Shown: piece by piece, positions 1-64,000 of the stretch
Numbering within the stretch: position 1 is the stretch's first letter
How the letters are laid out: every line of letters starts with the position of its first letter
IMG/VR virus record: IMGVR_UViG_3300023274_000001
Coordinates: 124,001 to 188,000 of that record
DNA length: 64,000 bases
Origin: a virus
Reading direction: 5' to 3' (one strand)
Made by a program: the position numbers and the translations under genes
Notes under the pieces: model-generated
Seen by the model: only the letters and a program-made list of their open reading frames with translations
Database searches by the model: none
Told to the model about the DNA's origin: nothing

Positions 1-2
1 AC

Positions 3-212
3 CTCACGGACCTGGTGAGCGCCGAGCGGTTCATCCGGGGTGTGGACTGGGGCGACCTGCCGCAGGGCCGCATCGACCGGGAGGATGTGACCGACGCGCA
101 GGCGAAGGAGCTGGCCATCGAGTCGGTCCGGGCGCTGCGCAGCTTCGGGGTCACCGTCGAGACGGAACGGGACAGCGAGTTCGCGATCCCGCGCGTTACG
201 GCTCCGTTCTGA
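3..212 (+). CDS. Unknown protein, C-terminal part (cut by window edge)
   Basis: The open frame enters from the left edge, so the true start is probably outside the window. GTG at 15 is the first start codon visible, but its upstream region is missing and no ribosome-binding site can be judged. The visible 65-69 residues are charged and show no domain I recognise. It precedes hairpin 224-244 and the next gene at 287. Confidence 0.6.
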   Translation, partial: LTDLVSAERFIRGVDWGDLPQGRIDREDVTDAQAKELAIESVRALRSFGVTVETERDSEFAIPRVTAPF

Positions 213-223
213 ACGAGCCCTGT

Positions 224-244
224 GGGGCCCTCGCCGAGGGCCCC
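224..244. terminator. GC-rich hairpin between genes
   Basis: A perfect 10-base inverted repeat (GGGGCCCTCG / CGAGGGCCCC) with almost no spacer lies just after the stop at 212. There is no clear T run, as is usual in high-G+C genomes. It probably ends or attenuates the upstream transcript. Confidence 0.5.
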
Positions 245-286
245 GTGGAGTCCGGTTCAGCCGGTGAAAACGGAAGGGAGAAGAGG

Positions 287-496
287 ATGCTCACATTGGT
301 GCTGTGCTTTCCGGCGCAGGGGAGGATGCCCCGGGGCGAGCTGCGGATCTCCGCCAGTCACGTCCCGCAACTCGGCTCGACCATCAACACGCCGAGCCCC
401 CGATTCGGTACCTGGAAGGTGAATCACATCGGCCAGGACACGGACGGGACCACCCTGAGCGACACGGTGTTCCTCTACCTGGAGGAGACGGACTGA
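287..496 (+). CDS. Unknown 69-residue protein
   Basis: ATG 287 is chosen because AAGGGAGAAGAGG lies just before it; upstream in-frame codons lack such a site. The product is a small, probably beta-rich protein (it ends FLYLEETD) with no recognised domain. Its TGA overlaps the ATG of the next gene (TGATG), so the two are probably translationally coupled. Confidence 0.65.
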   Translation: MLTLVLCFPAQGRMPRGELRISASHVPQLGSTINTPSPRFGTWKVNHIGQDTDGTTLSDTVFLYLEETD

Positions 497-840
497 TGGG
501 ACACCGGATCAAGGTCGAACGGTACGGCCTGGACCACGCACTGGAGAGCAGCGAGGAGTTCAACGCCCCCTCATGGGAGGGCATCTGGCAGGCCGTCGAG
601 GGCGAGATGGAGCGCACCGGAAAGACGCCGAGCGGCATGGAGGGCTGGGAAGAGGGCGGCTGCGTCCTGGACTCGGACCACGACTGCGAGGCCGACCCCG
701 CCAAGTGCGAGGAGAACCTGAAGGACGCGATCCGGGACTGGATCAAGTCGTCCTGGGAGAACGACGAACTGAAGACCGGCAGCTTCCACTTCGGCGGCGT
801 GGACTGGTCGTCGGTCACCTTCGGATGGGACGGAGAGTAG
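496..840 (+). CDS. Unknown acidic 114-residue protein
   Basis: It starts at ATG 496, overlapping the previous stop. Acidic, with three cysteines and a His in the middle (C at about 55, 62, 69; HDC) and several Trp residues; the C-terminal end GGVDWSSVTFGWDGE is aromatic. No known family recognised. It is part of the dense rightward operon. Confidence 0.75.
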   Translation: MGHRIKVERYGLDHALESSEEFNAPSWEGIWQAVEGEMERTGKTPSGMEGWEEGGCVLDSDHDCEADPAKCEENLKDAIRDWIKSSWENDELKTGSFHFGGVDWSSVTFGWDGE

Positions 841-843
841 GAC

Positions 844-1146
844 ATGGCGGAGCGGATGCGCGTGAAGGAGGCCCCTCGCCGGATCGAGGGGCTGCCGGTG
901 GTCAAGTCGGCCTTCCTGGGCTGGCTTTCCGACTTCCGGCAGGAGGGCGGATACGTGGCGGTCTGCATCACGTACGGCGTGACCGACGTGGACAAGGGTG
1001 AGCAGTACCAGTTCCACATCATGTGGTCGAACGGCCTGGACAAGCCGTGGCGCCGCATCGAGAGCCTGCTGGAGCTGAACCGATACGCGGCGCTGGCCGC
1101 GTTCGACAGGCACGAGAAGCTGGCCGTCTGGCCGGAAGGGAACTGA
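844..1146 (+). CDS. Unknown protein, paralogue A of a tandem pair
   Basis: 100 residues from ATG 844. It shares a pattern with the next gene: LGW near residue 25, then YVAV.ITYG, then HIMW, WRRIES, and a C-terminal FDRHEKLAVWPE. The neighbour has LGW, YLAAVITYN, IHLM, WLRIDS and SYDKLAVRPG in the same order, so the pair arose by local duplication. Function unknown. Confidence 0.75.
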   Translation: MAERMRVKEAPRRIEGLPVVKSAFLGWLSDFRQEGGYVAVCITYGVTDVDKGEQYQFHIMWSNGLDKPWRRIESLLELNRYAALAAFDRHEKLAVWPEGN

Positions 1147-1148
1147 AC

Positions 1149-1463
1149 ATGGCACGCAGGAACCCGCTGCTGGCCAAGGCCCTGCCGTCCACGGTGGACG
1201 ACCACCACGTGATCAAGGTGAGCCACCTCGGCTGGCAGGACAACGAAGAGCTGTCAATGATGCCCGGCTACCTGGCGGCCGTCATCACGTACAACGCCTA
1301 CAGCGGTGACGACCCCGGCGCCTACGGCATCCACCTGATGCGGACTGCCACGCCCGACGGCCGGTGGCTGCGCATCGACAGCCGCCGCAACCTGATGTGG
1401 AGCGAGGCCGAGAGCGCCTTCGCTTCCTACGACAAGCTGGCCGTCCGGCCGGGGAGGATCTGA
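1149..1463 (+). CDS. Unknown protein, paralogue B of a tandem pair
   Basis: 104 residues from ATG 1149, two bases after the previous stop. Same motif order as the gene at 844 (LGW, YLAAVITYN, IHLM, WLRIDS, YDKLAVRPG) with a longer N-terminus and different linkers. Function unknown. The duplication is diverged in sequence, so it is not recent. Confidence 0.75.
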   Translation: MARRNPLLAKALPSTVDDHHVIKVSHLGWQDNEELSMMPGYLAAVITYNAYSGDDPGAYGIHLMRTATPDGRWLRIDSRRNLMWSEAESAFASYDKLAVRPGRI

Positions 1464-1465
1464 AC

Positions 1466-1795
1466 ATGGCAGGCATCCGCATCCTGGAGCGCAACGGCGA
1501 CATCGTCTCTCACTCGTCCGTGTGGGCCGGACCGGAGGAGGTTCCGGTGGTCTTCGTGATCGTGAAGGACGGGGTCACTGCGCTCGCCCACCCGGACTAC
1601 GTCGGCGGCACCATCTACGACATCGAGCAGGGCGACCTGACGATCGAGCAGGCGTGGGATGCGCTGCTGATCAAGACGCCGAAGCTGGTCTACCCGCAGA
1701 GGTGCACCGTGCGCAGGCTGGATGGGACCGGCGGAGGCGCCGAGATCCTGATCGGCAAGCGGGTCGTGCACCGGATCGCGGGGGTGAACGAGTGA
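1466..1795 (+). CDS. Unknown 109-residue protein
   Basis: ATG 1466 follows the previous stop by two bases and is preceded by GGGGAGGATC. Alternating hydrophobic stretches (VPVVFVIVKDG) suggest a small beta-rich fold, followed by a helix around TIEQAWDALL. The end overlaps the next start (GTGA). Confidence 0.7.
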   Translation: MAGIRILERNGDIVSHSSVWAGPEEVPVVFVIVKDGVTALAHPDYVGGTIYDIEQGDLTIEQAWDALLIKTPKLVYPQRCTVRRLDGTGGGAEILIGKRVVHRIAGVNE

Positions 1796-2103
1796 GCGCC
1801 TTCGAGAGGCCCAAGGAGATCGGGAAGCGGCCCGAGCCCGGCAAGCTCGACCCGGTGTGGACCTTCCTGCGTACCTCGTACGGGCCGGAGTACAACTTCG
1901 ACCTGTACCGGGCGCACGGTCTCGACAGCTTGTACTTCGTCGACCCGCGCCAGGACCCGCAGCCGTGGGAGCTGAAGGACGGGGCGCTGGACCTGGGTCT
2001 CGACAAGGAGCGCATGACCGAGCTGCGGGACCTGTTCACGTACCTGCTCGACAACTGGGGCAGGCCGTGGGCCCGCGAGTCCCACCCGGAAGAGGAGAAG
2101 TAA
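1792..2103 (+). CDS. Unknown 103-residue protein
   Basis: GTG 1792 overlaps the previous TGA, the usual coupling in this operon. Proline-rich N-terminus, then an aromatic patch (WTFLRTSYGPEYNFDLYRAHG) and a helical, acidic C-terminus. No domain recognised. Confidence 0.75.
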   Translation: MSAFERPKEIGKRPEPGKLDPVWTFLRTSYGPEYNFDLYRAHGLDSLYFVDPRQDPQPWELKDGALDLGLDKERMTELRDLFTYLLDNWGRPWARESHPEEEK

Positions 2104-2439
2104 GTGGCCAAGCTGATCGAGATCCCCAACGTCACCTGCGGGAACGGCCTGCACATGCAGGCGCCCGCCCCGGAGCCGGTGTTCCACTTCACGCAGAACG
2201 ACGGCTTCCACGGGATCATCTACCTGGACGCCGTGAAGGCGTGGGCGCGGGCCATGCGGGAGGACGGGGTGCCCCTGCGGGAGATGGCCCACGACCTGTA
2301 CGTGCTGCTGCCGGGCAGCCGGGAGCTGATCCGCTGCACGCTGGTCGTGGCGGACGGCGAGAACGGCCCGGAGATGGAAGTCGAGGCTCTGCGGCCGACG
2401 GTCCTGGAGTCCAACACCCTGTTCACCTGCCCCATCTGA
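2104..2439 (+). CDS. Unknown 111-residue protein
   Basis: GTG 2104 directly abuts the previous TAA, with GGAAGAGGAG just upstream as ribosome-binding site. Contains two N-terminal-half motifs (TCGNGLHM, FHFTQNDGFHG) and a central helix. No domain recognised. It is followed by a UUCG-loop hairpin at 2455-2481, so it probably ends a transcript segment. Confidence 0.75.
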   Translation: MAKLIEIPNVTCGNGLHMQAPAPEPVFHFTQNDGFHGIIYLDAVKAWARAMREDGVPLREMAHDLYVLLPGSRELIRCTLVVADGENGPEMEVEALRPTVLESNTLFTCPI

Positions 2440-2454
2440 GCCGGTCGGCTTCTC

Positions 2455-2481
2455 GGGGACACGGGCTTCGGTCCGTGCCCC
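2455..2481. terminator. UUCG-tetraloop hairpin
   Basis: GGGG-A-CACGGGC, loop TTCG, then GTCCGTG-CCCC forms a long stem with one bulge. The 18-base core CACGGGCTTCGGTCCGTG recurs exactly at 7494-7511. It lies between two genes and is a good candidate terminator or RNA-stabilising hairpin. Confidence 0.65.
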
Positions 2482-2513
2482 CGGGTGGACTATCGGAAAG
2501 GACAAGAAACGCG

Positions 2514-2852
2514 ATGAAGTACAGGTTCTGGATCTACCGGGACGTGGCTCCCCCGTACGCACTGGCGGGCAACCCGAACGCCCCGAAGCCCAGCGATCCA
2601 CTTCCCGTCGGCCTGGCTCACCCGGGCCGGGAGGTGGAGGGGATCACGCCTGCCGTCGACCAGATCATGGAGGTCTTCGAGCAGCACGGTGTGGACGACG
2701 AGAGCGAGAAGGCCATTATCCGGGGGAAGGCCACGGAGGCACTGCTGCGGGGTTCCTACCGCACGGCTCTGCCCACGCCCGGCCGCTGGCTGCTGGCCGA
2801 GAAGGTCGTTCCGGGCCGCACGCACCCGGTTACCGGAGAGGTGAGCGAATGA
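2514..2852 (+). CDS. Unknown 112-residue protein
   Basis: ATG 2514 is chosen for the AAAGGACAAGAAA upstream. N-terminus MKYRFWIYRD is aromatic; a helix follows (PAVDQIMEVFEQHGVDDESE). No known family recognised. The stop overlaps the ATG of the next gene. Confidence 0.75.
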   Translation: MKYRFWIYRDVAPPYALAGNPNAPKPSDPLPVGLAHPGREVEGITPAVDQIMEVFEQHGVDDESEKAIIRGKATEALLRGSYRTALPTPGRWLLAEKVVPGRTHPVTGEVSE

Positions 2853-3334
2853 GGTACGGACTGACCGTGAACAACGGCCGCGTGATGGCGGCCGACCGGG
2901 CGGAGACCAAGGCAATGATCATCGGCGTGCTGCTGGCCGCCGGGTTCAGTGAGCCGGTTTCCGTACAGGTCAAGGCCGACGAGGTGCTGGACCGGGCCGA
3001 CAAGCTGCCTTCGGACGAGGTGCAAGGCGTGAAGCTGGCCAGCCTCGGCGAGCTGCTGGTCTGGCGGGAGCGCGGCCGGGAGGTTTCGGGCCGCTTCTAC
3101 TACGTGAAGGCCGGGGACATCGGGGCCGCCTTCCGGACCGATGCCGAGGCGCCGCTGGTGTCGCACCTGATGGGCCTCCTGATGGGCAGCGAAGGGATCG
3201 GTCTGGAGCGGGCGGCGGCGCTCTCCGAGGGCGTGGCGCACTGCCTCTCCGAGGGTGGCAGCTACCCGAACCGGGTCATCACCGAGCTGAAGAACGGCTC
3301 GGACCTGCGGGCCTGGTGGGAGGACGAAGCGTGA
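2849..3334 (+). CDS. Unknown 161-residue protein
   Basis: ATG 2849 overlaps the previous TGA (ATGA). Largely helical, with a beta-like segment in the middle (LGELLVWRERGREVSGRFYY). No catalytic motif seen. It is coupled to the next gene by another overlap at 3331. Confidence 0.75.
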   Translation: MRYGLTVNNGRVMAADRAETKAMIIGVLLAAGFSEPVSVQVKADEVLDRADKLPSDEVQGVKLASLGELLVWRERGREVSGRFYYVKAGDIGAAFRTDAEAPLVSHLMGLLMGSEGIGLERAAALSEGVAHCLSEGGSYPNRVITELKNGSDLRAWWEDEA

Positions 3335-3564
3335 GCTGGATGATGGCTGTCGGGTCGGGCCATGGCCCCGTGGGGCCCGTCCGGGAGGCGCAGGAGCTGA
3401 GGAACTGCGTGCTGGCCGCCCTACTGGTGGCCGGTGTCGACGAGGAAGACGCCGAGTGGGAGAGTTCGCACGCCCCGGAAGCGGCAGCCGGGGGTGAGGC
3501 CGTCTGGACGTACGCCCTCCCTGACGGAAGGAAGATCGTGGTCTGGAAGGAGAGCGGGACGTGA
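3331..3564 (+). CDS. Unknown 77-residue protein
   Basis: GTG 3331 overlaps the previous TGA. It ends in a small beta hairpin (VWTYALPDGRKIVVW). No domain recognised. Coupled at both ends. Confidence 0.7.
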   Translation: MSWMMAVGSGHGPVGPVREAQELRNCVLAALLVAGVDEEDAEWESSHAPEAAAGGEAVWTYALPDGRKIVVWKESGT

Positions 3565-3920
3565 CCCACAACTGGAGCTGGACCATCCGGGTCAAGCAGG
3601 GCGATCCGGGATACCGGGTGCACAGCATCGAGGCCCTGATGGCGGCCGTGGCTGGCGCCCTGATGGCGGAGGGTACCGACTCCCGGATGGCCGACACGTT
3701 CGCGCGGTCGGTCCGGGAGCGGGCGCTGGAACAGTGCGAGCAGCGTCGCATGAACCACTCGACGCCGCCGCTGGAGTACCAGCAGATCCTCACCGTCACG
3801 AAGGCGCTTCACGTCACCTCGGACGACCTCCCGGAGGACTCGGACCGGTACTGCGAGGGCCGGACCGAGTCCGGGAGCCGCTGCCCGAGACACCTCAACC
3901 ACCTCGGGGAGTGCCGATGA
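3561..3920 (+). CDS. Unknown protein with C-terminal Cys/His cluster
   Basis: 119 residues from GTG 3561. N-terminal beta strand (WSWTIRV), a helical centre, then a C-terminal cluster YCEGRTESGSRCPRHLNHLG with three Cys and two His that could bind zinc. Known family not recognised. Its stop overlaps ATG 3917. Confidence 0.75.
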   Translation: MTHNWSWTIRVKQGDPGYRVHSIEALMAAVAGALMAEGTDSRMADTFARSVRERALEQCEQRRMNHSTPPLEYQQILTVTKALHVTSDDLPEDSDRYCEGRTESGSRCPRHLNHLGECR

Positions 3921-4144
3921 GGTGGGGCGACGACGCCGACGGCGAGCCGGGCCGGGACACGAGCTAGATCAACGTCAGGCCGGGCGTGGCCATCGAGATC
4001 GAGTACAGCTCGACCGAGTACGAGATGGCCCGGCCGGAGGATGAGGTCGACGGGAAGCTGACCGGCCGGATCCGGATCACCCGGGAGAAGATCTTCGACG
4101 CCGACTTCCTGATCGACTCCCTGACGGGGGAAGAGAAGGACTGA
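3917..4144 (+). pseudogene. Small gene interrupted by in-frame amber codon
   Basis: ATG 3917 is coupled to the previous stop in the manner typical of this operon, but the frame meets TAG at 3965-3967 after 16 codons. The same frame then stays open to TGA 4142-4144 with coding-like content (INVRPGVAIEIEYSST, then RIRITREKIFDADFLIDS). It may be a point-mutated gene, a readthrough gene, or a 52-residue gene that starts at GTG 3986. No domain recognised. Confidence 0.5.
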
Positions 4145-4170
4145 TCCGGCCAGACCTGACCGGATACCGA

Positions 4171-4194
4171 GGGGCCCGCTTGACGGCGGGCCCC
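4171..4194 (+). terminator. Terminator hairpin with -35 hexamer as its loop
   Basis: GGGGCCCGC (4171-4179) pairs with GCGGGCCCC (4186-4194); the six-base loop 4180-4185 is TTGACG, which is also the -35 of the promoter for the next gene. CTTCG follows the stem. Confidence 0.75.
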
Positions 4195-4218
4195 TTCGCT
4201 GTACGATGGCCTAGGTCA
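4180..4218 (+). promoter_or_regulatory. Promoter and palindromic operator for 4234 unit
   Basis: TTGACG (4180-4185), 16-base spacer, TACGAT (4202-4207), then TGGCCTAGGTCA (4207-4218), one copy of the recurring near-palindrome. The palindrome would cover the transcription start, which fits a repressor site. The -35 lies inside the upstream terminator loop. Confidence 0.7.
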
Positions 4219-4233
4219 AGGAAAGGGAGAAGC

Positions 4234-4710
4234 GTGAAGGCCAGTGAATTCCCGGATGCGCTCCGGGAGTTGAAGATCGAAGGCGCCACCGTGGGACCCG
4301 TGGTGAACAGGGACGGCGAGCCCGCACCGGCAGGGTCCGGTGTGCAGCACGGCTTCCTGGTGACGGGCCAGCACGGCGCACGTATCGCCTGGCAAGTGGC
4401 CACACAGGAGGACGGATTGCTGGCCGGTACGGGCCCTTCTGTGGCCTATCCGTCGAGTGTTCCCGTCGCTCCCGACCGGCTCGTCTGCGCCGACGTGGAG
4501 GCGTCCATCGCCCACTGGGTCGGCAAGAACCTGGGCGAGCACATCAGCGAGATGGTCAGGTACAGCGAGACCCGAGACCGGGGCATTCGCTACGGCCTGC
4601 GCATCGACCTGTACAGCGGGGGCCGGGTGTTCATTCAGGCCCTGTGGATTCTGGAGCCCGGCGAGGAACCGAACCGGGACAACAAGTACCGCATGCGCGA
4701 CGCGGTCTGA
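4234..4710 (+). CDS. Unknown 158-residue protein, first gene of a promoter unit
   Basis: GTG 4234 has GAAAGGGAGAAG just upstream. Mixed alpha/beta composition with a C-terminal strand pair (YGLRIDLYSGGRVFIQALWI). No motif recognised. It is the first gene after the terminator-promoter-operator cassette at 4171-4218. Confidence 0.8.
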   Translation: MKASEFPDALRELKIEGATVGPVVNRDGEPAPAGSGVQHGFLVTGQHGARIAWQVATQEDGLLAGTGPSVAYPSSVPVAPDRLVCADVEASIAHWVGKNLGEHISEMVRYSETRDRGIRYGLRIDLYSGGRVFIQALWILEPGEEPNRDNKYRMRDAV

Positions 4711-4725
4711 CGGAGGAGAAGACGG

Positions 4726-5091
4726 GTGAGCAAGGGCATCAGGGTGCACACGGGCGTGGCACACAAGGACACGCCGAGGGAGCGACCGTCCGCATGGATC
4801 GAGGTGTCGGTTCCGCTTCAGCTCGAAAGCTGGGAGCTGGCCGACGGCCTGGGTGAGCGCTTCCTGCGCAACGAGAGCGGACTGGAGGACGGCGAGCGCC
4901 CGTCCGGTCTGCCGGAGTCCATGACTCAGCAGGAGATTGTCCGGGTCTACAAGGACGAGCTGCTGTACTGGGGGACGAATCTCGGAACCTGGTCGGAAGA
5001 CCTCAGCCCCGAGGCCACGAAGGAGACCACCGGCTGGCTCATGGACATCGTCCTGGCCGCCTTCCCGGAGATGAAGGGGTACGACCGGTGA
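4726..5091 (+). CDS. Unknown 121-residue protein
   Basis: GTG 4726 follows GGAGGAGAAGACGG. N-terminus beta-like (AWIEVSVPLQL); the rest is helical and acidic. No family recognised. Coupled to the next gene by GTGA. Confidence 0.75.
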   Translation: MSKGIRVHTGVAHKDTPRERPSAWIEVSVPLQLESWELADGLGERFLRNESGLEDGERPSGLPESMTQQEIVRVYKDELLYWGTNLGTWSEDLSPEATKETTGWLMDIVLAAFPEMKGYDR

Positions 5092-5447
5092 GCGCCCCGT
5101 CCGCAGCGGCCGTGAGCCGCTTCCTGGGGGAGCGCTTCAACCGATCCGAGCGCGTGGGACGGGGGCCCACCGGCGTCACGGCCGGATTCACAGTGCGCCG
5201 GGCCCTCGGTGAGGGGCTGCGGCCGACGGACTGGGTGGTCGTTGAGTTCGAGCCCGGCTACCACACCATGGCCCGGTTCGGGTTCGGGACGAACGCCGAG
5301 GGCCTGCTGAAGTACACGCAGAAGGTGCTCACGGATTACGAGCGGAACCTGAAGATCAGGTACGACGTCGCCCGCAACGACGAGGACGGCGAGGACCAGT
5401 GGAACTGCCTGCTGGTACGGACAAAGACGGAACAGGAGAAGGACTGA
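5088..5447 (+). CDS. Unknown 119-residue protein
   Basis: GTG 5088 overlaps the previous stop. N-terminal helix contains FLGERF, loosely like FLVERF in the gene at 17207. Two strands (TDWVVVEFEPG, TMARFGFG) follow, then a charged tail. Function unknown. Confidence 0.75.
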   Translation: MSAPSAAAVSRFLGERFNRSERVGRGPTGVTAGFTVRRALGEGLRPTDWVVVEFEPGYHTMARFGFGTNAEGLLKYTQKVLTDYERNLKIRYDVARNDEDGEDQWNCLLVRTKTEQEKD

Positions 5448-5752
5448 TGGCGCAGACCCACATCGGCCGACTGGCCACCGAGTTGAAGCAGGCAGCCGCC
5501 ACGCTGGAGCAGTTCGAGGACTTCCGCTCCCCCGTCAACCAGGAGGTCGTCTCGGCCGTCTGGTTCGCCGCCGGTCAGCACGACCAGCACGTGAGGGTCG
5601 CGGTCCGCGAGGAGCACGGGACCTTCTACCGGGGCCGGATCACCGAGGTCGGCACCAAGGGCGGCTGGGAGGTGCTGGCCGACGACGGCGAGCTGGTTCC
5701 CAACGTGACGGCCGACATGTTCGTCTCGCTCATGCTGGTGCAGCGGCCGTGA
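5447..5752 (+). CDS. Unknown 101-residue protein
   Basis: ATG 5447 overlaps the previous TGA. An N-terminal helix is followed by a beta-barrel-like pattern (VRVAVREEHGTFYRGRITEV, GGWEVLADDGELV), as in small SH3/Tudor-type folds. That fold is only a suggestion from the pattern. Confidence 0.75.
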   Translation: MAQTHIGRLATELKQAAATLEQFEDFRSPVNQEVVSAVWFAAGQHDQHVRVAVREEHGTFYRGRITEVGTKGGWEVLADDGELVPNVTADMFVSLMLVQRP

Positions 5753-5895
5753 ACAACGAGAGGATGCCCGAGAGGGACCCCACCGATCGAAGCAAGCCGC
5801 CGAGGAGGCGCGAGATGGGTAACAGCGACGACACCGAGCACAGCCGCCCACTGGAGAAGCGGAAGGACGGATCCAAGCCGCACCCGCAGTCGTGA
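5749..5895 (+). CDS. Small highly charged 48-residue protein
   Basis: GTG 5749 overlaps the previous TGA and its TGA 5893-5895 overlaps GTG 5892, so it sits exactly in the coupled chain. Very rich in Arg, Lys, Glu, Asp and Pro (SKPPRRREMG, LEKRKDGSKP), probably disordered. Confidence 0.6.
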   Translation: MNNERMPERDPTDRSKPPRRREMGNSDDTEHSRPLEKRKDGSKPHPQS

Positions 5896-6119
5896 ACTCC
5901 GCCGACAAGGCAAGGGAGTTCGAGGAGCTGTGGCGAGGATCCGTCGCCCGAGCTGGGCGAAGACCGGACTGGAACGACCTGAGCCTGATCGAGCAGCAGG
6001 TGATGTCGTCGGAGTTCCGGACCGAGATGAACCGATACGGGGACGAAGATCCCACCGCCGTGAACCGGATGGCGACCGGGCTGTACGGCTCGCCGACGAG
6101 TTCGAAGCGTCCTGGCTGA
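5892..6119 (+). CDS. Unknown 75-residue protein
   Basis: GTG 5892 overlaps the preceding stop. Helical and charged (ADKAREFEELWRGSVARAG), no domain recognised. About 110 bases without a gene follow; I see only a short GGCCGCC/GGCGGCC repeat there. Confidence 0.65.
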   Translation: MNSADKAREFEELWRGSVARAGRRPDWNDLSLIEQQVMSSEFRTEMNRYGDEDPTAVNRMATGLYGSPTSSKRPG

Positions 6120-6230
6120 CCTCCTGGCTGAACGCCGGGAGCCGCACGACCACCCTCTCCGGCCGCCTGGCGGCCCGCTGGGGTGACGACTACCGCAACG
6201 CACGAGATCGGGAACAAGGAGAAGATCACG

Positions 6231-6773
6231 ATGGGTGCACGCATCATCACCCCGCTCAAGGGGATCACGAAGACCTCGGCGTGGCCGTACGCGGAGATGC
6301 CGCAGAGCAAGAAGCCGCGCGCCCGTAAGGGCGGCTGGATCCTGGCGATGTCGATCGAGCCGGAGCTGAGCGGCCTGGTCACGTTCTACCCGGAGGGGAC
6401 GGAGTTCCCCGTCCCGATGGAGGACCGCACCAGCAAGCGCCAGATCCTGCACATCGACAACGGTTCGATCTGGGGCAAGAAGATCACCACCCGCCCCTTC
6501 TACCAGGTCGACGACAAGGACCAGTGCGAGCGGTTCGCGACCACGTTCTGCTCACTCGGCTACACCACGAACGAGAAGCTGCTGCCGCACCAGGGCGGCG
6601 CCTTCTGGGGCTTCAACTGGGCCTCGCTCACCGTCGCCACGGTGCACATCGCCTCCCAGGTCGCCGACCACTTCTTCAACGACCGGTACAACGAGGCGTG
6701 GGCCGTCGGCAAGGCGTTCGGCGACCAGATCCACGCCGCCGAGAACGCCTACTGGCAGGCGCAGGGGAAGTGA
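6231..6773 (+). CDS. Unknown 180-residue protein
   Basis: ATG 6231 follows AACAAGGAGAAG at good spacing. Basic N-terminus (SKKPRARKGG), then beta strands (ITTRPFYQVDD), then aromatic, helical C-terminal half (GGAFWGFNWASLTVAT). No catalytic motif recognised. Coupled to 6770. Confidence 0.8.
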   Translation: MGARIITPLKGITKTSAWPYAEMPQSKKPRARKGGWILAMSIEPELSGLVTFYPEGTEFPVPMEDRTSKRQILHIDNGSIWGKKITTRPFYQVDDKDQCERFATTFCSLGYTTNEKLLPHQGGAFWGFNWASLTVATVHIASQVADHFFNDRYNEAWAVGKAFGDQIHAAENAYWQAQGK

Positions 6774-7090
6774 GCGCCAACGAGGAAGCAACTCTCCCGG
6801 ACGGCACGGTGATCGGCTACCTGGAACCCTGGCTGGCCAATCCCGGAGTGTTCAACGGATGGGTGAGCGACGAACCGGGAGTTCACTCCATCGCGGCCGA
6901 GGGGGTGAGTCGCGACCGGGCGGAACTGGAGATCGTCCGGCTGTTCCTGGTGCGCGAGATCAAGGTTCAGGAGGGCGCCGACCAGTCCAGCCCGGACGGC
7001 GTGGAGCGCAACCGCCTGATCCGGGAGGGCTTCAGCAGGCAGAAGGCCCTCACGTCCAAGATCCTCCAAGAGGAAGGCGGGACGGCCTGA
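6770..7090 (+). CDS. Unknown 106-residue protein
   Basis: GTG 6770 overlaps the previous TGA. Begins with LPDGTVIGYLEPW and continues as a helical, charged protein. No family recognised. Coupled to ATG 7090. Confidence 0.75.
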   Translation: MSANEEATLPDGTVIGYLEPWLANPGVFNGWVSDEPGVHSIAAEGVSRDRAELEIVRLFLVREIKVQEGADQSSPDGVERNRLIREGFSRQKALTSKILQEEGGTA

Positions 7091-7473
7091 TGGTGATGGT
7101 CAGCGATCCCGGCACGGTGCAGCTCCCGTCCTCGGGGGTGAACGTCGGCCGGGTCGAGCAGTGGGACGGCGACCGCACCACCTGGGACGGCTGGGCCGAC
7201 ATCCCGGACGCCGCGACCGAGGAGCTGGTCTGCAACGGCGGCTCCCGGAACTGGTGCCGGTACATGGTGGTCAAGCGGTACCAGGAGCACCTGATCGGCG
7301 AGCTGGCCGGGGCTACGTACTGGATCGAGAGCCCGAAGAATGATCGGGACCTCACCGAGAAGGCCCGGATGATCAGCGAGTGCTTCGACGTGATGCGCAA
7401 CGCACTGAACGAGCACTACCAGGAGATCCGCAGGGAGCAGGCCCGGGTTCGCCGGGAGCTGCGCCAGAGCTGA
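7090..7473 (+). CDS. Unknown 127-residue protein
   Basis: ATG 7090 overlaps the previous stop. Trp-rich N-terminal half (EQWDGDRTTWDGWADIP) and a long basic C-terminal helix (EIRREQARVRRELRQS). No domain recognised. Followed by a UUCG hairpin. Confidence 0.75.
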   Translation: MVMVSDPGTVQLPSSGVNVGRVEQWDGDRTTWDGWADIPDAATEELVCNGGSRNWCRYMVVKRYQEHLIGELAGATYWIESPKNDRDLTEKARMISECFDVMRNALNEHYQEIRREQARVRRELRQS

Positions 7474-7489
7474 ACGGTTTCGGCTCGGC

Positions 7490-7515
7490 GGTGCACGGGC
7501 TTCGGTCCGTGCACC
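7490..7515. terminator. UUCG-tetraloop hairpin, same core as 2455-2481
   Basis: An 11-base stem (GGTGCACGGGC / GTCCGTGCACC) closed by TTCG. The 18-base core is identical to the one at 2460-2477, so these are copies of one element. Probable terminator. Confidence 0.7.
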
Positions 7516-7555
7516 TGCCGTACTGCCGCCGGGCAGGACATCGGAAGGGGAAGAG

Positions 7556-7891
7556 ATGCGAGCGTACTTCGAGACGGCCAGCGGCGAGACGATCCCACTG
7601 CCGGACCCGATGAGCCCCGAGCAGTCGGCCATCGTGTACCTCACGGGAGGAACCGGCATCCGCCGGATCGACGACGAGACGATCGACGAGTTCGTGCGCC
7701 GGGCCGACCTGTACGACACGTACATCGGCGGGATCAACCTGCGGGACATCGAGACTGGCGAGAAGGTTCCGGTCACCCGGCAGATCATCACCGAGGCGAT
7801 GGCCGGTCACCCGGCGCTCTGGACGAACGCGGGACTCGTCACCCCGGAGGCATTCGACCGCATGATCCGCGTCGCCAAGGCGGCGCTGTAA
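7556..7891 (+). CDS. Unknown 111-residue protein
   Basis: ATG 7556 follows GGAAGGGGAAGAG. The middle is helical (ETIDEFVRRADLYDTYIGG) and the end has AFDRMIRVAKAAL. Nothing recognised by motif. Confidence 0.8.
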   Translation: MRAYFETASGETIPLPDPMSPEQSAIVYLTGGTGIRRIDDETIDEFVRRADLYDTYIGGINLRDIETGEKVPVTRQIITEAMAGHPALWTNAGLVTPEAFDRMIRVAKAAL

Positions 7892-7910
7892 ACCGGAGGG
7901 GAGAAGAACG

Positions 7911-8336
7911 ATGAGCGAGCCCGTGAACAAGGACGGCTGGGGCAAGACGACGATCATGACGCCGGGGTCTTTCGCCGACCCGCGCGAGATGAACGCGGTG
8001 ATGCGCGAGCTGTTCTGCCACGACAGCATTCTGGAGTACCAGCGCAGGGTCGTCGAGGCGGCCATGAGGGACGCCGTGGCGGCCTGGCGCAGGGCGATGG
8101 CCAAGAAGGGCCTGAGCGCCGACAGCGACGCCGGTAAGGCGATCCTGGAGATGGTGAACGCGGTACTCGACAGCTTCGACCCGGAGAGCAGCGAGTGGGA
8201 CGGCTTCTTCCCGCCGGTCATGCTCTGCACCGAGCACGACAGCCCCGTGAAGACGAAGTACGGCAAGGGCATCGTCTTCACCGCCTGCCCCGGCGTCCCG
8301 TGGTGCAAGGCGCACGAAGGGGTGCGGGTCCAGTGA
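7911..8336 (+). CDS. Unknown protein with C-terminal Cys/His motif
   Basis: 141 residues from ATG 7911, with GGAGGGGAAG upstream. Helical centre, then LCTEHD and FTACPGVPWCKAHEG near the C-terminus; the WC.xH arrangement may bind zinc and recalls WC-type clusters in the genes at 32795 and 36042. Function unknown. Confidence 0.8.
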   Translation: MSEPVNKDGWGKTTIMTPGSFADPREMNAVMRELFCHDSILEYQRRVVEAAMRDAVAAWRRAMAKKGLSADSDAGKAILEMVNAVLDSFDPESSEWDGFFPPVMLCTEHDSPVKTKYGKGIVFTACPGVPWCKAHEGVRVQ

Positions 8337-8659
8337 GGCAGCCGATCGTCGCCGACCAGCGGGATTTCGAGCGCTGGCTGATCGACGAGGTCGCCGTCCA
8401 CGCCGACATGTGCAAGCGCATCAAGGACGGGACGAGCCAGCAGACCGGCATCGGGGCCCGGATGACGGAGTGGCACTTCACGTCCCTGCTGATGGTCCTC
8501 GGGCGGTACACCGACCGGGACCAGCGACTTCTGGAACCGGTCGCCACGGACCGGAAGGCACTGCTGGAGGTCATCCGTACCGGGCCGTCCCTGATGGCGG
8601 AGTGCGAGCGGCAGACGGAAGAGATGTACCAGCGACTCGAAAGGGAGGGGAAGGGGTGA
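8333..8659 (+). CDS. Unknown helical 108-residue protein
   Basis: GTG 8333 overlaps the previous TGA. Largely helical throughout (FERWLIDEVAVHADMCKRI, LMAECERQTEEMYQRLERE). No domain recognised. Coupled to 8656. Confidence 0.75.
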   Translation: MRQPIVADQRDFERWLIDEVAVHADMCKRIKDGTSQQTGIGARMTEWHFTSLLMVLGRYTDRDQRLLEPVATDRKALLEVIRTGPSLMAECERQTEEMYQRLEREGKG

Positions 8660-8991
8660 GCTACGGATGCCGGGGCTGTGACGGAACATGCTGCACGGGT
8701 GTCGGGAGTGACCCCTGCACCTGCCCACCCCCGCCCGACCGGGACGACGAGGAGCAGGCTCCGCTCTATCCGCGCCGAGCGCCGGGGGCGCACGGCAAGC
8801 ACTGCACCTGGCCGGAGTGTGACGGCTCGTGCCTGATTACGGTGACCGTCGAATGGCGGGCGCTGGAGGCGTTCTACGAGGCGGCCCGGTGGGGCCGGGC
8901 GATGAAGCCCGGCACGGCGGGCGAGCGGACCGGCCTGGAGCTGATGCAGCAGATCATCGAGCAGGGCAAGAGGGGTGCGGCACGTGGCTGA
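8656..8991 (+). CDS. Unknown Cys-rich N-terminal protein
   Basis: 111 residues from GTG 8656. The first 60 residues hold about eleven Cys in CxxC-like spacings (CRGCDGTCC, PCTCP, CTWPECDGSC), a plausible multi-zinc module; the rest is a helix. Family not recognised. Confidence 0.75.
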   Translation: MSYGCRGCDGTCCTGVGSDPCTCPPPPDRDDEEQAPLYPRRAPGAHGKHCTWPECDGSCLITVTVEWRALEAFYEAARWGRAMKPGTAGERTGLELMQQIIEQGKRGAARG

Positions 8992-9088
8992 GGTGATCCG
9001 GGCGTTCGCCGGGATCGTGGCGCTGGTCGCCATGAAGAAGACCGAGATGGACCGCCGGAAGGCGGCTGGAAAGGGGAAGCGGACATGA
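8984..9088 (+). CDS. 34-residue peptide with one hydrophobic helix
   Basis: GTG 8984 overlaps the end of the previous gene and TGA 9086-9088 overlaps ATG 9085. The peptide has a hydrophobic segment (VIRAFAGIVALVAM) followed by a Lys/Arg-rich tail, as in small membrane-associated phage peptides. The coupling at both ends supports it. Confidence 0.55.
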   Translation: MAEVIRAFAGIVALVAMKKTEMDRRKAAGKGKRT

Positions 9089-9381
9089 CCGCCCAGGACG
9101 AGAAGCTGGACATGAAGAAGATCCACCTGCTGGCGGCAGCCAAGGAGCTGGCCGACCTGCTCTACCGGTGGAACGTGGTCGACGAGTACGACCTGTGCAT
9201 CCAGGACAGCCGCAACGGCGGCACCCCCTACCACCACGTGAACGAGGCGCTGGTGGCCGTGCTGAAGAAGCTCGGCACCGAGAACAAGGACGGCTTCTAC
9301 GAGGGCGTCACCTCGGGCATGGACGTCCAGGAGGCACTGGACAACGCCATCGCCTACGAGCACCGCTACGACGAGATCTGA
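9085..9381 (+). CDS. Unknown 98-residue protein
   Basis: ATG 9085, with AAAGGGGAAGCGG upstream. Helical, acidic (HLLAAAKELADLLYRWNVVDEY). No domain recognised. It precedes the larger beta-repeat gene. Confidence 0.75.
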   Translation: MTAQDEKLDMKKIHLLAAAKELADLLYRWNVVDEYDLCIQDSRNGGTPYHHVNEALVAVLKKLGTENKDGFYEGVTSGMDVQEALDNAIAYEHRYDEI

Positions 9382-9413
9382 CCGGAAGACACACGGAGAG
9401 GGAGAAGAAGGAC

Positions 9414-10244
9414 ATGAGCGAGATCAGCAAGTACGAGGGCAGTGGTTCCGGCGCGGAGCTGAGCAAGCGGGACGGTCTGCCGGACCAGTCGTTCTCCGGG
9501 CGGGGGCAGCACTCCGGCCCGGTCCTGCTGGACATCGAGGGCGACTCGATCCACGGCACGGTGACGGTGGACGACGTCGACTTCGCCTCGGTCCGGGTCT
9601 ACACCCGGTCCACGGTGCAGTCGGTGATCGACGCCGTCCGCAAGACGAAGATCTACCTGTCCGGCAGCACCCTGACGGTGAAGGTGCCGAGGTTCCAGGT
9701 TCCCCCGACGGTGATCCAGGGCGGCAACAGCCGGATGGTCTTCTCCGGGAACGTCTCCTTCGTGTCGGTCGGCAGGGGAGCTACGGTGATCGGCGGCTCC
9801 GGCTCCGGGGAGGACATGGTCCGGGTCGAGGTCACGCTGCCCCGGCACTCCGGCGTCCGGGCCGACCTGGGTTCCGGGATGCTCGACGTGCACGGCGACC
9901 TCGTCGGGATCGACGGCGACCTGTCCTCCGGATCGATCGCGGTTCACGGTTCGGTCGGCAAGGCCCGCGCCGAGCTGTCCTCCGGTTCGTTCCAGATCGG
10001 CCGGGTGACCGAGGGGATCGAGGCCACGGCGTCCTCGGGCAGCCTGAACGTGGGCGAGTACACCGGCTCCCACGCCAAGCTGCGGATCTCCTCCGGCAGC
10101 ATGAACCTGAACGTCGGCCGGGCCGCCAGTGGCACCATCGACGTCCGGGTATCCTCCGGCTCCGCCAACATCGGCGGAACCCGAGGGCGCGGCGACCTGG
10201 ACATCAGGACAAAGAAGTCCTCCGGCAGCATCAACCTCTACTGA
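9414..10244 (+). CDS. DUF4097-like beta-repeat protein
   Basis: 276 residues from ATG 9414 (GGAGAGGGAGAAG upstream). The C-terminal half has at least six repeats of a SSGS/SGS unit at about 20-residue spacing (LSSGSIAVHG, LSSGSFQIG, SSGSLNVG, SSGSMNLNVG, SSGSANIGG, SSGSINLY), the pattern of beta-helical DUF4097/adhesin-type domains. The Gly/Ser N-terminus is probably disordered. No signal peptide. The gene at 16695 is a diverged relative. In bacteria such domains occur in envelope-linked proteins; the role here is unknown. Confidence 0.75.
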   Translation: MSEISKYEGSGSGAELSKRDGLPDQSFSGRGQHSGPVLLDIEGDSIHGTVTVDDVDFASVRVYTRSTVQSVIDAVRKTKIYLSGSTLTVKVPRFQVPPTVIQGGNSRMVFSGNVSFVSVGRGATVIGGSGSGEDMVRVEVTLPRHSGVRADLGSGMLDVHGDLVGIDGDLSSGSIAVHGSVGKARAELSSGSFQIGRVTEGIEATASSGSLNVGEYTGSHAKLRISSGSMNLNVGRAASGTIDVRVSSGSANIGGTRGRGDLDIRTKKSSGSINLY

Positions 10245-10245
10245 C

Positions 10246-10728
10246 ATGCTGACGGCCGAACTCGTCCACGGGACAGGGCACTTCAGCTACGCTGATGCCG
10301 AGCACCTGGCGGATCTGTGGAACCGGGCCTACCCGGCGATGCGACAGATCTCCACCGGCTACATCGAAGGCATGCGCAAGTACATCGAGCAGGAGGGCTG
10401 GGTCATCGACCCCGCCCACCGGCACGCCGAAGTGCTTCAGGCGTACGCCACACCGGAGAAGAAGGCCCACCGCAAGCTGAAGCTGGCGGAAGACCTCCGC
10501 CGGGACCTCGGGCAGCTCGACCGTGGGACGCACAAGCCGTGCACCCGCAGCCCGGGATGCTTCTCGGTGACGGCCGCCTACATGGCGGTCAGGAACCTGA
10601 TCAGCCTCAGCTCCCTCAACAGCGAGGGACTGGCTTCGGTCTACCGGCTGGCCGCCGAGCTGGCCGAGGCCGAGGAGCGGGTCAACGAAGCCCGCAAGGA
10701 ATGGCACCGGAAGAACGCGACGGCCTGA
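10246..10728 (+). CDS. Unknown helical 160-residue protein
   Basis: ATG 10246 comes one base after the previous stop. Almost entirely helical, with a CTRSPGC motif near residue 100 and a C-terminal coiled-coil-like tail (ELAEAEERVNEARKEWHRK). Function unknown. Confidence 0.8.
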   Translation: MLTAELVHGTGHFSYADAEHLADLWNRAYPAMRQISTGYIEGMRKYIEQEGWVIDPAHRHAEVLQAYATPEKKAHRKLKLAEDLRRDLGQLDRGTHKPCTRSPGCFSVTAAYMAVRNLISLSSLNSEGLASVYRLAAELAEAEERVNEARKEWHRKNATA

Positions 10729-10754
10729 CGGCCGGACGGAAACGGAGAAAAGAC

Positions 10755-11057
10755 ATGCGCAGGATCCTGTTCAAGGGCGTCGAGGGCGTCGAGCGTACGG
10801 CGTGGGTGCAGCACGGCTTCACGGTTCAGCGGGCACTGGAGGCCCGGGGGTACAGCGTCACCTCCGAGGACGGCTACAACCCGTGGGCCGAGAACGACAC
10901 GCTCGTCTCGGCGGCCGGTACGACCGAGAAGGGCGGCTCGGCGTACCACCTCTTCATGACGGCCGACAAGGAGACGCTGGACCTCGTCTGGTCCGCGATC
11001 GAGATGTCCCACCCTGACGCCTCCTGCAAGTGGGAGGCGCTGGACCGCCCCGCCTGA
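10755..11057 (+). CDS. Unknown 100-residue protein
   Basis: ATG 10755 with AACGGAGAAAAG upstream. Mixed alpha/beta (FTVQRALEARGYSV, AYHLFMTADKETLDLVWSAI), suggesting a small two-layer fold. No family recognised. Confidence 0.75.
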   Translation: MRRILFKGVEGVERTAWVQHGFTVQRALEARGYSVTSEDGYNPWAENDTLVSAAGTTEKGGSAYHLFMTADKETLDLVWSAIEMSHPDASCKWEALDRPA

Positions 11058-11108
11058 ACCACCCGGCTCAACCTGAACCGAACGAATCGAAGAGGAGAAG
11101 AACCCATC

Positions 11109-11330
11109 ATGCAGCTTCCCAGCCGCGCCGAAGTCCGCAGCCAGATCAGCTCGAAGTTCCCGGGCCTGCCCGAGAGCAGCCTGGGCTGGGTGTCGGGCAT
11201 GCTCTCCGACAAGATCGAGGCCGACGTCGAGACCGCCGACGCCGAGTTCCACCGCGAGATGGAGCGTGCCATCCGAGCCGGTGAGGAGCCCGCGATCGGC
11301 GTGGCGCTCGCCGCGCTCAAAGCGGTCTGA
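11109..11330 (+). CDS. Unknown helical 73-residue protein
   Basis: ATG 11109 after GAGGAGAAGAACCC. Short helical protein (SRAEVRSQISSKFPG, EFHREMERAIRAGEEPAIG). Last gene before the cassette at 11347-11402. Confidence 0.75.
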   Translation: MQLPSRAEVRSQISSKFPGLPESSLGWVSGMLSDKIEADVETADAEFHREMERAIRAGEEPAIGVALAALKAV

Positions 11331-11346
11331 CCCACGGGTCACAGTG

Positions 11347-11376
11347 AAGGGGCTCCGGTTGCGACCGGGGCCCCTT
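11347..11376 (+). terminator. Terminator hairpin with -35 hexamer as its loop
   Basis: AAGGGGCTCCGG (11347-11358) pairs along 12 bases, with one U-G, with CCGGGGCCCCTT (11365-11376). The loop 11359-11364 is TTGCGA, which is the -35 of the following promoter. CTGC follows the stem. Confidence 0.75.
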
Positions 11377-11402
11377 CTGCGTATCGTCTTTGACCTAGGC
11401 CA
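11359..11402 (+). promoter_or_regulatory. Promoter and palindromic operator for 11419 unit
   Basis: TTGCGA (11359-11364), 17-base spacer, TATCGT (11382-11387), then TGACCTAGGCCA (11391-11402). Same order of parts as at 4171-4218: terminator loop as -35, -10, palindrome across the likely start. Confidence 0.7.
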
Positions 11403-11418
11403 TTCGGATGGGAGAGAC

Positions 11419-11703
11419 GTGAGCGAGAACGAATTCGAAGCCCTGGCCGATGAGTTACGGGCTTCCTGGGACGGCGACCGGGCCCGCTGGGACGATCTCC
11501 GCGAGGAGCTGACGGAGAAGCTGCTCTGCCTGCGCTGGGACGGCGACCACCGTCTCCTCCTGGAGCAGCACACCAGCAAGCAGGCGGCACTGATCGCCAC
11601 CACGTACGGCCGCAGGCAGGACGATCGGATCCGGTACGCCGTGATCCTGGAGCGAAGCCTGGCATCCGGCCGCATGGAGACGAAGAGGATGGAGCCCTCG
11701 TGA
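11419..11703 (+). CDS. Unknown 94-residue protein, first gene of a promoter unit
   Basis: GTG 11419 after GATGGGAGAG. Charged and helical with several Trp (ELRASWDGDRARWDDLREEL). No domain recognised. Coupled to 11700. Confidence 0.75.
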   Translation: MSENEFEALADELRASWDGDRARWDDLREELTEKLLCLRWDGDHRLLLEQHTSKQAALIATTYGRRQDDRIRYAVILERSLASGRMETKRMEPS

Positions 11704-12020
11704 ACCACCCCGACAACGCAGCCATCGACGTACCGGCTCAGGACGGAACGCTGCTGCACATCACCCTTCACCGGGAGTCCGACACCGGACGGTTCACGTA
11801 CTCCAGCATGGTGGACGTCCAGCGGCACACGACGCACGGACTCCGCCCGGTGGCCTCATACCGGATGGGTCCGCTCGTACGGGCACCCCGGAACAAGAGC
11901 TTCGAGCTGCACGACAACGACCCGGATCTGGCGATCGAGGGTCACTGGATGATCGTGATCGGTGACTGGATGGAGATGCTGAGCGAGGCCAGCGTCGACA
12001 CGTGGAAGGTGGGCATCTGA
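11700..12020 (+). CDS. Unknown 106-residue protein
   Basis: GTG 11700 overlaps the previous TGA. Beta-rich pattern (GTLLHITLHRESDTGRFTYSS) and an aromatic segment (GHWMIVIGDWMEML). No family recognised. Confidence 0.75.
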   Translation: MNHPDNAAIDVPAQDGTLLHITLHRESDTGRFTYSSMVDVQRHTTHGLRPVASYRMGPLVRAPRNKSFELHDNDPDLAIEGHWMIVIGDWMEMLSEASVDTWKVGI

Positions 12021-12220
12021 TGGCGCATATCCGGATCGAGTTCGAGGGCGGCGAAACGTACCAGACCGGCGGCCCGCCGGAGCACCTGGGAGTCGAGCTG
12101 GGGTACGCCAACCTGGAGGGCTACCAGTTCGGTGAGAACGGCATGATCGTGCTGGACTTCGGCAACAGCCGCTTCCGCAAGATCCCCGCCCGCCGCCTGC
12201 TGCGTGTCACGGAGGGCTGA
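12020..12220 (+). CDS. Unknown 66-residue beta protein
   Basis: ATG 12020 overlaps the previous stop. Repeated short strands (HIRIEFEGGETYQTG, GMIVLDFGNSRFRKIP), consistent with a small barrel. Function unknown. Confidence 0.7.
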   Translation: MAHIRIEFEGGETYQTGGPPEHLGVELGYANLEGYQFGENGMIVLDFGNSRFRKIPARRLLRVTEG

Positions 12221-12221
12221 C

Positions 12222-12683
12222 ATGCCGCTGATCTGGACACAGGGGAACCTGCTGGAGTCGCGGGCACAGGGTCTGGTCAACCCGGTCAACTGTGTCGGGG
12301 TGCCGGGCGCCGGGCTGGCCCGGCAGTTCCGGGACCGCTGGCCCGTGCAGGTCGACGAGTATGTGACCTTCTGCCGGGAGGGCCGGATGAAGCCCGGCCT
12401 GGTGCACGATGCCGTCCTGCCGGACGGCCGACGGATTCTGAGCATCGCCACCAAGCGGCACTGGCGGGACAACTCTCGGATCGAGGACGTGGATCTCGGA
12501 CTCTCGGGTCTGGCCACATACCTGGACGCCACGGGCCTGATCTCGGTCGCTCTTCCGGCGCTCGGGTGTGGACTCGGCGGCCTCCCGAAGGCGCTGGTGG
12601 CGAGCCGGGTGAAGTTCTGGCTGGCCGACAACTTCTCCGTGATCTACGTCTACGGACTCGACGAACCGGGAGCTGCGCAGTGA
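12222..12683 (+). CDS. Macro-domain protein (ADP-ribose related)
   Basis: 153 residues, a single macro domain. Visible signatures: an N-terminal GNLLESRAQGLVNPVNCVG, then VPGAGLARQF, SIATKRHWRDNSRI, and ISVALPALGCGLGGL near the end. This order matches the DarG/TARG1-like macro group, whose members bind ADP-ribose or remove it from proteins or DNA. The Lys usually found in GKG of DarG/TARG1 is replaced (GAG here), so hydrolase activity is not assured. There is no DarT neighbour. A role in undoing host ADP-ribosylation defence is an inference. Confidence 0.8.
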   Translation: MPLIWTQGNLLESRAQGLVNPVNCVGVPGAGLARQFRDRWPVQVDEYVTFCREGRMKPGLVHDAVLPDGRRILSIATKRHWRDNSRIEDVDLGLSGLATYLDATGLISVALPALGCGLGGLPKALVASRVKFWLADNFSVIYVYGLDEPGAAQ

Positions 12684-12943
12684 AGAGGAAATCGTCCGGA
12701 CCCCCTCCGATGGAGGACGGGGACTACCTTCTCGCCTCCGTGGTGGACGACGAGGACACGGGGAATCCCGGAGCGATGCTGGACGTCTCGCAGTTCACGG
12801 TTGCGGGACGCCGCCTGTTCTCCGTCGACCGTCTTCTCCACTTCGACGAGTTCGACGGAGTGCTGGGCGAGATGGGATACCGGCGCACGGAGCCGTGGGG
12901 AACTCGCAGCGGGATCCGCTCGGCGCGCGTCGAGAGGCAGTGA
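12680..12943 (+). CDS. Unknown 87-residue protein
   Basis: GTG 12680 overlaps the stop of the macro-domain gene, so the two are probably coupled. Mixed composition (DGDYLLASVVDDED, RRLFSVDRLLHFDEFDGVLG). No domain recognised. Confidence 0.7.
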   Translation: MKRKSSGPPPMEDGDYLLASVVDDEDTGNPGAMLDVSQFTVAGRRLFSVDRLLHFDEFDGVLGEMGYRRTEPWGTRSGIRSARVERQ

Positions 12944-12945
12944 CC

Positions 12946-13140
12946 ATGCCCCAGGAATTCATCCGGGTCACGGTCGTCATGAAGTTTCCGGTCGACCCCG
13001 ACCTGTACCCCGAGAGCACCACGCCCGCTGAGCGGGCCGAGGTGGAGCGCGAGAACTTCCGGGATCCGAAGATCCTGATGGAGACGGCCGAGCAGTACGG
13101 CGTCGAATCCGTCAGTGTCGGGACCTTCATCATCACGTAG
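12946..13140 (+). CDS. Unknown 64-residue protein
   Basis: ATG 12946 follows the previous stop by two bases, with GAGAGGCAG upstream. Starts with an N-terminal strand (FIRVTVVMKFPVD) and ends with a strand (VESVSVGTFII); likely a small alpha/beta fold. Confidence 0.7.
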   Translation: MPQEFIRVTVVMKFPVDPDLYPESTTPAERAEVERENFRDPKILMETAEQYGVESVSVGTFIIT

Positions 13141-13157
13141 CGGAAAGAGGAGAAGAC

Positions 13158-13763
13158 ATGGCGATGACCCGTGAAGAGGAGACGGCGCTGGCGAAGGAGA
13201 TGGCCGAGGAGGTGGGCCTGAACCTGCCGTACGCCGCTCAGGTGGGCTTCAAGTACGACGTGAAGGCCGCCCGGCAGAAGGCTGAGGAGCTGCGGGATCT
13301 GGCCCGCAAGCGGGAGCAGGAGTCGCGCGACTCGTTCGACCGGTGCGACACCGACGGCGCCCTTTCGCAGTGGGCGAGCGGGATCAACGCCGAGAAGTAC
13401 CGGATCCAGGCCGACATCGCCGAGAACGGCGGCATGTGGGGCTTCCCGGCCCTCTTCGACCTGGAGGGCAACCTGATCCCGGCGCGGGAGGTGTACGGCC
13501 AGTACGGGGCCTTCTGGTCCCTGCTGGACGCCGACGGAAACCGCACGGACGAGACCTTCAGCGAGTCGAAGGCCCAAAACGACAAGGTCAAGATCCGTAA
13601 CGACGCGAAGAAGGGCGTCTACGTCGGCTGGGTACTGGCCCCGGCCCGGGTCGTGACGCGCGGGCAGTCCGTCACCTCGGTCGCCTGCCACATCGACCGC
13701 AACGACGGCGGCTGGGACCCGGATGTGCTGGTGGTCGACAACGGAAAGGGCGAACAGGAGTGA
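13158..13763 (+). CDS. Unknown 201-residue protein
   Basis: ATG 13158 after AAAGAGGAGAAG. Long N-terminal helical region (EETALAKEMAEEVGL, KAEELRDLARKREQE) and a beta-rich C-terminal half (GFPALFDLEGNLIPA, GVYVGWVLAPARVV). No catalytic motif recognised. Coupled to 13760. Confidence 0.8.
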   Translation: MAMTREEETALAKEMAEEVGLNLPYAAQVGFKYDVKAARQKAEELRDLARKREQESRDSFDRCDTDGALSQWASGINAEKYRIQADIAENGGMWGFPALFDLEGNLIPAREVYGQYGAFWSLLDADGNRTDETFSESKAQNDKVKIRNDAKKGVYVGWVLAPARVVTRGQSVTSVACHIDRNDGGWDPDVLVVDNGKGEQE

Positions 13764-14080
13764 AGCTGGTCAGCGACACGCCCCGCATGGAACTGCTGCG
13801 GATCGAACTGACCACCGGCCAGTGCCCGCCGCAGTCCTGCCTGGAGTGGGACGAGTTCCTGCACCTGTATGCCCTGCTGCGGCGGCTCCCCGGAGCCGCC
13901 CCGGCGGTGCGGTCGGAGGTGCTGACGAAGCTGCTCGGCCGGGGCTTCGAGCACCGGTACGCCACGAACTTGATGAGCCTGGCCACGGCGGGAGTTCAGC
14001 CGCTGGCGATGCTGGTCCGGCAGGCGGCGCTCCATCAGGAGATCCGGCCGCTCAGGGAAGAGGAGAAGGTGGGCAAGTGA
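13760..14080 (+). CDS. Unknown helical 106-residue protein
   Basis: GTG 13760 overlaps the previous TGA. Helical, Leu-rich (FLHLYALLRRLPGA, SEVLTKLLGRGFEH). No domain recognised. Coupled to 14077. Confidence 0.75.
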   Translation: MKLVSDTPRMELLRIELTTGQCPPQSCLEWDEFLHLYALLRRLPGAAPAVRSEVLTKLLGRGFEHRYATNLMSLATAGVQPLAMLVRQAALHQEIRPLREEEKVGK

Positions 14081-14466
14081 GTGACGATCCCGACAGCAAG
14101 AACCCGGACTTTTGGCCGGGCCGGGACATCCAGGCGGCCGTCCAGCGCATGCAGCTCTGGCTGAAGCAGTACCCGGACGACGTGAGCGTGGCGAGCCAGA
14201 TCGGCAGTTCGCAGGAGTTCGTCTCCCCCGGCTGGCCGTACCGGATGTACGCCGTGGACCGCCGGGACCTGGAAGCCGTACTGAAGGTCATGCAGAACCT
14301 GCCGAACTTCCAGATCTACACGGCAGACGCCTCTACGGTGTGCGAGGCGTGCGACACGAACATCACCTGGGGAGACCAGGATCCCCGCCTGCACGCACTG
14401 GTCGAGGCGGCGGCTGCGCACGTCTGCGACCCGGCGAAGAAGGCGGCGGTCGACGCCAGGACATGA
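14077..14466 (+). CDS. Unknown protein with CxxC motif
   Basis: 129 residues from GTG 14077. An N-terminal helical half, a strand region (FQIYTADASTVCEACDTNITW) with one CxxC, and a further C-terminal His/Cys (AHVCD) that could complete a zinc site. Function unknown. Confidence 0.75.
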   Translation: MSDDPDSKNPDFWPGRDIQAAVQRMQLWLKQYPDDVSVASQIGSSQEFVSPGWPYRMYAVDRRDLEAVLKVMQNLPNFQIYTADASTVCEACDTNITWGDQDPRLHALVEAAAAHVCDPAKKAAVDART

Positions 14467-14479
14467 GGTGCTTCGGTGG

Positions 14480-14500
14480 GGTCCGGCTGCGGCCGGGCCT
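14480..14500. terminator. GC-rich hairpin
   Basis: GGTCCGGC, loop TGCG, GCCGGGCC forms an 8-base stem with one U-G pair between two genes; a probable terminator. Coordinates are approximate to a base. Confidence 0.5.
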
Positions 14501-14532
14501 TCGCCGTGGGACCTCACGGAACTGGAGGAGAA

Positions 14533-14808
14533 ATGCACCACACCGAGATCAACCACGAGGCCAAGGTGACGGATACCCTGGCCGACCTGGACGAGGACGA
14601 CCGGTACGGATACCGGCCGGTCCTGATGGAGAGCTTCGTCATGGTCGACGGCACCGATGTTCTGGTTCCGGCGGAGGACTCGCCGGAGGGGATGATCGTG
14701 GCCCTCACCGAAACGCAGGCGGTTCAGGCCCTGCTGTGCCTGGCCGAGCAGATCGGCGACATCGTGGCCGTGAAGCTCATCCAGGAGCAGATGGCAAAGC
14801 CCAAGTAG
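14533..14808 (+). CDS. Unknown acidic 91-residue protein
   Basis: ATG 14533 follows GGAGGAGAA. Starts MHHTEIN, acidic centre (LADLDEDDRYGYRP), helical C-terminus (ALLCLAEQIGDIVAVKLI). No family recognised. Confidence 0.75.
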   Translation: MHHTEINHEAKVTDTLADLDEDDRYGYRPVLMESFVMVDGTDVLVPAEDSPEGMIVALTETQAVQALLCLAEQIGDIVAVKLIQEQMAKPK

Positions 14809-14826
14809 CCAGGGCGAGTTCGATCA

Positions 14827-14845
14827 GATAGTGTGGCCTAGGTCA
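14827..14845 (+). promoter_or_regulatory. Palindromic operator with candidate -10
   Basis: TGGCCTAGGTCA (14834-14845), identical to the copy at 4207-4218, preceded by GATAGTG, which could serve as -10. I see no good -35. It lies just before a 26-residue ORF. Confidence 0.6.
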
Positions 14846-14861
14846 GGGAAGGAGGGAAGAC

Positions 14862-14942
14862 ATGGCAGAAGAGATGCCCCGGCGCGAGCCGGGCAAGGCC
14901 CTCAAGGAAGCGCGCGAGCGCGAGGAGGGCCAGCAGCGCTGA
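14862..14942 (+). CDS. 26-residue peptide with its own operator and terminator
   Basis: ATG 14862 has a very strong ribosome-binding site (GGAAGGAGGGAAGAC). The peptide is almost purely charged (RREPGKALKEAREREEGQQR at the end) and would form one helix. It is flanked by the recurrent palindrome upstream and a GC-rich hairpin downstream, so it looks like a one-gene unit. It could be a micro-protein or a regulatory leader ORF. Confidence 0.55.
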   Translation: MAEEMPRREPGKALKEAREREEGQQR

Positions 14943-14949
14943 TCACCGA

Positions 14950-14969
14950 GGGGCGCCCACGGGCGCCCC
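14950..14969 (+). terminator. Terminator hairpin
   Basis: GGGGCGCCC and GGGCGCCCC form a near-perfect stem around a very short loop, followed by TTCTGG, directly after the 26-residue ORF. Confidence 0.65.
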
Positions 14970-15006
14970 TTCTGGCGTCACAGGAACCGGAACAGGAGAA
15001 GGATTC

Positions 15007-15441
15007 ATGGAGTTCCCCGAGAAGTTCAGCACCGCTGCGGCCGACACCGACTACTCCCGCTACCCACAGCTCCAAGCTCTGAGCAAGTACGACATCCTCG
15101 CCACGGCCGAAGCTCTGCGGCTGACCGCCATCCAGCTCGGCACCCACGTGCACGGCTGGACCATGCTCCGGGACCTGACCCTGGACGAGCCGACCGTGAT
15201 CACGGCCCTGCTGGCACAGAAGCAGCGCTGGGACGACGAAGGTCACCTGGTCTCCACCGAGTTCGAGGAGTACTGGGACGCCACCGACACCCATAACTTC
15301 CCCTCCTCGCTGCTGGAGGAGATGAAGAAGCACCTGGTCCGTCAGTTCCTGGAGAGCGAGAAGGCGGAGCACGTCGCGGTCGACAACCCGTACGGCATCT
15401 GGCTGTTCGACAAGGCCGTCCTGGAAGGGATCTTCCGGTGA
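15007..15441 (+). CDS. Unknown 144-residue protein
   Basis: ATG 15007 after AACAGGAGAAGG. Mostly helical, with acidic and aromatic patches (FEEYWDATDTHNFP) and a C-terminal helix. Nothing recognised. Coupled to 15438. Confidence 0.8.
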   Translation: MEFPEKFSTAAADTDYSRYPQLQALSKYDILATAEALRLTAIQLGTHVHGWTMLRDLTLDEPTVITALLAQKQRWDDEGHLVSTEFEEYWDATDTHNFPSSLLEEMKKHLVRQFLESEKAEHVAVDNPYGIWLFDKAVLEGIFR

Positions 15442-15725
15442 TCGACCTCTTCGACAACCTGCCGATCGGGCCGAGGCTCGAAATGTTCCCCGACATCTGG
15501 GGCGCCTTCGCGGTCGTCACCGTCCGGCCCCGCCCTGACGGCGGCCGGAAGCCGGAGATGCCCCTGCTGTCCCGGGGCCACATCCTCCTGGACTCCCGAG
15601 GGGAGGTCTGGACCGTGCTTGAGGCCGCCGTCCTGACCGAGGTGGACAAGGGGAGCGGGGACGAGCTGCCGTACCGTTACGCGTACGAGTACGTGGTCGT
15701 GAACGGCAAGCGCCAGCTCGACTGA
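15438..15725 (+). CDS. Unknown 95-residue beta protein
   Basis: GTG 15438 overlaps the previous TGA. Beta-type pattern (AFAVVTVRPRP, GEVWTVLEAAVLTEV, YAYEYVVVNG). Function unknown. It ends a unit; the next element is a terminator. Confidence 0.75.
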   Translation: MIDLFDNLPIGPRLEMFPDIWGAFAVVTVRPRPDGGRKPEMPLLSRGHILLDSRGEVWTVLEAAVLTEVDKGSGDELPYRYAYEYVVVNGKRQLD

Positions 15726-15734
15726 ACCACCCTG

Positions 15735-15765
15735 GAGGGGCGGCCCTGGATCGGGGCTGCCCCTC
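15735..15765 (+). terminator. Terminator hairpin
   Basis: GAGGGGCGGCCC and GGGGCTGCCCCTC pair over 12 bases with one U-G; TTCGCG follows. About 15 bases further comes the palindrome 15781-15792, the same order as in the cassettes at 4171 and 11347. Confidence 0.7.
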
Positions 15766-15780
15766 TTCGCGTTTCTGGCC

Positions 15781-15806
15781 TGACCTAGGCCGCCTGATGG
15801 TAGACT
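15781..15806 (+). promoter_or_regulatory. Palindromic operator and candidate -10
   Basis: TGACCTAGGCCG (15781-15792) and, 8 bases later, TAGACT (15801-15806). No clear -35 is seen. Depending on which -10 is used, the palindrome sits across the start or upstream of it. Confidence 0.55.
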
Positions 15807-15828
15807 CCCGTGCACGGAAGGAGAGGAA

Positions 15829-16326
15829 ATGGCAAACGACTTGGTGAAATTCCCGGAGGCCGGGGACCTCTGGGAGGAGGTCGACGGGCCCGGTATGTAC
15901 GTGCTGGCGGTCCTTCCCCGGAGTTCCGAGCCTGACGAGTGTGCCGTGGGTGCCGCCATCCTGATGCTCCGCCCGAAGGGGCGCCTGCTCACCCCCATGG
16001 ACCTGCTGTGGCCGACGGAGGAGAGCCGGGACTATGACGCCCGGCTTCTGGAAGGGGCGGCTCAGCTCTTCGAGGAGAAGGGTGAACGGCTCAAGGCTAC
16101 AGCGATCCGAGCCCAGGTTCCCGTTACCGATCTGTCGATCGAGGTCGTCCAGGCCACTCACATGGGCTCGACGGCGCGCACGCTGCGCAGCACGAAGACC
16201 GGCGAGTACTGGCAGGCCGACTGGAAGGACTTGACTCCTTCCGGGATCCTGCACCTGCACCAGATCCACACCTGCTTCGTACGACCGTCCGTACTGATCA
16301 CGTTTCTGGGGGACGAGGACCGATGA
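15829..16326 (+). CDS. Unknown 165-residue protein, first gene of a unit
   Basis: ATG 15829 after GGAAGGAGAGGAA. Mixed alpha/beta with strands (GMYVLAVLPRSS, CAVGAAILMLRPKGR). No domain recognised. Coupled to 16323. Confidence 0.8.
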   Translation: MANDLVKFPEAGDLWEEVDGPGMYVLAVLPRSSEPDECAVGAAILMLRPKGRLLTPMDLLWPTEESRDYDARLLEGAAQLFEEKGERLKATAIRAQVPVTDLSIEVVQATHMGSTARTLRSTKTGEYWQADWKDLTPSGILHLHQIHTCFVRPSVLITFLGDEDR

Positions 16327-16673
16327 AGCTGTTCGGCAAGGAGGTTCCCGGCCCGAAGCCTCGCCTGTCCGGTGAGACGCAGCCGGTGTATAGCGCCGGG
16401 GCCAAGAACGCCTTCGTGACCGTGCTCCAGCGGGCGCTCGACGTACAGATTCCCGGACGCCTGGGAACCAGTTACACCGACCCGGCGACCGAGCTGGAGA
16501 ACGCCGTCCAGATCGCGTCGTCGCACTGCAACGACGAACTCCTCTCCCGGATGAACGACTTCCGGGACGCCGTCCTCGACGCCTCCCGGGGTGAGGGCGG
16601 CGAGCAGGAGGTCAACAGGGCCCGGGAGGTCTTCACCAAGGGATGCCGGGAAGCTCTCGGCAACGACAAGTAG
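16323..16673 (+). CDS. Unknown 116-residue protein
   Basis: ATG 16323 overlaps the previous TGA. Basic N-terminus (MKLFGKEVPGPKPRL), then a helical body (ASSHCNDELLSRMNDFRDAV). Function unknown. Confidence 0.75.
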   Translation: MKLFGKEVPGPKPRLSGETQPVYSAGAKNAFVTVLQRALDVQIPGRLGTSYTDPATELENAVQIASSHCNDELLSRMNDFRDAVLDASRGEGGEQEVNRAREVFTKGCREALGNDK

Positions 16674-16694
16674 CACCGGAGAGGGAGAAGAGCA

Positions 16695-17210
16695 GTGCGA
16701 CTCATGCACCAGCACGACCTGGGCGGTCCCGGACGGGTGATCGTCGTGGCGGGAGACCTTCCCGTCACCATCACGGTCGACGAGCAGGCCGAGTACCGCT
16801 CGGTGGACATCATGGCCGACCGTGGACTGGCCGCCTGGGCGGGACCCATCGGCCCGGGAGGAGTCTCCTTCGGTGTCGAGGTCGGCAGGCCCACCCTGAT
16901 CAACACGCTGCGCGACAAGCTGGGCCTGCGCATGGGATCTCACGTCTCGGGCGGCGGCACGGTCGTGTCAGCCAGCCGGGGATCGATCGCTGCGGGAGGG
17001 AGCATCGTCAACTGCGCCACCGGTCGGGGTGCGGAGGTGACGGTGGACGGTCAGGAGCAGAGGCTGCCGGAGATCGGTGTGCACCTGACGGCACCGCGCT
17101 TCTGCACCTTCGAGATTCGTTCACACGGTGGCATCGCCGTACTCCACGACGGCATCGAGCTGACCGTTCAGGCGGCCGAGGAGCGGGGCCTGCTGGCGGT
17201 GGCCCGGTGA
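16695..17210 (+). CDS. DUF4097-like beta protein, relative of 9414
   Basis: 171 residues from GTG 16695 (GGAGAGGGAGAAG upstream). A strand-turn pattern (RVIVVAGDLPVTITVDE, SGGGTVVSASRGSIAAGG, FEIRSHGGIAVLHDG) parallels segments of the 9414 product (EGDSIHGTVTVDDVDF, SVGRGATVIGGSGSG) in the same order, so the two probably share ancestry, although the SSGS repeats are missing here. Role unknown. Confidence 0.65.
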   Translation: MRLMHQHDLGGPGRVIVVAGDLPVTITVDEQAEYRSVDIMADRGLAAWAGPIGPGGVSFGVEVGRPTLINTLRDKLGLRMGSHVSGGGTVVSASRGSIAAGGSIVNCATGRGAEVTVDGQEQRLPEIGVHLTAPRFCTFEIRSHGGIAVLHDGIELTVQAAEERGLLAVAR

Positions 17211-17425
17211 TCTCGGCGGTCGGCGACTTCCTGGTGGAGCGCTTCCCGGGTGTGGGCCCTAACCGTAGGGTCGCGCGGATCGTCAGCGACCAGCCGGAGG
17301 AGGGGCGCCTGCGGGTATCCCGCACCGTTCAGGCGGGCGGGCAGCGCTACACCGTCGCCTTCCACTTCCCGCCGGGCATCCGGCAGGGCCGGGCCATCGC
17401 CTGGCCGAAGGGGAGGGAAAGCTGA
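17207..17425 (+). CDS. Unknown 72-residue protein
   Basis: GTG 17207 overlaps the previous TGA. N-terminal helix with FLVERF, then strands (LRVSRTVQAGGQRYTVAFHF). The N-terminus loosely resembles the start of the 5088 product. No domain recognised. Confidence 0.65.
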   Translation: MISAVGDFLVERFPGVGPNRRVARIVSDQPEEGRLRVSRTVQAGGQRYTVAFHFPPGIRQGRAIAWPKGRES

Positions 17426-17853
17426 TGGGGCTGCGACAGGAAGCGGAAGCGCTGTTCTTCGGAACCGGAATCCAGGAGCTGTACCCACACTGGCAGTCGG
17501 AGTACTCGCCAGGTCCACAGTTTCACCGGCACGGCGACTGGCCGCCCGGCGAGGCTCCTGACGCGTGGGCCTACAAGATCCGGATCACCGACCCGCTGAA
17601 CTCGGAGCGGCTGATGGACCGGATCATCACGTACTCGATCCTCTACAGCGCCGCCGAGCTGATTACCGAGGAAAAGGTCGACACCGAGAAGCCGTTCCAT
17701 CCGGTCGACGCCGAGACCGACCGAGCCTGCTCGATGTGGGTGTTCAGCGACGAACTCGGCACGTTCGACCCTCACACCCTGGACCAAGTTCTTCAGGTCG
17801 CCGTGTTCGGCGGCGTGCTGCATCCCCACTTCGAGCCCCGCAACCGGGGCTGA
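17425..17853 (+). CDS. Unknown 142-residue protein
   Basis: ATG 17425 overlaps the previous TGA. Aromatic N-terminal third (LFFGTGIQELYPHWQSEY), then helices. No catalytic motif recognised. Confidence 0.8.
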   Translation: MGLRQEAEALFFGTGIQELYPHWQSEYSPGPQFHRHGDWPPGEAPDAWAYKIRITDPLNSERLMDRIITYSILYSAAELITEEKVDTEKPFHPVDAETDRACSMWVFSDELGTFDPHTLDQVLQVAVFGGVLHPHFEPRNRG

Positions 17854-17871
17854 CGGAAAGCGAGAAGAGAC

Positions 17872-18201
17872 GTGAAGCACGAGTTCGCCATCGACTACGC
17901 CGGGCTGACCCCGCAGCAGAAGATCGTGATCCTGGAGGAGATGGGATTCAAGGAGATCCCGCCCGCCGAGCACGGGACGAACTGCCTGTCCCGGCAGGGC
18001 AGTGGGATGATCTGCGACTGCCTCATGGGCGTGACCACCTGGGGTGCTCCGCTCGATGTGAAGAAGTACCTGGGCGAGACGCACGAGGAGCGCGCCGAGT
18101 TCGCGGCCCGGCGTCAGCTCTACCTGAACGAGGGGGAGGGTGAGAGCCCCGGATCCTGGGCGGTTCACCTGGAGAAGAATGCCCCCCGCTACCGGCACTG
18201 A
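17872..18201 (+). CDS. Unknown 109-residue protein
   Basis: GTG 17872 after GAAAGCGAGAAG. Contains a three-Cys stretch (NCLSRQGSGMICDCL) and a helical C-terminal half. Possible metal site; no family recognised. Confidence 0.75.
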   Translation: MKHEFAIDYAGLTPQQKIVILEEMGFKEIPPAEHGTNCLSRQGSGMICDCLMGVTTWGAPLDVKKYLGETHEERAEFAARRQLYLNEGEGESPGSWAVHLEKNAPRYRH

Positions 18202-18211
18202 AGGAGAAGCC

Positions 18212-18550
18212 GTGACCGACATCCAGGACATCTACACGGGCCGTCCGATCAGGAACGACCTGCTGGACAACGGCCATGCGCCGAAGTGCACCTGGGCCCC
18301 CGAGCAGGGGACGCTGTTCCCCAAGGGGATGCTCCCCAGCGGCTGGCCGGGCGACCGGCAGGGGCATGAAGCGGCGCACGCCCTGTCGGCCCTGCTCGGG
18401 TCCGAGGGCATCCGGACCGACATCGTGTTCTACCCGAACGGGCAGGTCGACCTGTACTGCCCCGGCGGGAAGCTGGAGTTGTCCATGAGCGAGGCCATGA
18501 AGCTGGCCCGCCTGCTGGACAGGGAGAAGCCGGACCGGCGTCCGGTCTGA
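18212..18550 (+). CDS. Unknown 112-residue protein
   Basis: GTG 18212 after AAGGAGAAGCC. A helix with HEAAHALSALLG and strands (RTDIVFYPNGQVDLYC, GKLELSM) suggest a small alpha/beta domain. The HEAAH is not enough to call a metalloprotease, because the sequence around it lacks the other features. Confidence 0.75.
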   Translation: MTDIQDIYTGRPIRNDLLDNGHAPKCTWAPEQGTLFPKGMLPSGWPGDRQGHEAAHALSALLGSEGIRTDIVFYPNGQVDLYCPGGKLELSMSEAMKLARLLDREKPDRRPV

Positions 18551-18565
18551 CGGAGAGGAAGAAGC

Positions 18566-18868
18566 ATGGCGAAGATCGACGTGAACGAAGTCCAGGGCCT
18601 GTTCCGGGTCGGTCTGGCCACGGACCAGAAGGGCAACGAGGTCTACGTACTGGAGATCCTGGGGATCCCGGTCCTGTATGCCGACGCCCACGACTTCGAG
18701 GCCGGTCACCAGGACACCGAGGACTGGCAGGAGACCTTCGAGACGCGCCTGGCCCGGATGCTGGCCAAGGTGCTGACGGAGGGCTACGACCACGACTTCG
18801 TGAAGTGGCGCACCGAGTCCCCGACCGGCCGCGAGGTCTACCGCCTCGGCCCCTTCGGGAGGGACTGA
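18566..18868 (+). CDS. Unknown protein, copy 1 of a tandem triplet
   Basis: 100 residues from ATG 18566. Pattern: FRVGLATDQKGN, VLEILGIPVLYADAHD, then an acidic helix with LARMLAKVL and a C-terminal tail. The next two genes keep the same order (VG/IG, hydrophobic strand with GVP or GHP, acidic helix), so the three form a tandem family. Function unknown. Confidence 0.8.
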   Translation: MAKIDVNEVQGLFRVGLATDQKGNEVYVLEILGIPVLYADAHDFEAGHQDTEDWQETFETRLARMLAKVLTEGYDHDFVKWRTESPTGREVYRLGPFGRD

Positions 18869-19137
18869 TGGACGCGATCCGGATCGGGAAGACCGAGGAG
18901 TCCGGCTACCCGCTGATCGTCGTTGAGCTGTTCGGCGTTCCGCTGGCCAGCTCGACGCACAAGGTCGCTGAGTACGACGAGGACCCGGAGGGGTTCACGA
19001 AGTGGTGGCGGGAGTACTTCGCCCGCCAGATCGTCAGCATGCTGGCGGAGAACCTGCACCAGGAGCGACGGGTCACCGGCTGGCTGATGGCCACCCGGCT
19101 GTCGCCGGTCCCGCCGAGTCTGCCGGAAGCGCAGTGA
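18868..19137 (+). CDS. Unknown protein, copy 2 of a tandem triplet
   Basis: 89 residues from ATG 18868, overlapping the previous TGA. AIRIGKTEESGY, VVELFGVPLASSTHK, then WREYFARQIVSMLAENL aligns with the corresponding parts of copies 1 and 3. Confidence 0.8.
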   Translation: MDAIRIGKTEESGYPLIVVELFGVPLASSTHKVAEYDEDPEGFTKWWREYFARQIVSMLAENLHQERRVTGWLMATRLSPVPPSLPEAQ

Positions 19138-19418
19138 TCCCGGACCTGTTCGACGTCGGGATCGTCGAGCTGCCGAACGGGAACCGGCTGGCGGTCGTGG
19201 AGTTCCTGGGTCACCCCATCGCCGAGGGTCCGGCCGAGGCCCTTGAAGGAGAGGGGGCGGCAGAGGAGCTGAAGGAGGGCTTCTCCGCCGCCCTGGCGGC
19301 CACCCTGTCCCTCGTGATGGGCAGCCAGGAGTTCGGCCGCTACGCACCGCAGGGCTGGACGTACGAACATCCGATGGCCCCTCCGCTGGAGGGGCTTCCG
19401 AAAGGAGAAGAGGGATGA
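19134..19418 (+). CDS. Unknown protein, copy 3 of a tandem triplet
   Basis: 94 residues from GTG 19134, overlapping the previous stop. FDVGIVELPNGN, VVEFLGHPIAEGPAE, then LKEGFSAALAATLSLVMG matches copies 1 and 2. Coupled to 19415. Confidence 0.8.
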   Translation: MIPDLFDVGIVELPNGNRLAVVEFLGHPIAEGPAEALEGEGAAEELKEGFSAALAATLSLVMGSQEFGRYAPQGWTYEHPMAPPLEGLPKGEEG

Positions 19419-19666
19419 AGGGCATGGACGGTCTGATCACCACGGCGGTGGCCCGGCTGCACGAGGACGAGCTGGAGACGCGACGCCGCTGGGCCGAGCG
19501 CATCCGGGAGGAGTTCGGGAAGTACCACGAGCACTCGGCCGACGGTGGCGAGTGCGGCGCCTGCGGGGCGATCCAGGGAGCGAACTGGATGGACCCGGAC
19601 TACGTCAAGGACGGCCCGCAGGCCGAGCCGTTCGGAACCTGGAAGGACCGGCAGCCGCAGACGTGA
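19415..19666 (+). CDS. Unknown protein with CGACG motif
   Basis: 83 residues from ATG 19415. N-terminal charged helix (LHEDELETRRRWAERIREEF), then HSADGGECGACG, a CxxC that might bind metal, and a polar tail. Last gene before a structured 90-base spacer. Confidence 0.75.
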   Translation: MKGMDGLITTAVARLHEDELETRRRWAERIREEFGKYHEHSADGGECGACGAIQGANWMDPDYVKDGPQAEPFGTWKDRQPQT

Positions 19667-19683
19667 CCTGACCCAAGGCCGAA

Positions 19684-19737
19684 ACCCCGCAGCCAGTGGG
19701 GTCGCAGCATGGAGTGCTGCCTGACGATGGCCGTCAG
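19684..19737 (+). promoter_or_regulatory. Three consecutive stem-loops in the leader of 19756
   Basis: ACCCC/GGGGT (19684-19702), GCAGCA/TGCTGC with a 5-base loop (19704-19720) and CTGACG/CGTCAG with a 5-base loop (19721-19737) lie back to back before the ribosome-binding site of the next gene. This looks like a structured RNA leader; no known riboswitch class is recognised. Confidence 0.45.
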
Positions 19738-19755
19738 CGAGAGGAAGGGGAAGCC

Positions 19756-19962
19756 GTGCGGAAGAGGGATTCCACGGCAGACGAGGTCTACGACTGGGCG
19801 GTGAAGCAGGAGCTTCCCGCGCCGGATGCCTTCGCCATGCGGTACTGGGATCTCGCCGGAGCAACGATCCGGCTGGGACTGGCTGCCGCGCTCTGGCGTC
19901 GGCAGGTCAAGAACGGCACCACGGGATTCCCGCTGGTGGACGGGGATCGAACGGACTCGTAA
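19756..19962 (+). CDS. Unknown 68-residue protein
   Basis: GTG 19756 follows GAGAGGAAGGGGAAG. Helical and partly hydrophobic (WDLAGATIRLGLAAALWRRQ), possibly amphipathic. Preceded by the three-hairpin leader. Confidence 0.65.
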   Translation: MRKRDSTADEVYDWAVKQELPAPDAFAMRYWDLAGATIRLGLAAALWRRQVKNGTTGFPLVDGDRTDS

Positions 19963-20010
19963 GCGGTACGGAATACGAGCGAAGCAGTTCGGAAGGGATG
20001 AGGAAGAGGC

Positions 20011-20487
20011 ATGGAAGTCACGGAACCGAAGCGCGGTGACAAGGTCGTCCACCAGGGGCGAATCCGGACGATCGAGGGGTTCGACGAGGACCACGGGACC
20101 CACCTCGGGATGGGGACCTGGATCTCGATCAACGAGTACGAGAAGAACAGCGACGATGTGTGGGTTCGCACCGATTCGCCCCGTACGTACCTGATCGGCG
20201 AGCACTACGAGAACTACCGGTCCTCCCGTAAGGGAGTCGCGGTGATCCGACCTGCCGTCTACCAGAAGGGCAGCACGGAGAAGGTCATCACCACCTCTCC
20301 CTGCTGCACCATGAACGTCCGGCACCTCAACTACGCCGACGTCAGTTCGGACCTGGCCCGGAAGACCGGCGGGTGGAGCGAGACGTGCACGCAGTGCGGC
20401 TGGCATTACACGGTCTCCCTCGTGTCCCAGACCAATGACCCCCGCCTCGGCCTGTACGGCGTGCGCTGGGAGTCCAAGGGGTTCTGA
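20011..20487 (+). CDS. Unknown protein with C-terminal zinc-like motif
   Basis: 158 residues from ATG 20011 (GGAAGGGATGAGGAAG upstream). Beta-rich N-terminal half (GDKVVHQGRIRTIEGFDE); SPCCTM and ETCTQCGWHYTV provide two Cys pairs, as in zinc ribbons. Function unknown. Confidence 0.8.
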   Translation: MEVTEPKRGDKVVHQGRIRTIEGFDEDHGTHLGMGTWISINEYEKNSDDVWVRTDSPRTYLIGEHYENYRSSRKGVAVIRPAVYQKGSTEKVITTSPCCTMNVRHLNYADVSSDLARKTGGWSETCTQCGWHYTVSLVSQTNDPRLGLYGVRWESKGF

Positions 20488-20490
20488 ATC

Positions 20491-20976
20491 ATGACGAACA
20501 TGGACAACCTCACGGACCCCACACGCATTCGCGAAGCGGAGCGGCTGGGCGAAAAGCTCCTGCCGGGCATGTCGTTCGAGGACCGCCTGAAGGTAGCCGA
20601 AGTCGCCCTGTCGAACTACGGGCGCGTCGCGCAGACCTACCCGGTGGATCACGAGCGGGTCCGCACGGATATCTCACGTGAACTGCGGATGCTGGCCAAC
20701 GAGGGCGAACGGTGGGCTGGACAGGCACTCCTGGTCTACGTCTGCAAGGTCTGCTTCGACAGCCGGGCCGAGATGTACGAGCCGGTCGGGCACCGTGCGG
20801 TGTGCGGGGTGGTCAACATTCATCACGCCGTCCGGGGGCTGATGTACCACCGGGCCTCCAGGGTCCAGTACTACGGCGGATCGTGGGACCTGAATGTGTA
20901 CTTCTCTCAGTGCGGCCTCACCAACCTGGTCAACGGCAGCAGGGGTTCGGTCCCCTGCCCTGAATGCTTCCGATAG
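20491..20976 (+). CDS. Unknown protein with CxxC pairs
   Basis: 161 residues from ATG 20491. Helical first half (REAERLGEKLLPG, RTDISRELRMLANEGE), then YVCKVCFDSRAE and a C-terminal VPCPECFR; the two CxxC pairs could form one zinc site. No family recognised. Confidence 0.8.
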   Translation: MTNMDNLTDPTRIREAERLGEKLLPGMSFEDRLKVAEVALSNYGRVAQTYPVDHERVRTDISRELRMLANEGERWAGQALLVYVCKVCFDSRAEMYEPVGHRAVCGVVNIHHAVRGLMYHRASRVQYYGGSWDLNVYFSQCGLTNLVNGSRGSVPCPECFR

Positions 20977-20988
20977 GGGTGAATCGGT

Positions 20989-21513
20989 ATGAACCAGCAA
21001 GAAGCGGAGATCTTCGACGTTGACGGCACGCTGTGCAACGTCACCAGCGTCCGGCACTACGTCACCCCTCCGAACCGGGACTTCCACTCCTTCCACATGG
21101 CTTCCGCGTTCTGCCCGCCGAACCCGGAGGTGGTCGAGCGAGTGCACGAGGCCAAGGCGAAGGGCCGGGCCGCCATCGTGGTGACCGCCCGCATGGCCAG
21201 GTACCGGACCCTCACCCGGAAGTGGCTCCAGAGCTGCGAGATTCCGTTCGACAGCCTCTGGATGCGGGCGAACGACGACTTCCGCAAAGACGCGATCGTG
21301 AAGCGGGAGATCCTGGCGAAGATCCGGGCCAACGGGTTCGTCGTGGTGAAGGCGTACGACGACAACCCGGCCGTGACCGTGGTGTGGGAAGACGAGGGGA
21401 TCGAGACTGTGGTCGTGCCCGGGTGGGACGACCAGTTCACCGGCCTCCTGTTGCCGCAGGACGGCCTCACCGTGGTCCGGGAAACCGGCCACACCGGAGA
21501 GGGGAAGCAGTGA
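20989..21513 (+). CDS. HAD-superfamily phosphatase, polynucleotide-kinase 3'-phosphatase type
   Basis: 174 residues. Motif I is FDVDGTL near the N-terminus, motif II is VVTARMARYRTLTRKWL, the basic residue region follows (KRE), and motif IV is AYDDNPAVTVVWEDEGI. The order and the MRANDDFRKD segment match the phosphatase half of phage polynucleotide kinases, but no kinase P-loop domain is fused or adjacent. It would remove 3' or other phosphates from nucleic acid or nucleotides; the actual substrate is inferred. Confidence 0.8.
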   Translation: MNQQEAEIFDVDGTLCNVTSVRHYVTPPNRDFHSFHMASAFCPPNPEVVERVHEAKAKGRAAIVVTARMARYRTLTRKWLQSCEIPFDSLWMRANDDFRKDAIVKREILAKIRANGFVVVKAYDDNPAVTVVWEDEGIETVVVPGWDDQFTGLLLPQDGLTVVRETGHTGEGKQ

Positions 21514-21782
21514 GCATCACCATCAAGCCGCTGGGAAAGCGGCCCGACTACTTCGACGGCGAGTTCGAGGCGACCGAGATCCGCCACGAGCCCACTGGGT
21601 GGGACACCTGGCCCACGGGCCCCGTCTTCCCCGAGGGACACATCTTCCAGGACAGGAGTGGCAACGCCTACGAGGTGATCGTCCCGCGCACCGTCGAGGA
21701 GGAGCCCTCCGGCATGGCCGGTCACGTTCGCTACGTCCACGTGTACACCTGCCGTCCGGCCGACCCGAAGGATGCCGCCTGA
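21510..21782 (+). CDS. Unknown 90-residue beta protein
   Basis: GTG 21510 overlaps the previous TGA. Short strands (HIFQDRSGNAYEVIVPR, GHVRYVHVYTC), probably a small barrel. Coupled to 21782. Confidence 0.7.
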   Translation: MSITIKPLGKRPDYFDGEFEATEIRHEPTGWDTWPTGPVFPEGHIFQDRSGNAYEVIVPRTVEEEPSGMAGHVRYVHVYTCRPADPKDAA

Positions 21783-22273
21783 TGCTCTCGATCACGGATG
21801 TACTGACCCTCATGGCGGAAGGCGAGACGCTTCCGCAGGAGAAGTTCCCGCCGCTCACCGACGAGCAGATCGAAGACGTCCAGAACTTCGAACCAGTCCT
21901 CCTGAACCGCCTTCTCGACGCAGAAGGCGCCAGCAAGGACCCGGTGGACACCGTCATGGACGGCCTGCGCGAGAAGACGGCACAGCACGGCTGGTACCCG
22001 GTGGTCGCAGTTCTCTGCGTGACGTTCTCCCACCGGTACCGCGAGGACATGGTCCCGGCGAACCTCCAGCTCTCCGACGACACGATGGGCCTGCTCGGGA
22101 TGCTCCCCATCGCCGGTCGCTCGATGAAGGAGGACGAGGGCGCCTGGACGATCCCGCTCGCCATGCTGGCCGGTCTCGGCGAGGAGGGGGCCATGGAGTT
22201 CACGGCCTGCGCCGCCATGTGCGCGGCCGTCGGGTTCATCGAGACCGCCCTGGAACAGGAGGCGAGGGCGTGA
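21782..22273 (+). CDS. Unknown helical 163-residue protein
   Basis: ATG 21782 overlaps the previous TGA. Helical, with a hydrophobic C-terminal third (WTIPLAMLAGLGEEG, CAAMCAAVGFIETAL). No catalytic motif recognised. Confidence 0.75.
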   Translation: MLSITDVLTLMAEGETLPQEKFPPLTDEQIEDVQNFEPVLLNRLLDAEGASKDPVDTVMDGLREKTAQHGWYPVVAVLCVTFSHRYREDMVPANLQLSDDTMGLLGMLPIAGRSMKEDEGAWTIPLAMLAGLGEEGAMEFTACAAMCAAVGFIETALEQEARA

Positions 22274-22695
22274 ACGACGAGGACACCTACCTCTGCCCGA
22301 CCTGCGGCAAGCCGTTCGACAAGGGCGACCGGCTCTTCGACTTCGCCATCGCGGCGCACGAGAAGGATCACACGCCGCAGCGCAACAACCCGGCGAACAT
22401 GATCCGCTGGAACGAGGACGGCCTGATGTGGTGCTGCATCCTGTGCGGCGCCCCGATCCACATCGGCGAGTACACGGCTCGGCAGATGATCATCGGTCAC
22501 TGCCGGGTGGTGCACGACTCGGTGACCGGAGGCTCCTCTTCCGCCCCTGTTACGGCCAGGGGCGGCCGGGGATCCAGTGGCTCGCGAGGCTTCGGTGAAG
22601 CAGTGGGCGACATCGTCGAGGACGCCGCCGAGGGTATCGGCAAGGTCTTCAAGGCCATCGGCAACGCCGTCGGCGATATCAACCCCTTCGACTAG
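22270..22695 (+). CDS. Protein with two zinc-finger-like modules and Gly/Ser tail
   Basis: 141 residues from GTG 22270. LCPTCGKPFDKG with AAHEKDH, then WCCILCGAPIHIG with IGHCRVVH, resemble two C2H2-like fingers; a Gly/Ser-rich linker and an amphipathic C-terminus (VFKAIGNAVGDINPFD) follow. Likely nucleic-acid or protein binding. Role unknown. Confidence 0.75.
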   Translation: MNDEDTYLCPTCGKPFDKGDRLFDFAIAAHEKDHTPQRNNPANMIRWNEDGLMWCCILCGAPIHIGEYTARQMIIGHCRVVHDSVTGGSSSAPVTARGGRGSSGSRGFGEAVGDIVEDAAEGIGKVFKAIGNAVGDINPFD

Positions 22696-22710
22696 CCGAG
22701 GGACATTCAA

Positions 22711-22764
22711 GTGGTGGCCGTCTCGACCGTCGTCTTGACGGCCACCACCTCCATCGTGTTCTAT
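22711..22764 (+). promoter_or_regulatory. Terminator hairpin overlapping a candidate promoter
   Basis: GTGGTGGCCGTC (22711-22722) pairs with GACGGCCACCAC (22737-22748). TTGACG (22735-22740) spans the end of the loop and could be a -35 with TTCTAT (22759-22764) as -10 at an 18-base spacing. There is no TGGCCTAGG-type palindrome here. Confidence 0.55.
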
Positions 22765-22795
22765 GTAGTCACCCACCCGGAAAGGTGAGAGAAAA

Positions 22796-23908
22796 GTGGC
22801 ACGAGAAGAGAACCTTTCGACCATCGAGAGGATGCTGGGATTCGAGTTCGTCTCGGACCCCCGCAAGGCCCGGTTCCCGATCCCGGAGACCCCCAAGGAG
22901 TACCTGGAGAAGAACCCCGAGCGTCCGTACCCGCACCCCTCCATGAAGATCACCCCGGAGATGGCACGTGACGTGCTGAAGTACCGGGTGATCCGTGTCG
23001 AGCGGATGCCGCGCGAGCTGCGCCACCCCGAGGTGACGGCCAACCGCCGCTTCCTCATCACGACGCTCAACGGCACGAAGAAGAGCAAGGGCCTGGTCTC
23101 CATCGTCGCCGACGGCGGCTGGGACGACCGGATCTCCACCTCCGTCGTCTTCACGGAGGACGGCTTCCTGCTCGACGGCCAGCACCGGTTCGCCGCGTGC
23201 GCCCTGTCGGGGAAGACGATCGAGGTCCCCGTCACCACCAACGGGCAGTGGGGCACGTTCTCCGTGCTCGACACCGGTCGGGGCCGCAACGCCGGTCAGC
23301 TCCTCGGCGACATCCCCTACCCGGACCAGTCGGCCGCCGCCGCCAAGCTCATCCTCCCGGTCATCCGGGGCACCGAGCGCACCGAGTGGGCCGTCACCGA
23401 CGCCAGCAACCAGGAGATCTACGAGCTGGTTCACGGCTGGCCCTTCTTCCACGAGACGTGGGAAGGCTCCGGCTCCTGGATGAAGCACGTGCTCCAGGCG
23501 GCGGCCAGCCGGATCCCGCCGAGTGCGCTGGCGGCATCCGTCATGATGGCACTGGCGGCCGGTGCCAACGCCTCGCACGTCCAGGAGTTCCTGAACGGCC
23601 TGAAGCCGGGCTACCGCGACGGCTTCCCCCGGATCGGGCCGAAGGGTGAGGACCCGCGTCACCTGCTCCGCCGCCAGTACATGAACAAGGGCAACCGGAA
23701 GCCCACCGACAAGGACCGCCGCGACCAGGTCAGCCACGTCCGCAAGGCGATGGACGTCTGGCTGGAGTGGAGGGCCCACGAGGAGGGTGACCCGAAGGCG
23801 AAGGTCGTCGAGCTGCTGAAGCTCCAGGCCGCCGCCGAGAACGCCGACCTGCCCGAGGTCTGGCACGCCGATGCCGTTCGCAAGTTCCACAGTGAGAGGG
23901 TTTCCTGA
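22796..23908 (+). CDS. ParB-like nuclease-fold protein
   Basis: 370 residues from GTG 22796 (GGAAAGGTGAGAG upstream). The diagnostic part is FTEDGFLLDGQHRFAACAL near residue 125, followed by TIEVPVTTN and DTGRGRNAGQLL, as in phage ParB/sulfiredoxin-fold nuclease-like proteins. The C-terminal two-thirds is helical with a basic segment (KGNRKPTDKDRRDQ). DNA binding or nicking is likely; a partition role is not implied. It is followed by an HTH/coiled-coil gene. Confidence 0.75.
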   Translation: MAREENLSTIERMLGFEFVSDPRKARFPIPETPKEYLEKNPERPYPHPSMKITPEMARDVLKYRVIRVERMPRELRHPEVTANRRFLITTLNGTKKSKGLVSIVADGGWDDRISTSVVFTEDGFLLDGQHRFAACALSGKTIEVPVTTNGQWGTFSVLDTGRGRNAGQLLGDIPYPDQSAAAAKLILPVIRGTERTEWAVTDASNQEIYELVHGWPFFHETWEGSGSWMKHVLQAAASRIPPSALAASVMMALAAGANASHVQEFLNGLKPGYRDGFPRIGPKGEDPRHLLRRQYMNKGNRKPTDKDRRDQVSHVRKAMDVWLEWRAHEEGDPKAKVVELLKLQAAAENADLPEVWHADAVRKFHSERVS

Positions 23909-23910
23909 AC

Positions 23911-24321
23911 ATGGCCGAGATCTGGCTGCGTCCCGAGTTCCAGGGTCGCGAGAAGGAGCTGGAGACCCGGGTCGACTTCGAGCGGCGTACGGGCATCTCC
24001 GCCCAGTCCCTGTCCTCCAAGTTCTCCAACTACGCCGACCGGCTGCCGAAGCTGGTCAAGCGCAACGGCAAGCTGAAGTACTTCGTCGCCGCCGAACTCG
24101 ACGAGTTCGTGGGCTGGATCGAGGCCAACGCGGGCACCCGCTCCGAGGCTGACGTCCGCCGCGCTGAGCTGGCCCGGGTGCAGAACGCGATCGAGGACAC
24201 CGTGGAGCGCGTCGCCGACCGGCAGCGCGACCTCGACAAGGCGAAGCGCGACCTGGCCAAGTACCAGCGTCAGGCGAAGGGCCTGAAGTCCGACATCGAG
24301 TTCCTGGATCAGGTCGAGTAA
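23911..24321 (+). CDS. HTH-like protein with C-terminal coiled coil
   Basis: 136 residues from ATG 23911. The N-terminal 70 residues (DFERRTGISAQSLSSKFSNY, LKYFVAAELDEFVGWIE) look like a small winged or MerR/Xis-like DNA-binding domain; residues 80-136 are a strong heptad-like coiled coil (VADRQRDLDKAKRDLAKYQR). Probably binds DNA as an oligomer. Two bases after the ParB-like gene, so likely co-transcribed. Confidence 0.7.
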   Translation: MAEIWLRPEFQGREKELETRVDFERRTGISAQSLSSKFSNYADRLPKLVKRNGKLKYFVAAELDEFVGWIEANAGTRSEADVRRAELARVQNAIEDTVERVADRQRDLDKAKRDLAKYQRQAKGLKSDIEFLDQVE

Positions 24322-24362
24322 CACCACAGGATCCAGTCGCTTTTCGGTGGCTGGCGAGCAGC

Positions 24363-24391
24363 AAAAGAGGGCCCCTCTGGGGCCCTCTTTT
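24363..24391 (+). terminator. Strong intrinsic terminator
   Basis: AAAAGAGGGCCCC, loop TCT, GGGGCCCTCTTTT: a 13-base perfect stem with a T run on the right side. One of the clearest terminators in the window. Confidence 0.85.
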
Positions 24392-24426
24392 CGTGGTACC
24401 GTATTGCTCAAGGGAAGGAGAATACC

Positions 24427-24627
24427 GTGGAGTTCACGGTCGAGGTATTCGACTACGGACGGTATGGCTGCACGGTGAAGGAGCCCCGCACGGGGCTCTC
24501 TGGTGAGGGTGACACCAAGGAAGAAGCGATGGACGATCTCCGGAGGAAGCTCTGGAGCCACATCGAGTACGACTTCGTCCCGCCCGAAGAGGGTCCGACC
24601 CGCAGCATCGAGAAGATCACCATCTGA
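24427..24627 (+). CDS. HicB-like antitoxin domain protein
   Basis: 66 residues from GTG 24427 (AAGGGAAGGAG upstream). FTVEVFDYGRYGCTV, SGEGDTKEEAMDDLRRKLW follows the UPF0150/HicB pattern (strand, strand, GDT.EEA helix). HicB proteins neutralise the HicA RNase; no HicA (small dsRBD-like toxin) is adjacent. The next gene is a candidate partner only by position. Confidence 0.65.
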   Translation: MEFTVEVFDYGRYGCTVKEPRTGLSGEGDTKEEAMDDLRRKLWSHIEYDFVPPEEGPTRSIEKITI

Positions 24628-24638
24628 AGGAGACCGTC

Positions 24639-24926
24639 ATGTACACCCTGGTCAGGCATAACCTCTGGACGATCGAATGCTTCCCCCTCTTCCGACGAGG
24701 GCTGGAGCCGCTGCTCATCAGCCAGATGGCGGCGCGGCGTGTGCGCGAGGAGGGCGGAGTCCTCTTCAGCACTCCGGAGGAGGCGTGGGACGCGGCCGAG
24801 GGGTTCATGTACCCGACCGGGGACATGACGGCTCCGGCCAATCCGGTCGGATCTTTCAAGGACATCTTCTTCCTGCGCCAGCCGCTTTTCGTTCCGGAAT
24901 TTTCGGGCGATCTCATCGCGGCATAG
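24639..24926 (+). CDS. Unknown 95-residue protein next to HicB-like gene
   Basis: ATG 24639 after GAAGGA. Hydrophobic N-terminal part (WTIECFPLFRRGLEPLLISQM) and aromatic C-terminus (FFLRQPLFVPEF). It does not show HicA features. Function unknown. Confidence 0.65.
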   Translation: MYTLVRHNLWTIECFPLFRRGLEPLLISQMAARRVREEGGVLFSTPEEAWDAAEGFMYPTGDMTAPANPVGSFKDIFFLRQPLFVPEFSGDLIAA

Positions 24927-24937
24927 GCTGGGTGCAG

Positions 24938-24960
24938 GTGCAGGTCAACGCGGGTAACAT
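24938..24960 (+). promoter_or_regulatory. Promoter with shared spacer element GTGCAGGTCAACG
   Basis: GTGCAGGTCAACG (24938-24950) followed by 4 bases and TAACAT (24955-24960). The same 13-mer precedes the -10 by the same 4 bases at 31105-31127. No convincing -35, so activation by a protein bound at the 13-mer is possible. Confidence 0.55.
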
Positions 24961-24996
24961 CCTGCACTGTTTCCGGCAGTGAGGGAGTTGAGCAAA

Positions 24997-25467
24997 ATGG
25001 CACGCGTTCACGGTGTATATCTCAGGAAGCCCCCGAAGGGCCCATCGTCCTACACCTCGAAGGAAGCGGCACTGGCCGCTTCGCCCACGCTGGTCGTGCC
25101 GGATGCGGCCTTCCCGAAGAACAAGGTCGAGTCGGTCAGGAACGCGGCCTTCCGGGTGAACTCGGGAGGCCGTGGGGACTGGTCGCCGGGCCAGTTCTTC
25201 GCCATCTGGGACTACGCGCAGGACGTCGTTCTGCGCGTGCGGCGGGACGAGGACGGTGACGGACCTGTCGAGGTCATCGGCTTCGCCAAGGAGGGCGAGG
25301 TGATCGGGAGCACCGGAGAGTCCATCGGCTCCCTGGAAACGGTCCTGAAGGAAGAGGGCGTCGAGACCGGCGGATGGGTGCTGCTGATCGGTATCCACCC
25401 GAACGTGCCCGAGGGCTGGGAAGAAGTGGTGAGCGCGCCGGGCAGCCGGAAGCGCAAGAAGAGCTGA
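24997..25467 (+). CDS. Unknown 156-residue protein
   Basis: ATG 24997 with GAGGGAGTTGAG upstream. Basic ends (YLRKPPKGPSSYTSKEA, SRKRKKS) and a mixed centre (WVLLIGIHPNVPEGW). No domain recognised. First gene after the 24938 promoter element. Confidence 0.75.
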   Translation: MARVHGVYLRKPPKGPSSYTSKEAALAASPTLVVPDAAFPKNKVESVRNAAFRVNSGGRGDWSPGQFFAIWDYAQDVVLRVRRDEDGDGPVEVIGFAKEGEVIGSTGESIGSLETVLKEEGVETGGWVLLIGIHPNVPEGWEEVVSAPGSRKRKKS

Positions 25468-25506
25468 AAGGCGGGGCCTTGCACGGCCCCGCCACGGAAA
25501 GGGGAC

Positions 25507-25674
25507 ATGGTGGAAACGCGCGTTGTGATCAGGGACAACGGGTCCGAGAAGACGATCGAGCTGATCGCCGATCTCACCCCGGAAGACGCCAAGGTGATCA
25601 ACGAGATCGGTGAACGGGTGGCGCAGGGCACCGGCTGGGATGTGACGGTCCTGGCGGTTGAGGTGGAGGAGTGA
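25507..25674 (+). CDS. Unknown 55-residue protein
   Basis: ATG 25507 follows AAAGGGGAC. Begins ETRVVIRDNGSEKTIEL, then a helix (DAKVINEIGERVAQG) and an acidic strand (VTVLAVEVEE). TGA 25672-25674 overlaps the next GTG, which supports it as coding. Confidence 0.65.
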   Translation: MVETRVVIRDNGSEKTIELIADLTPEDAKVINEIGERVAQGTGWDVTVLAVEVEE

Positions 25675-26183
25675 ACCTCGATCCTCACGAGCTGGGCTGG
25701 CACGAGTTCTGGCTGAGGATCGGGGTGATCTCCTTCGCGCTGTTGCTCCTGTTGCTGGTGGCACTGGTCGTGGGCCGGATCCTGCTGACGGCCTACGACC
25801 TGGCCCGTTGGGTGAAGAGGAAGATCCACGGAAAGGAAGAAGAGATGTCGCCCGTACGTATGCACCGGGCCCTGCTGAAGCTGGTCCCGTCCTCCCATCG
25901 GGGGCAGGCGGAGAAGCTGCTGAAGGGCCTTCTGGCGGCCGACGGGGACGGCCGTGAGGTCTTCGTCGCCGAGTACGACGGCCAGCCCGCCAGCGTCCAC
26001 GTGAGCCCCGAGGCGGCGATGGGAGCCTGTGCCCGCCACCTGTCGGCCGAGCCGGGACCCGACATCCCCTGGGACTGGTTCGAAGACGAGTTCGGCTGGG
26101 TGATGCGCCGGATCGACCTGGACACCGACAAGCCGCTCAGCCTGCTGGCTGGCAAGGTCACCAGGACCGATGTCGAGCAGTAG
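25671..26183 (+). CDS. Single-pass membrane protein with possible internal start
   Basis: 170 residues from GTG 25671. One transmembrane segment (FALLLLLLVALVVGRILL, residues about 23-41), a basic flank (VKRKIHG), then a soluble domain. In-frame ATG 25845 has a strong site (GGAAAGGAAGAAGAG), so a soluble form without the membrane anchor may also be made. Function unknown. Confidence 0.75.
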   Translation: MNLDPHELGWHEFWLRIGVISFALLLLLLVALVVGRILLTAYDLARWVKRKIHGKEEEMSPVRMHRALLKLVPSSHRGQAEKLLKGLLAADGDGREVFVAEYDGQPASVHVSPEAAMGACARHLSAEPGPDIPWDWFEDEFGWVMRRIDLDTDKPLSLLAGKVTRTDVEQ

Positions 26184-26225
26184 CCGAGTCCGGAACGGGG
26201 TCGGGCGGGGTGAATCTCTGAGCTG

Positions 26226-26261
26226 GATATGAGGTTCAACTTCGCTCAATCACAGTAGAGT
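26226..26261 (+). promoter_or_regulatory. Candidate promoter/operator for lipoprotein gene
   Basis: TAGAGT (26256-26261) is a plausible -10. TCAACT and AGTTGA form an inverted repeat around it (about 26236-26264), suggesting an operator. No standard -35 at 17 bases. ATATGAGGTTCAAC here resembles ATATGAGGTCAAC at 53618-53630. Confidence 0.4.
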
Positions 26262-26289
26262 TGAGGCACGCCAACGGAAAGAGAAGAAC

Positions 26290-26613
26290 GTGAACGGGAT
26301 GAAGAAGATCGCAACGGTCACCGGCTCGGCTGCTCTGGCCCTGCTCCTGCTGACCGGCTGCGGATCCAACGACAAGCGGGACGTCGAAGGCGTGAAGTCG
26401 ATGGACCCCGACTACATCGAGGTCTACAACAACACCGACGGCCGTCCGAACGTGGTCCTGCTCTGCATCCGGGGCGTCGGCTTCGCCTCGACGACGCGCG
26501 ACTACACCTCGCTCATGCCCATCGAGAGCTGGGACGAGTTCTGCAAGACGAAGATGAAGGAGCGCTCGGTCCAGGACGGCCAGCGCGGCGAGAACGGCAA
26601 CGGTCCGAGCTGA
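26290..26613 (+). CDS. Small lipoprotein
   Basis: 107 residues from GTG 26290 (GGAAAGAGAAG upstream). N-terminus MNGMKKIATVTGSAALALLLLTGC is a classic lipoprotein signal with lipobox LTGC at residue 24, so the mature protein would be anchored outside the membrane. The mature part has two more Cys (LLCIRG, EFCKTK). Phage lipoproteins sometimes block superinfection; that role is an inference. Confidence 0.8.
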   Translation: MNGMKKIATVTGSAALALLLLTGCGSNDKRDVEGVKSMDPDYIEVYNNTDGRPNVVLLCIRGVGFASTTRDYTSLMPIESWDEFCKTKMKERSVQDGQRGENGNGPS

Positions 26614-26628
26614 CCGGCCGACGGCATC

Positions 26629-26663
26629 AAGAAGGGGGCGCTCCTCACGGGGCGCCCCTTCTT
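26629..26663. terminator. Bidirectional terminator between convergent genes
   Basis: AAGAAGGGG (26629-26637) pairs with CCCCTTCTT (26655-26663), extended inside by GCGC/GGCGC pairs. It separates the rightward lipoprotein gene from the leftward gene ending at 26680. Confidence 0.75.
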
Positions 26664-26679
26664 GCGTTCCGGCTTTCGC

Positions 26680-26970
26680 TCAGATGCCGTGCACCGACAG
26701 GCCGGGGACCCAGAATCGGGTGTCCCCGGCCTCGGTGTGCTGGAGCTGCACACGGTCGGCCAGGACGAGCAGGTCGTCCGCGTGGCGGTACTGCACCGCC
26801 AGCGCCACCAGGAAGGCGCTGTACTCCCGGACGTCGGCCTCCAGGTAGATGCACCCGGTTCCGTTGTCGGGGTGCGGCCCGCGCTGGACCGCCTGCCACG
26901 TCAGGTTGGCGAACGTCAGAGCCCGGCCGACCGCGTCCCGGCTGAGGCTTATACGCGTATCCGAATCCAC
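26680..26970 (-). CDS. Unknown 96-residue protein, inverted within rightward block
   Basis: Starts at GTG 26970 with GAGAGGG just upstream. Mixed fold with a Leu-rich region near the C-terminus (HADDLLVLADRVQLQH). It reads against its neighbours and has its own control region, typical of an inserted moron-like gene. Function unknown. Confidence 0.75.
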   Translation of the reverse strand: MDSDTRISLSRDAVGRALTFANLTWQAVQRGPHPDNGTGCIYLEADVREYSAFLVALAVQYRHADDLLVLADRVQLQHTEAGDTRFWVPGLSVHGI

Positions 26971-27095
26971 TTTTTACCCTCTCGTTTCTTCTCTTTTCCT
27001 ACCTGTATTCTACTCCTATCCCCTGGTCAGAGCGATAGAAGAGGTTCAAGTTGCAACTGCTGAACGTGGTGGAGCAGGAGTTCGAAGGGGCTGCG

Positions 27096-27296
27096 ATGAT
27101 GGTGGCAGTCCCCCAGACCGGCACCCTTCTCCAGGATCCCCACGTGCCCATGCCGTCGCCCCTGCGCGCCTTCCTGTATGCCGCCATCTCCGTGCTCATC
27201 GCCGCCTCCCTGTACATGTGCATCGAGGCGGCCATCATGATCTACGACTTCTACCAGATCATCCAGTGGTTGGGGACGCTCGCGGAGCACTCCTGA
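27096..27296 (+). CDS. Small single-pass membrane protein
   Basis: 66 residues from ATG 27096, chosen for GAAGGGG at 27084-27090; TTG 27051 is an alternative in frame. One hydrophobic helix (FLYAAISVLIAASLYMCIEA) with further hydrophobic residues after it. A divergent control region lies between it and the inverted gene. Near the lipoprotein gene, so an envelope role is possible. Confidence 0.65.
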   Translation: MMVAVPQTGTLLQDPHVPMPSPLRAFLYAAISVLIAASLYMCIEAAIMIYDFYQIIQWLGTLAEHS

Positions 27297-27330
27297 GACA
27301 CTGCCCGTACGAACCGAAGGGGAGGTCGAG

Positions 27331-27507
27331 ATGGCCGCGCAAGCCAGCTCCAGCGGGTGCAGCAGCACCACGACGGGGATTCGTGGATCCCTGACCGGCC
27401 GCGTCACCCGCGAACCGGTGCGCAACTACTGGCCGGATCACGACATGACCCCGAGGACCGACTTCATCAGCGAGCGGAACCGTACCGCTCTGATGTGGCG
27501 ACTCTGA
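27331..27507 (+). CDS. Unknown 58-residue protein
   Basis: ATG 27331 after GAAGGGGAGGTCGAG. Ser/Thr-rich N-terminus (SSSGCSSTTTGIRGSL) and basic, aromatic C-terminus (RNYWPDHDMTPRTDF). TGA at 27505-27507. No domain recognised. Confidence 0.6.
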   Translation: MAAQASSSGCSSTTTGIRGSLTGRVTREPVRNYWPDHDMTPRTDFISERNRTALMWRL

Positions 27508-27513
27508 CGTCTC

Positions 27514-27562
27514 TTTCCCGGTAGGATTTCTCCAGGAAAATGGAGAAGGAAGGACCGGGAAA
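27514..27562 (+). repeat. Inverted repeat around leader of 27562
   Basis: TTTCCCGG (27514-27521) and CCGGGAAA (27555-27562) form a perfect 8-base inverted repeat that encloses the ribosome-binding site and overlaps the ATG of the next gene. It could fold over the start, or be an operator. Confidence 0.45.
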
Positions 27563-28068
27563 TGGCGAACTGGCCCGAGCCCCACGAGAACGTGAGCGGC
27601 GTGGATCGCACCATCGACGACCTGCTCAGCCTGGACCCGGCAGCCCTGCGCCGCCGGGTCGTCATCCTCGACATCGCCCGGTCTCTGTGGCAGGCGACTC
27701 TGCGGGGGGCCCACAACGAGTACGGCCGGGATGCGTACGAGCGCATGAGCAAGCCGCGCATGGGTGACCTGGTCGTCGAGACGATGGGCATGGCCCACCC
27801 CTCGAAGGCCGACCGTGACGGCAGCACCCTCGCCATCCACAGCTTCGGCATCATGCTCGGCGAGCGGACCGAGTGGGCCTGCACGAACGAGAAGTGGCGC
27901 GAGTACGTTGAGGAGGATCCCGATCTCACCGACGACGACCGGGCCACCGATACGGCGGTCTACGTCCAGTACGGTCCGAAAGCCCAGGACATCTGCCGCT
28001 GGGTGAACTGTTCGATCATCGCCCTGCCGACCGGCATGCTGCACCACACCGCAGATCAGCAGCCCTGA
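27562..28068 (+). CDS. Unknown 168-residue protein
   Basis: ATG 27562 after GGAGAAGGAAGGACC. Mixed helices (LRRRVVILDIARSLWQATL) and an acidic centre (EEDPDLTDDDRATDT). No domain recognised. Last gene of the first rightward block. Confidence 0.8.
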   Translation: MANWPEPHENVSGVDRTIDDLLSLDPAALRRRVVILDIARSLWQATLRGAHNEYGRDAYERMSKPRMGDLVVETMGMAHPSKADRDGSTLAIHSFGIMLGERTEWACTNEKWREYVEEDPDLTDDDRATDTAVYVQYGPKAQDICRWVNCSIIALPTGMLHHTADQQP

Positions 28069-28178
28069 GTTTTTTCCTCCGGTTCGCGTTTCTCCGGATT
28101 CCTTGCGGCCGACCACTCGGGCGATCGAGAATGAGTGTGCTCACGAGGCGCCTTCACCGACCCGGACTGGCCCCTCCA

Positions 28179-28229
28179 GAACCCCGCTGCCCGGCTCTTG
28201 CCCAGCCGACTTCACCGGCAGCGGGGTTC
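28179..28229. terminator. Hairpin between converging blocks
   Basis: GAACCCCGCTGCC (28179-28191) and GGCAGCGGGGTTC (28217-28229) form a 13-base perfect stem around a 25-base loop, placed between the ends of the rightward and leftward blocks. Probably a bidirectional terminator. Confidence 0.65.
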
Positions 28230-28236
28230 GCCCATC

Positions 28237-29001
28237 TCAGCTCACGTCCATGTTCGGGTACCGCTTCTTCACGGCCGCGCGCACCTTGCGCTTGTCCTCG
28301 TCGGACCCGAACTGCTCGACCCGGGACAGGGCGCTGCGGGCCCGAGCCGGGGTGTCGATGGGGTACTTGCGGCCCGGCAGGGCGAAGGCGGAGTCCGGCA
28401 GCTTGTTGCGCTTGTCGGCGTTCAGTGGCGCTTCCTGGAGGTCGCTCTCCCCCATGTAGCTGTACTCGTCCTCGTCGGGGTCGCCGTACTCGTAGTCGTC
28501 GACCGGCGGTTCGGCCATCGGGTCGCCGTACTGGTCCTCGATCGCCTGCTGGAGGTCGTCGAGAGTGTCGCCGTCCACGAACTGGCTGAGCACGGCGAGC
28601 GCCATCCGCGCGTCGTCCTCGCAGGGGAAGGAGGACATGTTCTCGCGCACGAACTCGGCCGCCGCCTCCTTCTGCTCCTCCTCGTCGCCCTCGCCCTTCT
28701 TCTGGAGCCACGGCGGCAGGGCTTCGAGCAGTCCGGACTTCTCCAGGGTGGCGCGCGGCTTGATCTGCGGACTGGTCGCCTCCTGCGCCGTCTCCCAGGG
28801 GCGCTGCGACTCGTCCATGCCGCGCTTGCGGCTGGCCGTCCCGCCGGGGTAGTCGGCCTCCTGCTGGGTCCGGAAGCCGATGCCGTTCCGGGTGAACCGC
28901 TTGTCCTTCACCGCCGTGCGCATGCCCACCGGCATGTCCGAGCTTGCCGCCTCGCGCAGGCCGGTCGTCTTCAGGCTGTGACTGTCGTATCCGTTGGCCA
29001 C
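28237..29001 (-). CDS. Unknown protein with C-terminal DUF6582-like motif
   Basis: 254 residues from ATG 29001. The C-terminal 50 residues (LPDSAFALPGRKYPIDTPAR, SALSRVEQFGSDEDKRKVRA, KKRYP) match a short module common in actinophage and bacterial proteins, DUF6582 as I recall it. The middle is very acidic (DDYEYGDPDEDEYSYMGES); the N-terminus is basic and polar. Role unknown. Last gene of the leftward block. Confidence 0.75.
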   Translation of the reverse strand: MANGYDSHSLKTTGLREAASSDMPVGMRTAVKDKRFTRNGIGFRTQQEADYPGGTASRKRGMDESQRPWETAQEATSPQIKPRATLEKSGLLEALPPWLQKKGEGDEEEQKEAAAEFVRENMSSFPCEDDARMALAVLSQFVDGDTLDDLQQAIEDQYGDPMAEPPVDDYEYGDPDEDEYSYMGESDLQEAPLNADKRNKLPDSAFALPGRKYPIDTPARARSALSRVEQFGSDEDKRKVRAAVKKRYPNMDVS

Positions 29002-29062
29002 TGCTCCACCTCATTTCCGGGCATGCCCGTATCCAGAAGAGCGTATCTGCGGGAACGACGAA

Positions 29063-29088
29063 CGGCCCGCCTCCGAAGAGACGGGCCG
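29063..29088 (-). terminator. Terminator after XRE gene
   Basis: CGGCCCG and CGGGCCG (7-base stem, 12-base loop) directly downstream of the XRE gene. The 16 bases CGAACGGCCCGCCTCC around its arm recur at 29986-30001, in the terminator upstream of the DUF2975 gene. Confidence 0.7.
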
Positions 29089-29093
29089 CCCTC

Positions 29094-29324
29094 TCAGTCC
29101 TGCGGGTCGTACGCCAGAAGATCCTCGATCCCGCACTTCAGCTCCCTGCACAGGGCCGTCAGCGTAGAGAACCGAACCGCGCTCACCTTCCCGTTGCGGA
29201 GCTTCGACAGGTTCGCCTCGGTGATGCCGACCGCCTTGGACAGGTCCGCTGCACTGATGTCCCGCTCCTTCAGCAGGGCATCCAGTCGGACCGTGATGCT
29301 GTGCTCCTCCGGAGCGGGCGTCAC
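29094..29324 (-). CDS. XRE-family HTH regulator (YozG type)
   Basis: 76 residues from GTG 29324. A single Cro/CI HTH: LLKERDISAADLSKAVGITE, NLSKLRNGKVSAVRFSTL, ALCRELKCGIEDLL. Such short regulators typically accompany DUF2975 membrane proteins (as in Bacillus yoaS/yozG). It lies one base after the membrane gene. It probably binds the duplicated operator at 29923-29974 to control its own unit. Confidence 0.85.
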   Translation of the reverse strand: MTPAPEEHSITVRLDALLKERDISAADLSKAVGITEANLSKLRNGKVSAVRFSTLTALCRELKCGIEDLLAYDPQD

Positions 29325-29325
29325 C

Positions 29326-29913
29326 TCAGACCACTTCCTTCATCTGCTGGTCGAGGTCGTGAGCCCGCCGGTATTCCTTGATCCATCGCTCCTGGTTCTG
29401 GCCGGACCGCACGAACAGGTGCGAGACCACGAGGAAGGCGACCAGCACACTGACCGGGTCCCACTCGAACGAGATCTGCACCTGGAAGTACACGGCCGGA
29501 AGGATCTGGAACGCGATCGGCGTGAGCATGAAGACCGCCCCGATGAGTGCCACCGGGAGCGCCTTCGGAGGGTTCAGCTTGCCGGGGTCGGTCTCGATCT
29601 CCCGCCACTCGTCGCGCGAGATGTAGATGAGCACGGCCATCGAGATGACCACGACCGACAGCGACGGTGCGGCGGCGACCAGCCGGTCCAGCATGCTGGG
29701 GTCGCTCAACTGGATCGACGCCGACTTGACCGAGCCCTTCACGCCTTCGTAGGTCCGCTCCGGCCCGTCGGACCGAACGCGCAGCAGCGGCTTCCTGATG
29801 ATGTCGACGCAGGACCAGGCGCTCACCGCCAGAACGGCGAGCAGGCCCAGGTTGGCACCGAACCAGAACGCCTTCTTCGCGGCGATGGCCAGCTTCTCGT
29901 CTTTCTCGTTCAC
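29326..29913 (-). CDS. DUF2975-type membrane protein
   Basis: 195 residues from GTG 29913, chosen because TAAGGGGAAG is just upstream and the promoter is only 40 bases further. Four hydrophobic segments: GANLGLLAVLAVSAWSCV, LSVVVISMAVLIYI, LPVALIGAVFMLTPIAFQIL, VSVLVAFLVVSHLF. Topology and the following XRE gene fit the DUF2975/YozG module. Function of the family is unclear. Confidence 0.8.
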   Translation of the reverse strand: MNEKDEKLAIAAKKAFWFGANLGLLAVLAVSAWSCVDIIRKPLLRVRSDGPERTYEGVKGSVKSASIQLSDPSMLDRLVAAAPSLSVVVISMAVLIYISRDEWREIETDPGKLNPPKALPVALIGAVFMLTPIAFQILPAVYFQVQISFEWDPVSVLVAFLVVSHLFVRSGQNQERWIKEYRRAHDLDQQMKEVV

Positions 29914-29922
29914 GATCTTCCC

Positions 29923-29979
29923 CTTACCGTCTGCGATAACCACACCTTGAGAATACTTACCGTCCACGATAAGTGTCAA
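29923..29979 (-). promoter_or_regulatory. Promoter with duplicated operator for DUF2975-XRE unit
   Basis: On the minus strand TTGACA (29979-29974), 18-base spacer, TATTCT (29955-29950). The spacer is operator 1, ACTTATCGTGGACGGTAAGT (29974-29955), an inverted repeat. Operator 2, GTTATCGCAGACGGTAAG (29940-29923), lies between the -10 and the ribosome-binding site. Two equal sites around the start suggest cooperative autorepression by the XRE protein. Confidence 0.8.
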
Positions 29980-29986
29980 GTACGGC

Positions 29987-30025
29987 GAACGGCCCGCCTC
30001 CAGGGTCTGGGGAGACGGGCCGTTC
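29987..30025 (-). terminator. Terminator after TerD gene
   Basis: GAACGGCCCG (29987-29996) pairs with CGGGCCGTTC (30016-30025), 10 bases, just past the stop of the TerD gene and only 8 bases before the -35 of the next unit. Confidence 0.75.
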
Positions 30026-30043
30026 TGTCCTGCGCGGTGTAGG

Positions 30044-30784
30044 TCAGGCGTTCTGTGCGGCGTCACCGGCCGCGACGGCGGCGAGGATGAACTTCTCGAC
30101 GTTGCCGTGCTCGACGTTCACGCGGGCCTTGCGCTTGCGCAGTTCCCACGAGGTGGTCGGGCGTCCCTGGGGGTCGATGACCCGGTCCAGGACGCAGACG
30201 ATGACGCAGTTCTCCTTGCCGACCAGCGACGGCCGGATGCAGAACTGCTTCGGCGCCACCTCGGCACCGCCGGGCAGGTTCTGACGGCTGTCACCGTCGT
30301 AGACGGTGAACAGGACGTTGCTGGCGCCCTGGAAGCCGACATCCTTCATGGCCTTGTTCTTCTTCTTGAAGGCCGCGACCTGAACCACGATCCGGTGGAA
30401 CTCGGCGGGGATCCGGTCGAGGTGCAGGACCACGGCCTCGTCGTCGCCGTGTTCGGCCTCGGAGCCGGTGATGGCGTCGCCCGTGTGCTCGACCGAGCCG
30501 TCACCGGGCTGGCCGTGCAGGGGGTTCTTGTAGTTGTCGTCCCAGCCGACGCAGAGGGTCACCGGGTCGTTGTCCTGGAAGAGGACGGCGGCGGCGTCGA
30601 GGTCGGCGCCCAGCTTCTTCGAGCCCATGCCGAAGATCCCGCCACGGCCCTTGGTGCTGGCGTCCCAGGCGGCGCCGACGGAGATGGTGCCGGTGACGGT
30701 GGCCACCTGGTCCATGCCCAGTACGGGCAGGCCCGCCGGGGCGAGCTGCGCGTCCGACAGGGTCTCCTTGTGCATGTCCGCCAT
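30044..30784 (-). CDS. TerD-family protein
   Basis: 246 residues from ATG 30784. Motifs: VGAAWDAS, LGADLDAAAVLFQDND, VGWDDNYKNP, GDDEAVVLHLDRIPAEFHRI, then VRP-like IRPSLVG. These are the acidic calcium-binding clusters and core of TerD-type stress proteins (tellurite and phage-resistance associated, common in Streptomyces). Cytoplasmic. Phage copies are known, role not settled. It is coupled to a 53-residue Gly/Ser-rich gene upstream. Confidence 0.85.
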   Translation of the reverse strand: MADMHKETLSDAQLAPAGLPVLGMDQVATVTGTISVGAAWDASTKGRGGIFGMGSKKLGADLDAAAVLFQDNDPVTLCVGWDDNYKNPLHGQPGDGSVEHTGDAITGSEAEHGDDEAVVLHLDRIPAEFHRIVVQVAAFKKKNKAMKDVGFQGASNVLFTVYDGDSRQNLPGGAEVAPKQFCIRPSLVGKENCVIVCVLDRVIDPQGRPTTSWELRKRKARVNVEHGNVEKFILAAVAAGDAAQNA

Positions 30785-30945
30785 TACTTGGTCCTCCCGA
30801 CCCGGAACCCGCTGAGGGTGCCGTCGTTGTCCGGCCCCTTGCCCCGGTCGCCCGCCGGGATTCCGCTGCTGCCGTTGCCGCTGCCGGATCCGCCGGATCC
30901 GGAACCGCCGGAGCTGCCACTTCCGTTCTGGAATTCGAGCGTCAC
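30784..30945 (-). CDS. 53-residue Gly/Ser-rich protein coupled to TerD
   Basis: Starts at GTG 30945 with GGAAAGGGAAG upstream; its TAA overlaps the ATG of the TerD gene. After TLEFQNGS come about 20 residues of Gly/Ser repeats (GSGGSGSGNGSS), then a charged C-terminus with RVGRTK. Likely a flexible tail or linker protein that works with TerD. Below usual ORF length, but the ribosome-binding site and the coupling are good. Confidence 0.65.
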   Translation of the reverse strand: MTLEFQNGSGSSGGSGSGGSGSGNGSSGIPAGDRGKGPDNDGTLSGFRVGRTK

Positions 30946-30986
30946 GCTCTTCCCTTTCCTCGGCTTATTCTGCCGTTTTTCCGTTG

Positions 30987-30998
30987 CTGCCTAGGCCA
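30987..30998. promoter_or_regulatory. Palindrome in divergent region
   Basis: CTGCCTAGGCCA has the core GCCTAGGC and one perfect right half of the recurrent operator. It lies between the leftward TerD unit and the rightward unit at 31173. CTATCCACA follows at 31001, one base off a DnaA box, probably by chance. Confidence 0.5.
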
Positions 30999-31097
30999 GT
31001 CTATCCACATCAACATGTTTGCCGCAAGCCTGTCTTGGCGATCTGCATCACAGGGTGTTCTCATATTTCCAGGCATCCGGTGAACGATGAACCGAGA

Positions 31098-31127
31098 GTG
31101 ACACGTGCAGGTCAACGGCGATATGAT
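31098..31127 (+). promoter_or_regulatory. Promoter for 31173 with GTGCAGGTCAACG spacer
   Basis: GTGACA (31098-31103), 18-base spacer, TATGAT (31122-31127). The spacer holds GTGCAGGTCAACG (31105-31117), 4 bases before the -10, exactly as at 24938-24960. Confidence 0.65.
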
Positions 31128-31172
31128 GCCTATCATGATCCCCGTGCTCCGGGGACAAGGAAGGGAGAGAAC

Positions 31173-31931
31173 GTGAACGAGAAGCAGATCTGGACGGGCA
31201 TCGCCCCGTCGCCGACAGTTCTCGGTCAGCTCGACTACGAAGAGATGGCGGTCCTGGCCCTGCTCTCCTGGTCGACCGCCACGAACAGGCCGGTGACGTC
31301 GCTCGACGTGGCCGAGATCGTGGACCGCGACGGCAAGAAGCTCGGTCCGTCCGAGGCCAGGAAGATCGTGCAGGATCTCGGCGACATGAAGATCGTGTCG
31401 GTGTACGGCATGAGCAATGAGCGCCCCATGTCGGTGCGGCTCGGCGGGTTCGTGCCCCGGGTGCCCCGCAAGTTCGAGGACCGGCGCCCGGGACCTCAGC
31501 GCTTCACTCCGGCGCCCCGCAGTGCGCCCGCCGCCACCCGGCGCCCGGAGGGCCGCAGCAAGCCGCCACAGGGCAAGCGGGGCGGCACTCCGCCGTGGGT
31601 GCTGAAGGAGCGCCGCGTGGAGACCGGCCTGGCCGTCAGTCCGCGCACCCCCGAGTACGTCCTGCCGGAGGCGACGCGGCTGCGCGAGGAGCAGATCCGC
31701 ATCGAGAGCGGCGAGTTCTCCGGCACGCTCGTCGAGCAGGCCGAGGCCCGTCTCGCCGTACTGGAGGGGCGGATCCGCCTGTACGAGAAGTGGCTGCGCG
31801 ACGAGCCCCGCCACCCGGCCCTCCCGGGCGCCCTGGAGAAGAAGCGCAAGGCGGTTCCGGAGATGAAGTTCCAGATCGAGCGGGCCGCCGTGAAGCAGGC
31901 CGAGATGGCGGCGGAGGCGAGCGGTGACTGA
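31173..31931 (+). CDS. Unknown protein with N-terminal winged-helix-like region
   Basis: 252 residues from GTG 31173 (GGAAGGGAGAG upstream). Residues 20-90 (EEMAVLALLSWSTATNRPVT, LDVAEIV, LGPSEARKIVQDLGDM) look like a winged helix; residues 95-145 are basic and Pro-rich, and the last 90 are helical coiled-coil. Opposite to neighbours. Could be a DNA-binding adaptor; not a recognised family. Confidence 0.7.
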   Translation: MNEKQIWTGIAPSPTVLGQLDYEEMAVLALLSWSTATNRPVTSLDVAEIVDRDGKKLGPSEARKIVQDLGDMKIVSVYGMSNERPMSVRLGGFVPRVPRKFEDRRPGPQRFTPAPRSAPAATRRPEGRSKPPQGKRGGTPPWVLKERRVETGLAVSPRTPEYVLPEATRLREEQIRIESGEFSGTLVEQAEARLAVLEGRIRLYEKWLRDEPRHPALPGALEKKRKAVPEMKFQIERAAVKQAEMAAEASGD

Positions 31932-32373
31932 CTACGAGGAGCGGGCCCGGCGCGAGCGGGAGGCGAGCCGGGCCCGGCGGCGGCACTTCCAGGAGATGGA
32001 CCAGAGGATGCGCCTCGACGGCGAGCGCGCCACCCGTCTGCTGCTGGACGAGTTCTTCCCGGCCGGGGCACCCGAGGGCCTGCTGGAACGTCTCTGCCTC
32101 GGCCGGAACCGCCTGGTCAAGGAGATCGTTTCGCTGGAGAAGGTCGTCAGGGAGATGCACGACGGCATCAACCGGATCAAGAACGAGGCCGATCAGCGCT
32201 GGGTGGACGGGTTCAACGAGTGCGCGCAGCAGGTGCGTACGCACGCCGCCGAGCTGGGCCTGGGCGAACCCGTCGTCGACAGCCTGCTGCGGGGACAGGT
32301 CAGCATGCAGGAGGCCGAGCAGGCAGAGAAGAACCGGGCCGCTTCTCAGCAGGTGGAGTGGTCACGGACCTGA
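31924..32373 (+). CDS. Unknown coiled-coil protein
   Basis: 149 residues from GTG 31924, overlapping the previous gene by 8 bases. Basic, helical N-terminus (RARREREASRARRRHFQEMD) and further helices. Probably a partner of the 31173 product. Confidence 0.75.
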   Translation: MTDYEERARREREASRARRRHFQEMDQRMRLDGERATRLLLDEFFPAGAPEGLLERLCLGRNRLVKEIVSLEKVVREMHDGINRIKNEADQRWVDGFNECAQQVRTHAAELGLGEPVVDSLLRGQVSMQEAEQAEKNRAASQQVEWSRT

Positions 32374-32385
32374 CACCCTTGCCGG

Positions 32386-32583
32386 GTGGCGAAGTTCCGG
32401 CCCCCGTCCTGGGCCGAGCCCGAGCCGGGCGAGGACACGATCGAGATCGAGTACACCGACGGATCAACGACGAAGGAGCTGCACCTTCCGCTTTCGTGGC
32501 GGATCAGGTGCAGCTCCTTCCGGCGTCTGCGTCAGGCCGTGGTCTCGGCCGCGTCCTCCTGCTTCTTGCCGACGAAGAAGTAA
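32386..32583 (+). CDS. Doubtful 65-residue ORF overlapping a terminator
   Basis: GTG 32386. The first 35 residues read like protein (FRPPSWAEPEPGEDTIEIEY), but no good ribosome-binding site is seen, and the second half runs through the terminator 32473-32519 and antisense to the gene ending at 32532. It may be a gene that was truncated there. Confidence 0.3.
   Translation: MAKFRPPSWAEPEPGEDTIEIEYTDGSTTKELHLPLSWRIRCSSFRRLRQAVVSAASSCFLPTKK
32473..32519. terminator. Bidirectional terminator
   Basis: AAGGAGCTGCACCT (32473-32486) and AGGTGCAGCTCCTT (32506-32519) form a 14-base perfect stem, with TCCGC/GCGGA pairing inside. It separates converging units. Confidence 0.8.
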
Positions 32584-32798
32584 CCGTTCTTGCGCGGCGT
32601 TCCCTTGCCGGTGTTCCGGTCCTTGTGCAGGTACCTCGTGCCGACGGTGCGGTGGTTCTTCCCGCTCGGGTGGCTGACGATGTTCGCCTTCAGGTAGCCC
32701 GGCACGTACGAGGTCACGAGGATCTGGCGCCCGTCGTCGCGCGGGTCGGCCGACTCGTAGATGTTGCCCTTCTCGATCTTGTAGTTCTCGTCGCTCAC
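32532..32798 (-). CDS. Unknown 88-residue basic protein
   Basis: Starts at GTG 32798, overlapping the previous stop, with GGGGAGAACGC upstream. Beta-rich, basic (GRQILVTSYVPGYLKANIV, HKDRNTGKGTPRKNGYFFV). No domain recognised. Last of a leftward operon that runs from 39365. Confidence 0.7.
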   Translation of the reverse strand: MSDENYKIEKGNIYESADPRDDGRQILVTSYVPGYLKANIVSHPSGKNHRTVGTRYLHKDRNTGKGTPRKNGYFFVGKKQEDAAETTA

Positions 32799-33583
32799 GC
32801 GTTCTCCCCTTCCGAAGGGATGGCGGAGACCGCTCTGATCTCCAGCCGCTGGCCACAGAGAGCCAGGATCTTCTCCGCCCACCCGATGGTGAGCGTCGCC
32901 TGCCCCGTGAGCATCTGGCTCACGTGCTTGGCGCTGATGCCGAGATGGCGGGCCACGTCGGCATCGTTCAGACCGGCCGTCTCCACGGCCGTCTTCACCT
33001 GTGCCCGCATGCTGTCCCGGGCGTCCGGTTGGCCGCGCCCGGCGAGCACGTCCGACAGCTCCGCCCGGCGCTCTTCCCACCACCACGACTGTGGCGGCCC
33101 GAAGGGTGCCGCAAGGGTGTTCCAGTACTCCAGCAGGGCGTAGATCCGCTCGATGAACTCCTCGGCCTGCCGGGCGTTCTCGAAGCGCTGCATGTACCGG
33201 ACATGGGGAAGGATCTCCACACCCGCCAGGGCGCCGATCTCCTTCAGGCTCTCGTAGGGCACGTACGTGCCCTTCTCGCTGACCCGCCAGTCACGGATCG
33301 CCCGAGCATACCGTTCGGCCACCGACTCGGCCGCCTGGGCTCGCCGGTTCAGCTTCTGGATGGTCTGCCGGGCCTCGGCGAGTTCGGCCGCCGACCGCGC
33401 CGGGTCCCCGGTGTGCAGCAGGGCGCCGATCTTCTCGTACAGCTCACTGCGCACCGAGCTGTCCTTGGTCGCCTCGTGCACCAGATGGTTGACCTGGCTC
33501 ATCAGGGCGGCCAGCGCCGGGTCGCAGCGGTGGCACCAGCCGTGGTCTGCGCAGTGCCGGGTGGTCCGGCAGGGGTCAGTCAT
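32795..33583 (-). CDS. HTH protein with N-terminal Cys/His cluster
   Basis: 262 residues from ATG 33583. N-terminal CRTTRHCADHGWCHRCD could bind zinc; the CADHxWCxxC part recurs in the gene at 36042. A long helical centre follows. C-terminal XRE-like HTH: LNDADVARHLGISAKHVSQM, LTIGWAEKILALCG. A likely transcriptional regulator of actinophage type. Confidence 0.8.
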   Translation of the reverse strand: MTDPCRTTRHCADHGWCHRCDPALAALMSQVNHLVHEATKDSSVRSELYEKIGALLHTGDPARSAAELAEARQTIQKLNRRAQAAESVAERYARAIRDWRVSEKGTYVPYESLKEIGALAGVEILPHVRYMQRFENARQAEEFIERIYALLEYWNTLAAPFGPPQSWWWEERRAELSDVLAGRGQPDARDSMRAQVKTAVETAGLNDADVARHLGISAKHVSQMLTGQATLTIGWAEKILALCGQRLEIRAVSAIPSEGENA

Positions 33584-33875
33584 CTTCCTCTCCGACCATC
33601 TCGTAGAGGTGCCAGACCAGACCGGCCGGGTCGCGGTCGGTGGTGCCGCGCCACTGCGCCTTCTCCGGCAGCGGGTGACCGGTGCCGAACACCTGGAAGG
33701 TCCGCTGGAGCAGCGTGCCGTCCGGCGCCGGGGTGATGTCCTCGGCCCAGAATTCCACGACCGGCGTCTTGCCGGGCACCCACGGCTGAGTGGCCACCTT
33801 CTTCACGATCCCGTGCACTATGTGCCGGTGTTCCTGGTCGTCGACCGGAACCTCGTACCTGAACATCCGCCTCAT
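33576..33875 (-). CDS. Unknown 99-residue beta protein
   Basis: ATG 33875. FRYEVPVDDQEHRHIVHGIV and VVEFWAEDITPAPDG resemble small phage proteins that start YRYEVPVDD; I recall them under DUF7352 but cannot confirm it. Beta-sandwich-like. Coupled on both sides. Confidence 0.75.
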   Translation of the reverse strand: MRRMFRYEVPVDDQEHRHIVHGIVKKVATQPWVPGKTPVVEFWAEDITPAPDGTLLQRTFQVFGTGHPLPEKAQWRGTTDRDPAGLVWHLYEMVGEEDD

Positions 33876-34081
33876 CGCTTCTTCCTCTCCGCTCTCGTGC
33901 AGGCCCGGTCCAGAAGAGTGCCGGGTATCAGGTGAATCCGATGCCCCAGGGGGTGCCGGATCTCGTACTCACCCTTGCGTCCCCAGTCGGCCGGTTCATG
34001 GAGCCAGTGAAGGATCTCGTGCCAGCGGCCGAAGTTGTGATGATCGTCCATGCGTTCACGCCAGCGCCGCAGCCTCGTCAC
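33872..34081 (-). CDS. Unknown basic 69-residue protein
   Basis: GTG 34081 overlaps the previous TGA. His/Arg/Trp-rich (DDHHNFGRWHEILHWLHEPA, HPLGHRIHLIPG), possibly nucleic-acid binding. Family not recognised. Confidence 0.7.
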   Translation of the reverse strand: MTRLRRWRERMDDHHNFGRWHEILHWLHEPADWGRKGEYEIRHPLGHRIHLIPGTLLDRACTRAERKKR

Positions 34082-34503
34082 AGGATCCCCTCGTTCTCGC
34101 CGGTCGGAACGACGTTGTCGGTGCCCCACTTCCGCCGGGCGGGCGGCGTCTTGGTCCGCACCTCCTGCGCCTTGGCCGCCAGAGCCAGAGCGTGCTCGAT
34201 GGCCAGCAGGGCGGCGCCGGTCGTGCAGTCGACCGCCTTGTCCAGGTGCTCGTCCGGGATCCGGCCGACGAGTGACTGCCGCATCAGATCGTCGATGAAG
34301 CTGGAGCCGCCGGGCAGATGCGCGAGCAGCGCCGAGGCCAGTTCGGCGGCCTTCTGCATGGGCACCCAGACCGAACCGGCCTCGGCATGATCACTGTCGT
34401 GCCACGGCATCAGCAGATCCTGGCCGACCTTCTCGACCCGTCCCGACCACGGGTAGGAGAACTCCTGCACCCGTCGGCTCGCGGTCTCGTCGTCCGGCTT
34501 CAT
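34078..34503 (-). CDS. Unknown 141-residue protein
   Basis: ATG 34503. Beta-type N-terminal third (EFSYPWSGRVEKVGQDLLMP) and a helical body (TGAALLAIEHALALAAKAQE). No domain recognised. Coupled both sides. Confidence 0.75.
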   Translation of the reverse strand: MKPDDETASRRVQEFSYPWSGRVEKVGQDLLMPWHDSDHAEAGSVWVPMQKAAELASALLAHLPGGSSFIDDLMRQSLVGRIPDEHLDKAVDCTTGAALLAIEHALALAAKAQEVRTKTPPARRKWGTDNVVPTGENEGIL

Positions 34504-35321
34504 CTGGTGATCCCCATCTCCTTGCGCAGCCGGTCGGCCGTCTCCTGCGTCGTCCGGGCCGCCCGGTCCAGCTCCCTGACGGCAGACTCTGCCCGATCCT
34601 TCGCCCTGTCCAGGCTGAGGCGCCCCTGAACCAGGGCCTGAAGGGCTTCAGTGGCCCCCTCCGGCTCCAGCTTGTCCTCCCAGGAGTATTCGGCCAGGCC
34701 GACGCCCAGAGCGGCCTCCAGCCGGTCCAGAAGCTCCAGGCGGCGCTTGTCCTTCTCGTTGAAGGTGCCCCGCTGGCGCTGCGCCTGCCGTTCCTGCTCG
34801 TAGAACTTCTGCCGAAGCTCCCGCTCCTGGCGCTGGAGCGCATTCGTCCTGGTCGTCTCGGTGTTCTTCAGCAGGGTGATGAGCAGGCCCGGTGTGATCT
34901 GCGCGTCCCGCTCCTCCGGCTTGACCAGCACCTTGAACTTGCGCCCGCGCGTACCGGGCATCATCAGGCCCCAGCCCTTGGGCAGCTCGCCGTCCTGCAC
35001 GATCCCCTCATGCGGCACGACCAGCCAGAAGATGTTGCAGTACGGCCACCAGGCTTCGGCCTTCTTCGGATCCTTCAGCTCCCGAAGCCAGTCGGCGCGG
35101 CTCACCTTCAGCTCGCAGACCTCGACGATTCCCGCGCCACGCGAGGCCCACAGGCCGATGTGCACGGCGTCGGCCCGGCGTCCGGAGTGCCCCGGCGCGG
35201 TGACCTCGGTCAGATACACGGCCCCCGCCCCGGCGATGTCGAGCTGGTCCTTGTCGCTGATGAAGTGCTGGCGGAGCTTGTCGTCCAGCTCCGCCGTGGT
35301 CATGCCGTTCGGCGTGGCCAT
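34500..35321 (-). CDS. PD-(D/E)XK-type (MmcB-like) nuclease-fold protein
   Basis: 273 residues from ATG 35321, which overlaps the upstream TGA. RRADAVHIGLWASRGAGIVE, then VCELKVSRADWLREL and ACNIFWLVVP-like YCNIFWLVVPHEG reproduce the D...E-x-K core of MmcB-like DNA-repair nucleases (D at RRAD, ELK). After residue 150 comes a long coiled coil (RQERELRQKFYEQERQAQRQ). Probably acts on DNA; the target is unknown. Confidence 0.75.
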   Translation of the reverse strand: MATPNGMTTAELDDKLRQHFISDKDQLDIAGAGAVYLTEVTAPGHSGRRADAVHIGLWASRGAGIVEVCELKVSRADWLRELKDPKKAEAWWPYCNIFWLVVPHEGIVQDGELPKGWGLMMPGTRGRKFKVLVKPEERDAQITPGLLITLLKNTETTRTNALQRQERELRQKFYEQERQAQRQRGTFNEKDKRRLELLDRLEAALGVGLAEYSWEDKLEPEGATEALQALVQGRLSLDRAKDRAESAVRELDRAARTTQETADRLRKEMGITR

Positions 35322-36022
35322 CACGCTTCCCCTTCCCTGACGAGGCCCTTCGGTCGGGCCTTCGGATCCCTCAGATCCTCTTCGTTCCATGCGGCCGGAG
35401 GAGCCCAGCCAGACTTCTTTGCCCACGCCTTCGCCCGGTTGGAATCCGGCTCGGCAATCCCGTAATTCAGAGGATCGGCGTCCCACATTCTGCGGTAAGC
35501 GTGGAAGATCGCGCTCTCCATCGAAACCCGGATGGTGGTCCGGCGTCCCTGCCTGATGGCCCCGATCGTCTCGGTCGTCGTGCCGTCCACCTCGCGAGCC
35601 AGCACGGGGAGGGAGAAGCCACGGGCGCTGAGCGCTTGAAGGATCCGCCGGGCTGCCGTCGCGTCGGTCATGCCGTCCAGCTCGGGCCGGTAGGTTTTCG
35701 GCGGAATCTCGATCGCCAGAATGGCGCGCTCGGTGTCCCGGTGAATGCGCTCGATCCGGTCGGCCACCAGGTGTCCCACCGTGCCACGAGCCAGCCCCGA
35801 CTTCCTGGCGATGTCCGCGAGCGACATGCCCGCCTCCCGCAAGAGGCGACAATGAGCCCCAGCCGGGGCGGCGCTGACGTTCGCGCGCTGGCCCCGGTGA
35901 ATGTTGACCTTGCTCCGCTTCTGCTGGCGGAAGAGCGCCAGTCGGCACTCCTCCCGGTCGCACCCGTACCTTCCGCAGGAAGCAGACCCGTGCTCAACCC
36001 TCGACCTGACCGGCCGTTCCAC
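35321..36022 (-). CDS. Protein with two HTH segments and Cys cluster
   Basis: 233 residues from GTG 36022, chosen for GAAGGG 6-8 bases upstream; GTG 36031 is possible. N-terminal SCGRYGCDREECR, then HTH 1 (MSLADIARKSGLARGTVGHL) and HTH 2 (FSLPVLAREVDGTTTETIGA), a type frequent in actinophages. Likely a regulator or DNA-binding protein. Confidence 0.75.
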   Translation of the reverse strand: MERPVRSRVEHGSASCGRYGCDREECRLALFRQQKRSKVNIHRGQRANVSAAPAGAHCRLLREAGMSLADIARKSGLARGTVGHLVADRIERIHRDTERAILAIEIPPKTYRPELDGMTDATAARRILQALSARGFSLPVLAREVDGTTTETIGAIRQGRRTTIRVSMESAIFHAYRRMWDADPLNYGIAEPDSNRAKAWAKKSGWAPPAAWNEEDLRDPKARPKGLVREGEA

Positions 36023-36041
36023 GTCCTTCACCCTTCCCGTT

Positions 36042-36605
36042 TCAGCCGTAGTGCGACTGCCGCATCTCCTCGTAGTACGCGTCGATCTGCTCCTGCTGCT
36101 CCCGGTCAAAATCAGCCTCGGTGCAGCCCTCCTCCTCGCAGGGCCACGGCAGGATCTTCCGGCCGTCCGGGTAGCACGCCTTGCACCAGCGGTGATCGGC
36201 GCAGATGTGGCCCGGCACGTCCGGCATGTCGCAGGGCGGCGGCGGGAGCTGGCAGGTGTGCTCGACGGGCTCGGCCTCGATCAGCTTGATCCCGTGAGGG
36301 CAGTACACGCCCCACTCGGGACGCCGGGCGGCCGACAGGGTGCACTCGTAGCTGCCGCCGCTTGCCGTCTCGATCCGCACCGTCTCCTCGTCCCGGTGAA
36401 CGACCGTGCCGGTACGCTCACGTCCCCCGCCGGGCACCGTGACCATCCCGCGCAGACGGGGCCACCGGCACTGAGGCTGCGGGCACTTCTCGACGTCACC
36501 CTCGTGCATGACGATCGCGCCGTTCTCATCCGCGTCGTGGAACTGCCGGATACCGAGCCCCTTCAGGCCCGTGACGAACGGGCTCTCCCCGAAGACCGCG
36601 TCCAT
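36042..36605 (-). CDS. Unknown Cys/His-rich protein
   Basis: 187 residues from ATG 36605. Beta-type centre, then a dense Cys/His region: YCPHGIK, HTCQLPPPPCDMPD, GHICADHRWCKACYPDG, PCEEEGC. CADHxWCxxC also occurs in the 32795 product. Probably a structural zinc protein. Acidic C-terminal helix. Overlaps the upstream stop (TGATG). Confidence 0.75.
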   Translation of the reverse strand: MDAVFGESPFVTGLKGLGIRQFHDADENGAIVMHEGDVEKCPQPQCRWPRLRGMVTVPGGGRERTGTVVHRDEETVRIETASGGSYECTLSAARRPEWGVYCPHGIKLIEAEPVEHTCQLPPPPCDMPDVPGHICADHRWCKACYPDGRKILPWPCEEEGCTEADFDREQQEQIDAYYEEMRQSHYG

Positions 36606-37018
36606 CAGGCAAGTCCCTTCCGGCGCCGGATGTCGTAGATCCAGGCCGCCACGACGGCGGCCGTCTGGATCAGCTCGGTCTCCAGCTTGTCGAGGTCCCC
36701 GGCGGCGGCCTCGGTCAGCGCCTCGTAGACCTCCTCCAGCAGGATGAAGTCCCAGGCGGTGTGCTGATGATCGCCTTCCGGTTGGCACCTGCTGCACCGA
36801 CCGACCGTGCGGGTAAGCGCCTCGCGCTCGTCGTTGACCCCCTTCATGATCTGGGCCTTGTACTCGTAGTGGTGGTGCGTCACGAAGGCGATGTCGCGGG
36901 GGTCGATGTCGGGGTGAACCTGGTCGCCCCACTTCTTGAGCTGGCGGGCGCGCTCGTCGTCCACCTTCTCTGCGAAGTCCTTCATGCCGGGCACCGCCAG
37001 CAGGATCGGATAGCTCAT
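36605..37018 (-). CDS. MazG-like NTP pyrophosphohydrolase-fold protein
   Basis: 137 residues from ATG 37018. VDDERARQLKKWGDQVHPD, then HTAWDFILLEEVYEALTEA and LETELIQTAAVVAAWIYDI is the familiar phage and Streptomyces MazG-like pattern: acidic EE...E helix pairs that bind metal. A four-Cys-like insert (GRCSRCQPEGDH) lies between the halves. It would hydrolyse non-standard or excess NTPs; substrate unknown. Confidence 0.8.
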   Translation of the reverse strand: MSYPILLAVPGMKDFAEKVDDERARQLKKWGDQVHPDIDPRDIAFVTHHHYEYKAQIMKGVNDEREALTRTVGRCSRCQPEGDHQHTAWDFILLEEVYEALTEAAAGDLDKLETELIQTAAVVAAWIYDIRRRKGLA

Positions 37019-37485
37019 TCCGGTTCCTCCTCCTTCACGGAGCCACCGGGCAGCAGCTCGTTGAGTACGTCGACCGGGCCGGGCTTGCCCTTGCCCCAGT
37101 CGGCCATGCCCTTCATCGACATGGCCAGGAAGTCGGCGTCGTTCGCCGACATGCGCACCTCGACCCGGCGGCCGACCGCGTCCTTCGTGCCGTCCGTGAT
37201 GCGCACCTCGAAGCACAGGGCCGTATCCGGCTCGCGCTCCCGGTACCAGGCGATCTCCTGCGGCCACACCGCGCTGACCGGCTGGGCCAGCCAGGCGGCC
37301 GGGCGCCTCTCGCGCCGCATCGACTGCATCCGCAGCTTCGCGTACGCGAGGTGCAGAATGTGGTCGATCTCCTGGGCCGGATTCGTGTGACTCCAGTCGG
37401 ATCCGGCCCACTCGTCGAGCACCTTGCGCACCTCGGCCAGCGCGTCCAGCGCCACATCGGCGCGCGTCGGCTCACCCTTCTTCAT
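37015..37485 (-). CDS. Unknown 156-residue protein
   Basis: ATG 37485 with GAAGGAGCCC upstream. Helical N-terminal half (ADVALDALAEVRKVLDEWAG) and a beta C-terminal part (LCFEVRITDGTKDAVG). Overlaps the upstream small gene by 14 bases. Function unknown. Confidence 0.75.
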   Translation of the reverse strand: MKKGEPTRADVALDALAEVRKVLDEWAGSDWSHTNPAQEIDHILHLAYAKLRMQSMRRERRPAAWLAQPVSAVWPQEIAWYREREPDTALCFEVRITDGTKDAVGRRVEVRMSANDADFLAMSMKGMADWGKGKPGPVDVLNELLPGGSVKEEEPE

Positions 37486-37642
37486 CGCCGGGCTCCTTCG
37501 ACAGGCTCGTGGTCACCGGACCCTGCTCCGGCTTCATGCTGAGCTGGGACAGCTTCTTGTACAGCTCGGCCGAACCGACGAGCAAACCCGACAGGATCGC
37601 CGAACCCGCCACGCCGACGCCGAAAATCTGGCCCGCGTCCAT
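37472..37642 (-). CDS. 56-residue protein with one hydrophobic helix
   Basis: ATG 37642 overlaps the previous TGA; TGA at 37474-37472. Hydrophobic N-terminal helix (IFGVGVAGSAILSGLLVGSA) followed by a polar tail. A probable small membrane protein. Below usual ORF length but in the coupled chain. Confidence 0.6.
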   Translation of the reverse strand: MDAGQIFGVGVAGSAILSGLLVGSAELYKKLSQLSMKPEQGPVTTSLSKEPGDEEG

Positions 37643-37932
37643 CAGTCCTCCCGCCGGGTCACGACCATGACGCCCCGGGCGTCGAAGCGCACGACGTTCC
37701 GGCCGTCCGCCTGCATGACCTCCATCAGGCCGTTGCGCTGCTCCTGCTCGCTCTGCCGCGAGCGCAGCAGGTGGGCCGCACTGTCGGCCACGGCGAACTC
37801 CATCACCGCGCCGGTTTCCAGCCGGACCCCGGGCAGGGTGCGCCCGAGGAAGCAGTCCTTGTTCTGGCAGCGTGAGATCGTCGGGTACATCAGTCCGTGC
37901 AGCAGCCGGACCATGCTGACGCGCTCGCTCAC
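37642..37932 (-). CDS. Unknown 96-residue protein
   Basis: GTG 37932. Contains SRCQNKDCF and a helix (AAHLLRSRQSEQEQRNGLME), then a strand (NVVRFDARGVMVVTR). No family recognised. Coupled on both sides. Confidence 0.7.
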   Translation of the reverse strand: MSERVSMVRLLHGLMYPTISRCQNKDCFLGRTLPGVRLETGAVMEFAVADSAAHLLRSRQSEQEQRNGLMEVMQADGRNVVRFDARGVMVVTRRED

Positions 37933-38129
37933 GGGGTCACCTCGATCTCGTTCAGCGGCCGGTCGTCGTGGATCTGGTCATACAGCTCCCGCAGGCGCTC
38001 GATCGCCAGGTCGTCGGTCTTCTTCAGGGCGTCCTTCACCCACACCCGGAGCTGGTCCCAGCAGGACGTGCACAGGTACTGACGGCGCCTGCGAGTGGCC
38101 CCGCAGGAGGGGCACGGCGTGGGGTTCAC
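37929..38129 (-). CDS. Small zinc-ribbon-like protein
   Basis: 66 residues from GTG 38129. N-terminal CPSCGATRRRRQYLCTSCWD is a clear two-CxxC zinc knuckle; the rest is one charged helix. Probably binds nucleic acid or protein. Confidence 0.75.
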   Translation of the reverse strand: MNPTPCPSCGATRRRRQYLCTSCWDQLRVWVKDALKKTDDLAIERLRELYDQIHDDRPLNEIEVTP

Positions 38130-38653
38130 TGCTTCTCCCCCGTCGCCACGGCCTTGTAGGCGCGCTCGGCCAGGATCTGAAGGTGGTCGAGGATGTCCTG
38201 CGGAGCGCCCTCGTCTTCCGCCTGCCGGATGATGTGCGCCACGGCAGCCGGGTCCTCCCGGTTCTCTCGCACCTGGCGCACGAACCGGTGCTGCCAGTAC
38301 GCGTTGTCCTGCCGCATCCGCCAGTTCCGGAGGGCGCGGAGCTGGCGCCGGGCCCGCATCCGGCAGTTCATGTCCGGGCAGCCGCCGTCGTGGGCGAACT
38401 CGTGCAGCACGTCGATCCCGCTGATGATCTGCGGGGCCTTCTGACCCTCCGGCGCCGGAACGATGTTCACCTCGGTCGACTCACCGATGCGCCAGCCCTG
38501 CCCCCAGTCGAGCATCACGGTCCGTACCGGATAGGGGATGTAGTCGATCTCGTCGTGGATCTTCACGAGGAAACCGGCCGCACTCTCGCCGTCCGGATCG
38601 ATCAGCTCGACGTACTTCCCGAGGTACTGGTCGAGGTCGTTGATGTCGGTCAT
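38126..38653 (-). CDS. Unknown 175-residue protein
   Basis: ATG 38653. N-terminal beta barrel-like part (YLGKYVELIDPDGESAAGFL, VRTVMLDWGQGWRIG) and a C-terminal helical part with GGCPDMNCRMRARRQL. No domain recognised. Coupled. Confidence 0.75.
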   Translation of the reverse strand: MTDINDLDQYLGKYVELIDPDGESAAGFLVKIHDEIDYIPYPVRTVMLDWGQGWRIGESTEVNIVPAPEGQKAPQIISGIDVLHEFAHDGGCPDMNCRMRARRQLRALRNWRMRQDNAYWQHRFVRQVRENREDPAAVAHIIRQAEDEGAPQDILDHLQILAERAYKAVATGEKQ

Positions 38654-38913
38654 GCATCCCTCCGGTTCAGGATCGCGAGACGCGCCTGTGAAGCCCAGTT
38701 CCGTTCACCCGGCAGGATCTCCGCATGCATCCGGTCGGAGAACGCCTCGCCGAGGCTCGCACCCTCCGGCCTGTTGTCGAGCAGTTCGATCGCCACGGTG
38801 GCGAGCTTCAGGGCCTCCCCGTCGCTGAGGCCGGGGTAGATCTTCCTGACCTCGTCGGCGATCGTCCCGAGCAGCTTGATCACCGGCCACCCGTCGTCCG
38901 GCCCGGTGTTCAC
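38650..38913 (-). CDS. Unknown 87-residue helical protein
   Basis: GTG 38913. Helical (VIKLLGTIADEVRKIYPG, LKLATVAIELLDNRP). No domain recognised. Coupled on both sides. Confidence 0.75.
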   Translation of the reverse strand: MNTGPDDGWPVIKLLGTIADEVRKIYPGLSDGEALKLATVAIELLDNRPEGASLGEAFSDRMHAEILPGERNWASQARLAILNRRDA

Positions 38914-39365
38914 AGGCGGTCCACGGTGAGGCCGACGACGGTCTCACCGGCGGCGACGACGTCGAGCTGCTGACTGACCGAAAGGTTGCCGTGGCGAACC
39001 CTGAGCGTGGTGCCCGAGGCCATCGGATGCACCATGGCGGCGCCGGTCGTGCCGACATAGATGACCCGGTCGGCGGCGTACGCGAGGTCGATGAGCATCG
39101 GGTTGACCCGGCTCTGGAACGCGCTGCGGTCCAGGGTTCCCTCGATCTCGGGGAGTGCGGCGAAGACCACGGTCGCATCCTGCTGGATGGAGATCCCGGC
39201 CTTCAGTGCCTCGACGTCCTCCACCTGGGAGATGTGGACGAACCGGAAGGCGATTCCGGCAACGCGGATGATCTCCTTGATCCGGTCGTGGGCGGGCCCG
39301 GCCATCAGGATCAGACGAGGTGCGTCGGCGTCGCCGAGCAGGTGGTGCGGAGCAACCTGTCCCAT
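38910..39365 (-). CDS. Unknown alpha/beta protein, first gene of a unit
   Basis: 151 residues from ATG 39365 (GGAGAGGGAAGAAC upstream). Alternating strands and helices (PRLILMAGPAHDRIKEII, DATVVFAALPEIEG, ADRVIYVGTTGAAM) suggest a Rossmann-like fold. No binding motif recognised. First gene after the minus-strand cassette at 39424-39477. Confidence 0.75.
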   Translation of the reverse strand: MGQVAPHHLLGDADAPRLILMAGPAHDRIKEIIRVAGIAFRFVHISQVEDVEALKAGISIQQDATVVFAALPEIEGTLDRSAFQSRVNPMLIDLAYAADRVIYVGTTGAAMVHPMASGTTLRVRHGNLSVSQQLDVVAAGETVVGLTVDRL

Positions 39366-39423
39366 GTTCTTCCCTCTCCGAAGTACCTTGCCATTGAGGC
39401 ATGTTGGTCCTTCGATTCTAACA

Positions 39424-39477
39424 TGGCCCAGGCCACTGGGGATACGAGAACGGGCCCCTCCGTCGAGGAGAGGCCCG
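39424..39477 (-). promoter_or_regulatory. Terminator-promoter-operator cassette, minus strand
   Basis: Hairpin CGGGCCTCTCC / GGAGGGGCCCG (39477-39467 and 39461-39451; 11 pairs) ends the deaminase unit. Its loop with one stem base reads TCGACG (39466-39461), a candidate -35; 16 bases later TATCCC (39444-39439), then 3 bases and the palindrome TGGCCTGGGCCA (39435-39424). TAGAAT at 39420-39415 is an alternative -10. Confidence 0.6.
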
Positions 39478-39481
39478 TCAC

Positions 39482-39994
39482 TCAGCCAATCCGGCCGCCC
39501 GGCCAGACGAACGTCTTGATCTCGGTGTTCTTCAGGATCTTCAGGCATCCGGCGCAAGGCTGCTCGGTGATGTACATCGTTGCCCCGACCAGACGGCTGC
39601 GGTCCGATACGTCCAGCAAGGCGTTCATCTCGGCGTGCACCGCAATGCACATGCCGGGCCCGGTGTCGTACGAACTGCCCGGAGCAACCGACCAGGTGCA
39701 GGGCCACGTCTCGCCGCAGGCGCACCGGCCGGTGAAGATCCGGCACTTGCAGTCCGGCGGGTGCGGTGACCCAGGGCACTTTGAGATCTCGTAGTGCCTG
39801 CCGCGCGGGCACTCCCCGGCCAGGCAGCTTGCACCACCGCGCGGGCCGCCGTTGTAGCCGCAGCCGATGACCCGGTGGGCCTCATCCAGCAGAACGGCCC
39901 CGACCTGGCGCCTGGTGCAGTCCCCCCGGAGGGAGACAGCCTCGGCAATGCCGAGGGCCCAGGCGTCCCAGTCGGGGCGCTCCGCCGTTCTCAC
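39482..39994 (-). CDS. dCMP deaminase family protein
   Basis: 170 residues from GTG 39994, overlapping the cold-shock gene stop. Zinc-deaminase motifs HAEMNALL and EQPCAGC, and N-terminal [11 protein letters not shown] typical of ComEB/dCMP deaminases. An extra Cys-rich insert ([20 protein letters not shown]) sits between the start and the HAE motif. Converts dCMP to dUMP for dTTP supply; whether it acts on dCMP or another deoxycytidine nucleotide is inferred. Confidence 0.88.
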
Positions 39995-40197
39995 GAAGTG
40001 ATCGTGACGCCCTGCGCCTCGATCCCCTTCTTCCCCTGCTGCGTCTCGAAGATCACCCGCTGACCCTCTTCCAGGCTGCGGTAGCCCTGGGCGTTGATCT
40101 GCGAGTAGTGCACGAAGACGTCGGGGCCACCGCCGTCCTGCTCGATGAAGCCGAAGCCCTTCTCGGCGTTGAACCACTTCACGGTGCCCAGCGGCAT
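39991..40197 (-). CDS. Cold-shock domain protein
   Basis: 68 residues from ATG 40197. [20 protein letters not shown] and DVFVHYSQI are the RNP1/RNP2 single-stranded nucleic-acid-binding motifs. Length and sequence match CspA-type proteins of actinobacteria; probably acquired from a host. RNA chaperone role is expected. Confidence 0.95.
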
Positions 40198-40265
40198 GTT
40201 TCTCTCCGGTCTCTCTGCTGTCTTGCCGGAGGAAATCTACCCTGTTTTTCAACCCCGTGGTGGGC

Positions 40266-40484
40266 TCACTTCTCGTCGGGAAGGCGGTCCACGTAGGCGG
40301 CCTTCGTGCGCCAGCGCGTCGGGCAGGCCGTACAGCGGATCTCGGAGTAGTCGCTGGGGGTGCGGTGGTAGCCGTTGAAGGCGGAGTAGTTCGCCCGGCG
40401 CACCGTCACCACCCAGTGCTCGAAGTGCTCTTTGCGCTTCAGGCAGGCCGTCCCACCGCTCAGCGGATCACGGGTTCGGGCCAT
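40266..40484 (-). CDS. Unknown small zinc-like protein
   Basis: 72 residues from ATG 40484. CLKRKEHFEH and EIRCTACPTRWRTKAAYV supply Cys and His for a possible zinc site. Basic. No family recognised. Confidence 0.75.
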   Translation of the reverse strand: MARTRDPLSGGTACLKRKEHFEHWVVTVRRANYSAFNGYHRTPSDYSEIRCTACPTRWRTKAAYVDRLPDEK

Positions 40485-40486
40485 CG

Positions 40487-40906
40487 CTACTTCCCGTCCT
40501 TGTCGGTGGGCTTCAGGGCCAGCGCCGACCGCAGGTTCAGGGCGGCCAGGTCCAGCAGCTTCTCCATGTCGGCACAGCCGCCTTCGTACTCGACGTCACC
40601 CAGCTCGTCGAGCGTCTTGATCTCCTTCTCGGCCCGCTGGATCTCGCTCAGCGCGTCCTCGATCCGGCGGTGCAGCCACTGCCGGTGGGTGACGATGCTC
40701 TTGTTGTGGTGCATCTCGTCGGAGGCGGCGTCCATCAGCTCGCGCGCGCCCTCCTTGCCGAGCGGAGACAGGTTCAGGCAGCCGTACATGGTGCCCGCCT
40801 TGCCCTCTGCCAGTAGCGCCTCCAGGCGCTCCCAGTCCTTGCTGTCCACCCGCTCCAGGATCTCCGCGAGCTGCGACTGCACCATCACGTCGACCATCTC
40901 AGCCAC
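40487..40906 (-). CDS. Unknown helical 139-residue protein
   Basis: ATG 40906. Helical throughout (LAEILERVDSKDWERLEALL, WLHRRIEDALSEIQRAEKEI). No domain recognised. Overlaps the previous gene by 8 bases. Confidence 0.75.
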   Translation of the reverse strand: MAEMVDVMVQSQLAEILERVDSKDWERLEALLAEGKAGTMYGCLNLSPLGKEGARELMDAASDEMHHNKSIVTHRQWLHRRIEDALSEIQRAEKEIKTLDELGDVEYEGGCADMEKLLDLAALNLRSALALKPTDKDGK

Positions 40907-41108
40907 CGCCGTGGCCGAAGTTGCGCAGCGTGTGGCCGTTGCCGCCGTTCCTGTACGGGTCCGGGGTGACGGCCCGCTTCATCGTGCCGGTGGTCTCGTC
41001 GCGGACCATCGGCGCCGGAGCCGGGTGCGCTTCGCGCCCCTTGGTGCTGGTCGGCTGCTTCCAGGTCGAGCTGTCCACGGGCGCCTGCCCGCCGTCGTAC
41101 TGACCCAT
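40899..41108 (-). CDS. Unknown 69-residue disordered protein
   Basis: ATG 41108 with GAGGAGAAAAAACG upstream. Pro/Gly/Ser-rich and low in hydrophobics; ends NGGNGHTLRNFGHGGG. Probably disordered. Leader of a unit with a hairpin upstream. Confidence 0.65.
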   Translation of the reverse strand: MGQYDGGQAPVDSSTWKQPTSTKGREAHPAPAPMVRDETTGTMKRAVTPDPYRNGGNGHTLRNFGHGGG

Positions 41109-41119
41109 CGTTTTTTCTC

Positions 41120-41165
41120 CTCGTCCGATGACGGAACCCCCGATCGTCAGACCGGAGGTTCCGTG
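41120..41165 (-). terminator. Hairpin between 41210 gene and 41108 gene
   Basis: On the minus strand ACGGAACCTCC and GGGGTTCCGT pair with a small mismatch around a 12-base loop. It could terminate the upstream unit; TACAGT before it could be a -10. Boundaries are approximate. Confidence 0.45.
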
Positions 41166-41209
41166 GGTGATGATTCTTCAACTGTACCGAAGTGAAGCAG
41201 GGTTGACCA

Positions 41210-41437
41210 CTATCCGAAGTGCATGACGGCCCGGATCGCCTTCACGTCGAACTCAGGGCCACCGTCGAGTTCGGCCACGAAGATGCGCACCTCCTCAGCC
41301 GTCGCCTTCGGGTACTTCACGATCGCCTCGCGGATCAGGGCGGCCGTCTCCGCGTCCGGCATCTCCTCGGCCGTCGGCGGGCGCCGTTTCACCGGCCGGT
41401 ACGGGCGCTTGCCCCGGTCGTAGTACTCGCCGTACAT
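41210..41437 (-). CDS. Unknown 75-residue protein
   Basis: ATG 41437. Tyr/Arg-rich N-terminus (YGEYYDRGKRPYRPVKRRPP), then a helical domain (AALIREAIVKYPKATAEEVR). No domain recognised. Overlaps the previous stop. Confidence 0.75.
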   Translation of the reverse strand: MYGEYYDRGKRPYRPVKRRPPTAEEMPDAETAALIREAIVKYPKATAEEVRIFVAELDGGPEFDVKAIRAVMHFG

Positions 41438-41718
41438 CAGGACTCCCCGGAGGTGAAGACGTTGACGGCGATCTTCTCACTGGAGGCGATCAACGCCTGG
41501 GCGAAGTCCTCCATGTAGACCGGCGGGTAGTCGGACCCGAACAGGTCGCCCACCGTGATCCTCTGGAACTGATCGACGTGACGCGGGATGATCCGGTACG
41601 TCGGGCCCTTCAGGTCGGCCCTGCTCGCGAAGATCGCCTTCTCTCCCGCGCGGTCGAAGGTCATCACCACGTCGCGGAACTCGATCGAGCCCACGACCGT
41701 GACCCAGTTCTGGCTCAT
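41437..41718 (-). CDS. Unknown 93-residue protein
   Basis: ATG 41718. Beta-type (NWVTVVGSIEFRDVVMTFDR) with a helical end. No family recognised. Coupled to both neighbours. Confidence 0.75.
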   Translation of the reverse strand: MSQNWVTVVGSIEFRDVVMTFDRAGEKAIFASRADLKGPTYRIIPRHVDQFQRITVGDLFGSDYPPVYMEDFAQALIASSEKIAVNVFTSGES

Positions 41719-42218
41719 CAGCCCTTGTCCCCCTTCTTCAGCTCGGCCTCGACCTGGTCGACCAGGCCCTTCGTGCCCTTGTAGACCTGGCGTCGCTGGC
41801 TGAACTCGCGCAGGGTCTCCGCGCTCTCGTGGGCCTCCTTGACGAGGCGGCGCAGCTCGTCCTCCTCGTTGGGAAGCAGCCGCCGCATGACCTCGGAGCC
41901 GTACCCCACGGTGAGCTGCCCGTTGGTGCCGTCGTCCCAGGAGACGAGCAGGTTGCCGGTGCCGCCGTGAACGCCGGTCACCACGCCGTGCTTCAGGGTG
42001 ATGTAGCCGTTGTTCTTCGACTCGACCTTCGTGAAGGGGACGTTGACGGCCTTCTTCTTCAGGCGCATCACGCGGTCGATGTCGGCCAGCAGCTTGGCCC
42101 GGGTGGGGTGCTTCAGGTCCCGGCCGTCGAACTCGGTCAGCCAGTCACCGTCGTCGTTCACGCGCAGCTTGAACCAGGCTCCGGCGTGCTTGATGATCCC
42201 GGCCTTGTACTCCGCCAT
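41718..42218 (-). CDS. Unknown 166-residue protein
   Basis: ATG 42218 (GGGCGG 8 bases upstream); GTG 42227, which overlaps the previous stop, is an alternative. Beta-rich first 110 residues, including a barrel-like GYITLKHGVVTGVHGGTG and NLLVSWDDGTNGQL, then a charged helix. No domain recognised. Confidence 0.75.
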   Translation of the reverse strand: MAEYKAGIIKHAGAWFKLRVNDDGDWLTEFDGRDLKHPTRAKLLADIDRVMRLKKKAVNVPFTKVESKNNGYITLKHGVVTGVHGGTGNLLVSWDDGTNGQLTVGYGSEVMRRLLPNEEDELRRLVKEAHESAETLREFSQRRQVYKGTKGLVDQVEAELKKGDKG

Positions 42219-42223
42219 GCCGT

Positions 42224-42553
42224 TCACCGCCCGAACTGCGAGGCGCCGAACGGGGAGCGCTCCTCGCCCCACGGCTCGGGGTCGTCCGAGGTGTCACGGG
42301 TGACCACGTACACCCACGTCCAGTAGACGTGCTCCTTCTTCACGGTAGGCGCCTGCTTGGCGCTCTCCACCCAGTACGTCTGGCCATCCGGCACGGTGAT
42401 CCCGTCACCCTTGTGCAGGAAGGGCAGTTCGGGCAGGGCCCGGCCGCGCGCCGTGGGGGTGACCGTGATCTGGTACTGCTGAGGCCAACCGGACGACATG
42501 CCGGTTCGCTTCGGCAGCTCGATCACCGTGATCTCGTCGATCTCGTAATCCAC
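42224..42553 (-). CDS. Unknown 109-residue beta protein
   Basis: GTG 42553 is chosen for GAGAGGAAGAAGAGAA upstream. Beta-rich (ITVIELPKRTGMSSGWPQQY, HVYWTWVYVVTRDTSDD). No domain recognised. It is the first protein gene downstream of the tRNA cluster. Confidence 0.75.
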   Translation of the reverse strand: MDYEIDEITVIELPKRTGMSSGWPQQYQITVTPTARGRALPELPFLHKGDGITVPDGQTYWVESAKQAPTVKKEHVYWTWVYVVTRDTSDDPEPWGEERSPFGASQFGR

Positions 42554-42698
42554 TTCTCTTCTTCCTCTCCGAGACAAGAATGCGGGGGCCGCCTACTACG
42601 ACCGCAGGGGATCTGTCTCCAGGAGAGCCGCCACGCGGATCACTGGGGATTGGCCTCGCCCTGCCCGAGCGGAGTAAGGATTTCCGCAGGCACCGCCG

Positions 42699-42771
42699 TG
42701 CTCCTGGCAGGATTCGAACCTGCGACACCCGGATCCGGAATCCGGCGCTCTATCCCCTGAGCTACAGAAGC
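42699..42771 (-). tRNA. tRNA-Arg (anticodon CCG)
   Basis: Acceptor GCTTCTG/CAGGAGC, anticodon stem CCGGA/TCCGG with loop TTCCGGA (anticodon CCG, codon CGG), T-loop TTCGAAT, discriminator A. CCA not encoded. Confidence 0.95.
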
Positions 42772-42782
42772 GTTTTCCGATC

Positions 42783-43178
42783 TCACCAGATGTCGTACAG
42801 CATCCGGCGAGGAACCTTCTCGGCCTTTTCGTACAGCCGACGTTCGAGTTCACCCTTCGTGCGGCGCCCAGCCTCCAGCTTGCTCTTCACGTACCGCCTG
42901 TTGGCCCGTTCGTGCTTCTGGGCCCAGTAGGTGCGGCTGGAGCTGGGGGTCCAGGCTCCGGTGTAGGTCCACCAGCGAGCGGTGCGCCTTACCTTCCGGG
43001 GCTGGGGCCTGCGGCCCTGCTTCTCGGCGTCGCGGAGTTCCGCAGCGCTGTAGCGCAGGTCGTGGACCGTGTGCTCACGGACGGGGATGACGGGGCGCCC
43101 CCGCCAGTACATGCAGTACCCGTCCGGCCACTCCCGGATGTCGAACTTGCCCTTCAGGTGATGTGCCGTCTTGCCCAT
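42783..43178 (-). CDS. Unknown basic protein inside tRNA cluster
   Basis: 131 residues from ATG 43178 (AGGAGGATGCATTCCG upstream, overlapping the palindrome pair). Strongly basic, with many Arg, Lys, Tyr and Trp (YWRGRPVIPVREHTVHDLRY, HERANRRYVKSKLEAGRR). Probably RNA- or DNA-binding. It sits between two tRNA genes. Confidence 0.75.
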   Translation of the reverse strand: MGKTAHHLKGKFDIREWPDGYCMYWRGRPVIPVREHTVHDLRYSAAELRDAEKQGRRPQPRKVRRTARWWTYTGAWTPSSSRTYWAQKHERANRRYVKSKLEAGRRTKGELERRLYEKAEKVPRRMLYDIW

Positions 43179-43191
43179 CGGAATGCATCCT

Positions 43192-43220
43192 CCTAGGGCC
43201 GCGAATTTCGCGGACCTAGG
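43192..43220. promoter_or_regulatory. Paired CCTAGG sites in one large inverted repeat
   Basis: CCTAGG at 43192 and again at 43215 are joined by CCGCGAA/TTCGCGG, so the whole 29 bases form an inverted repeat with one mismatch. It overlaps the leader of the 43178 gene. Related to the recurrent palindrome but as a double site; it could also fold as an RNA hairpin. Confidence 0.55.
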
Positions 43221-43278
43221 TGAAGCCGGTAGAGGTCATGACCCTCGTTCCTTTCGTTCTTGTCGCTGCATTCCCGAG

Positions 43279-43375
43279 TGCACGGAGCAGGTATCGCACC
43301 TGCGGAGAGCGTCCCCTCCAGGCTATAAGTGACGCGCTGCGCCCTAGGCGCCAGCCACCGTTCCACTTCCCGTGC
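43279..43375 (-). ncRNA. tRNA-like sequence with unusual body
   Basis: Acceptor-like GCACGGG/TCCGTGC (7 pairs, one G-U) and T-arm GCAGG, loop TGCGATA, CCTGC are in the right positions, with A73. The 97-base length and the D and anticodon regions do not fold convincingly, and T55 is replaced by G. It also contains CCTAGG at 43343. It may be a degenerate or atypical tRNA. Confidence 0.35.
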
Positions 43376-43466
43376 GACCGCACTGCGCAATGCGGCCCTT
43401 TACCACCGACTGTAATTCCGACCGGGTTTTTCAGACCACGGAAGGACATGGTGTCGTCGGCACACG

Positions 43467-43539
43467 CTCTCCTGACTGGACTTGAACCAGTAACATCCGG
43501 ATTAACAATCCGGCGCTCTGCCGGTTGAGCTACAGGAGA
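43467..43539 (-). tRNA. tRNA-Asn (anticodon GTT)
   Basis: Acceptor TCTCCTG/CAGGAGA, anticodon stem CCGGA/TCCGG with loop TTGTTAA (GTT, codon AAC), T-loop TTCAAGT, discriminator G. CCA not encoded. 73 bases. Confidence 0.95.
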
Positions 43540-43678
43540 TCGAATCTGAAATTGTTTTAGTGGGCCTCATCCCTAGCACCACGCGGCGCACCGACCTTGT
43601 TCTGCTGCGCTTCTCAACTGTCCTGGCCGTCGGGCGGATGGCGACCAGGCGGTACTCCTATCTCCGCCACGTACTACG

Positions 43679-43750
43679 CTCCCCAGCCTAGACTCGAACT
43701 AGGACTCTCGACTCCAGAGGCCGATGGTCTGCCAATTAACCTACCGGGGA
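43679..43750 (-). tRNA. tRNA-Gln (anticodon CTG)
   Basis: Acceptor TCCCCGG/CTGGGGA, anticodon stem TCGGC/GTCGA with loop CTCTGGA (CTG, codon CAG), T-loop TTCGAGT, discriminator G. 72 bases. Confidence 0.95.
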
Positions 43751-43863
43751 CCGCTGTGGAATTGTTGGCAACCGGACGGCAATACTTCCACGCATGGGCT
43801 ATCTTCGCATGTATGTCCCACCTGCCACAGTGGGGCTGCGTCAATAGCTTACCGTCCGGCCGG

Positions 43864-43940
43864 TGGCCCCGGCCGGATTTGAACCGGCGAACCTCTCGTT
43901 TTTCAGACGAGCGCTCTTACGCGAACTGAGCTACAGGGCC
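43864..43940 (-). tRNA. tRNA-Phe (anticodon GAA)
   Basis: Acceptor GGCCCTG/CGGGGCC, anticodon stem CTCGT/ACGAG with loop CTGAAAA (GAA, codon UUC), T-loop TTCAAAT, discriminator A. 77 bases. Confidence 0.95.
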
Positions 43941-44089
43941 TTGCACCCCTTGATGTATAGCTGGGCAGGGGCCGCCCTCCACTTGCCTCCCGGAGAAGGT
44001 TGGCTCATGGACTCGCTTTGCCTCACTCTCTGCTCCGTGGATAGCGACTTGTGATCGCGAACTCCACGAAGATCCGCCTCCGAAGCCAG

Positions 44090-44167
44090 CGCACCTGACG
44101 GGATTTGAACCCGCGAAAATCTCCGCCTTGACAGGGCGGCGAGGACTCCAGACTCCTCCACAGGCGC
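44090..44167 (-). tRNA. tRNA-Asp (anticodon GTC)
   Basis: Acceptor GCGCCTG/CAGGTGC with one G-U, anticodon stem CCGCC/GGCGG with loop CTGTCAA (GTC, codon GAC), T-loop TTCAAAT, discriminator G. 78 bases. Confidence 0.94.
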
Positions 44168-44259
44168 ATGAACACTGTTGAATTGTGACGTAGGAGCCCC
44201 GCTTTCCCGGCCTCCGCCTTGCGGCGGGGCTCCCATAGACCATCCCGAAGGAGGTCTTG

Positions 44260-44334
44260 CCGGGGTGGAGGGATTTGAACCCCCGTCCGTCCGATCCGTA
44301 GTCGGCTGCCCCATCCGAACTGGGCCACACCCCG
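44260..44334 (-). tRNA. tRNA-Arg (anticodon ACG)
   Basis: Acceptor CGGGGTG/CACCCCG, anticodon loop CTACGGA (ACG, reads CGU and, if A34 is inosine, CGC/CGA) on a stem with one mismatch at its base, T-loop TTCAAAT, discriminator G. 75 bases. Confidence 0.93.
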
Positions 44335-44424
44335 TTCAGCCTTTCACCCTTCGCGCCAAGCGTGACCAAGGCAGGTTCCAGGCCGACCGCATCCAAGCCC
44401 CAGGAAGCCGTGAGGATGCGGTAG

Positions 44425-44497
44425 TACGCCCTACTGGACTTGAACCAGTGACACGAGGATTAAGAATCCCCTGCTCTGCCAACTGAGCTAAGGGCGC
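44425..44497 (-). tRNA. tRNA-Lys (anticodon CTT)
   Basis: Acceptor GCGCCCT/AGGGCGT, anticodon loop TTCTTAA (CTT, codon AAG), T-arm ACTGG/CCAGT with loop TTCAAGT, discriminator A. 73 bases. Confidence 0.94.
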
Positions 44498-44504
44498 GCG
44501 TTCT

Positions 44505-44627
44505 TCAGTTCTGCTTGCCGTTTGTCGGGCCCCAGTAGTGGCCCGTGTGGACGTGGGTAGGGTACCCGTCCTGCTGCACCTTCTTCAGATGCCCCTCGTA
44601 CGTCCGAGCCTTGCACTTGCAGCTCAC
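44505..44627 (-). CDS. 40-residue Cys/His protein inside tRNA cluster
   Basis: GTG 44627 with GAAGGTGCG upstream is preferred over longer starts. CKCKARTYEGHLKKVQQDGY and THVHTGHYWG give a C-x-C pair and three His, a possible metal site. It lies between tRNA-Lys and tRNA-Met. Family not recognised. Confidence 0.6.
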   Translation of the reverse strand: MSCKCKARTYEGHLKKVQQDGYPTHVHTGHYWGPTNGKQN

Positions 44628-44744
44628 GTTCGCACCTTCTTTCTCGTCCCGAGTTTCACAGGGACCCCTGGTTTTCCGGGACAGCGTTCCACCAGGGGTC
44701 TGCCTAGCATCCAGCCGCTTTCTGCCCTTACGGCCTTCCGCTGA

Positions 44745-44783
44745 CATACAGCTAACGGATTATGAGTCCGCGCTGCACCTTCG
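44745..44783 (-). pseudogene. Possible tRNA(CAT) remnant
   Basis: On the minus strand GCGGA, loop CTCATAA, TCCGT is a good anticodon arm with anticodon CAT, followed by GTTAGC, but no T-arm or acceptor partner is found. It directly follows the tRNA-Met(CAT) gene, so it looks like a decayed duplicate. Confidence 0.35.
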
Positions 44784-44857
44784 TATCCCTGACTGGACTT
44801 GAACCAGTGGCCTTTCCCTTATGAGGGGAGTGCTCTGACCGGCTGAGCTACAGGGAC
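44784..44857 (-). tRNA. tRNA with anticodon CAT (Met type)
   Basis: Acceptor GTCCCTG/CAGGGAT, anticodon loop CTCATAA (CAT) with one mismatch at the stem base, T-loop TTCAAGT, discriminator A. Could be elongator Met or, if modified to lysidine, an Ile-AUA reader; sequence alone does not decide. 74 bases. Confidence 0.9.
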
Positions 44858-44862
44858 CTGCG

Positions 44863-44935
44863 AGCCTCCGACCGGAATTGAACCGATGGCATCCGACTTA
44901 CGAAGACGGCGCTCTACCGACTGAGCTACGGAGGC
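44863..44935 (-). tRNA. tRNA-Thr (anticodon CGT)
   Basis: Acceptor GCCTCCG/CGGAGGC perfect, anticodon loop TTCGTAA (CGT, codon ACG) with one mismatched stem pair, T-loop TTCAATT, discriminator T. 73 bases. Confidence 0.93.
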
Positions 44936-45054
44936 ATTCGGGGAAACCGTCCTGCTACTACCGACCCTCCCGCTCCGACCGGCAGACGCTTTCCCCTGCG
45001 CAAGATGCCATCCTTGCATTCTTCGGCTCGCGAAACCGATGGCGCGGGAACTGC

Positions 45055-45120
45055 GGTTTCCTGGCGGAGTGGACGACGTCGTAAAGGAAAGAGGTATTTC
45101 CAGTACGCCGCCAGGAAACC
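45055..45120. repeat. 12-base inverted repeat between tRNA-Thr and tRNA-Pro
   Basis: GGTTTCCTGGCG (45055-45066) and CGCCAGGAAACC (45109-45120) are perfect inverted copies around 42 bases; the right arm ends 3 bases before the tRNA-Pro gene. It may be a folded RNA, a processing signal or a trace of insertion. Confidence 0.5.
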
Positions 45121-45122
45121 AG

Positions 45123-45197
45123 TCGGAATGACAGGATTTGAACCTGCGAACCTCTCCGTCCCGAACGGAGCACTCTCCCAAACTGAGCTACATTCCG
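45123..45197 (-). tRNA. tRNA-Pro (anticodon CGG)
   Basis: Acceptor CGGAATG/CATTCCG, anticodon stem CTCCG/CGGAG with loop TTCGGGA (CGG, codon CCG), T-loop TTCAAAT, discriminator A. 75 bases. Confidence 0.95.
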
Positions 45198-45243
45198 GTA
45201 AAGGACCCCAGGGTGACGGGGGGGGTGTAACCCCGGGGTCCAG

Positions 45244-45318
45244 CAGGGACAGCAGGATTTGAACCTGCGACACGCGGCTTTGGAGACCGCTGCTCTGGCC
45301 TAACTGAGCTATATCCCT
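45244..45318 (-). tRNA. tRNA-Trp (anticodon CCA)
   Basis: Acceptor AGGGATA/TGTCCCT, anticodon stem GCGGT/GCCGC with loop CTCCAAA (CCA, codon UGG), T-loop TTCAAAT, discriminator G. First tRNA of the cluster in the direction of transcription. 75 bases. Confidence 0.95.
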
Positions 45319-45321
45319 TTG

Positions 45322-45390
45322 CCTGCCGAGAAGGTTTCCCCTCTCGGCTACAAGTACTACTCTACCGCAGAACTTCGCTATCTCATAGCG
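45322..45390 (-). promoter_or_regulatory. Candidate promoter and leader of the tRNA cluster
   Basis: On the minus strand CGCTATGAGATAGCG is a small palindrome, TAGAGT (45364-45359) is a candidate -10, and GCCGAGA/TCTCGGC forms a hairpin just before tRNA-Trp. No good -35. The palindrome could be a control site. Confidence 0.45.
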
Positions 45391-45407
45391 GTTTTCGGTG
45401 ATGAGCC

Positions 45408-46055
45408 TCACCCGCGACGGAGGAAGGAGAACCCCGTTCCTGTACTCGTGCAGGTCTGGAGAGCCACCGACGCCCCGAGACCGGCCGACGGAAAGGTGCC
45501 GCCCTGGCTTCCGCGCTTCGCCCAGCCGTGGCCATACACCCGGTACGTCCCCGCCAGGGCGCCGGACGTGATGACCACCTTCCGGCCCACGGGCAGGTCG
45601 TCCATCCAGGACCAGCCCATGTAGTTGTGACCGGCCAGCGTCTTCACCCCGGCCGGGTAGTACAGCGTCAGCTTCCCGGCGTCGATGCACTTCTGGGCTG
45701 CCGCCACGGCCGAGCCGCAGAAGGTGTACCCGCTGATCCGGGTGACCGTCTCAACCGGCTTCCTCTTCGCCGTGCGGGTGCGTTCCGGCCGGGGCTTGGC
45801 GGCGGGCTTCGGCTTCACCACCGGCCTTCGGGTGGCCGGTGCCTTCGTACGGACCGGTGGGGTGAAGGACGGCCGGGGCTCCGGCTTCGGTCCTTCGATC
45901 CGGCCGAGCGGGGGCAGCTCGATGTGCACGGAGAGGACGACCGCTGGCGCCACGGCAGGCTGACGCTCCTCCGGACTTGCCGCTCCGGCGGCTGTGCAGG
46001 TGGAAGCCACCAGCACTCCGGCAGCACCCAGCGCCAGCAGTCGTCTCCGTCTCAT
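45408..46055 (-). CDS. Secreted sortase-like (class E/F type) protein
   Basis: 215 residues from ATG 46055. Signal peptide MRRRRLLALGAAGVLVASTC with a basic start and hydrophobic core; residues 35-105 are a Pro/Arg/Lys-rich linker; residues 105-215 are a sortase-like fold: TLAGHNYMGWSWMDDLPVG (His), VALQTCTSTGTGFSFLRR (Cys, then Arg), the order of the His-Cys-Arg triad of sortases. It would act outside the membrane as transpeptidase or protease on surface proteins. A rare gene for a phage; substrate unknown. Confidence 0.78.
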   Translation of the reverse strand: MRRRRLLALGAAGVLVASTCTAAGAASPEERQPAVAPAVVLSVHIELPPLGRIEGPKPEPRPSFTPPVRTKAPATRRPVVKPKPAAKPRPERTRTAKRKPVETVTRISGYTFCGSAVAAAQKCIDAGKLTLYYPAGVKTLAGHNYMGWSWMDDLPVGRKVVITSGALAGTYRVYGHGWAKRGSQGGTFPSAGLGASVALQTCTSTGTGFSFLRRG

Positions 46056-46074
46056 GTCACTCCGCCTTCCCTGA

Positions 46075-46542
46075 TCACCGAACGTCGGCGATCTCGATGT
46101 CGTAGGGCAGCGCTTTCACGGCCTCTTCGATGTCGTACTCGACGAGGTTCGCGTCGGCGTCCCTGCCGATCTTCACCTTCACCACGACCAGCAGTTCCCG
46201 GTACCGGGGCTCGGGCTCCGGCTGGGGGCTGCCCCAGCCGCGCTCCTGGAGGGCCACCAGCAGCGGCAGCTCCTTCGCCCAGGCAACCGGGTTGCTGCGG
46301 CACGCCTCCAGCCGGGCCAGCTCGCCCTCATAGGCGTCCGTCGCGGCATCTCCGCTCGGGCCGGGTCCCAGCAGGTAGGAGGAGATCAGTAGATCGAGGT
46401 GGGCCAGCGCCCGGTCGCGATCGGTCAGGTACCGGTAGACATTCTGCGCATGCCGGATGTCCATGTCGGCCACCCGGTGGATCCGGCTCTGGCCGTCCAC
46501 CCAGTACTCGCCCTGGAACAGCAGTTCCCTGCGGTCCATCAC
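46075..46542 (-). CDS. Unknown 155-residue protein
   Basis: GTG 46542 overlaps the upstream stop; ATG 46539 is equally placed. Helical centre (LTDRDRALAHLDLLISSYLL, YEGELARLEACRSNP) and a C-terminal beta segment (YRELLVVVKVKIG). No domain recognised. Confidence 0.75.
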   Translation of the reverse strand: MMDRRELLFQGEYWVDGQSRIHRVADMDIRHAQNVYRYLTDRDRALAHLDLLISSYLLGPGPSGDAATDAYEGELARLEACRSNPVAWAKELPLLVALQERGWGSPQPEPEPRYRELLVVVKVKIGRDADANLVEYDIEEAVKALPYDIEIADVR

Positions 46543-46964
46543 TCTCCCCTCCTTCCCAGCAGTTTGCCCAGCAGGTTCCAGCTCCGGCCGCCGGACTCCG
46601 TCTCGCCCGGATACGGTTCACGCCCCGGCGTGTCATCGCTGATCTGCCAGCCCGGCATTCCGCTGAAACGCGGATCCGTGGCCTCCTCGTGCATCTTCGC
46701 CGGGCTGGTCACCAGGACCGTGTACAGACTCTTCGGCGCCAGGTTGTTGAGGTGCAACCAGTAGGTGTTGAACCCCTTGTTGTGCTCGATCCTCATCAGC
46801 CGGTCGTCAATGAGCGGCTGCATTCCGACGCCCTTGAGGTACAGGTCCATCTGGATGGTGTGGCCCGTGTGCACCAGCTTGATCGACGATCCGCCGGTCG
46901 TGATGGTGCAGGGCTCGCCGACATTCAGGCTCTTCAGGTCGAGGCGACCGTTGTTCACCCGCAC
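46539..46964 (-). CDS. Unknown 141-residue protein, relative of 46955 gene
   Basis: GTG 46964 is preferred for GGAGG 8 bases upstream; GTG 46958 overlaps the previous stop. Both this product (NNGRLDLKSLNVGEP, YWLHLNN) and the next upstream one (DGTRLDLRTMAD, YWLELDP) share an N-terminal RLDL and a central YWLxL, suggesting kinship. Role unknown. Confidence 0.7.
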   Translation of the reverse strand: MRVNNGRLDLKSLNVGEPCTITTGGSSIKLVHTGHTIQMDLYLKGVGMQPLIDDRLMRIEHNKGFNTYWLHLNNLAPKSLYTVLVTSPAKMHEEATDPRFSGMPGWQISDDTPGREPYPGETESGGRSWNLLGKLLGRRGE

Positions 46965-47347
46965 TGGATCTGCCTCCACGAGTCACCCGGGATCGGCCAG
47001 TAGTGCCGGTAGCTGTTGCCATCCGAGTCGGCCCGTTCCACCCTCACTCCGCCGAGCGGATCCAGCTCCAGCCAGTACTCCCGCCACGGCGTCAGCATGG
47101 CAACATCGAGCCAGCCGTCCCGGTCGATGGGCGACATGTGTTCGTCGTACCCACGCGGCGTGCAGTGGACGGTCACCCAGGGTCCGGGCGTGCCGATACC
47201 GATGCCCGCCTGGTCCGGGTGGCCGAGTTCACTGACGATCACCATCTCGCCGCCGATCCCGAGGTGCCGACGGCCACCGAGCAGCGGCTTGCGGTTGATC
47301 CGGTCGGCCATCGTGCGCAGGTCCAGACGAGTTCCGTCGATCCTCAT
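46955..47347 (-). CDS. Unknown 130-residue protein
   Basis: ATG 47347. Starts DGTRLDLRTMADRINRKPLL; central strands (WVTVHCTPRGYDE, YWLELDPLGGVRV). May be a relative of the gene at 46539. Coupled to the small gene upstream. Confidence 0.7.
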   Translation of the reverse strand: MRIDGTRLDLRTMADRINRKPLLGGRRHLGIGGEMVIVSELGHPDQAGIGIGTPGPWVTVHCTPRGYDEHMSPIDRDGWLDVAMLTPWREYWLELDPLGGVRVERADSDGNSYRHYWPIPGDSWRQIQCG

Positions 47348-47505
47348 GACATCTCCTCGTTGGGGACCATCGGCTCCGAGTGAACAGTGCAGAAGACGAG
47401 ATCTTCAGGCTCGATGGCCAAGTCGATCTCCTCTCGACATTCGGCCCTCGGGCATGCGAGCCCGTACCGAGGTGAGTCACCGCCAGGAAGAACATTCAGC
47501 GGCAT
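47344..47505 (-). CDS. Small zinc-like 53-residue protein
   Basis: ATG 47505 overlaps the previous TAA. LACPRAECREEIDLAIEPED and VFCTVHSE provide three Cys and a His, the pattern of a compact zinc finger. The coupling on both sides supports it. Confidence 0.7.
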   Translation of the reverse strand: MPLNVLPGGDSPRYGLACPRAECREEIDLAIEPEDLVFCTVHSEPMVPNEEMS

Positions 47506-47738
47506 TACACACCCACCGGCCGCATGTCCTCGATCGCGTCGCCGATGGCCTCGATGACGCCCTTCAGGGCGTCGGCCGCGCTGGCGTAGGCGCCGTCGCG
47601 CAGCTCGTCCGGCAGGCGCTTCACGTCCGCCGCGAGCTTGCTGCGCAGCACCTCGAACCGATCCTTCGGGGATGCGGCCTCGTCCAGCAGCTCCTCGTAG
47701 TAGCGCTGGCGGTTCTCCGTGTTTCCCGTGCGTGCCAC
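47505..47738 (-). CDS. Unknown 77-residue helical protein
   Basis: GTG 47738 (GGAAGGAGACAAC upstream). Helical, charged (NRQRYYEELLDEAASPKDRF, ADALKGVIEAIGDAIEDM). First gene of the unit controlled at 47794-47822. Confidence 0.75.
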   Translation of the reverse strand: MARTGNTENRQRYYEELLDEAASPKDRFEVLRSKLAADVKRLPDELRDGAYASAADALKGVIEAIGDAIEDMRPVGV

Positions 47739-47754
47739 GTTGTCTCCTTCCGAA

Positions 47755-47822
47755 AGCCCCAGCTCTCAACCGGGGCTCCGTTTCCTTCTGTTGAGACTAC
47801 CAGATGGCCTGGGCCATGTCAG
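47755..47822 (-). promoter_or_regulatory. Promoter with palindrome in its spacer, plus leader hairpin
   Basis: On the minus strand CTGACA (47822-47817), which contains the TGA stop of the primase gene, then a 17-base spacer holding TGGCCCAGGCCA (47816-47805), then TAGTCT (47799-47794). AGCCCC...GGGGCT forms a hairpin in the leader. Here the operator lies between -35 and -10. Confidence 0.7.
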
Positions 47823-49342
47823 CCGCCCTGGACCGCCTTCGGCCGGTACGTCACGCCCTGCTTCTGCTGGCGCATCGGCGTGACGTTCGTCTTCTCCTGC
47901 TCGATCTCCTCCATGACGATCTCTTCGAGAACGTCCCCGGTGAACACGTCGCCGACCGGCTCGCAGTACTCGCGCTCCAGCGACGCGTACTCCTCGTTCA
48001 TCCGCTCCGCCGTCCGGCCGACCTCGGCCAGGATCTGATCAAGCGGCCTCTTCTCGTCCTGGGCCGCCGACTCCGTCGCCCGGCTGACGAGTGCCAGCAT
48101 CCGGCGCATGGTGCGTTCTCGGAGGATGCGCGCCGCCACGAGCGGCTTGGTGGTGTCATCGAAGGCGACCGTCTCCAGTTCGAGGGCGTAGGGCAGCACC
48201 TTCTCGAAGGTGCTCACCCCCATCTCCTCGACCTCGGCGGCCACCATCTCCGGCGTGATCACGTTCTCCTGCCGGGCCAGCCGGGCAGCCGCCTTGATGA
48301 TCACGTTCATCCGGCTGTCGGTCTGGATGTCCACCTCGGCGATCCCGTACGAGTGGCCGTACCGCAGAATCGATCCGACCAGGCTGCGCTCGACGGACTC
48401 CTGGCTGAAGCCGTTGAAGAACACGGGCTTCTCGCGGTGCTGCTCCTCGACAAGGATCACCATTTCGGGCCGCTTCTTGATCGGCTCGAAGGGCACGATC
48501 TCGAACTCGTCCAGCCCGAAGCCGTGATCCCGGTGGTCGGAGAAGTCCGCCCCGTCGGCCATGAGCGGCGAGCAGACCACCTTCACCTTGGTCACCACGT
48601 TGCTCAGGTGCTTGTGCACCTCCTCGGCGAACTCCAGACCCGTGCGGTCGCAGTCGGCCACGATGATGACCTCGGAGGCACCCTTGAAGTACCGGCCATA
48701 CTCCAGCCGCCACTTGCTCTTGCCCGCTCCCGAGACGATCGTGGTCACCGCTTCGTCGGGGAAGTCCCTCCTCATCCGGTCGGCGTCCTTCTCGCCTTCC
48801 ATGAGCCAGATCCGGCGCCCGGCCTGCGCCGCCTCGATCACCTTCGCCAGGTTGTAGAGCACCCGGCGGACCGAGGACGGCAAGCCCCACTTCTTGCCGA
48901 ACTTCTTGCTCGCATCCGGCACCCACTGGGCGAACGGCTGCGGGCAGCCGTCGCCCTTGCGCGAGCAACGCGCGACCGCGTAGAGGAACTTCCCGTTCTC
49001 GTCCGTATACCGGTACTCGGCTGACTTGTGGCCGCCGCAGCCGTTCTTCTGGCAGGGCATCCACAGGTCGGCGGCGAGCTGGCGGTCCTCGTCTCCCATC
49101 TGGCCGCCGTTGTCGAACAGGTCGGGCCAGTTGAGGTCGAGCGCGATGCGGATGTCGTCGGTGGCGCACCGGGCGTGGCAGTTGAGCACGGCGCCCTTCT
49201 CGCCCTGGGTGATGCTGAGGGACGCGTTGCGGTCCTCATGTGCCGGGCACTGGGCGGTGTAGTACCCGCCGTGCTGCTTGACCCGGCTCCCGCTCTTGTC
49301 CAGCGCCGCGAGTACGTTCCTGAGTCCTGACCCTCGTGCCAT
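47819..49342 (-). CDS. DNA primase with zinc-binding, TOPRIM and helicase-contact-like domains
   Basis: 507 residues from ATG 49342 (GAGAGAGG upstream). N-terminal CHC2 zinc domain: YYTAQCPAHEDRNASLSI, VLNCHARC. TOPRIM: RIWLMEGEKDADRM (Glu) and VIIVADCDRTG (DxD-like). The last 180 residues resemble the helical N-terminal domain of DnaB (SVERSLVGSILR, VITPEMVAAEVEEM), probably for contact with the helicase at 50594. Synthesises primers at the fork. Three genes upstream of it form the replication block. Confidence 0.93.
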   Translation of the reverse strand: MARGSGLRNVLAALDKSGSRVKQHGGYYTAQCPAHEDRNASLSITQGEKGAVLNCHARCATDDIRIALDLNWPDLFDNGGQMGDEDRQLAADLWMPCQKNGCGGHKSAEYRYTDENGKFLYAVARCSRKGDGCPQPFAQWVPDASKKFGKKWGLPSSVRRVLYNLAKVIEAAQAGRRIWLMEGEKDADRMRRDFPDEAVTTIVSGAGKSKWRLEYGRYFKGASEVIIVADCDRTGLEFAEEVHKHLSNVVTKVKVVCSPLMADGADFSDHRDHGFGLDEFEIVPFEPIKKRPEMVILVEEQHREKPVFFNGFSQESVERSLVGSILRYGHSYGIAEVDIQTDSRMNVIIKAAARLARQENVITPEMVAAEVEEMGVSTFEKVLPYALELETVAFDDTTKPLVAARILRERTMRRMLALVSRATESAAQDEKRPLDQILAEVGRTAERMNEEYASLEREYCEPVGDVFTGDVLEEIVMEEIEQEKTNVTPMRQQKQGVTYRPKAVQGG

Positions 49343-49405
49343 TCGCACAACCTCTCTCACCGGGCGCCGCGTACGCCCCACCGGTAGCGGGGCGTGCGAC
49401 GACCA

Positions 49406-49942
49406 TCATGCCGGGCGATAGACCGGACCGCTCGGGTCGAACACGACGGGAACCTCGAAGCCCTCGGCGTCGTAGACGATCGTGTCGCCGCCGACGCGGA
49501 TCACTTCGCTGGACAACCGCTTCGCCGTCTCGCTTTCGAGATCGGCGAGGGTCAGGATCGGGGCCGTCGTCTCATCGCTGAGGCGGCTGAGTTCGGAGGG
49601 GCTGAGTCCAGGAGCGTACACCAGCTCGGCCTTGTTGACGTGCTCCCGGCCGGTGCCGGAGGCGTACATGACGAGCCTCAGATGACGCATCTCCTTGGCC
49701 GCCACGCGCCCGTCCCCGCCGCCCAGGATCTGGCCGACCGATGACCATACCTCGTCGTCCGAACGGAGTCCCGGCAGCAGCACGAGCACCTTCATTCCAC
49801 AGATCGCCGCGTTCAGCAGCATCTGCGCGCAGAGCACGTCCGGCCTGCCTCCCGAGTCGTTCGACACGAGCGACGTGACAGCACTCTCCTTCAGTCCCCA
49901 GCCGGGCCGCGCCAGAGCGATGGGCCCTACAGACACAACCAT
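49406..49942 (-). CDS. Unknown alpha/beta protein between replication genes
   Basis: 178 residues from ATG 49942 (GGAAAGGGTGAAGAG upstream). Alternating strands and helices (VLCAQMLLNAAICGMKVLVL, LVMYASGTGREHVNKAELVY). No motif recognised. First gene after the operator at 50003-50014. Its fold pattern recalls the 38910 product, also placed after an operator. Confidence 0.75.
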   Translation of the reverse strand: MVVSVGPIALARPGWGLKESAVTSLVSNDSGGRPDVLCAQMLLNAAICGMKVLVLLPGLRSDDEVWSSVGQILGGGDGRVAAKEMRHLRLVMYASGTGREHVNKAELVYAPGLSPSELSRLSDETTAPILTLADLESETAKRLSSEVIRVGGDTIVYDAEGFEVPVVFDPSGPVYRPA

Positions 49943-49991
49943 CTCTTCACCCTTTCCGATGGGCGAACCAACATCAACTTGGCTCTGCCCC

Positions 49992-50014
49992 AGCCTACTA
50001 CATGGCCTGGGCCA
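49992..50014 (-). promoter_or_regulatory. Palindromic operator and candidate -10
   Basis: TGGCCCAGGCCA (50014-50003), then 5 bases, then TAGGCT (49997-49992); TAGAAG at 50020-50015 is a weak -35. The arrangement matches 47794-47822: palindrome in the spacer. Confidence 0.6.
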
Positions 50015-50022
50015 CTTCTACT

Positions 50023-50048
50023 GGCAAGCCCCTCGAAAGGGGCTTGCC
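50023..50048 (-). terminator. Perfect 10-base hairpin
   Basis: GGCAAGCCCC and GGGGCTTGCC around a six-base loop, which reads TTTCGA on the minus strand. It lies between the 50151 gene and the operator at 50003-50014. Confidence 0.75.
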
Positions 50049-50105
50049 ACCCGTCACCCATGGCTGCCATACTCTACACGCCGCCCCACGAGGGGCAGGA
50101 AGTGG

Positions 50106-50140
50106 GGCCAGGCCATCCGGGGGATACCGGACGCCTGGCC
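50106..50140 (-). terminator. Hairpin after 50151 gene
   Basis: GGCCAGGC (50106-50113) and GCCTGGCC (50133-50140) with TCCGG-type inner pairing. Directly past the stop of the 50151 gene. Confidence 0.65.
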
Positions 50141-50150
50141 TTCGCGCTGT

Positions 50151-50597
50151 CTACCGGAGCTTCGCCCGGAACCGGGCACCCCCGATGATCTCCTCGTCGG
50201 TCGCCTCGACGACCTGCTTCGTCAGCTCCCGGATCGGCCCGAAACCGTTGTAGGAGAAGTTCTTCGGCACGTTCATCGCCTGCTGCTTGCCCATCTCCAG
50301 CAGGCCGACGACCGACAGCAGCCAGCCGTCACAGACGGCGTACTTCGCCGCCTCGATGGTCCAGATGTCGAACCACTCCCGGATTGCGTCGCGGCGCCCG
50401 CTCAGGTGCGCGGTCCGCAGCCACTTCCGGTACTTCTCGGCCTTCTCGTCGGCCTCCAGGTACTTCTCGTTGATCCACCTGCGTTCGGCGATCACCAGGT
50501 TCACGTCCCTGGGTTCCATCACGAAGAGATCGCCCGGCGGGGCCAGCCGCCCGAGCGGGCCGAGGTCGTCGCAGACCAGGAACTCTCCCGTGATCAT
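50151..50597 (-). CDS. Unknown protein following the helicase gene
   Basis: 148 residues from ATG 50597, overlapping the helicase stop. Helical, with a charged first half (RRWINEKYLEADEKAEKYRK) and a Cys in AVCDGWLLSVV. No domain recognised. Coupling suggests a replication-related role, but that is only positional. Confidence 0.75.
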   Translation of the reverse strand: MITGEFLVCDDLGPLGRLAPPGDLFVMEPRDVNLVIAERRWINEKYLEADEKAEKYRKWLRTAHLSGRRDAIREWFDIWTIEAAKYAVCDGWLLSVVGLLEMGKQQAMNVPKNFSYNGFGPIRELTKQVVEATDEEIIGGARFRAKLR

Positions 50598-51955
50598 GCC
50601 GCGAACCTCGGCTGCACGTCGGAGGGGTTGAGGAACCGGCTGTGGGCACCGTCGAACAGCATCACCCGCTCGGCCGTCTTGCCCCCTCGGTTCTTCGCGA
50701 GGATCAGGTCCGCCTCCTTGCCCCGCGCCGTGTCGGGGTCGATCTTGAACGGCAGGTGGACCAGGATGACCACGTTCGCATCCTGTTCGATCTGGCCGGA
50801 CTGGCGCAGGTCAGTCAGCTTCGGCTTGCCGTCGTCACGACCGGCCGACTCACGGTTGAGCTGGGCCAGCGCGATGATGATCACCCGGAGCGTACGGGCC
50901 AGCCTGCGCAGCCCCTCCGAGACGATCGCCACGTCCACCGTCGGGTTGCCGGTCGGCTTGTCCGGCTTCACGAGCTGGAGGTAGTCGATGACGAAGACCT
51001 TCGCGCCCTTCTCGCGCGCCGACTTGCGCACCTTCAGCGCGATCTCGCCGAGCGTCTGGCCCGGGTCGTCGTCGACCGTCATCGGGTAGTTCGCCTGGCT
51101 GGCGTCGTACTCGATCAGGCGCTCGATCGCCTCAGCGTCCACCCGGCCGTCACGAATGTCCTCGAAGGGGATACCCGTCTCGGCCGACGCGTTGCGCTGA
51201 CCAAGCTCCTCCTTCGGCATCTCCAGCGAGAAGATCTCCGTGGCGATCCCCTGGTGCGCCACGTTGCGGGCGACCTGGGCGCCCACCGTCGTCTTGCCGT
51301 GGCCGGGGCGTCCGGCGATCACGATGAACTGACCCAGCCGCATGCCGCCGGTCAGCTCGTCGATGTCGTGCAGCCCCATCGGGATGCCCTTTTCCATCGT
51401 GCGCCCGTGCAGGATGTGGCCCAGCGCCGCCTCGGAGACCTGCGAGGCGGAGAAGGTGGTCTCCACCTTCGTGGAGGCGTCGATGACCTCCGACACCACC
51501 ACCGAGACCTCTCCGGCGATCTCACCGTAGGAGCCGCCGCCCGCCTGCACGCGCCCCGAGGACTCCACCAGCACCTTGTGCAGAAGCCGCCGCCGGTACA
51601 GGTCGAGCAGGGTCCTGGCTCCGCCGTGCGAAGCTGCCAGGTTTCCGGCCTTCGAGGGAAGGCCGTGCACGTGGTCGAACAGCTCGGCGGTCAGCTCCCC
51701 CTCCTGCCGCAGGGCGCCGACAACCGTCACCGGATCGGTGTGGCCGCCGTCGATGAAGCAGGACAGGAACGCCTCGTAGACCTTGCGGTTCAGCGGGTCG
51801 TGGAACACCTCCGGTCCGGAGTCGCGCAGGATCTCGGTGACCTCGTCGCGGCAGTCGAGCGGGTGGCCGTCGGAGACGAGCAGTTCCCCCAGAACCGCCG
51901 TTTCCGCGTGCGGGTCGACCATCGTGCCGCCCGCAATAGCGCGTACTTCACCCAC
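50594..51955 (-). CDS. DnaB-like replicative helicase
   Basis: 453 residues from GTG 51955 (AAGGAGAACAAAC upstream). DnaB N-terminal domain (HAETAVLGELLVSDG), Walker A GRPGHGKTT, then FSLEMPKEELGQR, Walker B VFVIDYLQLVKP, and motif region LRQSGQIEQDANVVILVH and ILAKNRGGKT. Hexameric 5'-3' fork helicase. Encoded just after the initiator/loader-like gene and before the primase, which supports one replisome unit. Confidence 0.96.
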   Translation of the reverse strand: MGEVRAIAGGTMVDPHAETAVLGELLVSDGHPLDCRDEVTEILRDSGPEVFHDPLNRKVYEAFLSCFIDGGHTDPVTVVGALRQEGELTAELFDHVHGLPSKAGNLAASHGGARTLLDLYRRRLLHKVLVESSGRVQAGGGSYGEIAGEVSVVVSEVIDASTKVETTFSASQVSEAALGHILHGRTMEKGIPMGLHDIDELTGGMRLGQFIVIAGRPGHGKTTVGAQVARNVAHQGIATEIFSLEMPKEELGQRNASAETGIPFEDIRDGRVDAEAIERLIEYDASQANYPMTVDDDPGQTLGEIALKVRKSAREKGAKVFVIDYLQLVKPDKPTGNPTVDVAIVSEGLRRLARTLRVIIIALAQLNRESAGRDDGKPKLTDLRQSGQIEQDANVVILVHLPFKIDPDTARGKEADLILAKNRGGKTAERVMLFDGAHSRFLNPSDVQPRFAA

Positions 51956-51978
51956 GTTTGTTCTCCTTATCCGTTTCT

Positions 51979-52923
51979 TCAGCTCTTCAGCAGGTTGGCC
52001 CGCTCACGCTGGGCCTGGTACTCGCGCAGCCTCGCGTCGATCTTCTCCTGCTCCTCGGCGCTGATCTCCAGGCCGGGGCGCTGGTGGAACTGCTTCGGCG
52101 GCACGTACCGGTTGAGCTGGTCGTCTTCCTTCGGGGCCTCGGGCATCGCGGTGCGCGCCTTCGGCGGCTTGCCGAGGTCACCGGCCTTACTGATCAGCAG
52201 CCGCTCCGGGGCGTTGACCCGGGGGTTCAGCTCGGCCGCCATTCGCAGCGCCAGCTCGCGCGGGTTCCATCCCGCCTCCAGTGCCGGGCGCACCGCAGCG
52301 GCGACCCGCTCACAGGCGGCCGACATCAGCCGCAGCCTGGGCTCGGTGTTCCGGGCGGTGATCTCTTCCAGCTCGACGGCGAACTCGGCTTCGGCGCCGC
52401 TCGGCACGGGGTTCTCCAGGGCCGACATGTCGAACTCGGTCTCCGGCTCCTCGGCTTCCTCGTCCATGAGGACGATCGCCTGAGCCTGCGCCTCCCGCTG
52501 GTGCACCTTCTTGCGGGGCTTCCGGGTGAGCGGCACCGTCACGAAGACCACGCTGCGACTCTTCTTCTTGCTGATCGCGGCGGCCTCGGCCATCACGCTC
52601 TTGGGGCCCGCGTACTCCTCCGGCGGCACCACGACGAACTCGAAGTCGGCACCTTCGCCGGACTGCGGGTTGTTCAGCCTGCGCAGGATCCCCTTCTTGG
52701 CCAGTGCCTGCATCGCCTTGTGCGCGGTGCTCACCGACACGAGACCGTTCGAGATCTCGTTGACCCAGGCGGCGGTCGCGCGGAAGCCGGTCTCGGGCAC
52801 GCCTCCATGGGTGTGCTTCAGGTTGCCCTTGATGATCGAGTAGATCCGGTACTCGGTGGACGTCACGTCCGGGTGCAGCAGCACCCAGTCGTCGACCACG
52901 GTGAAGTGCCTTGAATCCGACAT
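51979..52923 (-). CDS. Replication initiator or helicase-loader-like protein
   Basis: 314 residues from ATG 52923. The N-terminal 90 residues form a winged helix (TSTEYRIYSIIKGNLKHTHG, SVSTAHKAMQALAKKGILRR), as in phage replisome organisers. A charged, partly disordered middle and a C-terminal helical part follow (ARLREYQAQRERANLLKS). Placed directly upstream of the helicase, as lambda O/P-type or DnaD-like genes are. Exact class not identified. Confidence 0.7.
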   Translation of the reverse strand: MSDSRHFTVVDDWVLLHPDVTSTEYRIYSIIKGNLKHTHGGVPETGFRATAAWVNEISNGLVSVSTAHKAMQALAKKGILRRLNNPQSGEGADFEFVVVPPEEYAGPKSVMAEAAAISKKKSRSVVFVTVPLTRKPRKKVHQREAQAQAIVLMDEEAEEPETEFDMSALENPVPSGAEAEFAVELEEITARNTEPRLRLMSAACERVAAAVRPALEAGWNPRELALRMAAELNPRVNAPERLLISKAGDLGKPPKARTAMPEAPKEDDQLNRYVPPKQFHQRPGLEISAEEQEKIDARLREYQAQRERANLLKS

Positions 52924-52961
52924 GGCTTCCGCTGTAACCTTTCAGTCAGTTTGCTTGATCG

Positions 52962-52985
52962 AGGCCCCAGTTCACGCTGGGGCCT
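52962..52985 (-). terminator. Terminator between 52995 gene and initiator gene
   Basis: On the minus strand AGGCCCCAG, loop CGTGAA, CTGGGGCCT: a 9-base perfect stem, directly after the 52995 gene. Confidence 0.7.
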
Positions 52986-52994
52986 TCTCCTTTC

Positions 52995-53390
52995 TCAGGA
53001 GAAGGCTGCCACCAGCTTGCCGTTCGGGCGCCGGTACGCCTCCAACTCGTCGCGGATCTCTGGCGGGTACGCCTCCATCTGGAGCCGGACCTTCCCGCTG
53101 CGGTAGACGGCGACCTTCGTGATCGCCTGGATGTCCAGCAGGAGCTTCATCGACTCCGCCCACTCGCCGCTCTCGGAGAACAAGTCTTCGGCCCACTCCT
53201 TCGAGACGGTGACGCGCATTCTTTCGGAGTCCTCCATCGTCGCGGCGGAGGCGATCCGTGCGTACAGCCCCAGGGCCTCGAACTCCTCGTCGAGCCTCGC
53301 CACCACCCAGATGGGGAACGGCGCCGTCTGGGCGTACTGCCCGAACTCGTTCATCAGGGTCGCGTCAATGACGCTGGCCTCGTGTCCCAT
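52995..53390 (-). CDS. Unknown 131-residue protein, first of leftward replication block
   Basis: ATG 53390 (AAAGGAG 8 bases upstream). Helices (PFPIWVVARLDEEFEALGLY, WAESMKLLLDIQAITKVAVY). No domain recognised. It borders the switch region. Confidence 0.75.
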   Translation of the reverse strand: MGHEASVIDATLMNEFGQYAQTAPFPIWVVARLDEEFEALGLYARIASAATMEDSERMRVTVSKEWAEDLFSESGEWAESMKLLLDIQAITKVAVYRSGKVRLQMEAYPPEIRDELEAYRRPNGKLVAAFS

Positions 53391-54095
53391 GCCGGTCACT
53401 CCTTTCCGTAGTTGCGACTCTAGCAGAACGATCTCGGCAGTGCAGCTAGAAGTCGCCCCCTTGTCCACCAGAAGGTACTCCCTCTATCCCCGTATGAGAA
53501 GGGTGTGACAGGGAGACCGGGGTCACATTGATGACATGCTCACGACACTCAAGATGTCCAAGTTTGCTGCGGAATACCCTTGACCTCTCGTTGCCAAAGT
53601 AGGCCATATGGTTGACCATATGAGGTCAACGTCCCTGGCAGAAAATGACAGAGTCGGTAGCCCACCTGACCTGGGGAAACGTCGATTTTCCACCCCCTAT
53701 AGAAGTATCTAGAAGTCCTCCTCTTCAGGCTTGGCTCCAGCCATGCCAGGCACAAGCCGGAGTGGGTTCCCCACCCACCGGCCCGCACCTGACCTGTCTT
53801 CCGCCAAGCCTTCATCGTCGTCCTCAGCGCGTCGGCGCTCCGCGCCGCCGGAGGACGGATGGACTCGCTGCGCTCGAAAGACCTCGGGCTTCTGTGGTCT
53901 GCCGGGTGCGGGGTGCTGGCCGGGGTCGCACTTCGGGTGCGGCAGGAAGGTGGCTGGGCGCCCGGCTGCGGGCTCGTGGCGGGTTCGGCGCCCCTCGGGT
54001 GGTCGGCGGGCGCCGTCGGCCGCCTGCGGGTCGCAGGGGCCTGAAGGTGGACGTGAGAAGTAGGGTGGCCGGGTTTCCCTACCTGGAGGTGGATC
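53391..54095. other. Non-coding switch region, possible origin
   Basis: Divergent genes start on either side, and I support no gene inside; ORFs here read as low-complexity shadows. Contents: TTGTCCACC (53461-53469), one base off the actinobacterial DnaA box; CATATGGTTGACCATATG (53605-53622); GTTGACC/GGTCAAC (53611-53630); and from about 53800 to 54060 many GC-rich short inverted repeats such as GGGCGCC/GGCGCCC. Functions as promoter/operator region and possibly origin are inferences. ORF 53859-54044 has GGAGG before its ATG but a Gly-rich, unlikely product. Confidence 0.55.
53605..53630. promoter_or_regulatory. Overlapping palindromes in the switch region
   Basis: CATATGGT-TG-ACCATATG (53605-53622) overlaps GTTGACC-ATATGA-GGTCAAC (53611-53617 and 53624-53630). 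Two interlocked inverted repeats of this quality are typical of operator sites. GGTCAACG here also appears in the shared spacer element at 24938 and 31105. Confidence 0.6.
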
Positions 54096-54368
54096 ATGGC
54101 TATTCCAACCGGCGCCTACGTCGTCACGTACAAGCTCTGGCTCTTCGACGACACCAGCGAGAACCCGGTGGACCTCGCGATCGAACCGGTGTTCACCTTC
54201 TCGCCCAGCCTGGGTGCCACGGTGGTGGCCAACGAGGACGCGGCGGCGGAGGCCGCGATGGGTGCCTGGAAGGCGTCGATGGAGGCGGCGTACCCCGGCG
54301 TCACGGTGCACGCCAGCCGCGAGTACCTGATCCGGTCGGAACCTGACGTCTGGCCCTGGTCTTCCTGA
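54096..54368 (+). CDS. Unknown 90-residue protein
   Basis: ATG 54096 after TGGAGGTGGATC. Beta-type N-terminus (AYVVTYKLWLFDD) and an Ala-rich helix (NEDAAAEAAMGAWKASMEAA). First gene of the second rightward block. Function unknown. Confidence 0.75.
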   Translation: MAIPTGAYVVTYKLWLFDDTSENPVDLAIEPVFTFSPSLGATVVANEDAAAEAAMGAWKASMEAAYPGVTVHASREYLIRSEPDVWPWSS

Positions 54369-54370
54369 AT

Positions 54371-54402
54371 CGGCCCAGGCCATCAAGATTCGCTGATATT
54401 CT
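54371..54402 (+). promoter_or_regulatory. Palindromic operator upstream of candidate -10
   Basis: CGGCCCAGGCCA (54371-54382), then 14 bases and TATTCT (54397-54402). The palindrome takes the place of a -35, an arrangement like that at 58511-58544; it would suit an activator. Confidence 0.55.
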
Positions 54403-54441
54403 CCCCGTTGGGGAATGAGCCCTGACGGAGAGGATGAGATC

Positions 54442-54816
54442 GTGGGACGGATGGACGCGGCGGACCGCAAGGCGAACGCGGTGAAGGATCTGCTGTACAC
54501 CGAGGGAGTCCGCAACAACGAGCATGCCCACCTGGACGTGTACCCCTCTGCGGACCGCAAGACGGTCCTGGTCACGGTGCACCGGCACCACTACGACTGC
54601 GAGGGCTGCCGCAGCAAGACGCTCGGCGCCAAGATCATGGAGGGACTGAAGCGCGGCATCGCACCGGCCTGCCCGCAGTGCCGGATCCACAACGAGTCGA
54701 TGGAGTTCGAACAGCGGGCGCTCCACAAGCGGATCACCGCTGCGCTGCGCCGGGAGTTCACCATCACTGACGAGTACGCCGGTTCGGTGCTCGCATCCGT
54801 GGACATCGCCGTCTGA
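54442..54816 (+). CDS. Unknown protein with two CxxC pairs
   Basis: 124 residues from GTG 54442 (GGAGAGG 8 bases upstream). RNNEHAHLDVYPSADRKTVL, then HHYDCEGCRSKT and ACPQCRIHNES give two Cys pairs. The next gene has similar D/R-V-V-H-C-x-C order and may be a diverged duplicate. Function unknown. Confidence 0.75.
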   Translation: MGRMDAADRKANAVKDLLYTEGVRNNEHAHLDVYPSADRKTVLVTVHRHHYDCEGCRSKTLGAKIMEGLKRGIAPACPQCRIHNESMEFEQRALHKRITAALRREFTITDEYAGSVLASVDIAV

Positions 54817-55199
54817 TGGCGGCCGACGGAGCGGCGAGCCTGCGGGCGGACCAGAAGAAGGCCGAGGAGCTGTGCATCCGGCTCGAACGCCTGCTGCGGG
54901 AGAGCGGCCTCTGCGATGACGAGGTGGTCGCCCCGATGTGCGTCGTCACGCACGACAACCGGGTGACGGTCAGCCTGGACATGCGTCCTCACGCCTGCGA
55001 GAAGGATCTGAAGAACCTCATGACCAGGCTGACCGGATCCCGGAAGCCGTGCACCCGGTGCCAGGTGAATTTCGAGGGGCAGCGCGAACGCATCGCCGCC
55101 CTGTATCCCCGGATGGTGGAGGTTCTGGGCCGCGAGGCGCAGATCATCTACCGCTACCCCCGGGACGCCTACCCCTTCAGGGTCATGCTCGCCACCTGA
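54816..55199 (+). CDS. Unknown protein with Cys cluster
   Basis: 127 residues from ATG 54816, overlapping the previous stop. Helical N-terminal third (ADQKKAEELCIRLERLLRES), strand VTVSLDMRPHACEKD, then KPCTRCQVNFEG. Resembles the 54442 product in order of parts. Function unknown. Confidence 0.75.
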   Translation: MAADGAASLRADQKKAEELCIRLERLLRESGLCDDEVVAPMCVVTHDNRVTVSLDMRPHACEKDLKNLMTRLTGSRKPCTRCQVNFEGQRERIAALYPRMVEVLGREAQIIYRYPRDAYPFRVMLAT

Positions 55200-55234
55200 A
55201 CTTGTTGCGATGGCAGCCAAGTTCAGGATAGGCT
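55195..55234 (+). promoter_or_regulatory. Promoter and inverted repeat of the toxin-antitoxin unit
   Basis: CCTGAACTTG (55195-55204) and CAAGTTCAGG (55218-55227) form a 10-base inverted repeat. TTGCGA (55205-55210) begins its loop and is the -35; TAGGCT (55229-55234) follows after 18 bases. The repeat covers the stop of the preceding gene and could be both terminator and antitoxin operator. Confidence 0.65.
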
Positions 55235-55278
55235 CCTCGTAGGAGGTGGGCACGGCCCACCAGTGGGAGGGAGAGACC

Positions 55279-55599
55279 ATGGTCATCCTGGTGTCGCCGG
55301 ACTCGCGCGGCCGGATCAACCTGAACCGGGTGGTGCAGGACCGGCAGTACGCGGTGACGATCGACGGTGACGGCGTGATCACGCTGACCCCGTCGGTCGT
55401 GATCAGCGAGCGCGAGCTGATGGACCTGACCGCCGTGCGGCCGGTGCTGTCGCCGGAGGAGGCGTTCGGCCAGCGCGGTGCCGCCTCGGCGGCGCAGGCC
55501 GTGCAGGAGAACCGCAAGGCCCGCAGTGCGGGCGACTGGGGGCGCCGGATCTCCACCCCGGCGGACCTGAGTGCGCTGATCTGGGGGGATGCGGCATGA
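55279..55599 (+). CDS. Antitoxin candidate (AbrB-like N-terminus)
   Basis: 106 residues from ATG 55279 (GGGAGGGAGAG upstream). DSRGRINLNRVVQDRQYAVT and VITLTPSVVISERELMDL have the strand-turn pattern of AbrB/MazE-type antitoxins; the rest is helical and ends with a Trp-rich tail. It overlaps the RelE/ParE-like gene, as antitoxins do. Autoregulation through the repeat 55195-55227 is likely but not shown. Confidence 0.65.
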   Translation: MVILVSPDSRGRINLNRVVQDRQYAVTIDGDGVITLTPSVVISERELMDLTAVRPVLSPEEAFGQRGAASAAQAVQENRKARSAGDWGRRISTPADLSALIWGDAA

Positions 55600-55901
55600 A
55601 GTTCACCCTGGAGATCACCCCGGCTGCCGAGAAGGGGATCAAGAAGATCCGCAAATCCGGCGACCGGGGGAAGTTGAAGCAGGTCCAGTCGGCCCTGGAG
55701 AAGCTGGCCGACAATCCGGCCCATCCGGGTCTGAACACGCACCGGATGAAGCCGGAACCCCGCTTCGGCAACCGCGACGATCTGTGGATCTCGTACATCC
55801 GCATCGGCCCCGGCGGCGAGCGCATCCTGTGGGCCTACGGCGAGCAGGCCGAAGAGGTCAAGGTCATCGAGGTCGAGTACATCGGCCGTCACATCGACTG
55901 A
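55596..55901 (+). CDS. RelE/ParE-superfamily toxin
   Basis: 101 residues from ATG 55596, overlapping the antitoxin stop. FTLEITPAAEKGIKKIRKSG, LEKLADNPAHPGLNTHRM, then WISYIRIGPGGERILWAYGE matches the RelE/ParE fold (basic helix, then sheet with Arg and Tyr residues). It may be a ribosome-dependent RNase or a gyrase inhibitor. Probably acts in host takeover or against rival phages. Confidence 0.8.
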   Translation: MKFTLEITPAAEKGIKKIRKSGDRGKLKQVQSALEKLADNPAHPGLNTHRMKPEPRFGNRDDLWISYIRIGPGGERILWAYGEQAEEVKVIEVEYIGRHID

Positions 55902-55928
55902 CCGTCAGAAATCTCAACTCCCTTGTGG

Positions 55929-56003
55929 TAGAGTAGTTTTGAGGGGTTGGAGGAAAGCCCCGGGGTGATCTGCTCTCGCCAAAGATCTCGGTCCCCCGGG
56001 GCT
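55929..56003 (+). promoter_or_regulatory. Candidate -10 and leader hairpin before 56041
   Basis: TAGAGT (55929-55934) may be a -10. AGCCCCGGGG (55956-55965) pairs with CCCCGGGGCT (55994-56003) around 28 bases. Depending on whether transcription starts before it, it is a terminator of the toxin unit or an attenuator of the next gene. Confidence 0.5.
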
Positions 56004-56040
56004 TCTGCCCACCCGACACCTGATTCGGACGGAGAAGAGC

Positions 56041-56772
56041 TTGACCACGCTCAGCATCGACAACATGCCCGACGTCGTCCACGAGCCGTACGCCTTCCTG
56101 CTGGACAAGACGGGCGTCGAGCCCATCGTCGAGCGCAACGGCTACGGCAAGATCCTGCTCACCCACCTGGGCGAGCGGACGAAGATGACGATCAAGTTCC
56201 GCCTCGACGGCCGGAAGTGGCGCTGGGAGAAGTCCCACCTCTTCATCGACGGCGAGCAGCAGCCGCTGGCCAGCGGCTGGGAGATGTACGTCGCCATCTT
56301 CAAGGACCCGGACAACGGGCGCCGCGACTTCACGCCGGAAGGCGCCCGCAAGGCGAAGATCCCGGCCTCGAAGGAGGTCGACGAGCAGTACCTGCCGAAG
56401 GCCGTCGCCGACGAGCTGACCAGCCTGCGGAAGATGGTCCGCAAGGCGGAGACCACGGTCACGGCGACGATCGTCTCCAGCGCCAACCAGTACCTGATCA
56501 CGCTGGTCGACGGCGAGACGGGGCAGAGCTTCGTCTTCACGTTCGGCTTCGAGACCGGATCCTGGCAGGTCATCGACATGCTACTGGTCAACGCCAGCGG
56601 CTACGACGTGACCCGGTACGTGGGCGAGCACCAGGTGGAGCAGTTCCTGCACGAGATCATGGGCATCGCGGGCCGGGCCTCCCAGGTCACCTACGACCCG
56701 GGCGGTTCCGCCCAGCAGGCCGCGACCACGAACTCGGTCAACGTCCGTAAGTCCACCGTCTTCCGGATCTGA
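56041..56772 (+). CDS. Unknown 243-residue protein
   Basis: TTG 56041 is the best start (GGAGAAGAGC just before), and the first residues read TTLSIDNMPDVVHEPYAFLL. Beta-rich N-terminal half (KMTIKFRLDGRKWRWEKSHL), helical centre (SLRKMVRKAETTVTAT), then FVFTFGFETGSWQVIDMLL. No domain recognised. Longest gene of the second rightward block. Confidence 0.8.
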   Translation: MTTLSIDNMPDVVHEPYAFLLDKTGVEPIVERNGYGKILLTHLGERTKMTIKFRLDGRKWRWEKSHLFIDGEQQPLASGWEMYVAIFKDPDNGRRDFTPEGARKAKIPASKEVDEQYLPKAVADELTSLRKMVRKAETTVTATIVSSANQYLITLVDGETGQSFVFTFGFETGSWQVIDMLLVNASGYDVTRYVGEHQVEQFLHEIMGIAGRASQVTYDPGGSAQQAATTNSVNVRKSTVFRI

Positions 56773-56780
56773 GGAAAGCC

Positions 56781-56993
56781 GTGCGCCGCACCGACGAGCC
56801 GGACCGGGGCGATCTCGCCCGTGCCTACCTGGCCAACGCGCGCAAGTGCGCCGACCTGGTGAACACGGTCGAAATGCCCCGGATCGGCGAGAACACGGAT
56901 CCGGCCCGGGTTCGCGACATCGCCATCATGAACGCCCTGCTCGCCATCGCCGTGATGCAGGTACCGGACGAGCCCGGCACGCGGCTCGCCTGA
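56781..56993 (+). CDS. Unknown 70-residue helical protein
   Basis: GTG 56781 after GAGGAAAGCC. Helices (RGDLARAYLANARKCADLVN, VRDIAIMNALLAIAVMQVP). No domain recognised. Precedes the XRE gene by 16 bases. Confidence 0.75.
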   Translation: MRRTDEPDRGDLARAYLANARKCADLVNTVEMPRIGENTDPARVRDIAIMNALLAIAVMQVPDEPGTRLA

Positions 56994-57009
56994 CGGAGGG
57001 GAGAAGGAA

Positions 57010-57273
57010 GTGGCGAAGAGCGCCGCAACGGGGGACAGCCGGTCCGGACCGACGGAGCTGACCCGGGCCATGGGCCTACGGGTCCGCGCCCTGCGCGAAA
57101 AGGCCGGAATGACGCAGATCGAGCTGGCCAGTGCGGTCGGGTACCGCGACAGCACCTCGATCACGTTCATCGAGCAGGGCCGCAACAACATGAAGCCCGA
57201 TGCGCTGGTGCTGCTGTGCACCGCGCTGGGTACGTCGCCGAACGAGCTGTTCGGCTGGGAGGAGAAGAAGTGA
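57010..57273 (+). CDS. XRE-family HTH regulator
   Basis: 87 residues from GTG 57010 (GGAGGGGAGAAGGAA upstream). Cro/CI HTH: LRVRALREKAGMTQIELASA, VGYRDSTSITFIEQGRNN, PDALVLLCTALGTSPNELFG. A likely repressor; a target site is not identified. Coupled to the Nudix gene. Confidence 0.9.
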   Translation: MAKSAATGDSRSGPTELTRAMGLRVRALREKAGMTQIELASAVGYRDSTSITFIEQGRNNMKPDALVLLCTALGTSPNELFGWEEKK

Positions 57274-57722
57274 AGCGAGACGAGACCGCTCCGCGCCCGA
57301 AGACCGGCATCAGCCTTCTGGTGATCCGGCAGTTCGAGGGTCGGCTGCACGTGCTGCTCGGCCAGCGCCGTGGATCCCACGGTGAGGGCGAGTGGGGGAC
57401 GCCGGGCGGCCACCAGGAGTTCGGCGAGACCTTCGAGGAGTCCGGCCTGAGCGAGCTGGAGGAGGAGTGCGGCGACGAGATCACCGTCACCCGCCCCCGG
57501 TTCCTCTGCGTCACGAACCTGCGCGGCTACCTGGACCAGGGCAAGCACTACACCGACATCGGCATGGTGTCGCACTGGGTCTCCGGCGACCCGAAGCTGA
57601 TGGAGCCGGAGAAGTGCCTGGGCTGGACCTGGCACCCGATCGACAACCTGCCGACGCCGCTGTTCGAGCCGGTCGAGAACCTGGTCATCGCGTACCACAC
57701 CGGCCAGCCGTACTTCGGCTGA
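57270..57722 (+). CDS. Nudix hydrolase
   Basis: 150 residues from GTG 57270, overlapping the XRE stop. Nudix box GGHQEFGETFEESGLSELEE-ECG (Gx5Ex7xExxEExG; the usual Arg before Glu is Ser here). Strand GISLLVIRQFEGRLHVLLG and a tail (GWTWHPIDNLPTPLFEP) fit the NUDIX fold. Hydrolyses a nucleoside diphosphate linked to another group; substrate not predicted. Confidence 0.88.
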   Translation: MKRDETAPRPKTGISLLVIRQFEGRLHVLLGQRRGSHGEGEWGTPGGHQEFGETFEESGLSELEEECGDEITVTRPRFLCVTNLRGYLDQGKHYTDIGMVSHWVSGDPKLMEPEKCLGWTWHPIDNLPTPLFEPVENLVIAYHTGQPYFG

Positions 57723-58051
57723 TGAGCGACATCCTTGCCCGGCTCCGCACCGCGCGGAGCCGGGCCTGGGAAGAGGGCATCGAGCTGGACCGGGTCTGGC
57801 GGATCGCCCAGGTCGATCCGGGCTTCGAGGAGAAGCTGAAGGATCAGGAAGTCGTCGTGGAGCACGCGATGGACGAGCTGCGCGACGCGCTCACTCTGGA
57901 CGGCGCGGCTCCCCGCCCCAGCCGAGCGGACGCCAGCGCCGACCTCATGAAGTGGGGGGTCGACGAGGGCCTGATCACCGTCGGGCAGTATGACGCCTGG
58001 CTGGCCAGCCCGTCGGAACCGCAAGGGGGCGACCCCTACCGTCGTTCTTGA
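57722..58051 (+). CDS. Unknown helical 109-residue protein
   Basis: ATG 57722 overlaps the previous TGA. Helical, charged (VVEHAMDELRDALTLDG) with a C-terminal motif GLITVGQYDAWL. No domain recognised. Followed by hairpin 58059-58081. Confidence 0.75.
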   Translation: MSDILARLRTARSRAWEEGIELDRVWRIAQVDPGFEEKLKDQEVVVEHAMDELRDALTLDGAAPRPSRADASADLMKWGVDEGLITVGQYDAWLASPSEPQGGDPYRRS

Positions 58052-58058
58052 ACCGCAG

Positions 58059-58081
58059 CGCCCTGCCTCCCTGGCGGGGCG
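58059..58081 (+). terminator. Terminator hairpin
   Basis: CGCCCTGCC, loop TCCCT, GGCGGGGCG: 9 pairs with one G-U, followed by TTCTGCG. Confidence 0.65.
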
Positions 58082-58107
58082 TTCTGCGTCAGATCCTGGA
58101 GGAGATC

Positions 58108-58476
58108 ATGGCGACATTCGAGCAGGCCCTGGACAAGGCGTTCGAGGTGACCTGGGAACACAGTGTGGCGGTTGAGGGGGCCCGCGCCAATCCGGACATC
58201 CCTGACCCGCAGGTTCACGAGGCGATGGTGCTGTCGGCAGAGGCGTCGTTCATCGGTGCGGTCGACACGCTGGGTTCGCTGCTGTACCTGGCGGGACGGC
58301 TGCCCTCCTACGAGCTGTCGACGAGCGAGGGTGACGCCTGGATGCAGGACTCCACGCAGGCTCTCGCCCAGATGATGGAGTGGGCGCACGAAAACGGCCG
58401 GATCTCCGAAGCGGAGTACGCCGGATACCGAGCCGTCTACGGGCCCCGGAAACCGGCGATCACAGAATCGCCATGA
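58108..58476 (+). CDS. Unknown helical 122-residue protein
   Basis: ATG 58108 after GGAGGAGATC. Helical (EQALDKAFEVTWEHSVAVEG, SFIGAVDTLGSLLYLAGRL), ends with GRISEAEYAGYRAVYG, loosely like the GLITVGQYDAWL of the previous gene. Function unknown. Confidence 0.8.
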   Translation: MATFEQALDKAFEVTWEHSVAVEGARANPDIPDPQVHEAMVLSAEASFIGAVDTLGSLLYLAGRLPSYELSTSEGDAWMQDSTQALAQMMEWAHENGRISEAEYAGYRAVYGPRKPAITESP

Positions 58477-58486
58477 TCGCTCGACA

Positions 58487-58544
58487 CTGGCATATGCCAG
58501 AGTGAAGTTCTGGCCATAGGTCATCAACATCGTTGTGATAGACT
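58487..58544 (+). promoter_or_regulatory. Double palindrome upstream of 58568
   Basis: CTGGCATATGCCAG (58487-58500) is a perfect 14-base palindrome with CATATG in its centre. TGGCCATAGGTCA (58511-58523) is a variant of the recurrent operator with one extra base. TAGACT (58539-58544) is the -10; no -35 is seen. Confidence 0.6.
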
Positions 58545-58567
58545 CGTGTTCACGGAAGGGAGAAAAA

Positions 58568-58792
58568 GTGGACAAGCTGAACGCCGGACAGCAGGTGAAG
58601 GTTGTGGCCCTGGAGGCGGCCTCGCGCGTCGTCGCCGAGAACATGAAGTTCTTCGCCCGCACCAACAGCTATGCGAGCAGCGACAGGGAGGGTGCGTACA
58701 ACGCGACCCTGGCGGCGCAGGCGACCATCGGAATGGCGCGGCAGTTCGAGGAGTACCTGAACGAGCCGCAGGACGCGGCGGTGACGCGATGA
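58568..58792 (+). CDS. Unknown helical 74-residue protein
   Basis: GTG 58568 (GGAAGGGAGAAAAA upstream). Entirely helical ([40 protein letters not shown]). No domain recognised. First gene after the double palindrome; coupled to 58789. Confidence 0.75.
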
Positions 58793-59151
58793 AGTTCGTC
58801 CACGCCCGCAGCGAGTCGATCGTGCGCCGGTACGTGAACCTCATCGACGGCCCGCAGATCCCGCACCCCGACAGCTCGGTGCGGGGCAAGAAGATCCTCC
58901 TGACCAAGGTGGAGATCAACTACGCCCTGATCTCCGGATCGTGGCATGTTGCCGGACCCGCATCGCCCTCCGTCTACGCCGAGGGCTGGGTCCTGAAGGG
59001 CGACGGCTCCCGTTCGCAGCGGCAGTGGAAGGGGCAGATCATGACGGCCCCGAGCCGTACCGAGAACGGCTGGCTGAAGAAGCTCATCGACGGCGCCCGG
59101 CCGACCGGGTCGCCCGAGCTTCCCTTCGACGTGACGGAGGTCGGACCGTGA
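58789..59151 (+). CDS. Unknown 120-residue protein
   Basis: ATG 58789 overlaps the previous TGA. Mixed beta pattern ([34 protein letters not shown]) with a basic C-terminal helix. No domain recognised. Coupled to 59148. Confidence 0.75.
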
Positions 59152-59498
59152 ACTACACCGTGGCCCAGCGGGTCAAGGGGATCCTGGTCAGCAGCGGCCA
59201 CAACGACAAGAAGCGGGCCGCTCCGGACATGCCGACGGCGGACGAGATGGATGCCGCCCGGCGGGCCTATGACGAGCTGGGCCGGACCGGTGTCCTGAAG
59301 ATGAAGATCAGCTCCGGGGACTACTTCACCTCGGATCCTGACGGCGACGGGGCCCTCGTCAAGTATCACGGCTCGGTGCACCGCGAGGAGGAACGGCTTC
59401 GGCTGTACCAGCTCGCGGTGGAGAACTGCTCCTTCCGGGTTTTCGAAGAAGTCGATCCCGACCGTCCCGGCCGAAAGCTGCTGAGGGTGGAACGCTGA
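59148..59498 (+). CDS. Unknown 116-residue protein
   Basis: GTG 59148 overlaps the previous stop. Helical N-terminal half (TADEMDAARRAYDELGRTGV), then SSGDYFTSDPDGDG and strands near the end. No domain recognised. Coupled to the HIT gene. Confidence 0.75.
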   Translation: MNYTVAQRVKGILVSSGHNDKKRAAPDMPTADEMDAARRAYDELGRTGVLKMKISSGDYFTSDPDGDGALVKYHGSVHREEERLRLYQLAVENCSFRVFEEVDPDRPGRKLLRVER

Positions 59499-60013
59499 TG
59501 TACGAGAAGCCCGAGCCCGTGGCGTACATCGTCCTCGGTTCCTACGTGCACCCTCAGTGCGCCCGTGGCGTGACCCTGCGACAGCAGCCGGTCTACGCCA
59601 ACGAGCTTCCGCCGATCGTCTGGTGCCGTGGCTGTGAGGACCAGATCCTTCCGGCGCCCTGCGTGTTCTGCGAGATCATCGCGAAGCGCGAACCGGTCGA
59701 GTGGATCCTGGAGCCCGACACCTGGCATGACGCGGTCGCCTTCGTCCCGCTGAACCCGGTGACGGAGGGGCACTGTCTGATCGTCCCGAAGCGGCACGTG
59801 AAGGACTTCGCGGCCGACCCGGAGACGTTCGCCGACACGGCCCGGCGCGCGGCCGAGCTGATGCAGTGGACCGACCGGCCGATGAACGTGATCACGTCGA
59901 AGGGCAAGGCGGCTACGCAGAGCGTCTTTCACCTGCATCTCCACCTGGTTCCGCGTGAGGAGAACGACGGCCTGGCGCTCCCCTGGTACAGCGGAAAGAA
60001 GGCGAAGAAGTGA
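59498..60013 (+). CDS. HIT-family protein
   Basis: 171 residues from ATG 59498. A 55-residue Cys-containing N-terminal extension (VWCRGCEDQILPAPCVFCEI holds CxxC pairs) precedes the HIT core: FVPLNPVTEGHCLIVPKRHV and the catalytic triad VFHLHLHLVPR (HxHxHx). HIT enzymes hydrolyse dinucleotides or nucleotidyl-phosphoramidates. The zinc-like N-terminus is a fusion also seen in bacterial HIT proteins. Confidence 0.9.
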   Translation: MYEKPEPVAYIVLGSYVHPQCARGVTLRQQPVYANELPPIVWCRGCEDQILPAPCVFCEIIAKREPVEWILEPDTWHDAVAFVPLNPVTEGHCLIVPKRHVKDFAADPETFADTARRAAELMQWTDRPMNVITSKGKAATQSVFHLHLHLVPREENDGLALPWYSGKKAKK

Positions 60014-60333
60014 AGAGCAGGCAGGACGAAGTCGCCTACCGGATCCGCGCCGAGCTGGTCTGCTGCCACGTGTACGACGACATCCAGAAGGAGGCGGTAC
60101 GCCTGGAGGCGCAGGGCGTACCCGGCCCGCACCAAGCCGCCATCGGGCGTGCGGTGATCCGGGGCGACTGGCACGACCTGTGCTACTGGGCCGAGGCTGC
60201 TGCCCAGATCGCCGAAGGCCGGTGTCCCGGCTACGAGGCGGACCCGAACATCTGCCGCTGCGGCTGCGAGGGCTGCAAGCACAACTGCTCGGCCCACACG
60301 GGCTGGATTCCTCCGGAGGATTTCGATGGCTGA
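60010..60333 (+). CDS. Unknown Cys-rich protein
   Basis: 107 residues from GTG 60010. Helical first part (DEVAYRIRAELVCCHVYDDI), then CYWAEAAAQ and C-terminal cluster NICRCGCEGCKHNCSAHTGW with five Cys and His. Probably zinc-binding. Overlaps the next gene by 8 bases. Confidence 0.75.
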   Translation: MKSRQDEVAYRIRAELVCCHVYDDIQKEAVRLEAQGVPGPHQAAIGRAVIRGDWHDLCYWAEAAAQIAEGRCPGYEADPNICRCGCEGCKHNCSAHTGWIPPEDFDG

Positions 60334-60703
60334 AGCCGAGGGCACGGGCCGGTTCCCGATGCCGACCGTTCGCTGGATCACCGCGCAGCTCCCGAAGGAG
60401 CTGTACCCGCTGTTCGGATTCCGTGGCGAGACCGTTCCCGAGACGGCCCGCGACGTTGTCGAGTACCTGTACGTCCTGAAGTACCCGGACGACACCGACT
60501 ACCGGATGCCGATCCTGGCGCACTACGTGCCCGAAGAGGACCCGGCCGTGGCCTTCATCATCGACGACGAGATCATGCTGGACGACGTCCGGCTCGTCGT
60601 GAAGGAGTACACCTCCCGAGAAGTGAAGCCCGGCGGCGACGACCCGGGATACACCTACCACCAGGTCACCGTGGCACTGCCCGAGGAGGACGGAGATGGC
60701 TGA
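60326..60703 (+). CDS. Unknown 125-residue protein
   Basis: ATG 60326. Beta and acidic stretches (VVEYLYVLKYPDDTDYRMPI, AFIIDDEIMLDDVRLVVKEY). No domain recognised. Overlaps genes at both ends. Confidence 0.75.
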   Translation: MAEAEGTGRFPMPTVRWITAQLPKELYPLFGFRGETVPETARDVVEYLYVLKYPDDTDYRMPILAHYVPEEDPAVAFIIDDEIMLDDVRLVVKEYTSREVKPGGDDPGYTYHQVTVALPEEDGDG

Positions 60704-61232
60704 CCTCAGCAGGTACGAGGTAATCGCGGGCAGCGTCATCGTCTGCAACGACTGCCGCAACGGCGAGCACCGCGAGGTGGTGCACGCCTTCAAGGGCACG
60801 TCGTTCTCGGCCGAGGAGATGCACACCGAGATCACGATGCACGAGTGGGACCGGCACGAGCCGGAGTTCGCCGACAACGCGGACGGCAACGGTCTCGCGG
60901 CGAAGCGCGCCTCCGAGGCGCTGGCCGAGCACGTGGAGAAGGTCGAGGACGACCTTCGCACGGACCGCTACTACGCCTGCTACCCGCCCGCCACGGCCTA
61001 CCGCGACGGCATGGTCAACGGCATGGGCGGGGCGACCGGCGACATGGCCTCCCTGCTGGGGCCCGACGCGGTGCGTGCCATCGTCGGCGTTCTCGCCGAG
61101 GTCGCGGCGATGGACAAGAACTACGCCGAGCTGATCTCCGACCACAACCGCAAGACATGCGAGGACCACACCTGCTCGATCTTCGGGCACCTGGTGAACC
61201 TCGCCCGAGCTGTCGACGCGCAGCTCACCTGA
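60696..61232 (+). CDS. Unknown 178-residue protein
   Basis: ATG 60696 after GAGGAGGACGGAG. VIVCNDCRNGEHREVVHAF provides a CxxC/His motif; helices with EALAEHVEKVEDDLRTDRYY and C-terminal HNRKTCEDHTCSIFGH give more Cys/His. Function unknown. Confidence 0.75.
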   Translation: MADLSRYEVIAGSVIVCNDCRNGEHREVVHAFKGTSFSAEEMHTEITMHEWDRHEPEFADNADGNGLAAKRASEALAEHVEKVEDDLRTDRYYACYPPATAYRDGMVNGMGGATGDMASLLGPDAVRAIVGVLAEVAAMDKNYAELISDHNRKTCEDHTCSIFGHLVNLARAVDAQLT

Positions 61233-61277
61233 AGGACCGGGCCGTCACCCCACAGGGCGGCCGGAAAGGAGAGGGTC

Positions 61278-61892
61278 ATGAGGTTCGCCAGAGAGCTGGA
61301 GGACATCGCGAAGGAAGGCCCCCAGTGGCAGGACCGGCCGGAGCGCGAGCGCGTCGGTCCGGAGCGCTGGGGCAAGAGCCACTGGGCGCTGCTCGGGTAC
61401 GTGGACGAGCGCGTGGTGAACTGGCACGGACTGCTGAGCTGGGATCACATCCAGGTCTCCAGGAAGCACTGGCCGATGCTCTACGCGGCCCGCAAGACGG
61501 TGCAGATTGGCTTCGGCCCGTCGAAGGACGGCGCCGAGTACGGACTGCGGCTGAAGCCCCCGGCGCACGGGGACCACGGGGCGATCCTCGCGGACCACTG
61601 CGAGGTGGACGCGCTGATGGATCTGGTCGACGCTGGCTTGGTGACCGTGGACATGCCGAAGGTCAGCCAGACCGGCCAGTCCTACCTGCGCCCCGACGGC
61701 CACGCGCTCAGTGACCCGAGTCCGCGTGATCTGCTGACCGGTCACGTCGAGTGGATGCTGATGCCGTGGGCGAAGTTCGGCCTGACCGAGCGGGGCTGGC
61801 AGGTGGCCGCAGCGCTGCGGCGCCACAAGGGCGCGGGCGGCGTGTTCGCCAGGTTCGAGATGCCGGAAATGGCGGAAGGTGCGGACGCGTGA
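61278..61892 (+). CDS. Unknown 204-residue protein
   Basis: ATG 61278 after GGAAAGGAGAGGGTC. Contains WDHIQVSRKHWPMLYAARKT and an alpha-helical C-terminal half (FGLTERGWQVAAALRRHKG). No catalytic motif recognised. Confidence 0.8.
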   Translation: MRFARELEDIAKEGPQWQDRPERERVGPERWGKSHWALLGYVDERVVNWHGLLSWDHIQVSRKHWPMLYAARKTVQIGFGPSKDGAEYGLRLKPPAHGDHGAILADHCEVDALMDLVDAGLVTVDMPKVSQTGQSYLRPDGHALSDPSPRDLLTGHVEWMLMPWAKFGLTERGWQVAAALRRHKGAGGVFARFEMPEMAEGADA

Positions 61893-61963
61893 AGAACCCG
61901 CTCCTTTCGTAGAGAGTGCAGGGCAGCATGTACGCCCGCCCGGCCAGCGACGAGAAGTGATCA

Positions 61964-61986
61964 GGGGCCGCCCGACGGGCGGCCCC
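61964..61986 (+). terminator. Terminator hairpin
   Basis: GGGGCCGCCC, loop GAC, GGGCGGCCCC: a 10-base perfect stem, then TTCC. Ends the preceding unit. Confidence 0.75.
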
Positions 61987-62009
61987 TTCCGGAAAGAGAG
62001 AAGACCGAC

Positions 62010-62462
62010 GTGAGGATGAACGTGCAGAGCACGAACAACACGTATGCGATGAACGCGCTGCGGGTGTACGACGACGACCACAGTGCGGCGATCGTCCTGA
62101 TGGCCTCCGACGGGGAGGCAGAGAAAGCGCTGGGCCGGGTCTTCGAGATCCACGAGGCGCCCCTGGCGGACCTGGAGACGGGAGTTCCGTGGGGTGCCGA
62201 CGACGTCGGCGACTGCGAGATCCGCTCCGGCGGCGTACTCCTGACCGTCAAGGGGACCGGCGGCAGCTTCATGGGCCTGCGGTTCGAGGCCGAATGGAGC
62301 ACGACGTCACCGGGCTGGCGCCGGGCGGCCCGCGACAGCGGCTACGTCTGGCTGGCCCTGCCGGGTCGCCCTGCGTACGACCAGATCGCCAGGGCGGTCG
62401 CCTCGGGATCCCAGGTGCAGCTTCCGGCCATGCCGGTACTGAAGCTGGAGGTGACCCGATGA
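62010..62462 (+). CDS. Unknown 150-residue protein
   Basis: GTG 62010 (GGAAAGAGAGAAG upstream). Beta-rich centre (GGVLLTVKGTGGSFMGLRFE) and mixed C-terminal end. No domain recognised. Coupled to 62459. Confidence 0.75.
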   Translation: MRMNVQSTNNTYAMNALRVYDDDHSAAIVLMASDGEAEKALGRVFEIHEAPLADLETGVPWGADDVGDCEIRSGGVLLTVKGTGGSFMGLRFEAEWSTTSPGWRRAARDSGYVWLALPGRPAYDQIARAVASGSQVQLPAMPVLKLEVTR

Positions 62463-62653
62463 GCCGCATCGACGACCCGGTGACGACCACGCTGCTCTGC
62501 GGCTGCCGGATCAAGCTGCGGGTCAAGCCCATGCGGCCGAACGCCAAGTACGGCTGCCGGTCGAATCAGGGCCACTCCTACAACCAGCTCTGGTTGAGCT
62601 ACGAGGACAACGACCGGACCTTCATCAACCCGCTGGTCCCCGCATCAGTGTGA
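62459..62653 (+). CDS. Small Cys-containing protein
   Basis: 64 residues from ATG 62459, overlapping the previous stop. TTLLCGCRIKLRVKPMRPNA then YGCRSNQGHSYNQLW contains three Cys and a His. Basic. No family recognised. Confidence 0.7.
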   Translation: MSRIDDPVTTTLLCGCRIKLRVKPMRPNAKYGCRSNQGHSYNQLWLSYEDNDRTFINPLVPASV

Positions 62654-62663
62654 CGACCGCCAC

Positions 62664-62695
62664 GGCCGCAGTGTCCAATCCTGGACACTGCGGCC
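62664..62695 (+). terminator. Strong 14-base hairpin terminator
   Basis: GGCCGCAGTGTCCA, loop ATCC, TGGACACTGCGGCC: a perfect 14-base stem just past the stop. Confidence 0.8.
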
Positions 62696-62765
62696 CTCTG
62701 GCCTCTGCGACGATTTCACCAGTGGCCGACATCAGAGAGCGGCCCGCCGGAAGGAGAAGGAAGAG

Positions 62766-63035
62766 ATGAGCGTTCCCGTGACGGCCATCGTCAACGCCGA
62801 GTTCGGTGACCCCGAGGAGGGCACCACGGCCACGGTCGACCGCCTCGTGATGGCGGCCTCGTACTGGAAGGTCAGCGACCCGGCCCTGCGCTCCCTGGTC
62901 CACCTCACGGCCCTGGCGTGCGCATCCGACAAGGTCGTCTCGATGACCCTGCCGACGGCCGATCTCGACGAACTGGTCCGCCGTGGCCTCATCCGGTGCG
63001 GCGCCGACCGCCCCGACACTGTGGTGCTGATCTGA
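62766..63035 (+). CDS. Unknown 89-residue helical protein
   Basis: ATG 62766 after GGAAGGAGAAGGAAG. Helical, Leu-rich (LRSLVHLTALACASDKVVSM) and ends DTVVLI. No domain recognised. Coupled to 63035. Confidence 0.75.
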   Translation: MSVPVTAIVNAEFGDPEEGTTATVDRLVMAASYWKVSDPALRSLVHLTALACASDKVVSMTLPTADLDELVRRGLIRCGADRPDTVVLI

Positions 63036-63292
63036 TGGCCCTCCAGCGCATCAGCAAGATCGTGCGAACGCCGGAGAACGAGGTGGTCTACGCCGTCGGC
63101 GACGAGGAGAACGGCACCGGGTTCCGGATGATCTGCTCCGGCTGCCCCGGCAAGGATGTCGAGTACAACAGCGCCGCAGCCGCCATCCTCGGCGTCTCGT
63201 ACCATGCCGAGCTGGACCCGGACGAGCGCTTCGTTCCCACCACGAAGAACCCGCGCCCGGCACCCCGTGAGATCCCGGAGGATGAACTGTGA
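63035..63292 (+). CDS. Unknown 85-residue protein
   Basis: ATG 63035 overlaps the previous TGA. Strand-turn N-terminus (RISKIVRTPENEVVYAVGDE), FRMICSGCPGKDVEY carries a CxxC, and the C-terminus is Pro-rich. Function unknown. Confidence 0.75.
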   Translation: MALQRISKIVRTPENEVVYAVGDEENGTGFRMICSGCPGKDVEYNSAAAAILGVSYHAELDPDERFVPTTKNPRPAPREIPEDEL

Positions 63293-64000
63293 CCGATGAC
63301 ACCGACTTCGACGGATGTCACCGGGAGTGCCGCGTCAAGGGCAAGCACTCCCGGGTGTGGGGCGGCTGCGAGTTCGGCATCAAGCCGGAGCCCACGGTGA
63401 GCATGTCGAAGGTTTACACGGCGGGCGACGGCTACCCCTCGATCGGGTACGACTCGTACACGGTCGACCAGCTCACCGACCTGATCGAGCCCGCCCTGAA
63501 GGGCCTCACGGTCCGCCTCGGCCCGAACTCGTCGGCCGCCGTCCAGCGCGGCGAGCCGTTCCGCCTCTCCGGCGGCGAGATGTGGGCCGTCGCCCGGCAG
63601 GCGGCGCACGCGATCGTCCATCGCAACAACCCGGACCGGCCACCCCTGGAGACTCCGTTCGTCACGCGCGTCATGGAGATTTTCTCCCTGTCGCACGCCG
63701 ACAACTACGGCGATCTGTTCTGGCGGGTCGACGACGGTGAGCTGAAGCTGTACGCCAACGTCTCGGACGTCTTCGCCTGGGGCGGCAGCGACGTGGAGGA
63801 GATCACCCGGGAGACGCTGCCCGAGCTGGAGCAGGCGTACGCCGATCTGAAAGCCGTGGGGGCCGAGGAGTTCACGGCTGAGCTGTACGCGGCCAGGCTT
63901 CGCAAGATGCGCCCGCAAGGCGCCTACTACCCGACCGATGCGCACGAGTCCTGGCGGCGCATCTACGCCCTGTTCGACGCGTGCGGACCAGAGCGGGCTC
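63289..64000 (+). CDS. Unknown protein, 3' end beyond window
   Basis: GTG 63289 overlaps the previous TGA. The open frame runs without a stop to the window end (237 codons so far). It starts with a Cys/His patch (DGCHRECRVKGKHSRVWGGC), has mixed helices and strands (SMSKVYTAGDGYPSIGYDSY, LFWRVDDGELKLYANVS), and no recognised domain. Possibly another zinc-linked protein. Confidence 0.75.
   Translation, partial: MTDDTDFDGCHRECRVKGKHSRVWGGCEFGIKPEPTVSMSKVYTAGDGYPSIGYDSYTVDQLTDLIEPALKGLTVRLGPNSSAAVQRGEPFRLSGGEMWAVARQAAHAIVHRNNPDRPPLETPFVTRVMEIFSLSHADNYGDLFWRVDDGELKLYANVSDVFAWGGSDVEEITRETLPELEQAYADLKAVGAEEFTAELYAARLRKMRPQGAYYPTDAHESWRRIYALFDACGPERA

Follow-up and report, generated by a model that had tools for sequence, protein, structure and literature searches.

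Two candidate terminator-promoter cassettes and a shared putative operator palindrome in Streptomyces cluster BM phages

Two intergenic segments of a Streptomyces phage genome are probably composite cassettes, in which a GC-rich hairpin ends the upstream transcript, the TTG in the hairpin loop is the -35 element of the next promoter, and a palindrome lets a DasR-like protein switch that promoter. These segments, here called sites 1 and 2, lie in a window of 64,000 nucleotides that covers bases 124001-188000 of a viral record of 188,697 bp. The nearest named relatives of the window are the Streptomyces phages Frankenweenie, Kela, JustBecause, Kradal, and Satis. Published announcements assign Frankenweenie, JustBecause, and Satis to cluster BM, and the record belongs to this group of Streptomyces phages, not to the T4-like myovirus set. 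Eight genomes were compared: the window's own record, Frankenweenie, Kela, JustBecause, Satis, and three IMG/VR contigs (including G002 and G003; G001 is a 76-kb fragment). Beyond these eight, contigs L088 and L092 are true relatives; the pattern is also matched by L091 and L093, which have no comparable GC hairpin.

Site 1 spans positions 4169-4218 of the plus strand. Its terminator-like hairpin, GAGGGGCCCGC-TTGACG-GCGGGCCCCTT (4169-4196), starts 24 nt past the stop codon of the upstream ORF (TGA, 4142-4144) and has an RNA folding energy of -27.2 kcal/mol (z -3.9). An earlier note on this DNA had described TTGACG as the six-base loop of this hairpin and as a -35 hexamer located 16 bases before TACGAT. 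Comparison bears this out. Indeed, the candidate -35 hexamer (4180-4185) is invariant in 8/8 genomes and in contigs L088 and L092, and the candidate -10 hexamer TACGAT (4202-4207) is likewise invariant in 8/8 genomes, with a spacer of 16. One correction concerns the fold, in which the outer bases of each supposed six-base loop pair, leaving the four-base loops UGAC at site 1 and UGCG at site 2. The operator palindrome TGGCCTAGGTCA (4207-4218), found by the operator scan, covers the predicted start site and is followed by a gene with a GTG start (4234-4710), a homologue of Frankenweenie gp308, of unknown function, that is present in 8/8 genomes. In the orthologous alignment of the eight genomes, site 1 is nearly unchanged from GGGGC through GGTCAAGG, and the single stem change, C to T, leaves a G.U pair. 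Contig L088, whose flanks are more diverged, retains the site with one spacer change. The upstream neighbor, gp309, has no match in G003, Satis, Kela, and JustBecause, and the cassette is still present there. In the window, the gp309 homologue (3917-4144) carries an in-frame TAG at codon 17 (3965-3967) that its relatives do not have; it may correspond to a broken gene, a later start, or a sequence error.

Site 2 (11346-11402, plus strand) has the same arrangement. Its terminator-like hairpin, GAAGGGGCTCCGGT-TGCG-ACCGGGGCCCCTTC (11346-11377), has a folding energy of -29.6 kcal/mol (z -6.0). The candidate -35 hexamer TTGCGA (11359-11364) occupies the loop plus its closing pair and reads TTGCGG in several relatives; the candidate -10 hexamer TATCGT (11382-11387) becomes TATCTT in Satis. 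The loop TTGCGA, 17 bases before TATCGT, had also been noticed from the single sequence, and this spacer is found in 8/8 genomes. The operator scan places the palindrome TGACCTAGGCCA at 11391-11402, ahead of a gene with a GTG start (11419-11703) that comparison with the relatives identifies as a homologue of Frankenweenie gp290. One pair of the stem varies: most genomes have T.G there, G003 has T-A, and Satis has C-G. gp290 has no match in Satis, Kela, and JustBecause, where the cassette is nevertheless present. Thus, gene content varies on one side of each cassette, before site 1 and after site 2. The annotated TTG start of Frankenweenie gp290 (record position 165106; window position 11359) is the site 2 -35 hexamer itself, and the GTG at 11419 is a likelier start for this gene. 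The annotated start would make the hairpin coding; this reading was rejected because, in Kela and Satis, a deletion of 2 bp between the -10 box and the operator would cause a frameshift.

The palindrome, which the earlier note had missed, links the two sites to a larger set of promoters. With the 12-bp consensus TGRCCTAGGYCA, which abuts or nearly touches the -10 boxes of sites 1 and 2, a scan of the own genome at a fixed threshold gives 21 sites, against 2.0 expected and at most 6 in 50 shuffles. The operator sites form 22 orthologous families, most of which are present in all 7 or 8 genomes. A -10 box, chosen by eye and then checked in every genome, was assigned in 16 families; TANNNT is present throughout in 16/16 of them, with the palindrome just downstream or just upstream of it. 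Within the window, the operator scan and -10 conservation give, on the plus strand, a further copy of TGGCCTAGGTCA beside TAGTGT (14834-14845) and TGACCTAGGCCG after a terminator-like hairpin and before TAGACT (15781-15792) and, on the minus strand, operators beside TAGACT (30987-30998), upstream of TAGTCT (47805-47816), and upstream of TAGGCT (50003-50014). The virion block (12.3-46.8 kb) and the lysis genes of Frankenweenie contain no operator site.

Several observations on these and neighboring promoters are worth recording. The operator promoter at position 4829 of the own record, outside the window (Frankenweenie 95401), reads TTGACC, 18 bp, TAGAGT, with its -35 inside the palindrome, and points at the tRNA-Ile region. 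The 5' leaders in two operator families, own_121037 (outside the window) and own_171805 (window position 47805), and in their relatives contain strong GC hairpins, placed after the promoter and before the ribosome site; the stems are kept and the loops vary. At 43192-43220, a short hairpin (CCTAGGGCCGCGAATTTCGCGGACCTAGG) has a CCTAGG motif on either side, one of them overlapping the next gene's ribosome site; five genomes keep this arrangement.

The operator promoters also bear on the role of the loop TTG. Across the 16 promoters, TTGACA is matched best at spacers of 17 and 18 (2.26 and 2.06 of 6; about 1.3 at other spacers). In five of the 16 (sites 1 and 2 and families 154987, 30599, and 4829), a conserved TTG stands at a spacer of 16-18, against only two at the other 23 spacers scored. 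We regard this spacing preference as the best evidence that the loop TTGs may act as -35 elements. At sites 1 and 2, the two hexamers have the 16-18 bp separation of sigma-70-type promoters.

The strongest competing explanation, which we nonetheless consider unlikely, accepts the promoters, with their -10 box and operator, as real and takes the loop TTG as incidental. The hairpin would then be an upstream terminator only, and the polymerase would be recruited by the -10 box and flanking contacts, as at the operator promoters devoid of a -35. Most of the 16 operator promoters indeed have no conserved TTG at a spacer of 16-18. Conserved hairpins without TTG are also found at the -35 position, in families 105660 and 19831 and at window positions 24363-24391, where a terminator hairpin that is flanked on either side by T tails and conserved in 8 genomes precedes TACCGT on the plus strand. 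Finally, Satis has one TTGACG-loop hairpin with no -10 box after it, so that such loops also arise without a promoter. Against this explanation, stem, loop TTG, spacing, and -10 box are kept in 8/8 genomes at both sites; the TTG is invariant in both loops, whereas other terminator loops drift; every genome has spacers of exactly 16 and 17; and the sole change in either loop affects the sixth base of the -35 hexamer. For comparison, mean identity over 79 orthologous hairpins is 0.77 in the loops and 0.84 in the flanks, and only 13 of the 79 loops, including those of sites 1 and 2, are invariant. As a block of about 50 bp is nearly invariant, this conservation of the loops is not cleanly separable from that of the whole cassette.

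What the hairpins do in RNA is a distinct question. Both are stable and GC-rich and follow a stop codon, as intrinsic terminators do. However, termination is the least certain step of the proposed mechanism because neither hairpin has a clear U-tract after its stem (UUCGCUGU and UUCUGCGU); neither was listed by the terminator scan. Terminators without U tails have reportedly been described in the Streptomyces phage phiC31. The missing U-tract would also suit hairpins that do not terminate at all, each inverted repeat being instead a second DNA-binding site centered on the -35, and the stems are perfect or near-perfect DNA dyads. This alternative is improbable in view of three observations. First, the stem variants T.G, T-A, and C-G suit RNA pairing, and pairing is preserved in each of the stem changes seen at the two sites, a small number (three in total). 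Second, both hairpins come directly after a stop codon and before the start of the next gene, between co-directional genes. Third, the stems of sites 1 and 2 are unlike in sequence and hence do not represent one binding site.

The earlier note had presented the arrangement as a repeated architecture with four examples, which overstates it: there are two loci per genome. The scan of related phages that it proposed, for loops matching a -35 before a -10, was carried out on strong hairpins (score of at least 26) of the eight genomes, with TTG in the loop and TANNNT 15-19 bp further on. It returned exactly 16 matches, sites 1 and 2 in each genome. No third TTG-loop site was found in the eight genomes at this score, nor at a looser cut-off in the own genome, Kela, and Satis. 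Hence, the design is used twice per genome.

The other two proposed examples do not hold. At the minus-strand site with TCGACG (site 3), the hairpin is real, strong, and terminator-like (39449-39479; folding energy -30.0, z -6.0). The candidate loop -35 was rejected because the loop varies among relatives (TGAC, TTGAC, TCGAC, or TGCG) and the proposed -10 is not retained. Only the downstream TGGCCTGGGCCATGTTAGAAT is conserved there, a promoter 19 bp further on for which the orthologous alignment and the operator scan place the operator TGGCCTGGGCCA (39424-39435, minus strand) upstream of a supported -10, TAGAAT (39415-39420, minus strand), conserved in 7/7 genomes. The variant with a TTGCGA repeat loop (site 4, 55190-55235) has a folding energy of -25.5 but an AT-containing stem and no T tract, and it is not terminator-like. 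Three genomes retain its TTG followed by TAGGCT, G002, Kela, JustBecause, and Satis have lost it, and this candidate was also set aside. At sites 1 and 2, comparison thus lends good support to the idea of one compact element that stops one unit and starts the next; at sites 3 and 4, the idea fails.

The expected enrichment of -35 hexamers in hairpin loops is likewise only partly borne out. The real genome has two TTG-loop hairpins with TANNNT 15-19 bp on, against none in 40 dinucleotide-based shuffles. At the level of loci in the eight genomes, however, a -10 box placed in this geometry is present at 2 of 30 TTG-loop hairpin loci and at 6 of 441 others (Fisher p = 0.086), so that the enrichment by counting alone is weak. 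The case for sites 1 and 2 rests on conservation and on the palindromic operator, not on counting. Pure chance, whereby two of the numerous GC-rich hairpins would carry a loop TTG upstream of TANNNT by accident, would agree with this p value and with the drift of the site 3 loop through TTGAC-like states, but it is very hard to reconcile with the shuffles, the conservation in 8/8 genomes, and operators abutting both -10 boxes.

A candidate for the protein that reads the palindrome is encoded by the phages themselves. Frankenweenie gp109 (L019:21777-22511, plus strand), annotated only as a helix-turn-helix protein, contains GntR (PF00392, 3e-7) and UTRA (PF07702, 1e-14) domains, both above cut-offs. 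Its counterpart in the own record lies at bases 27751-28482, outside the window. Homologues with 81-88% identity to gp109 are found in six other complete or near-complete genomes (7/7 in total), and in these seven genomes the gene is directly downstream of an operator, which lies at its own promoter. In other phage records, relatives are otherwise distant (ZL12, 37%). The best solved match is DasR of S. coelicolor (E 5e-10). The structure of the related NagR was solved on the palindrome GTGGTCTAGACCAC, with two arginines reading two operator guanines (PMC4333415). Both guanine-reading arginines align between DasR and the phage protein (R34 and R44), and they do not vary among four BM homologues. 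Compared with TGGTCT of the NagR palindrome (DasR/NagR operators are named dre sites), the phage half-site TGRCCT has one substitution (T to C at -3) and, at another position, A or G. In contrast, the R-x-R motif that binds phosphate in the effector pocket of DasR (PMC4918961) reads RLR in DasR and RLN in the phage protein, the second Arg being replaced by Asn; the ligand of the phage regulator may therefore differ. A further difference from DasR/NagR is that the phages that carry the gene have no reported repressor: the announcement of Frankenweenie states that this phage has neither integrase nor repressor (PMC10652959). From these sequence relationships, the GntR/UTRA protein is the likely binder of the TGRCCTAGGYCA palindrome, and about 21 promoters, including those of sites 1 and 2, are probably controlled by it.

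In the mechanism that we favor, the hairpin stem would work in the upstream RNA as a terminator, and the TTG hexamer in the loop DNA would serve the host main sigma factor as the -35 element of the promoter for the next gene. The loop would act as double-stranded DNA only, because the new transcript would begin downstream of the -10 box. As the start site is predicted in or beside the palindrome, a GntR protein bound there would block initiation; the phage DasR-like protein would thus switch the promoter, most likely by blocking. An effect of the hairpin on the promoter linked to polymerase pausing, as the earlier note suggested, is possible. A broader picture is offered more tentatively, as we find it rather doubtful as a whole. 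One captured DasR-type sensor may run about 21 non-structural transcription units in a phage group without a known repressor. In two of these units, a 50-bp cassette may combine termination, initiation, and repression, with the -35 read from the terminator loop and with hairpin, passing polymerase, and regulator coupled.

Related arrangements are known in other phages. PeSLs are composite promoter-terminator motifs of T4-like phages, reportedly the subject of Arbiol 2010 and Comeau 2014. They resemble sites 1 and 2 in packing a stem-loop terminator and a sigma-70-like promoter between genes, the cassette being retained while the gene content next to it changes. Sites 1 and 2 are such composites by sequence and would work like PeSLs, yet they fall outside the T4-like set; PeSLs are their closest precedent. 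The points that appear to set the cassettes described here apart are their occurrence in Streptomyces cluster BM phages, the -35 in the hairpin loop, the operator on the start site, and their number, only two. A passage of PMC4503421 cites PeSLs as motifs of T4-like phages that participate in the shuffling of genes. No precedent for a -35 in a terminator loop was found in the literature searched, which comprised mostly papers outside subscription and did not include the two PeSL papers; the 41 kb of phiC31 hold no such element.

The operator set itself recalls the operators and stoperators of mycobacteriophage L5, since about 20-25 copies of one short site are spread genome-wide, at positions kept among relatives. 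However, L5 stoperators are asymmetric 13-mers in one orientation that serve the immunity repressor of a temperate phage (PMC5712189), whereas the sites described here are palindromes at promoters, on either side of the -10 box, in phages without a reported integrase. They are thus not of the L5 type.

The regulon is at least as interesting as the cassettes: about 20 other operator promoters are linked to sites 1 and 2, and almost none has a -35 in a hairpin loop. With a predicted regulator, its site, and about 21 target promoters, it would give a handle on gene timing in a large Streptomyces phage whose published annotation reports no repressor. The cassettes, for their part, would be a clean natural example of two transcription signals that share one sequence but are read from different molecules, the stem in RNA and the loop in DNA, and these phages can be propagated on laboratory Streptomyces.
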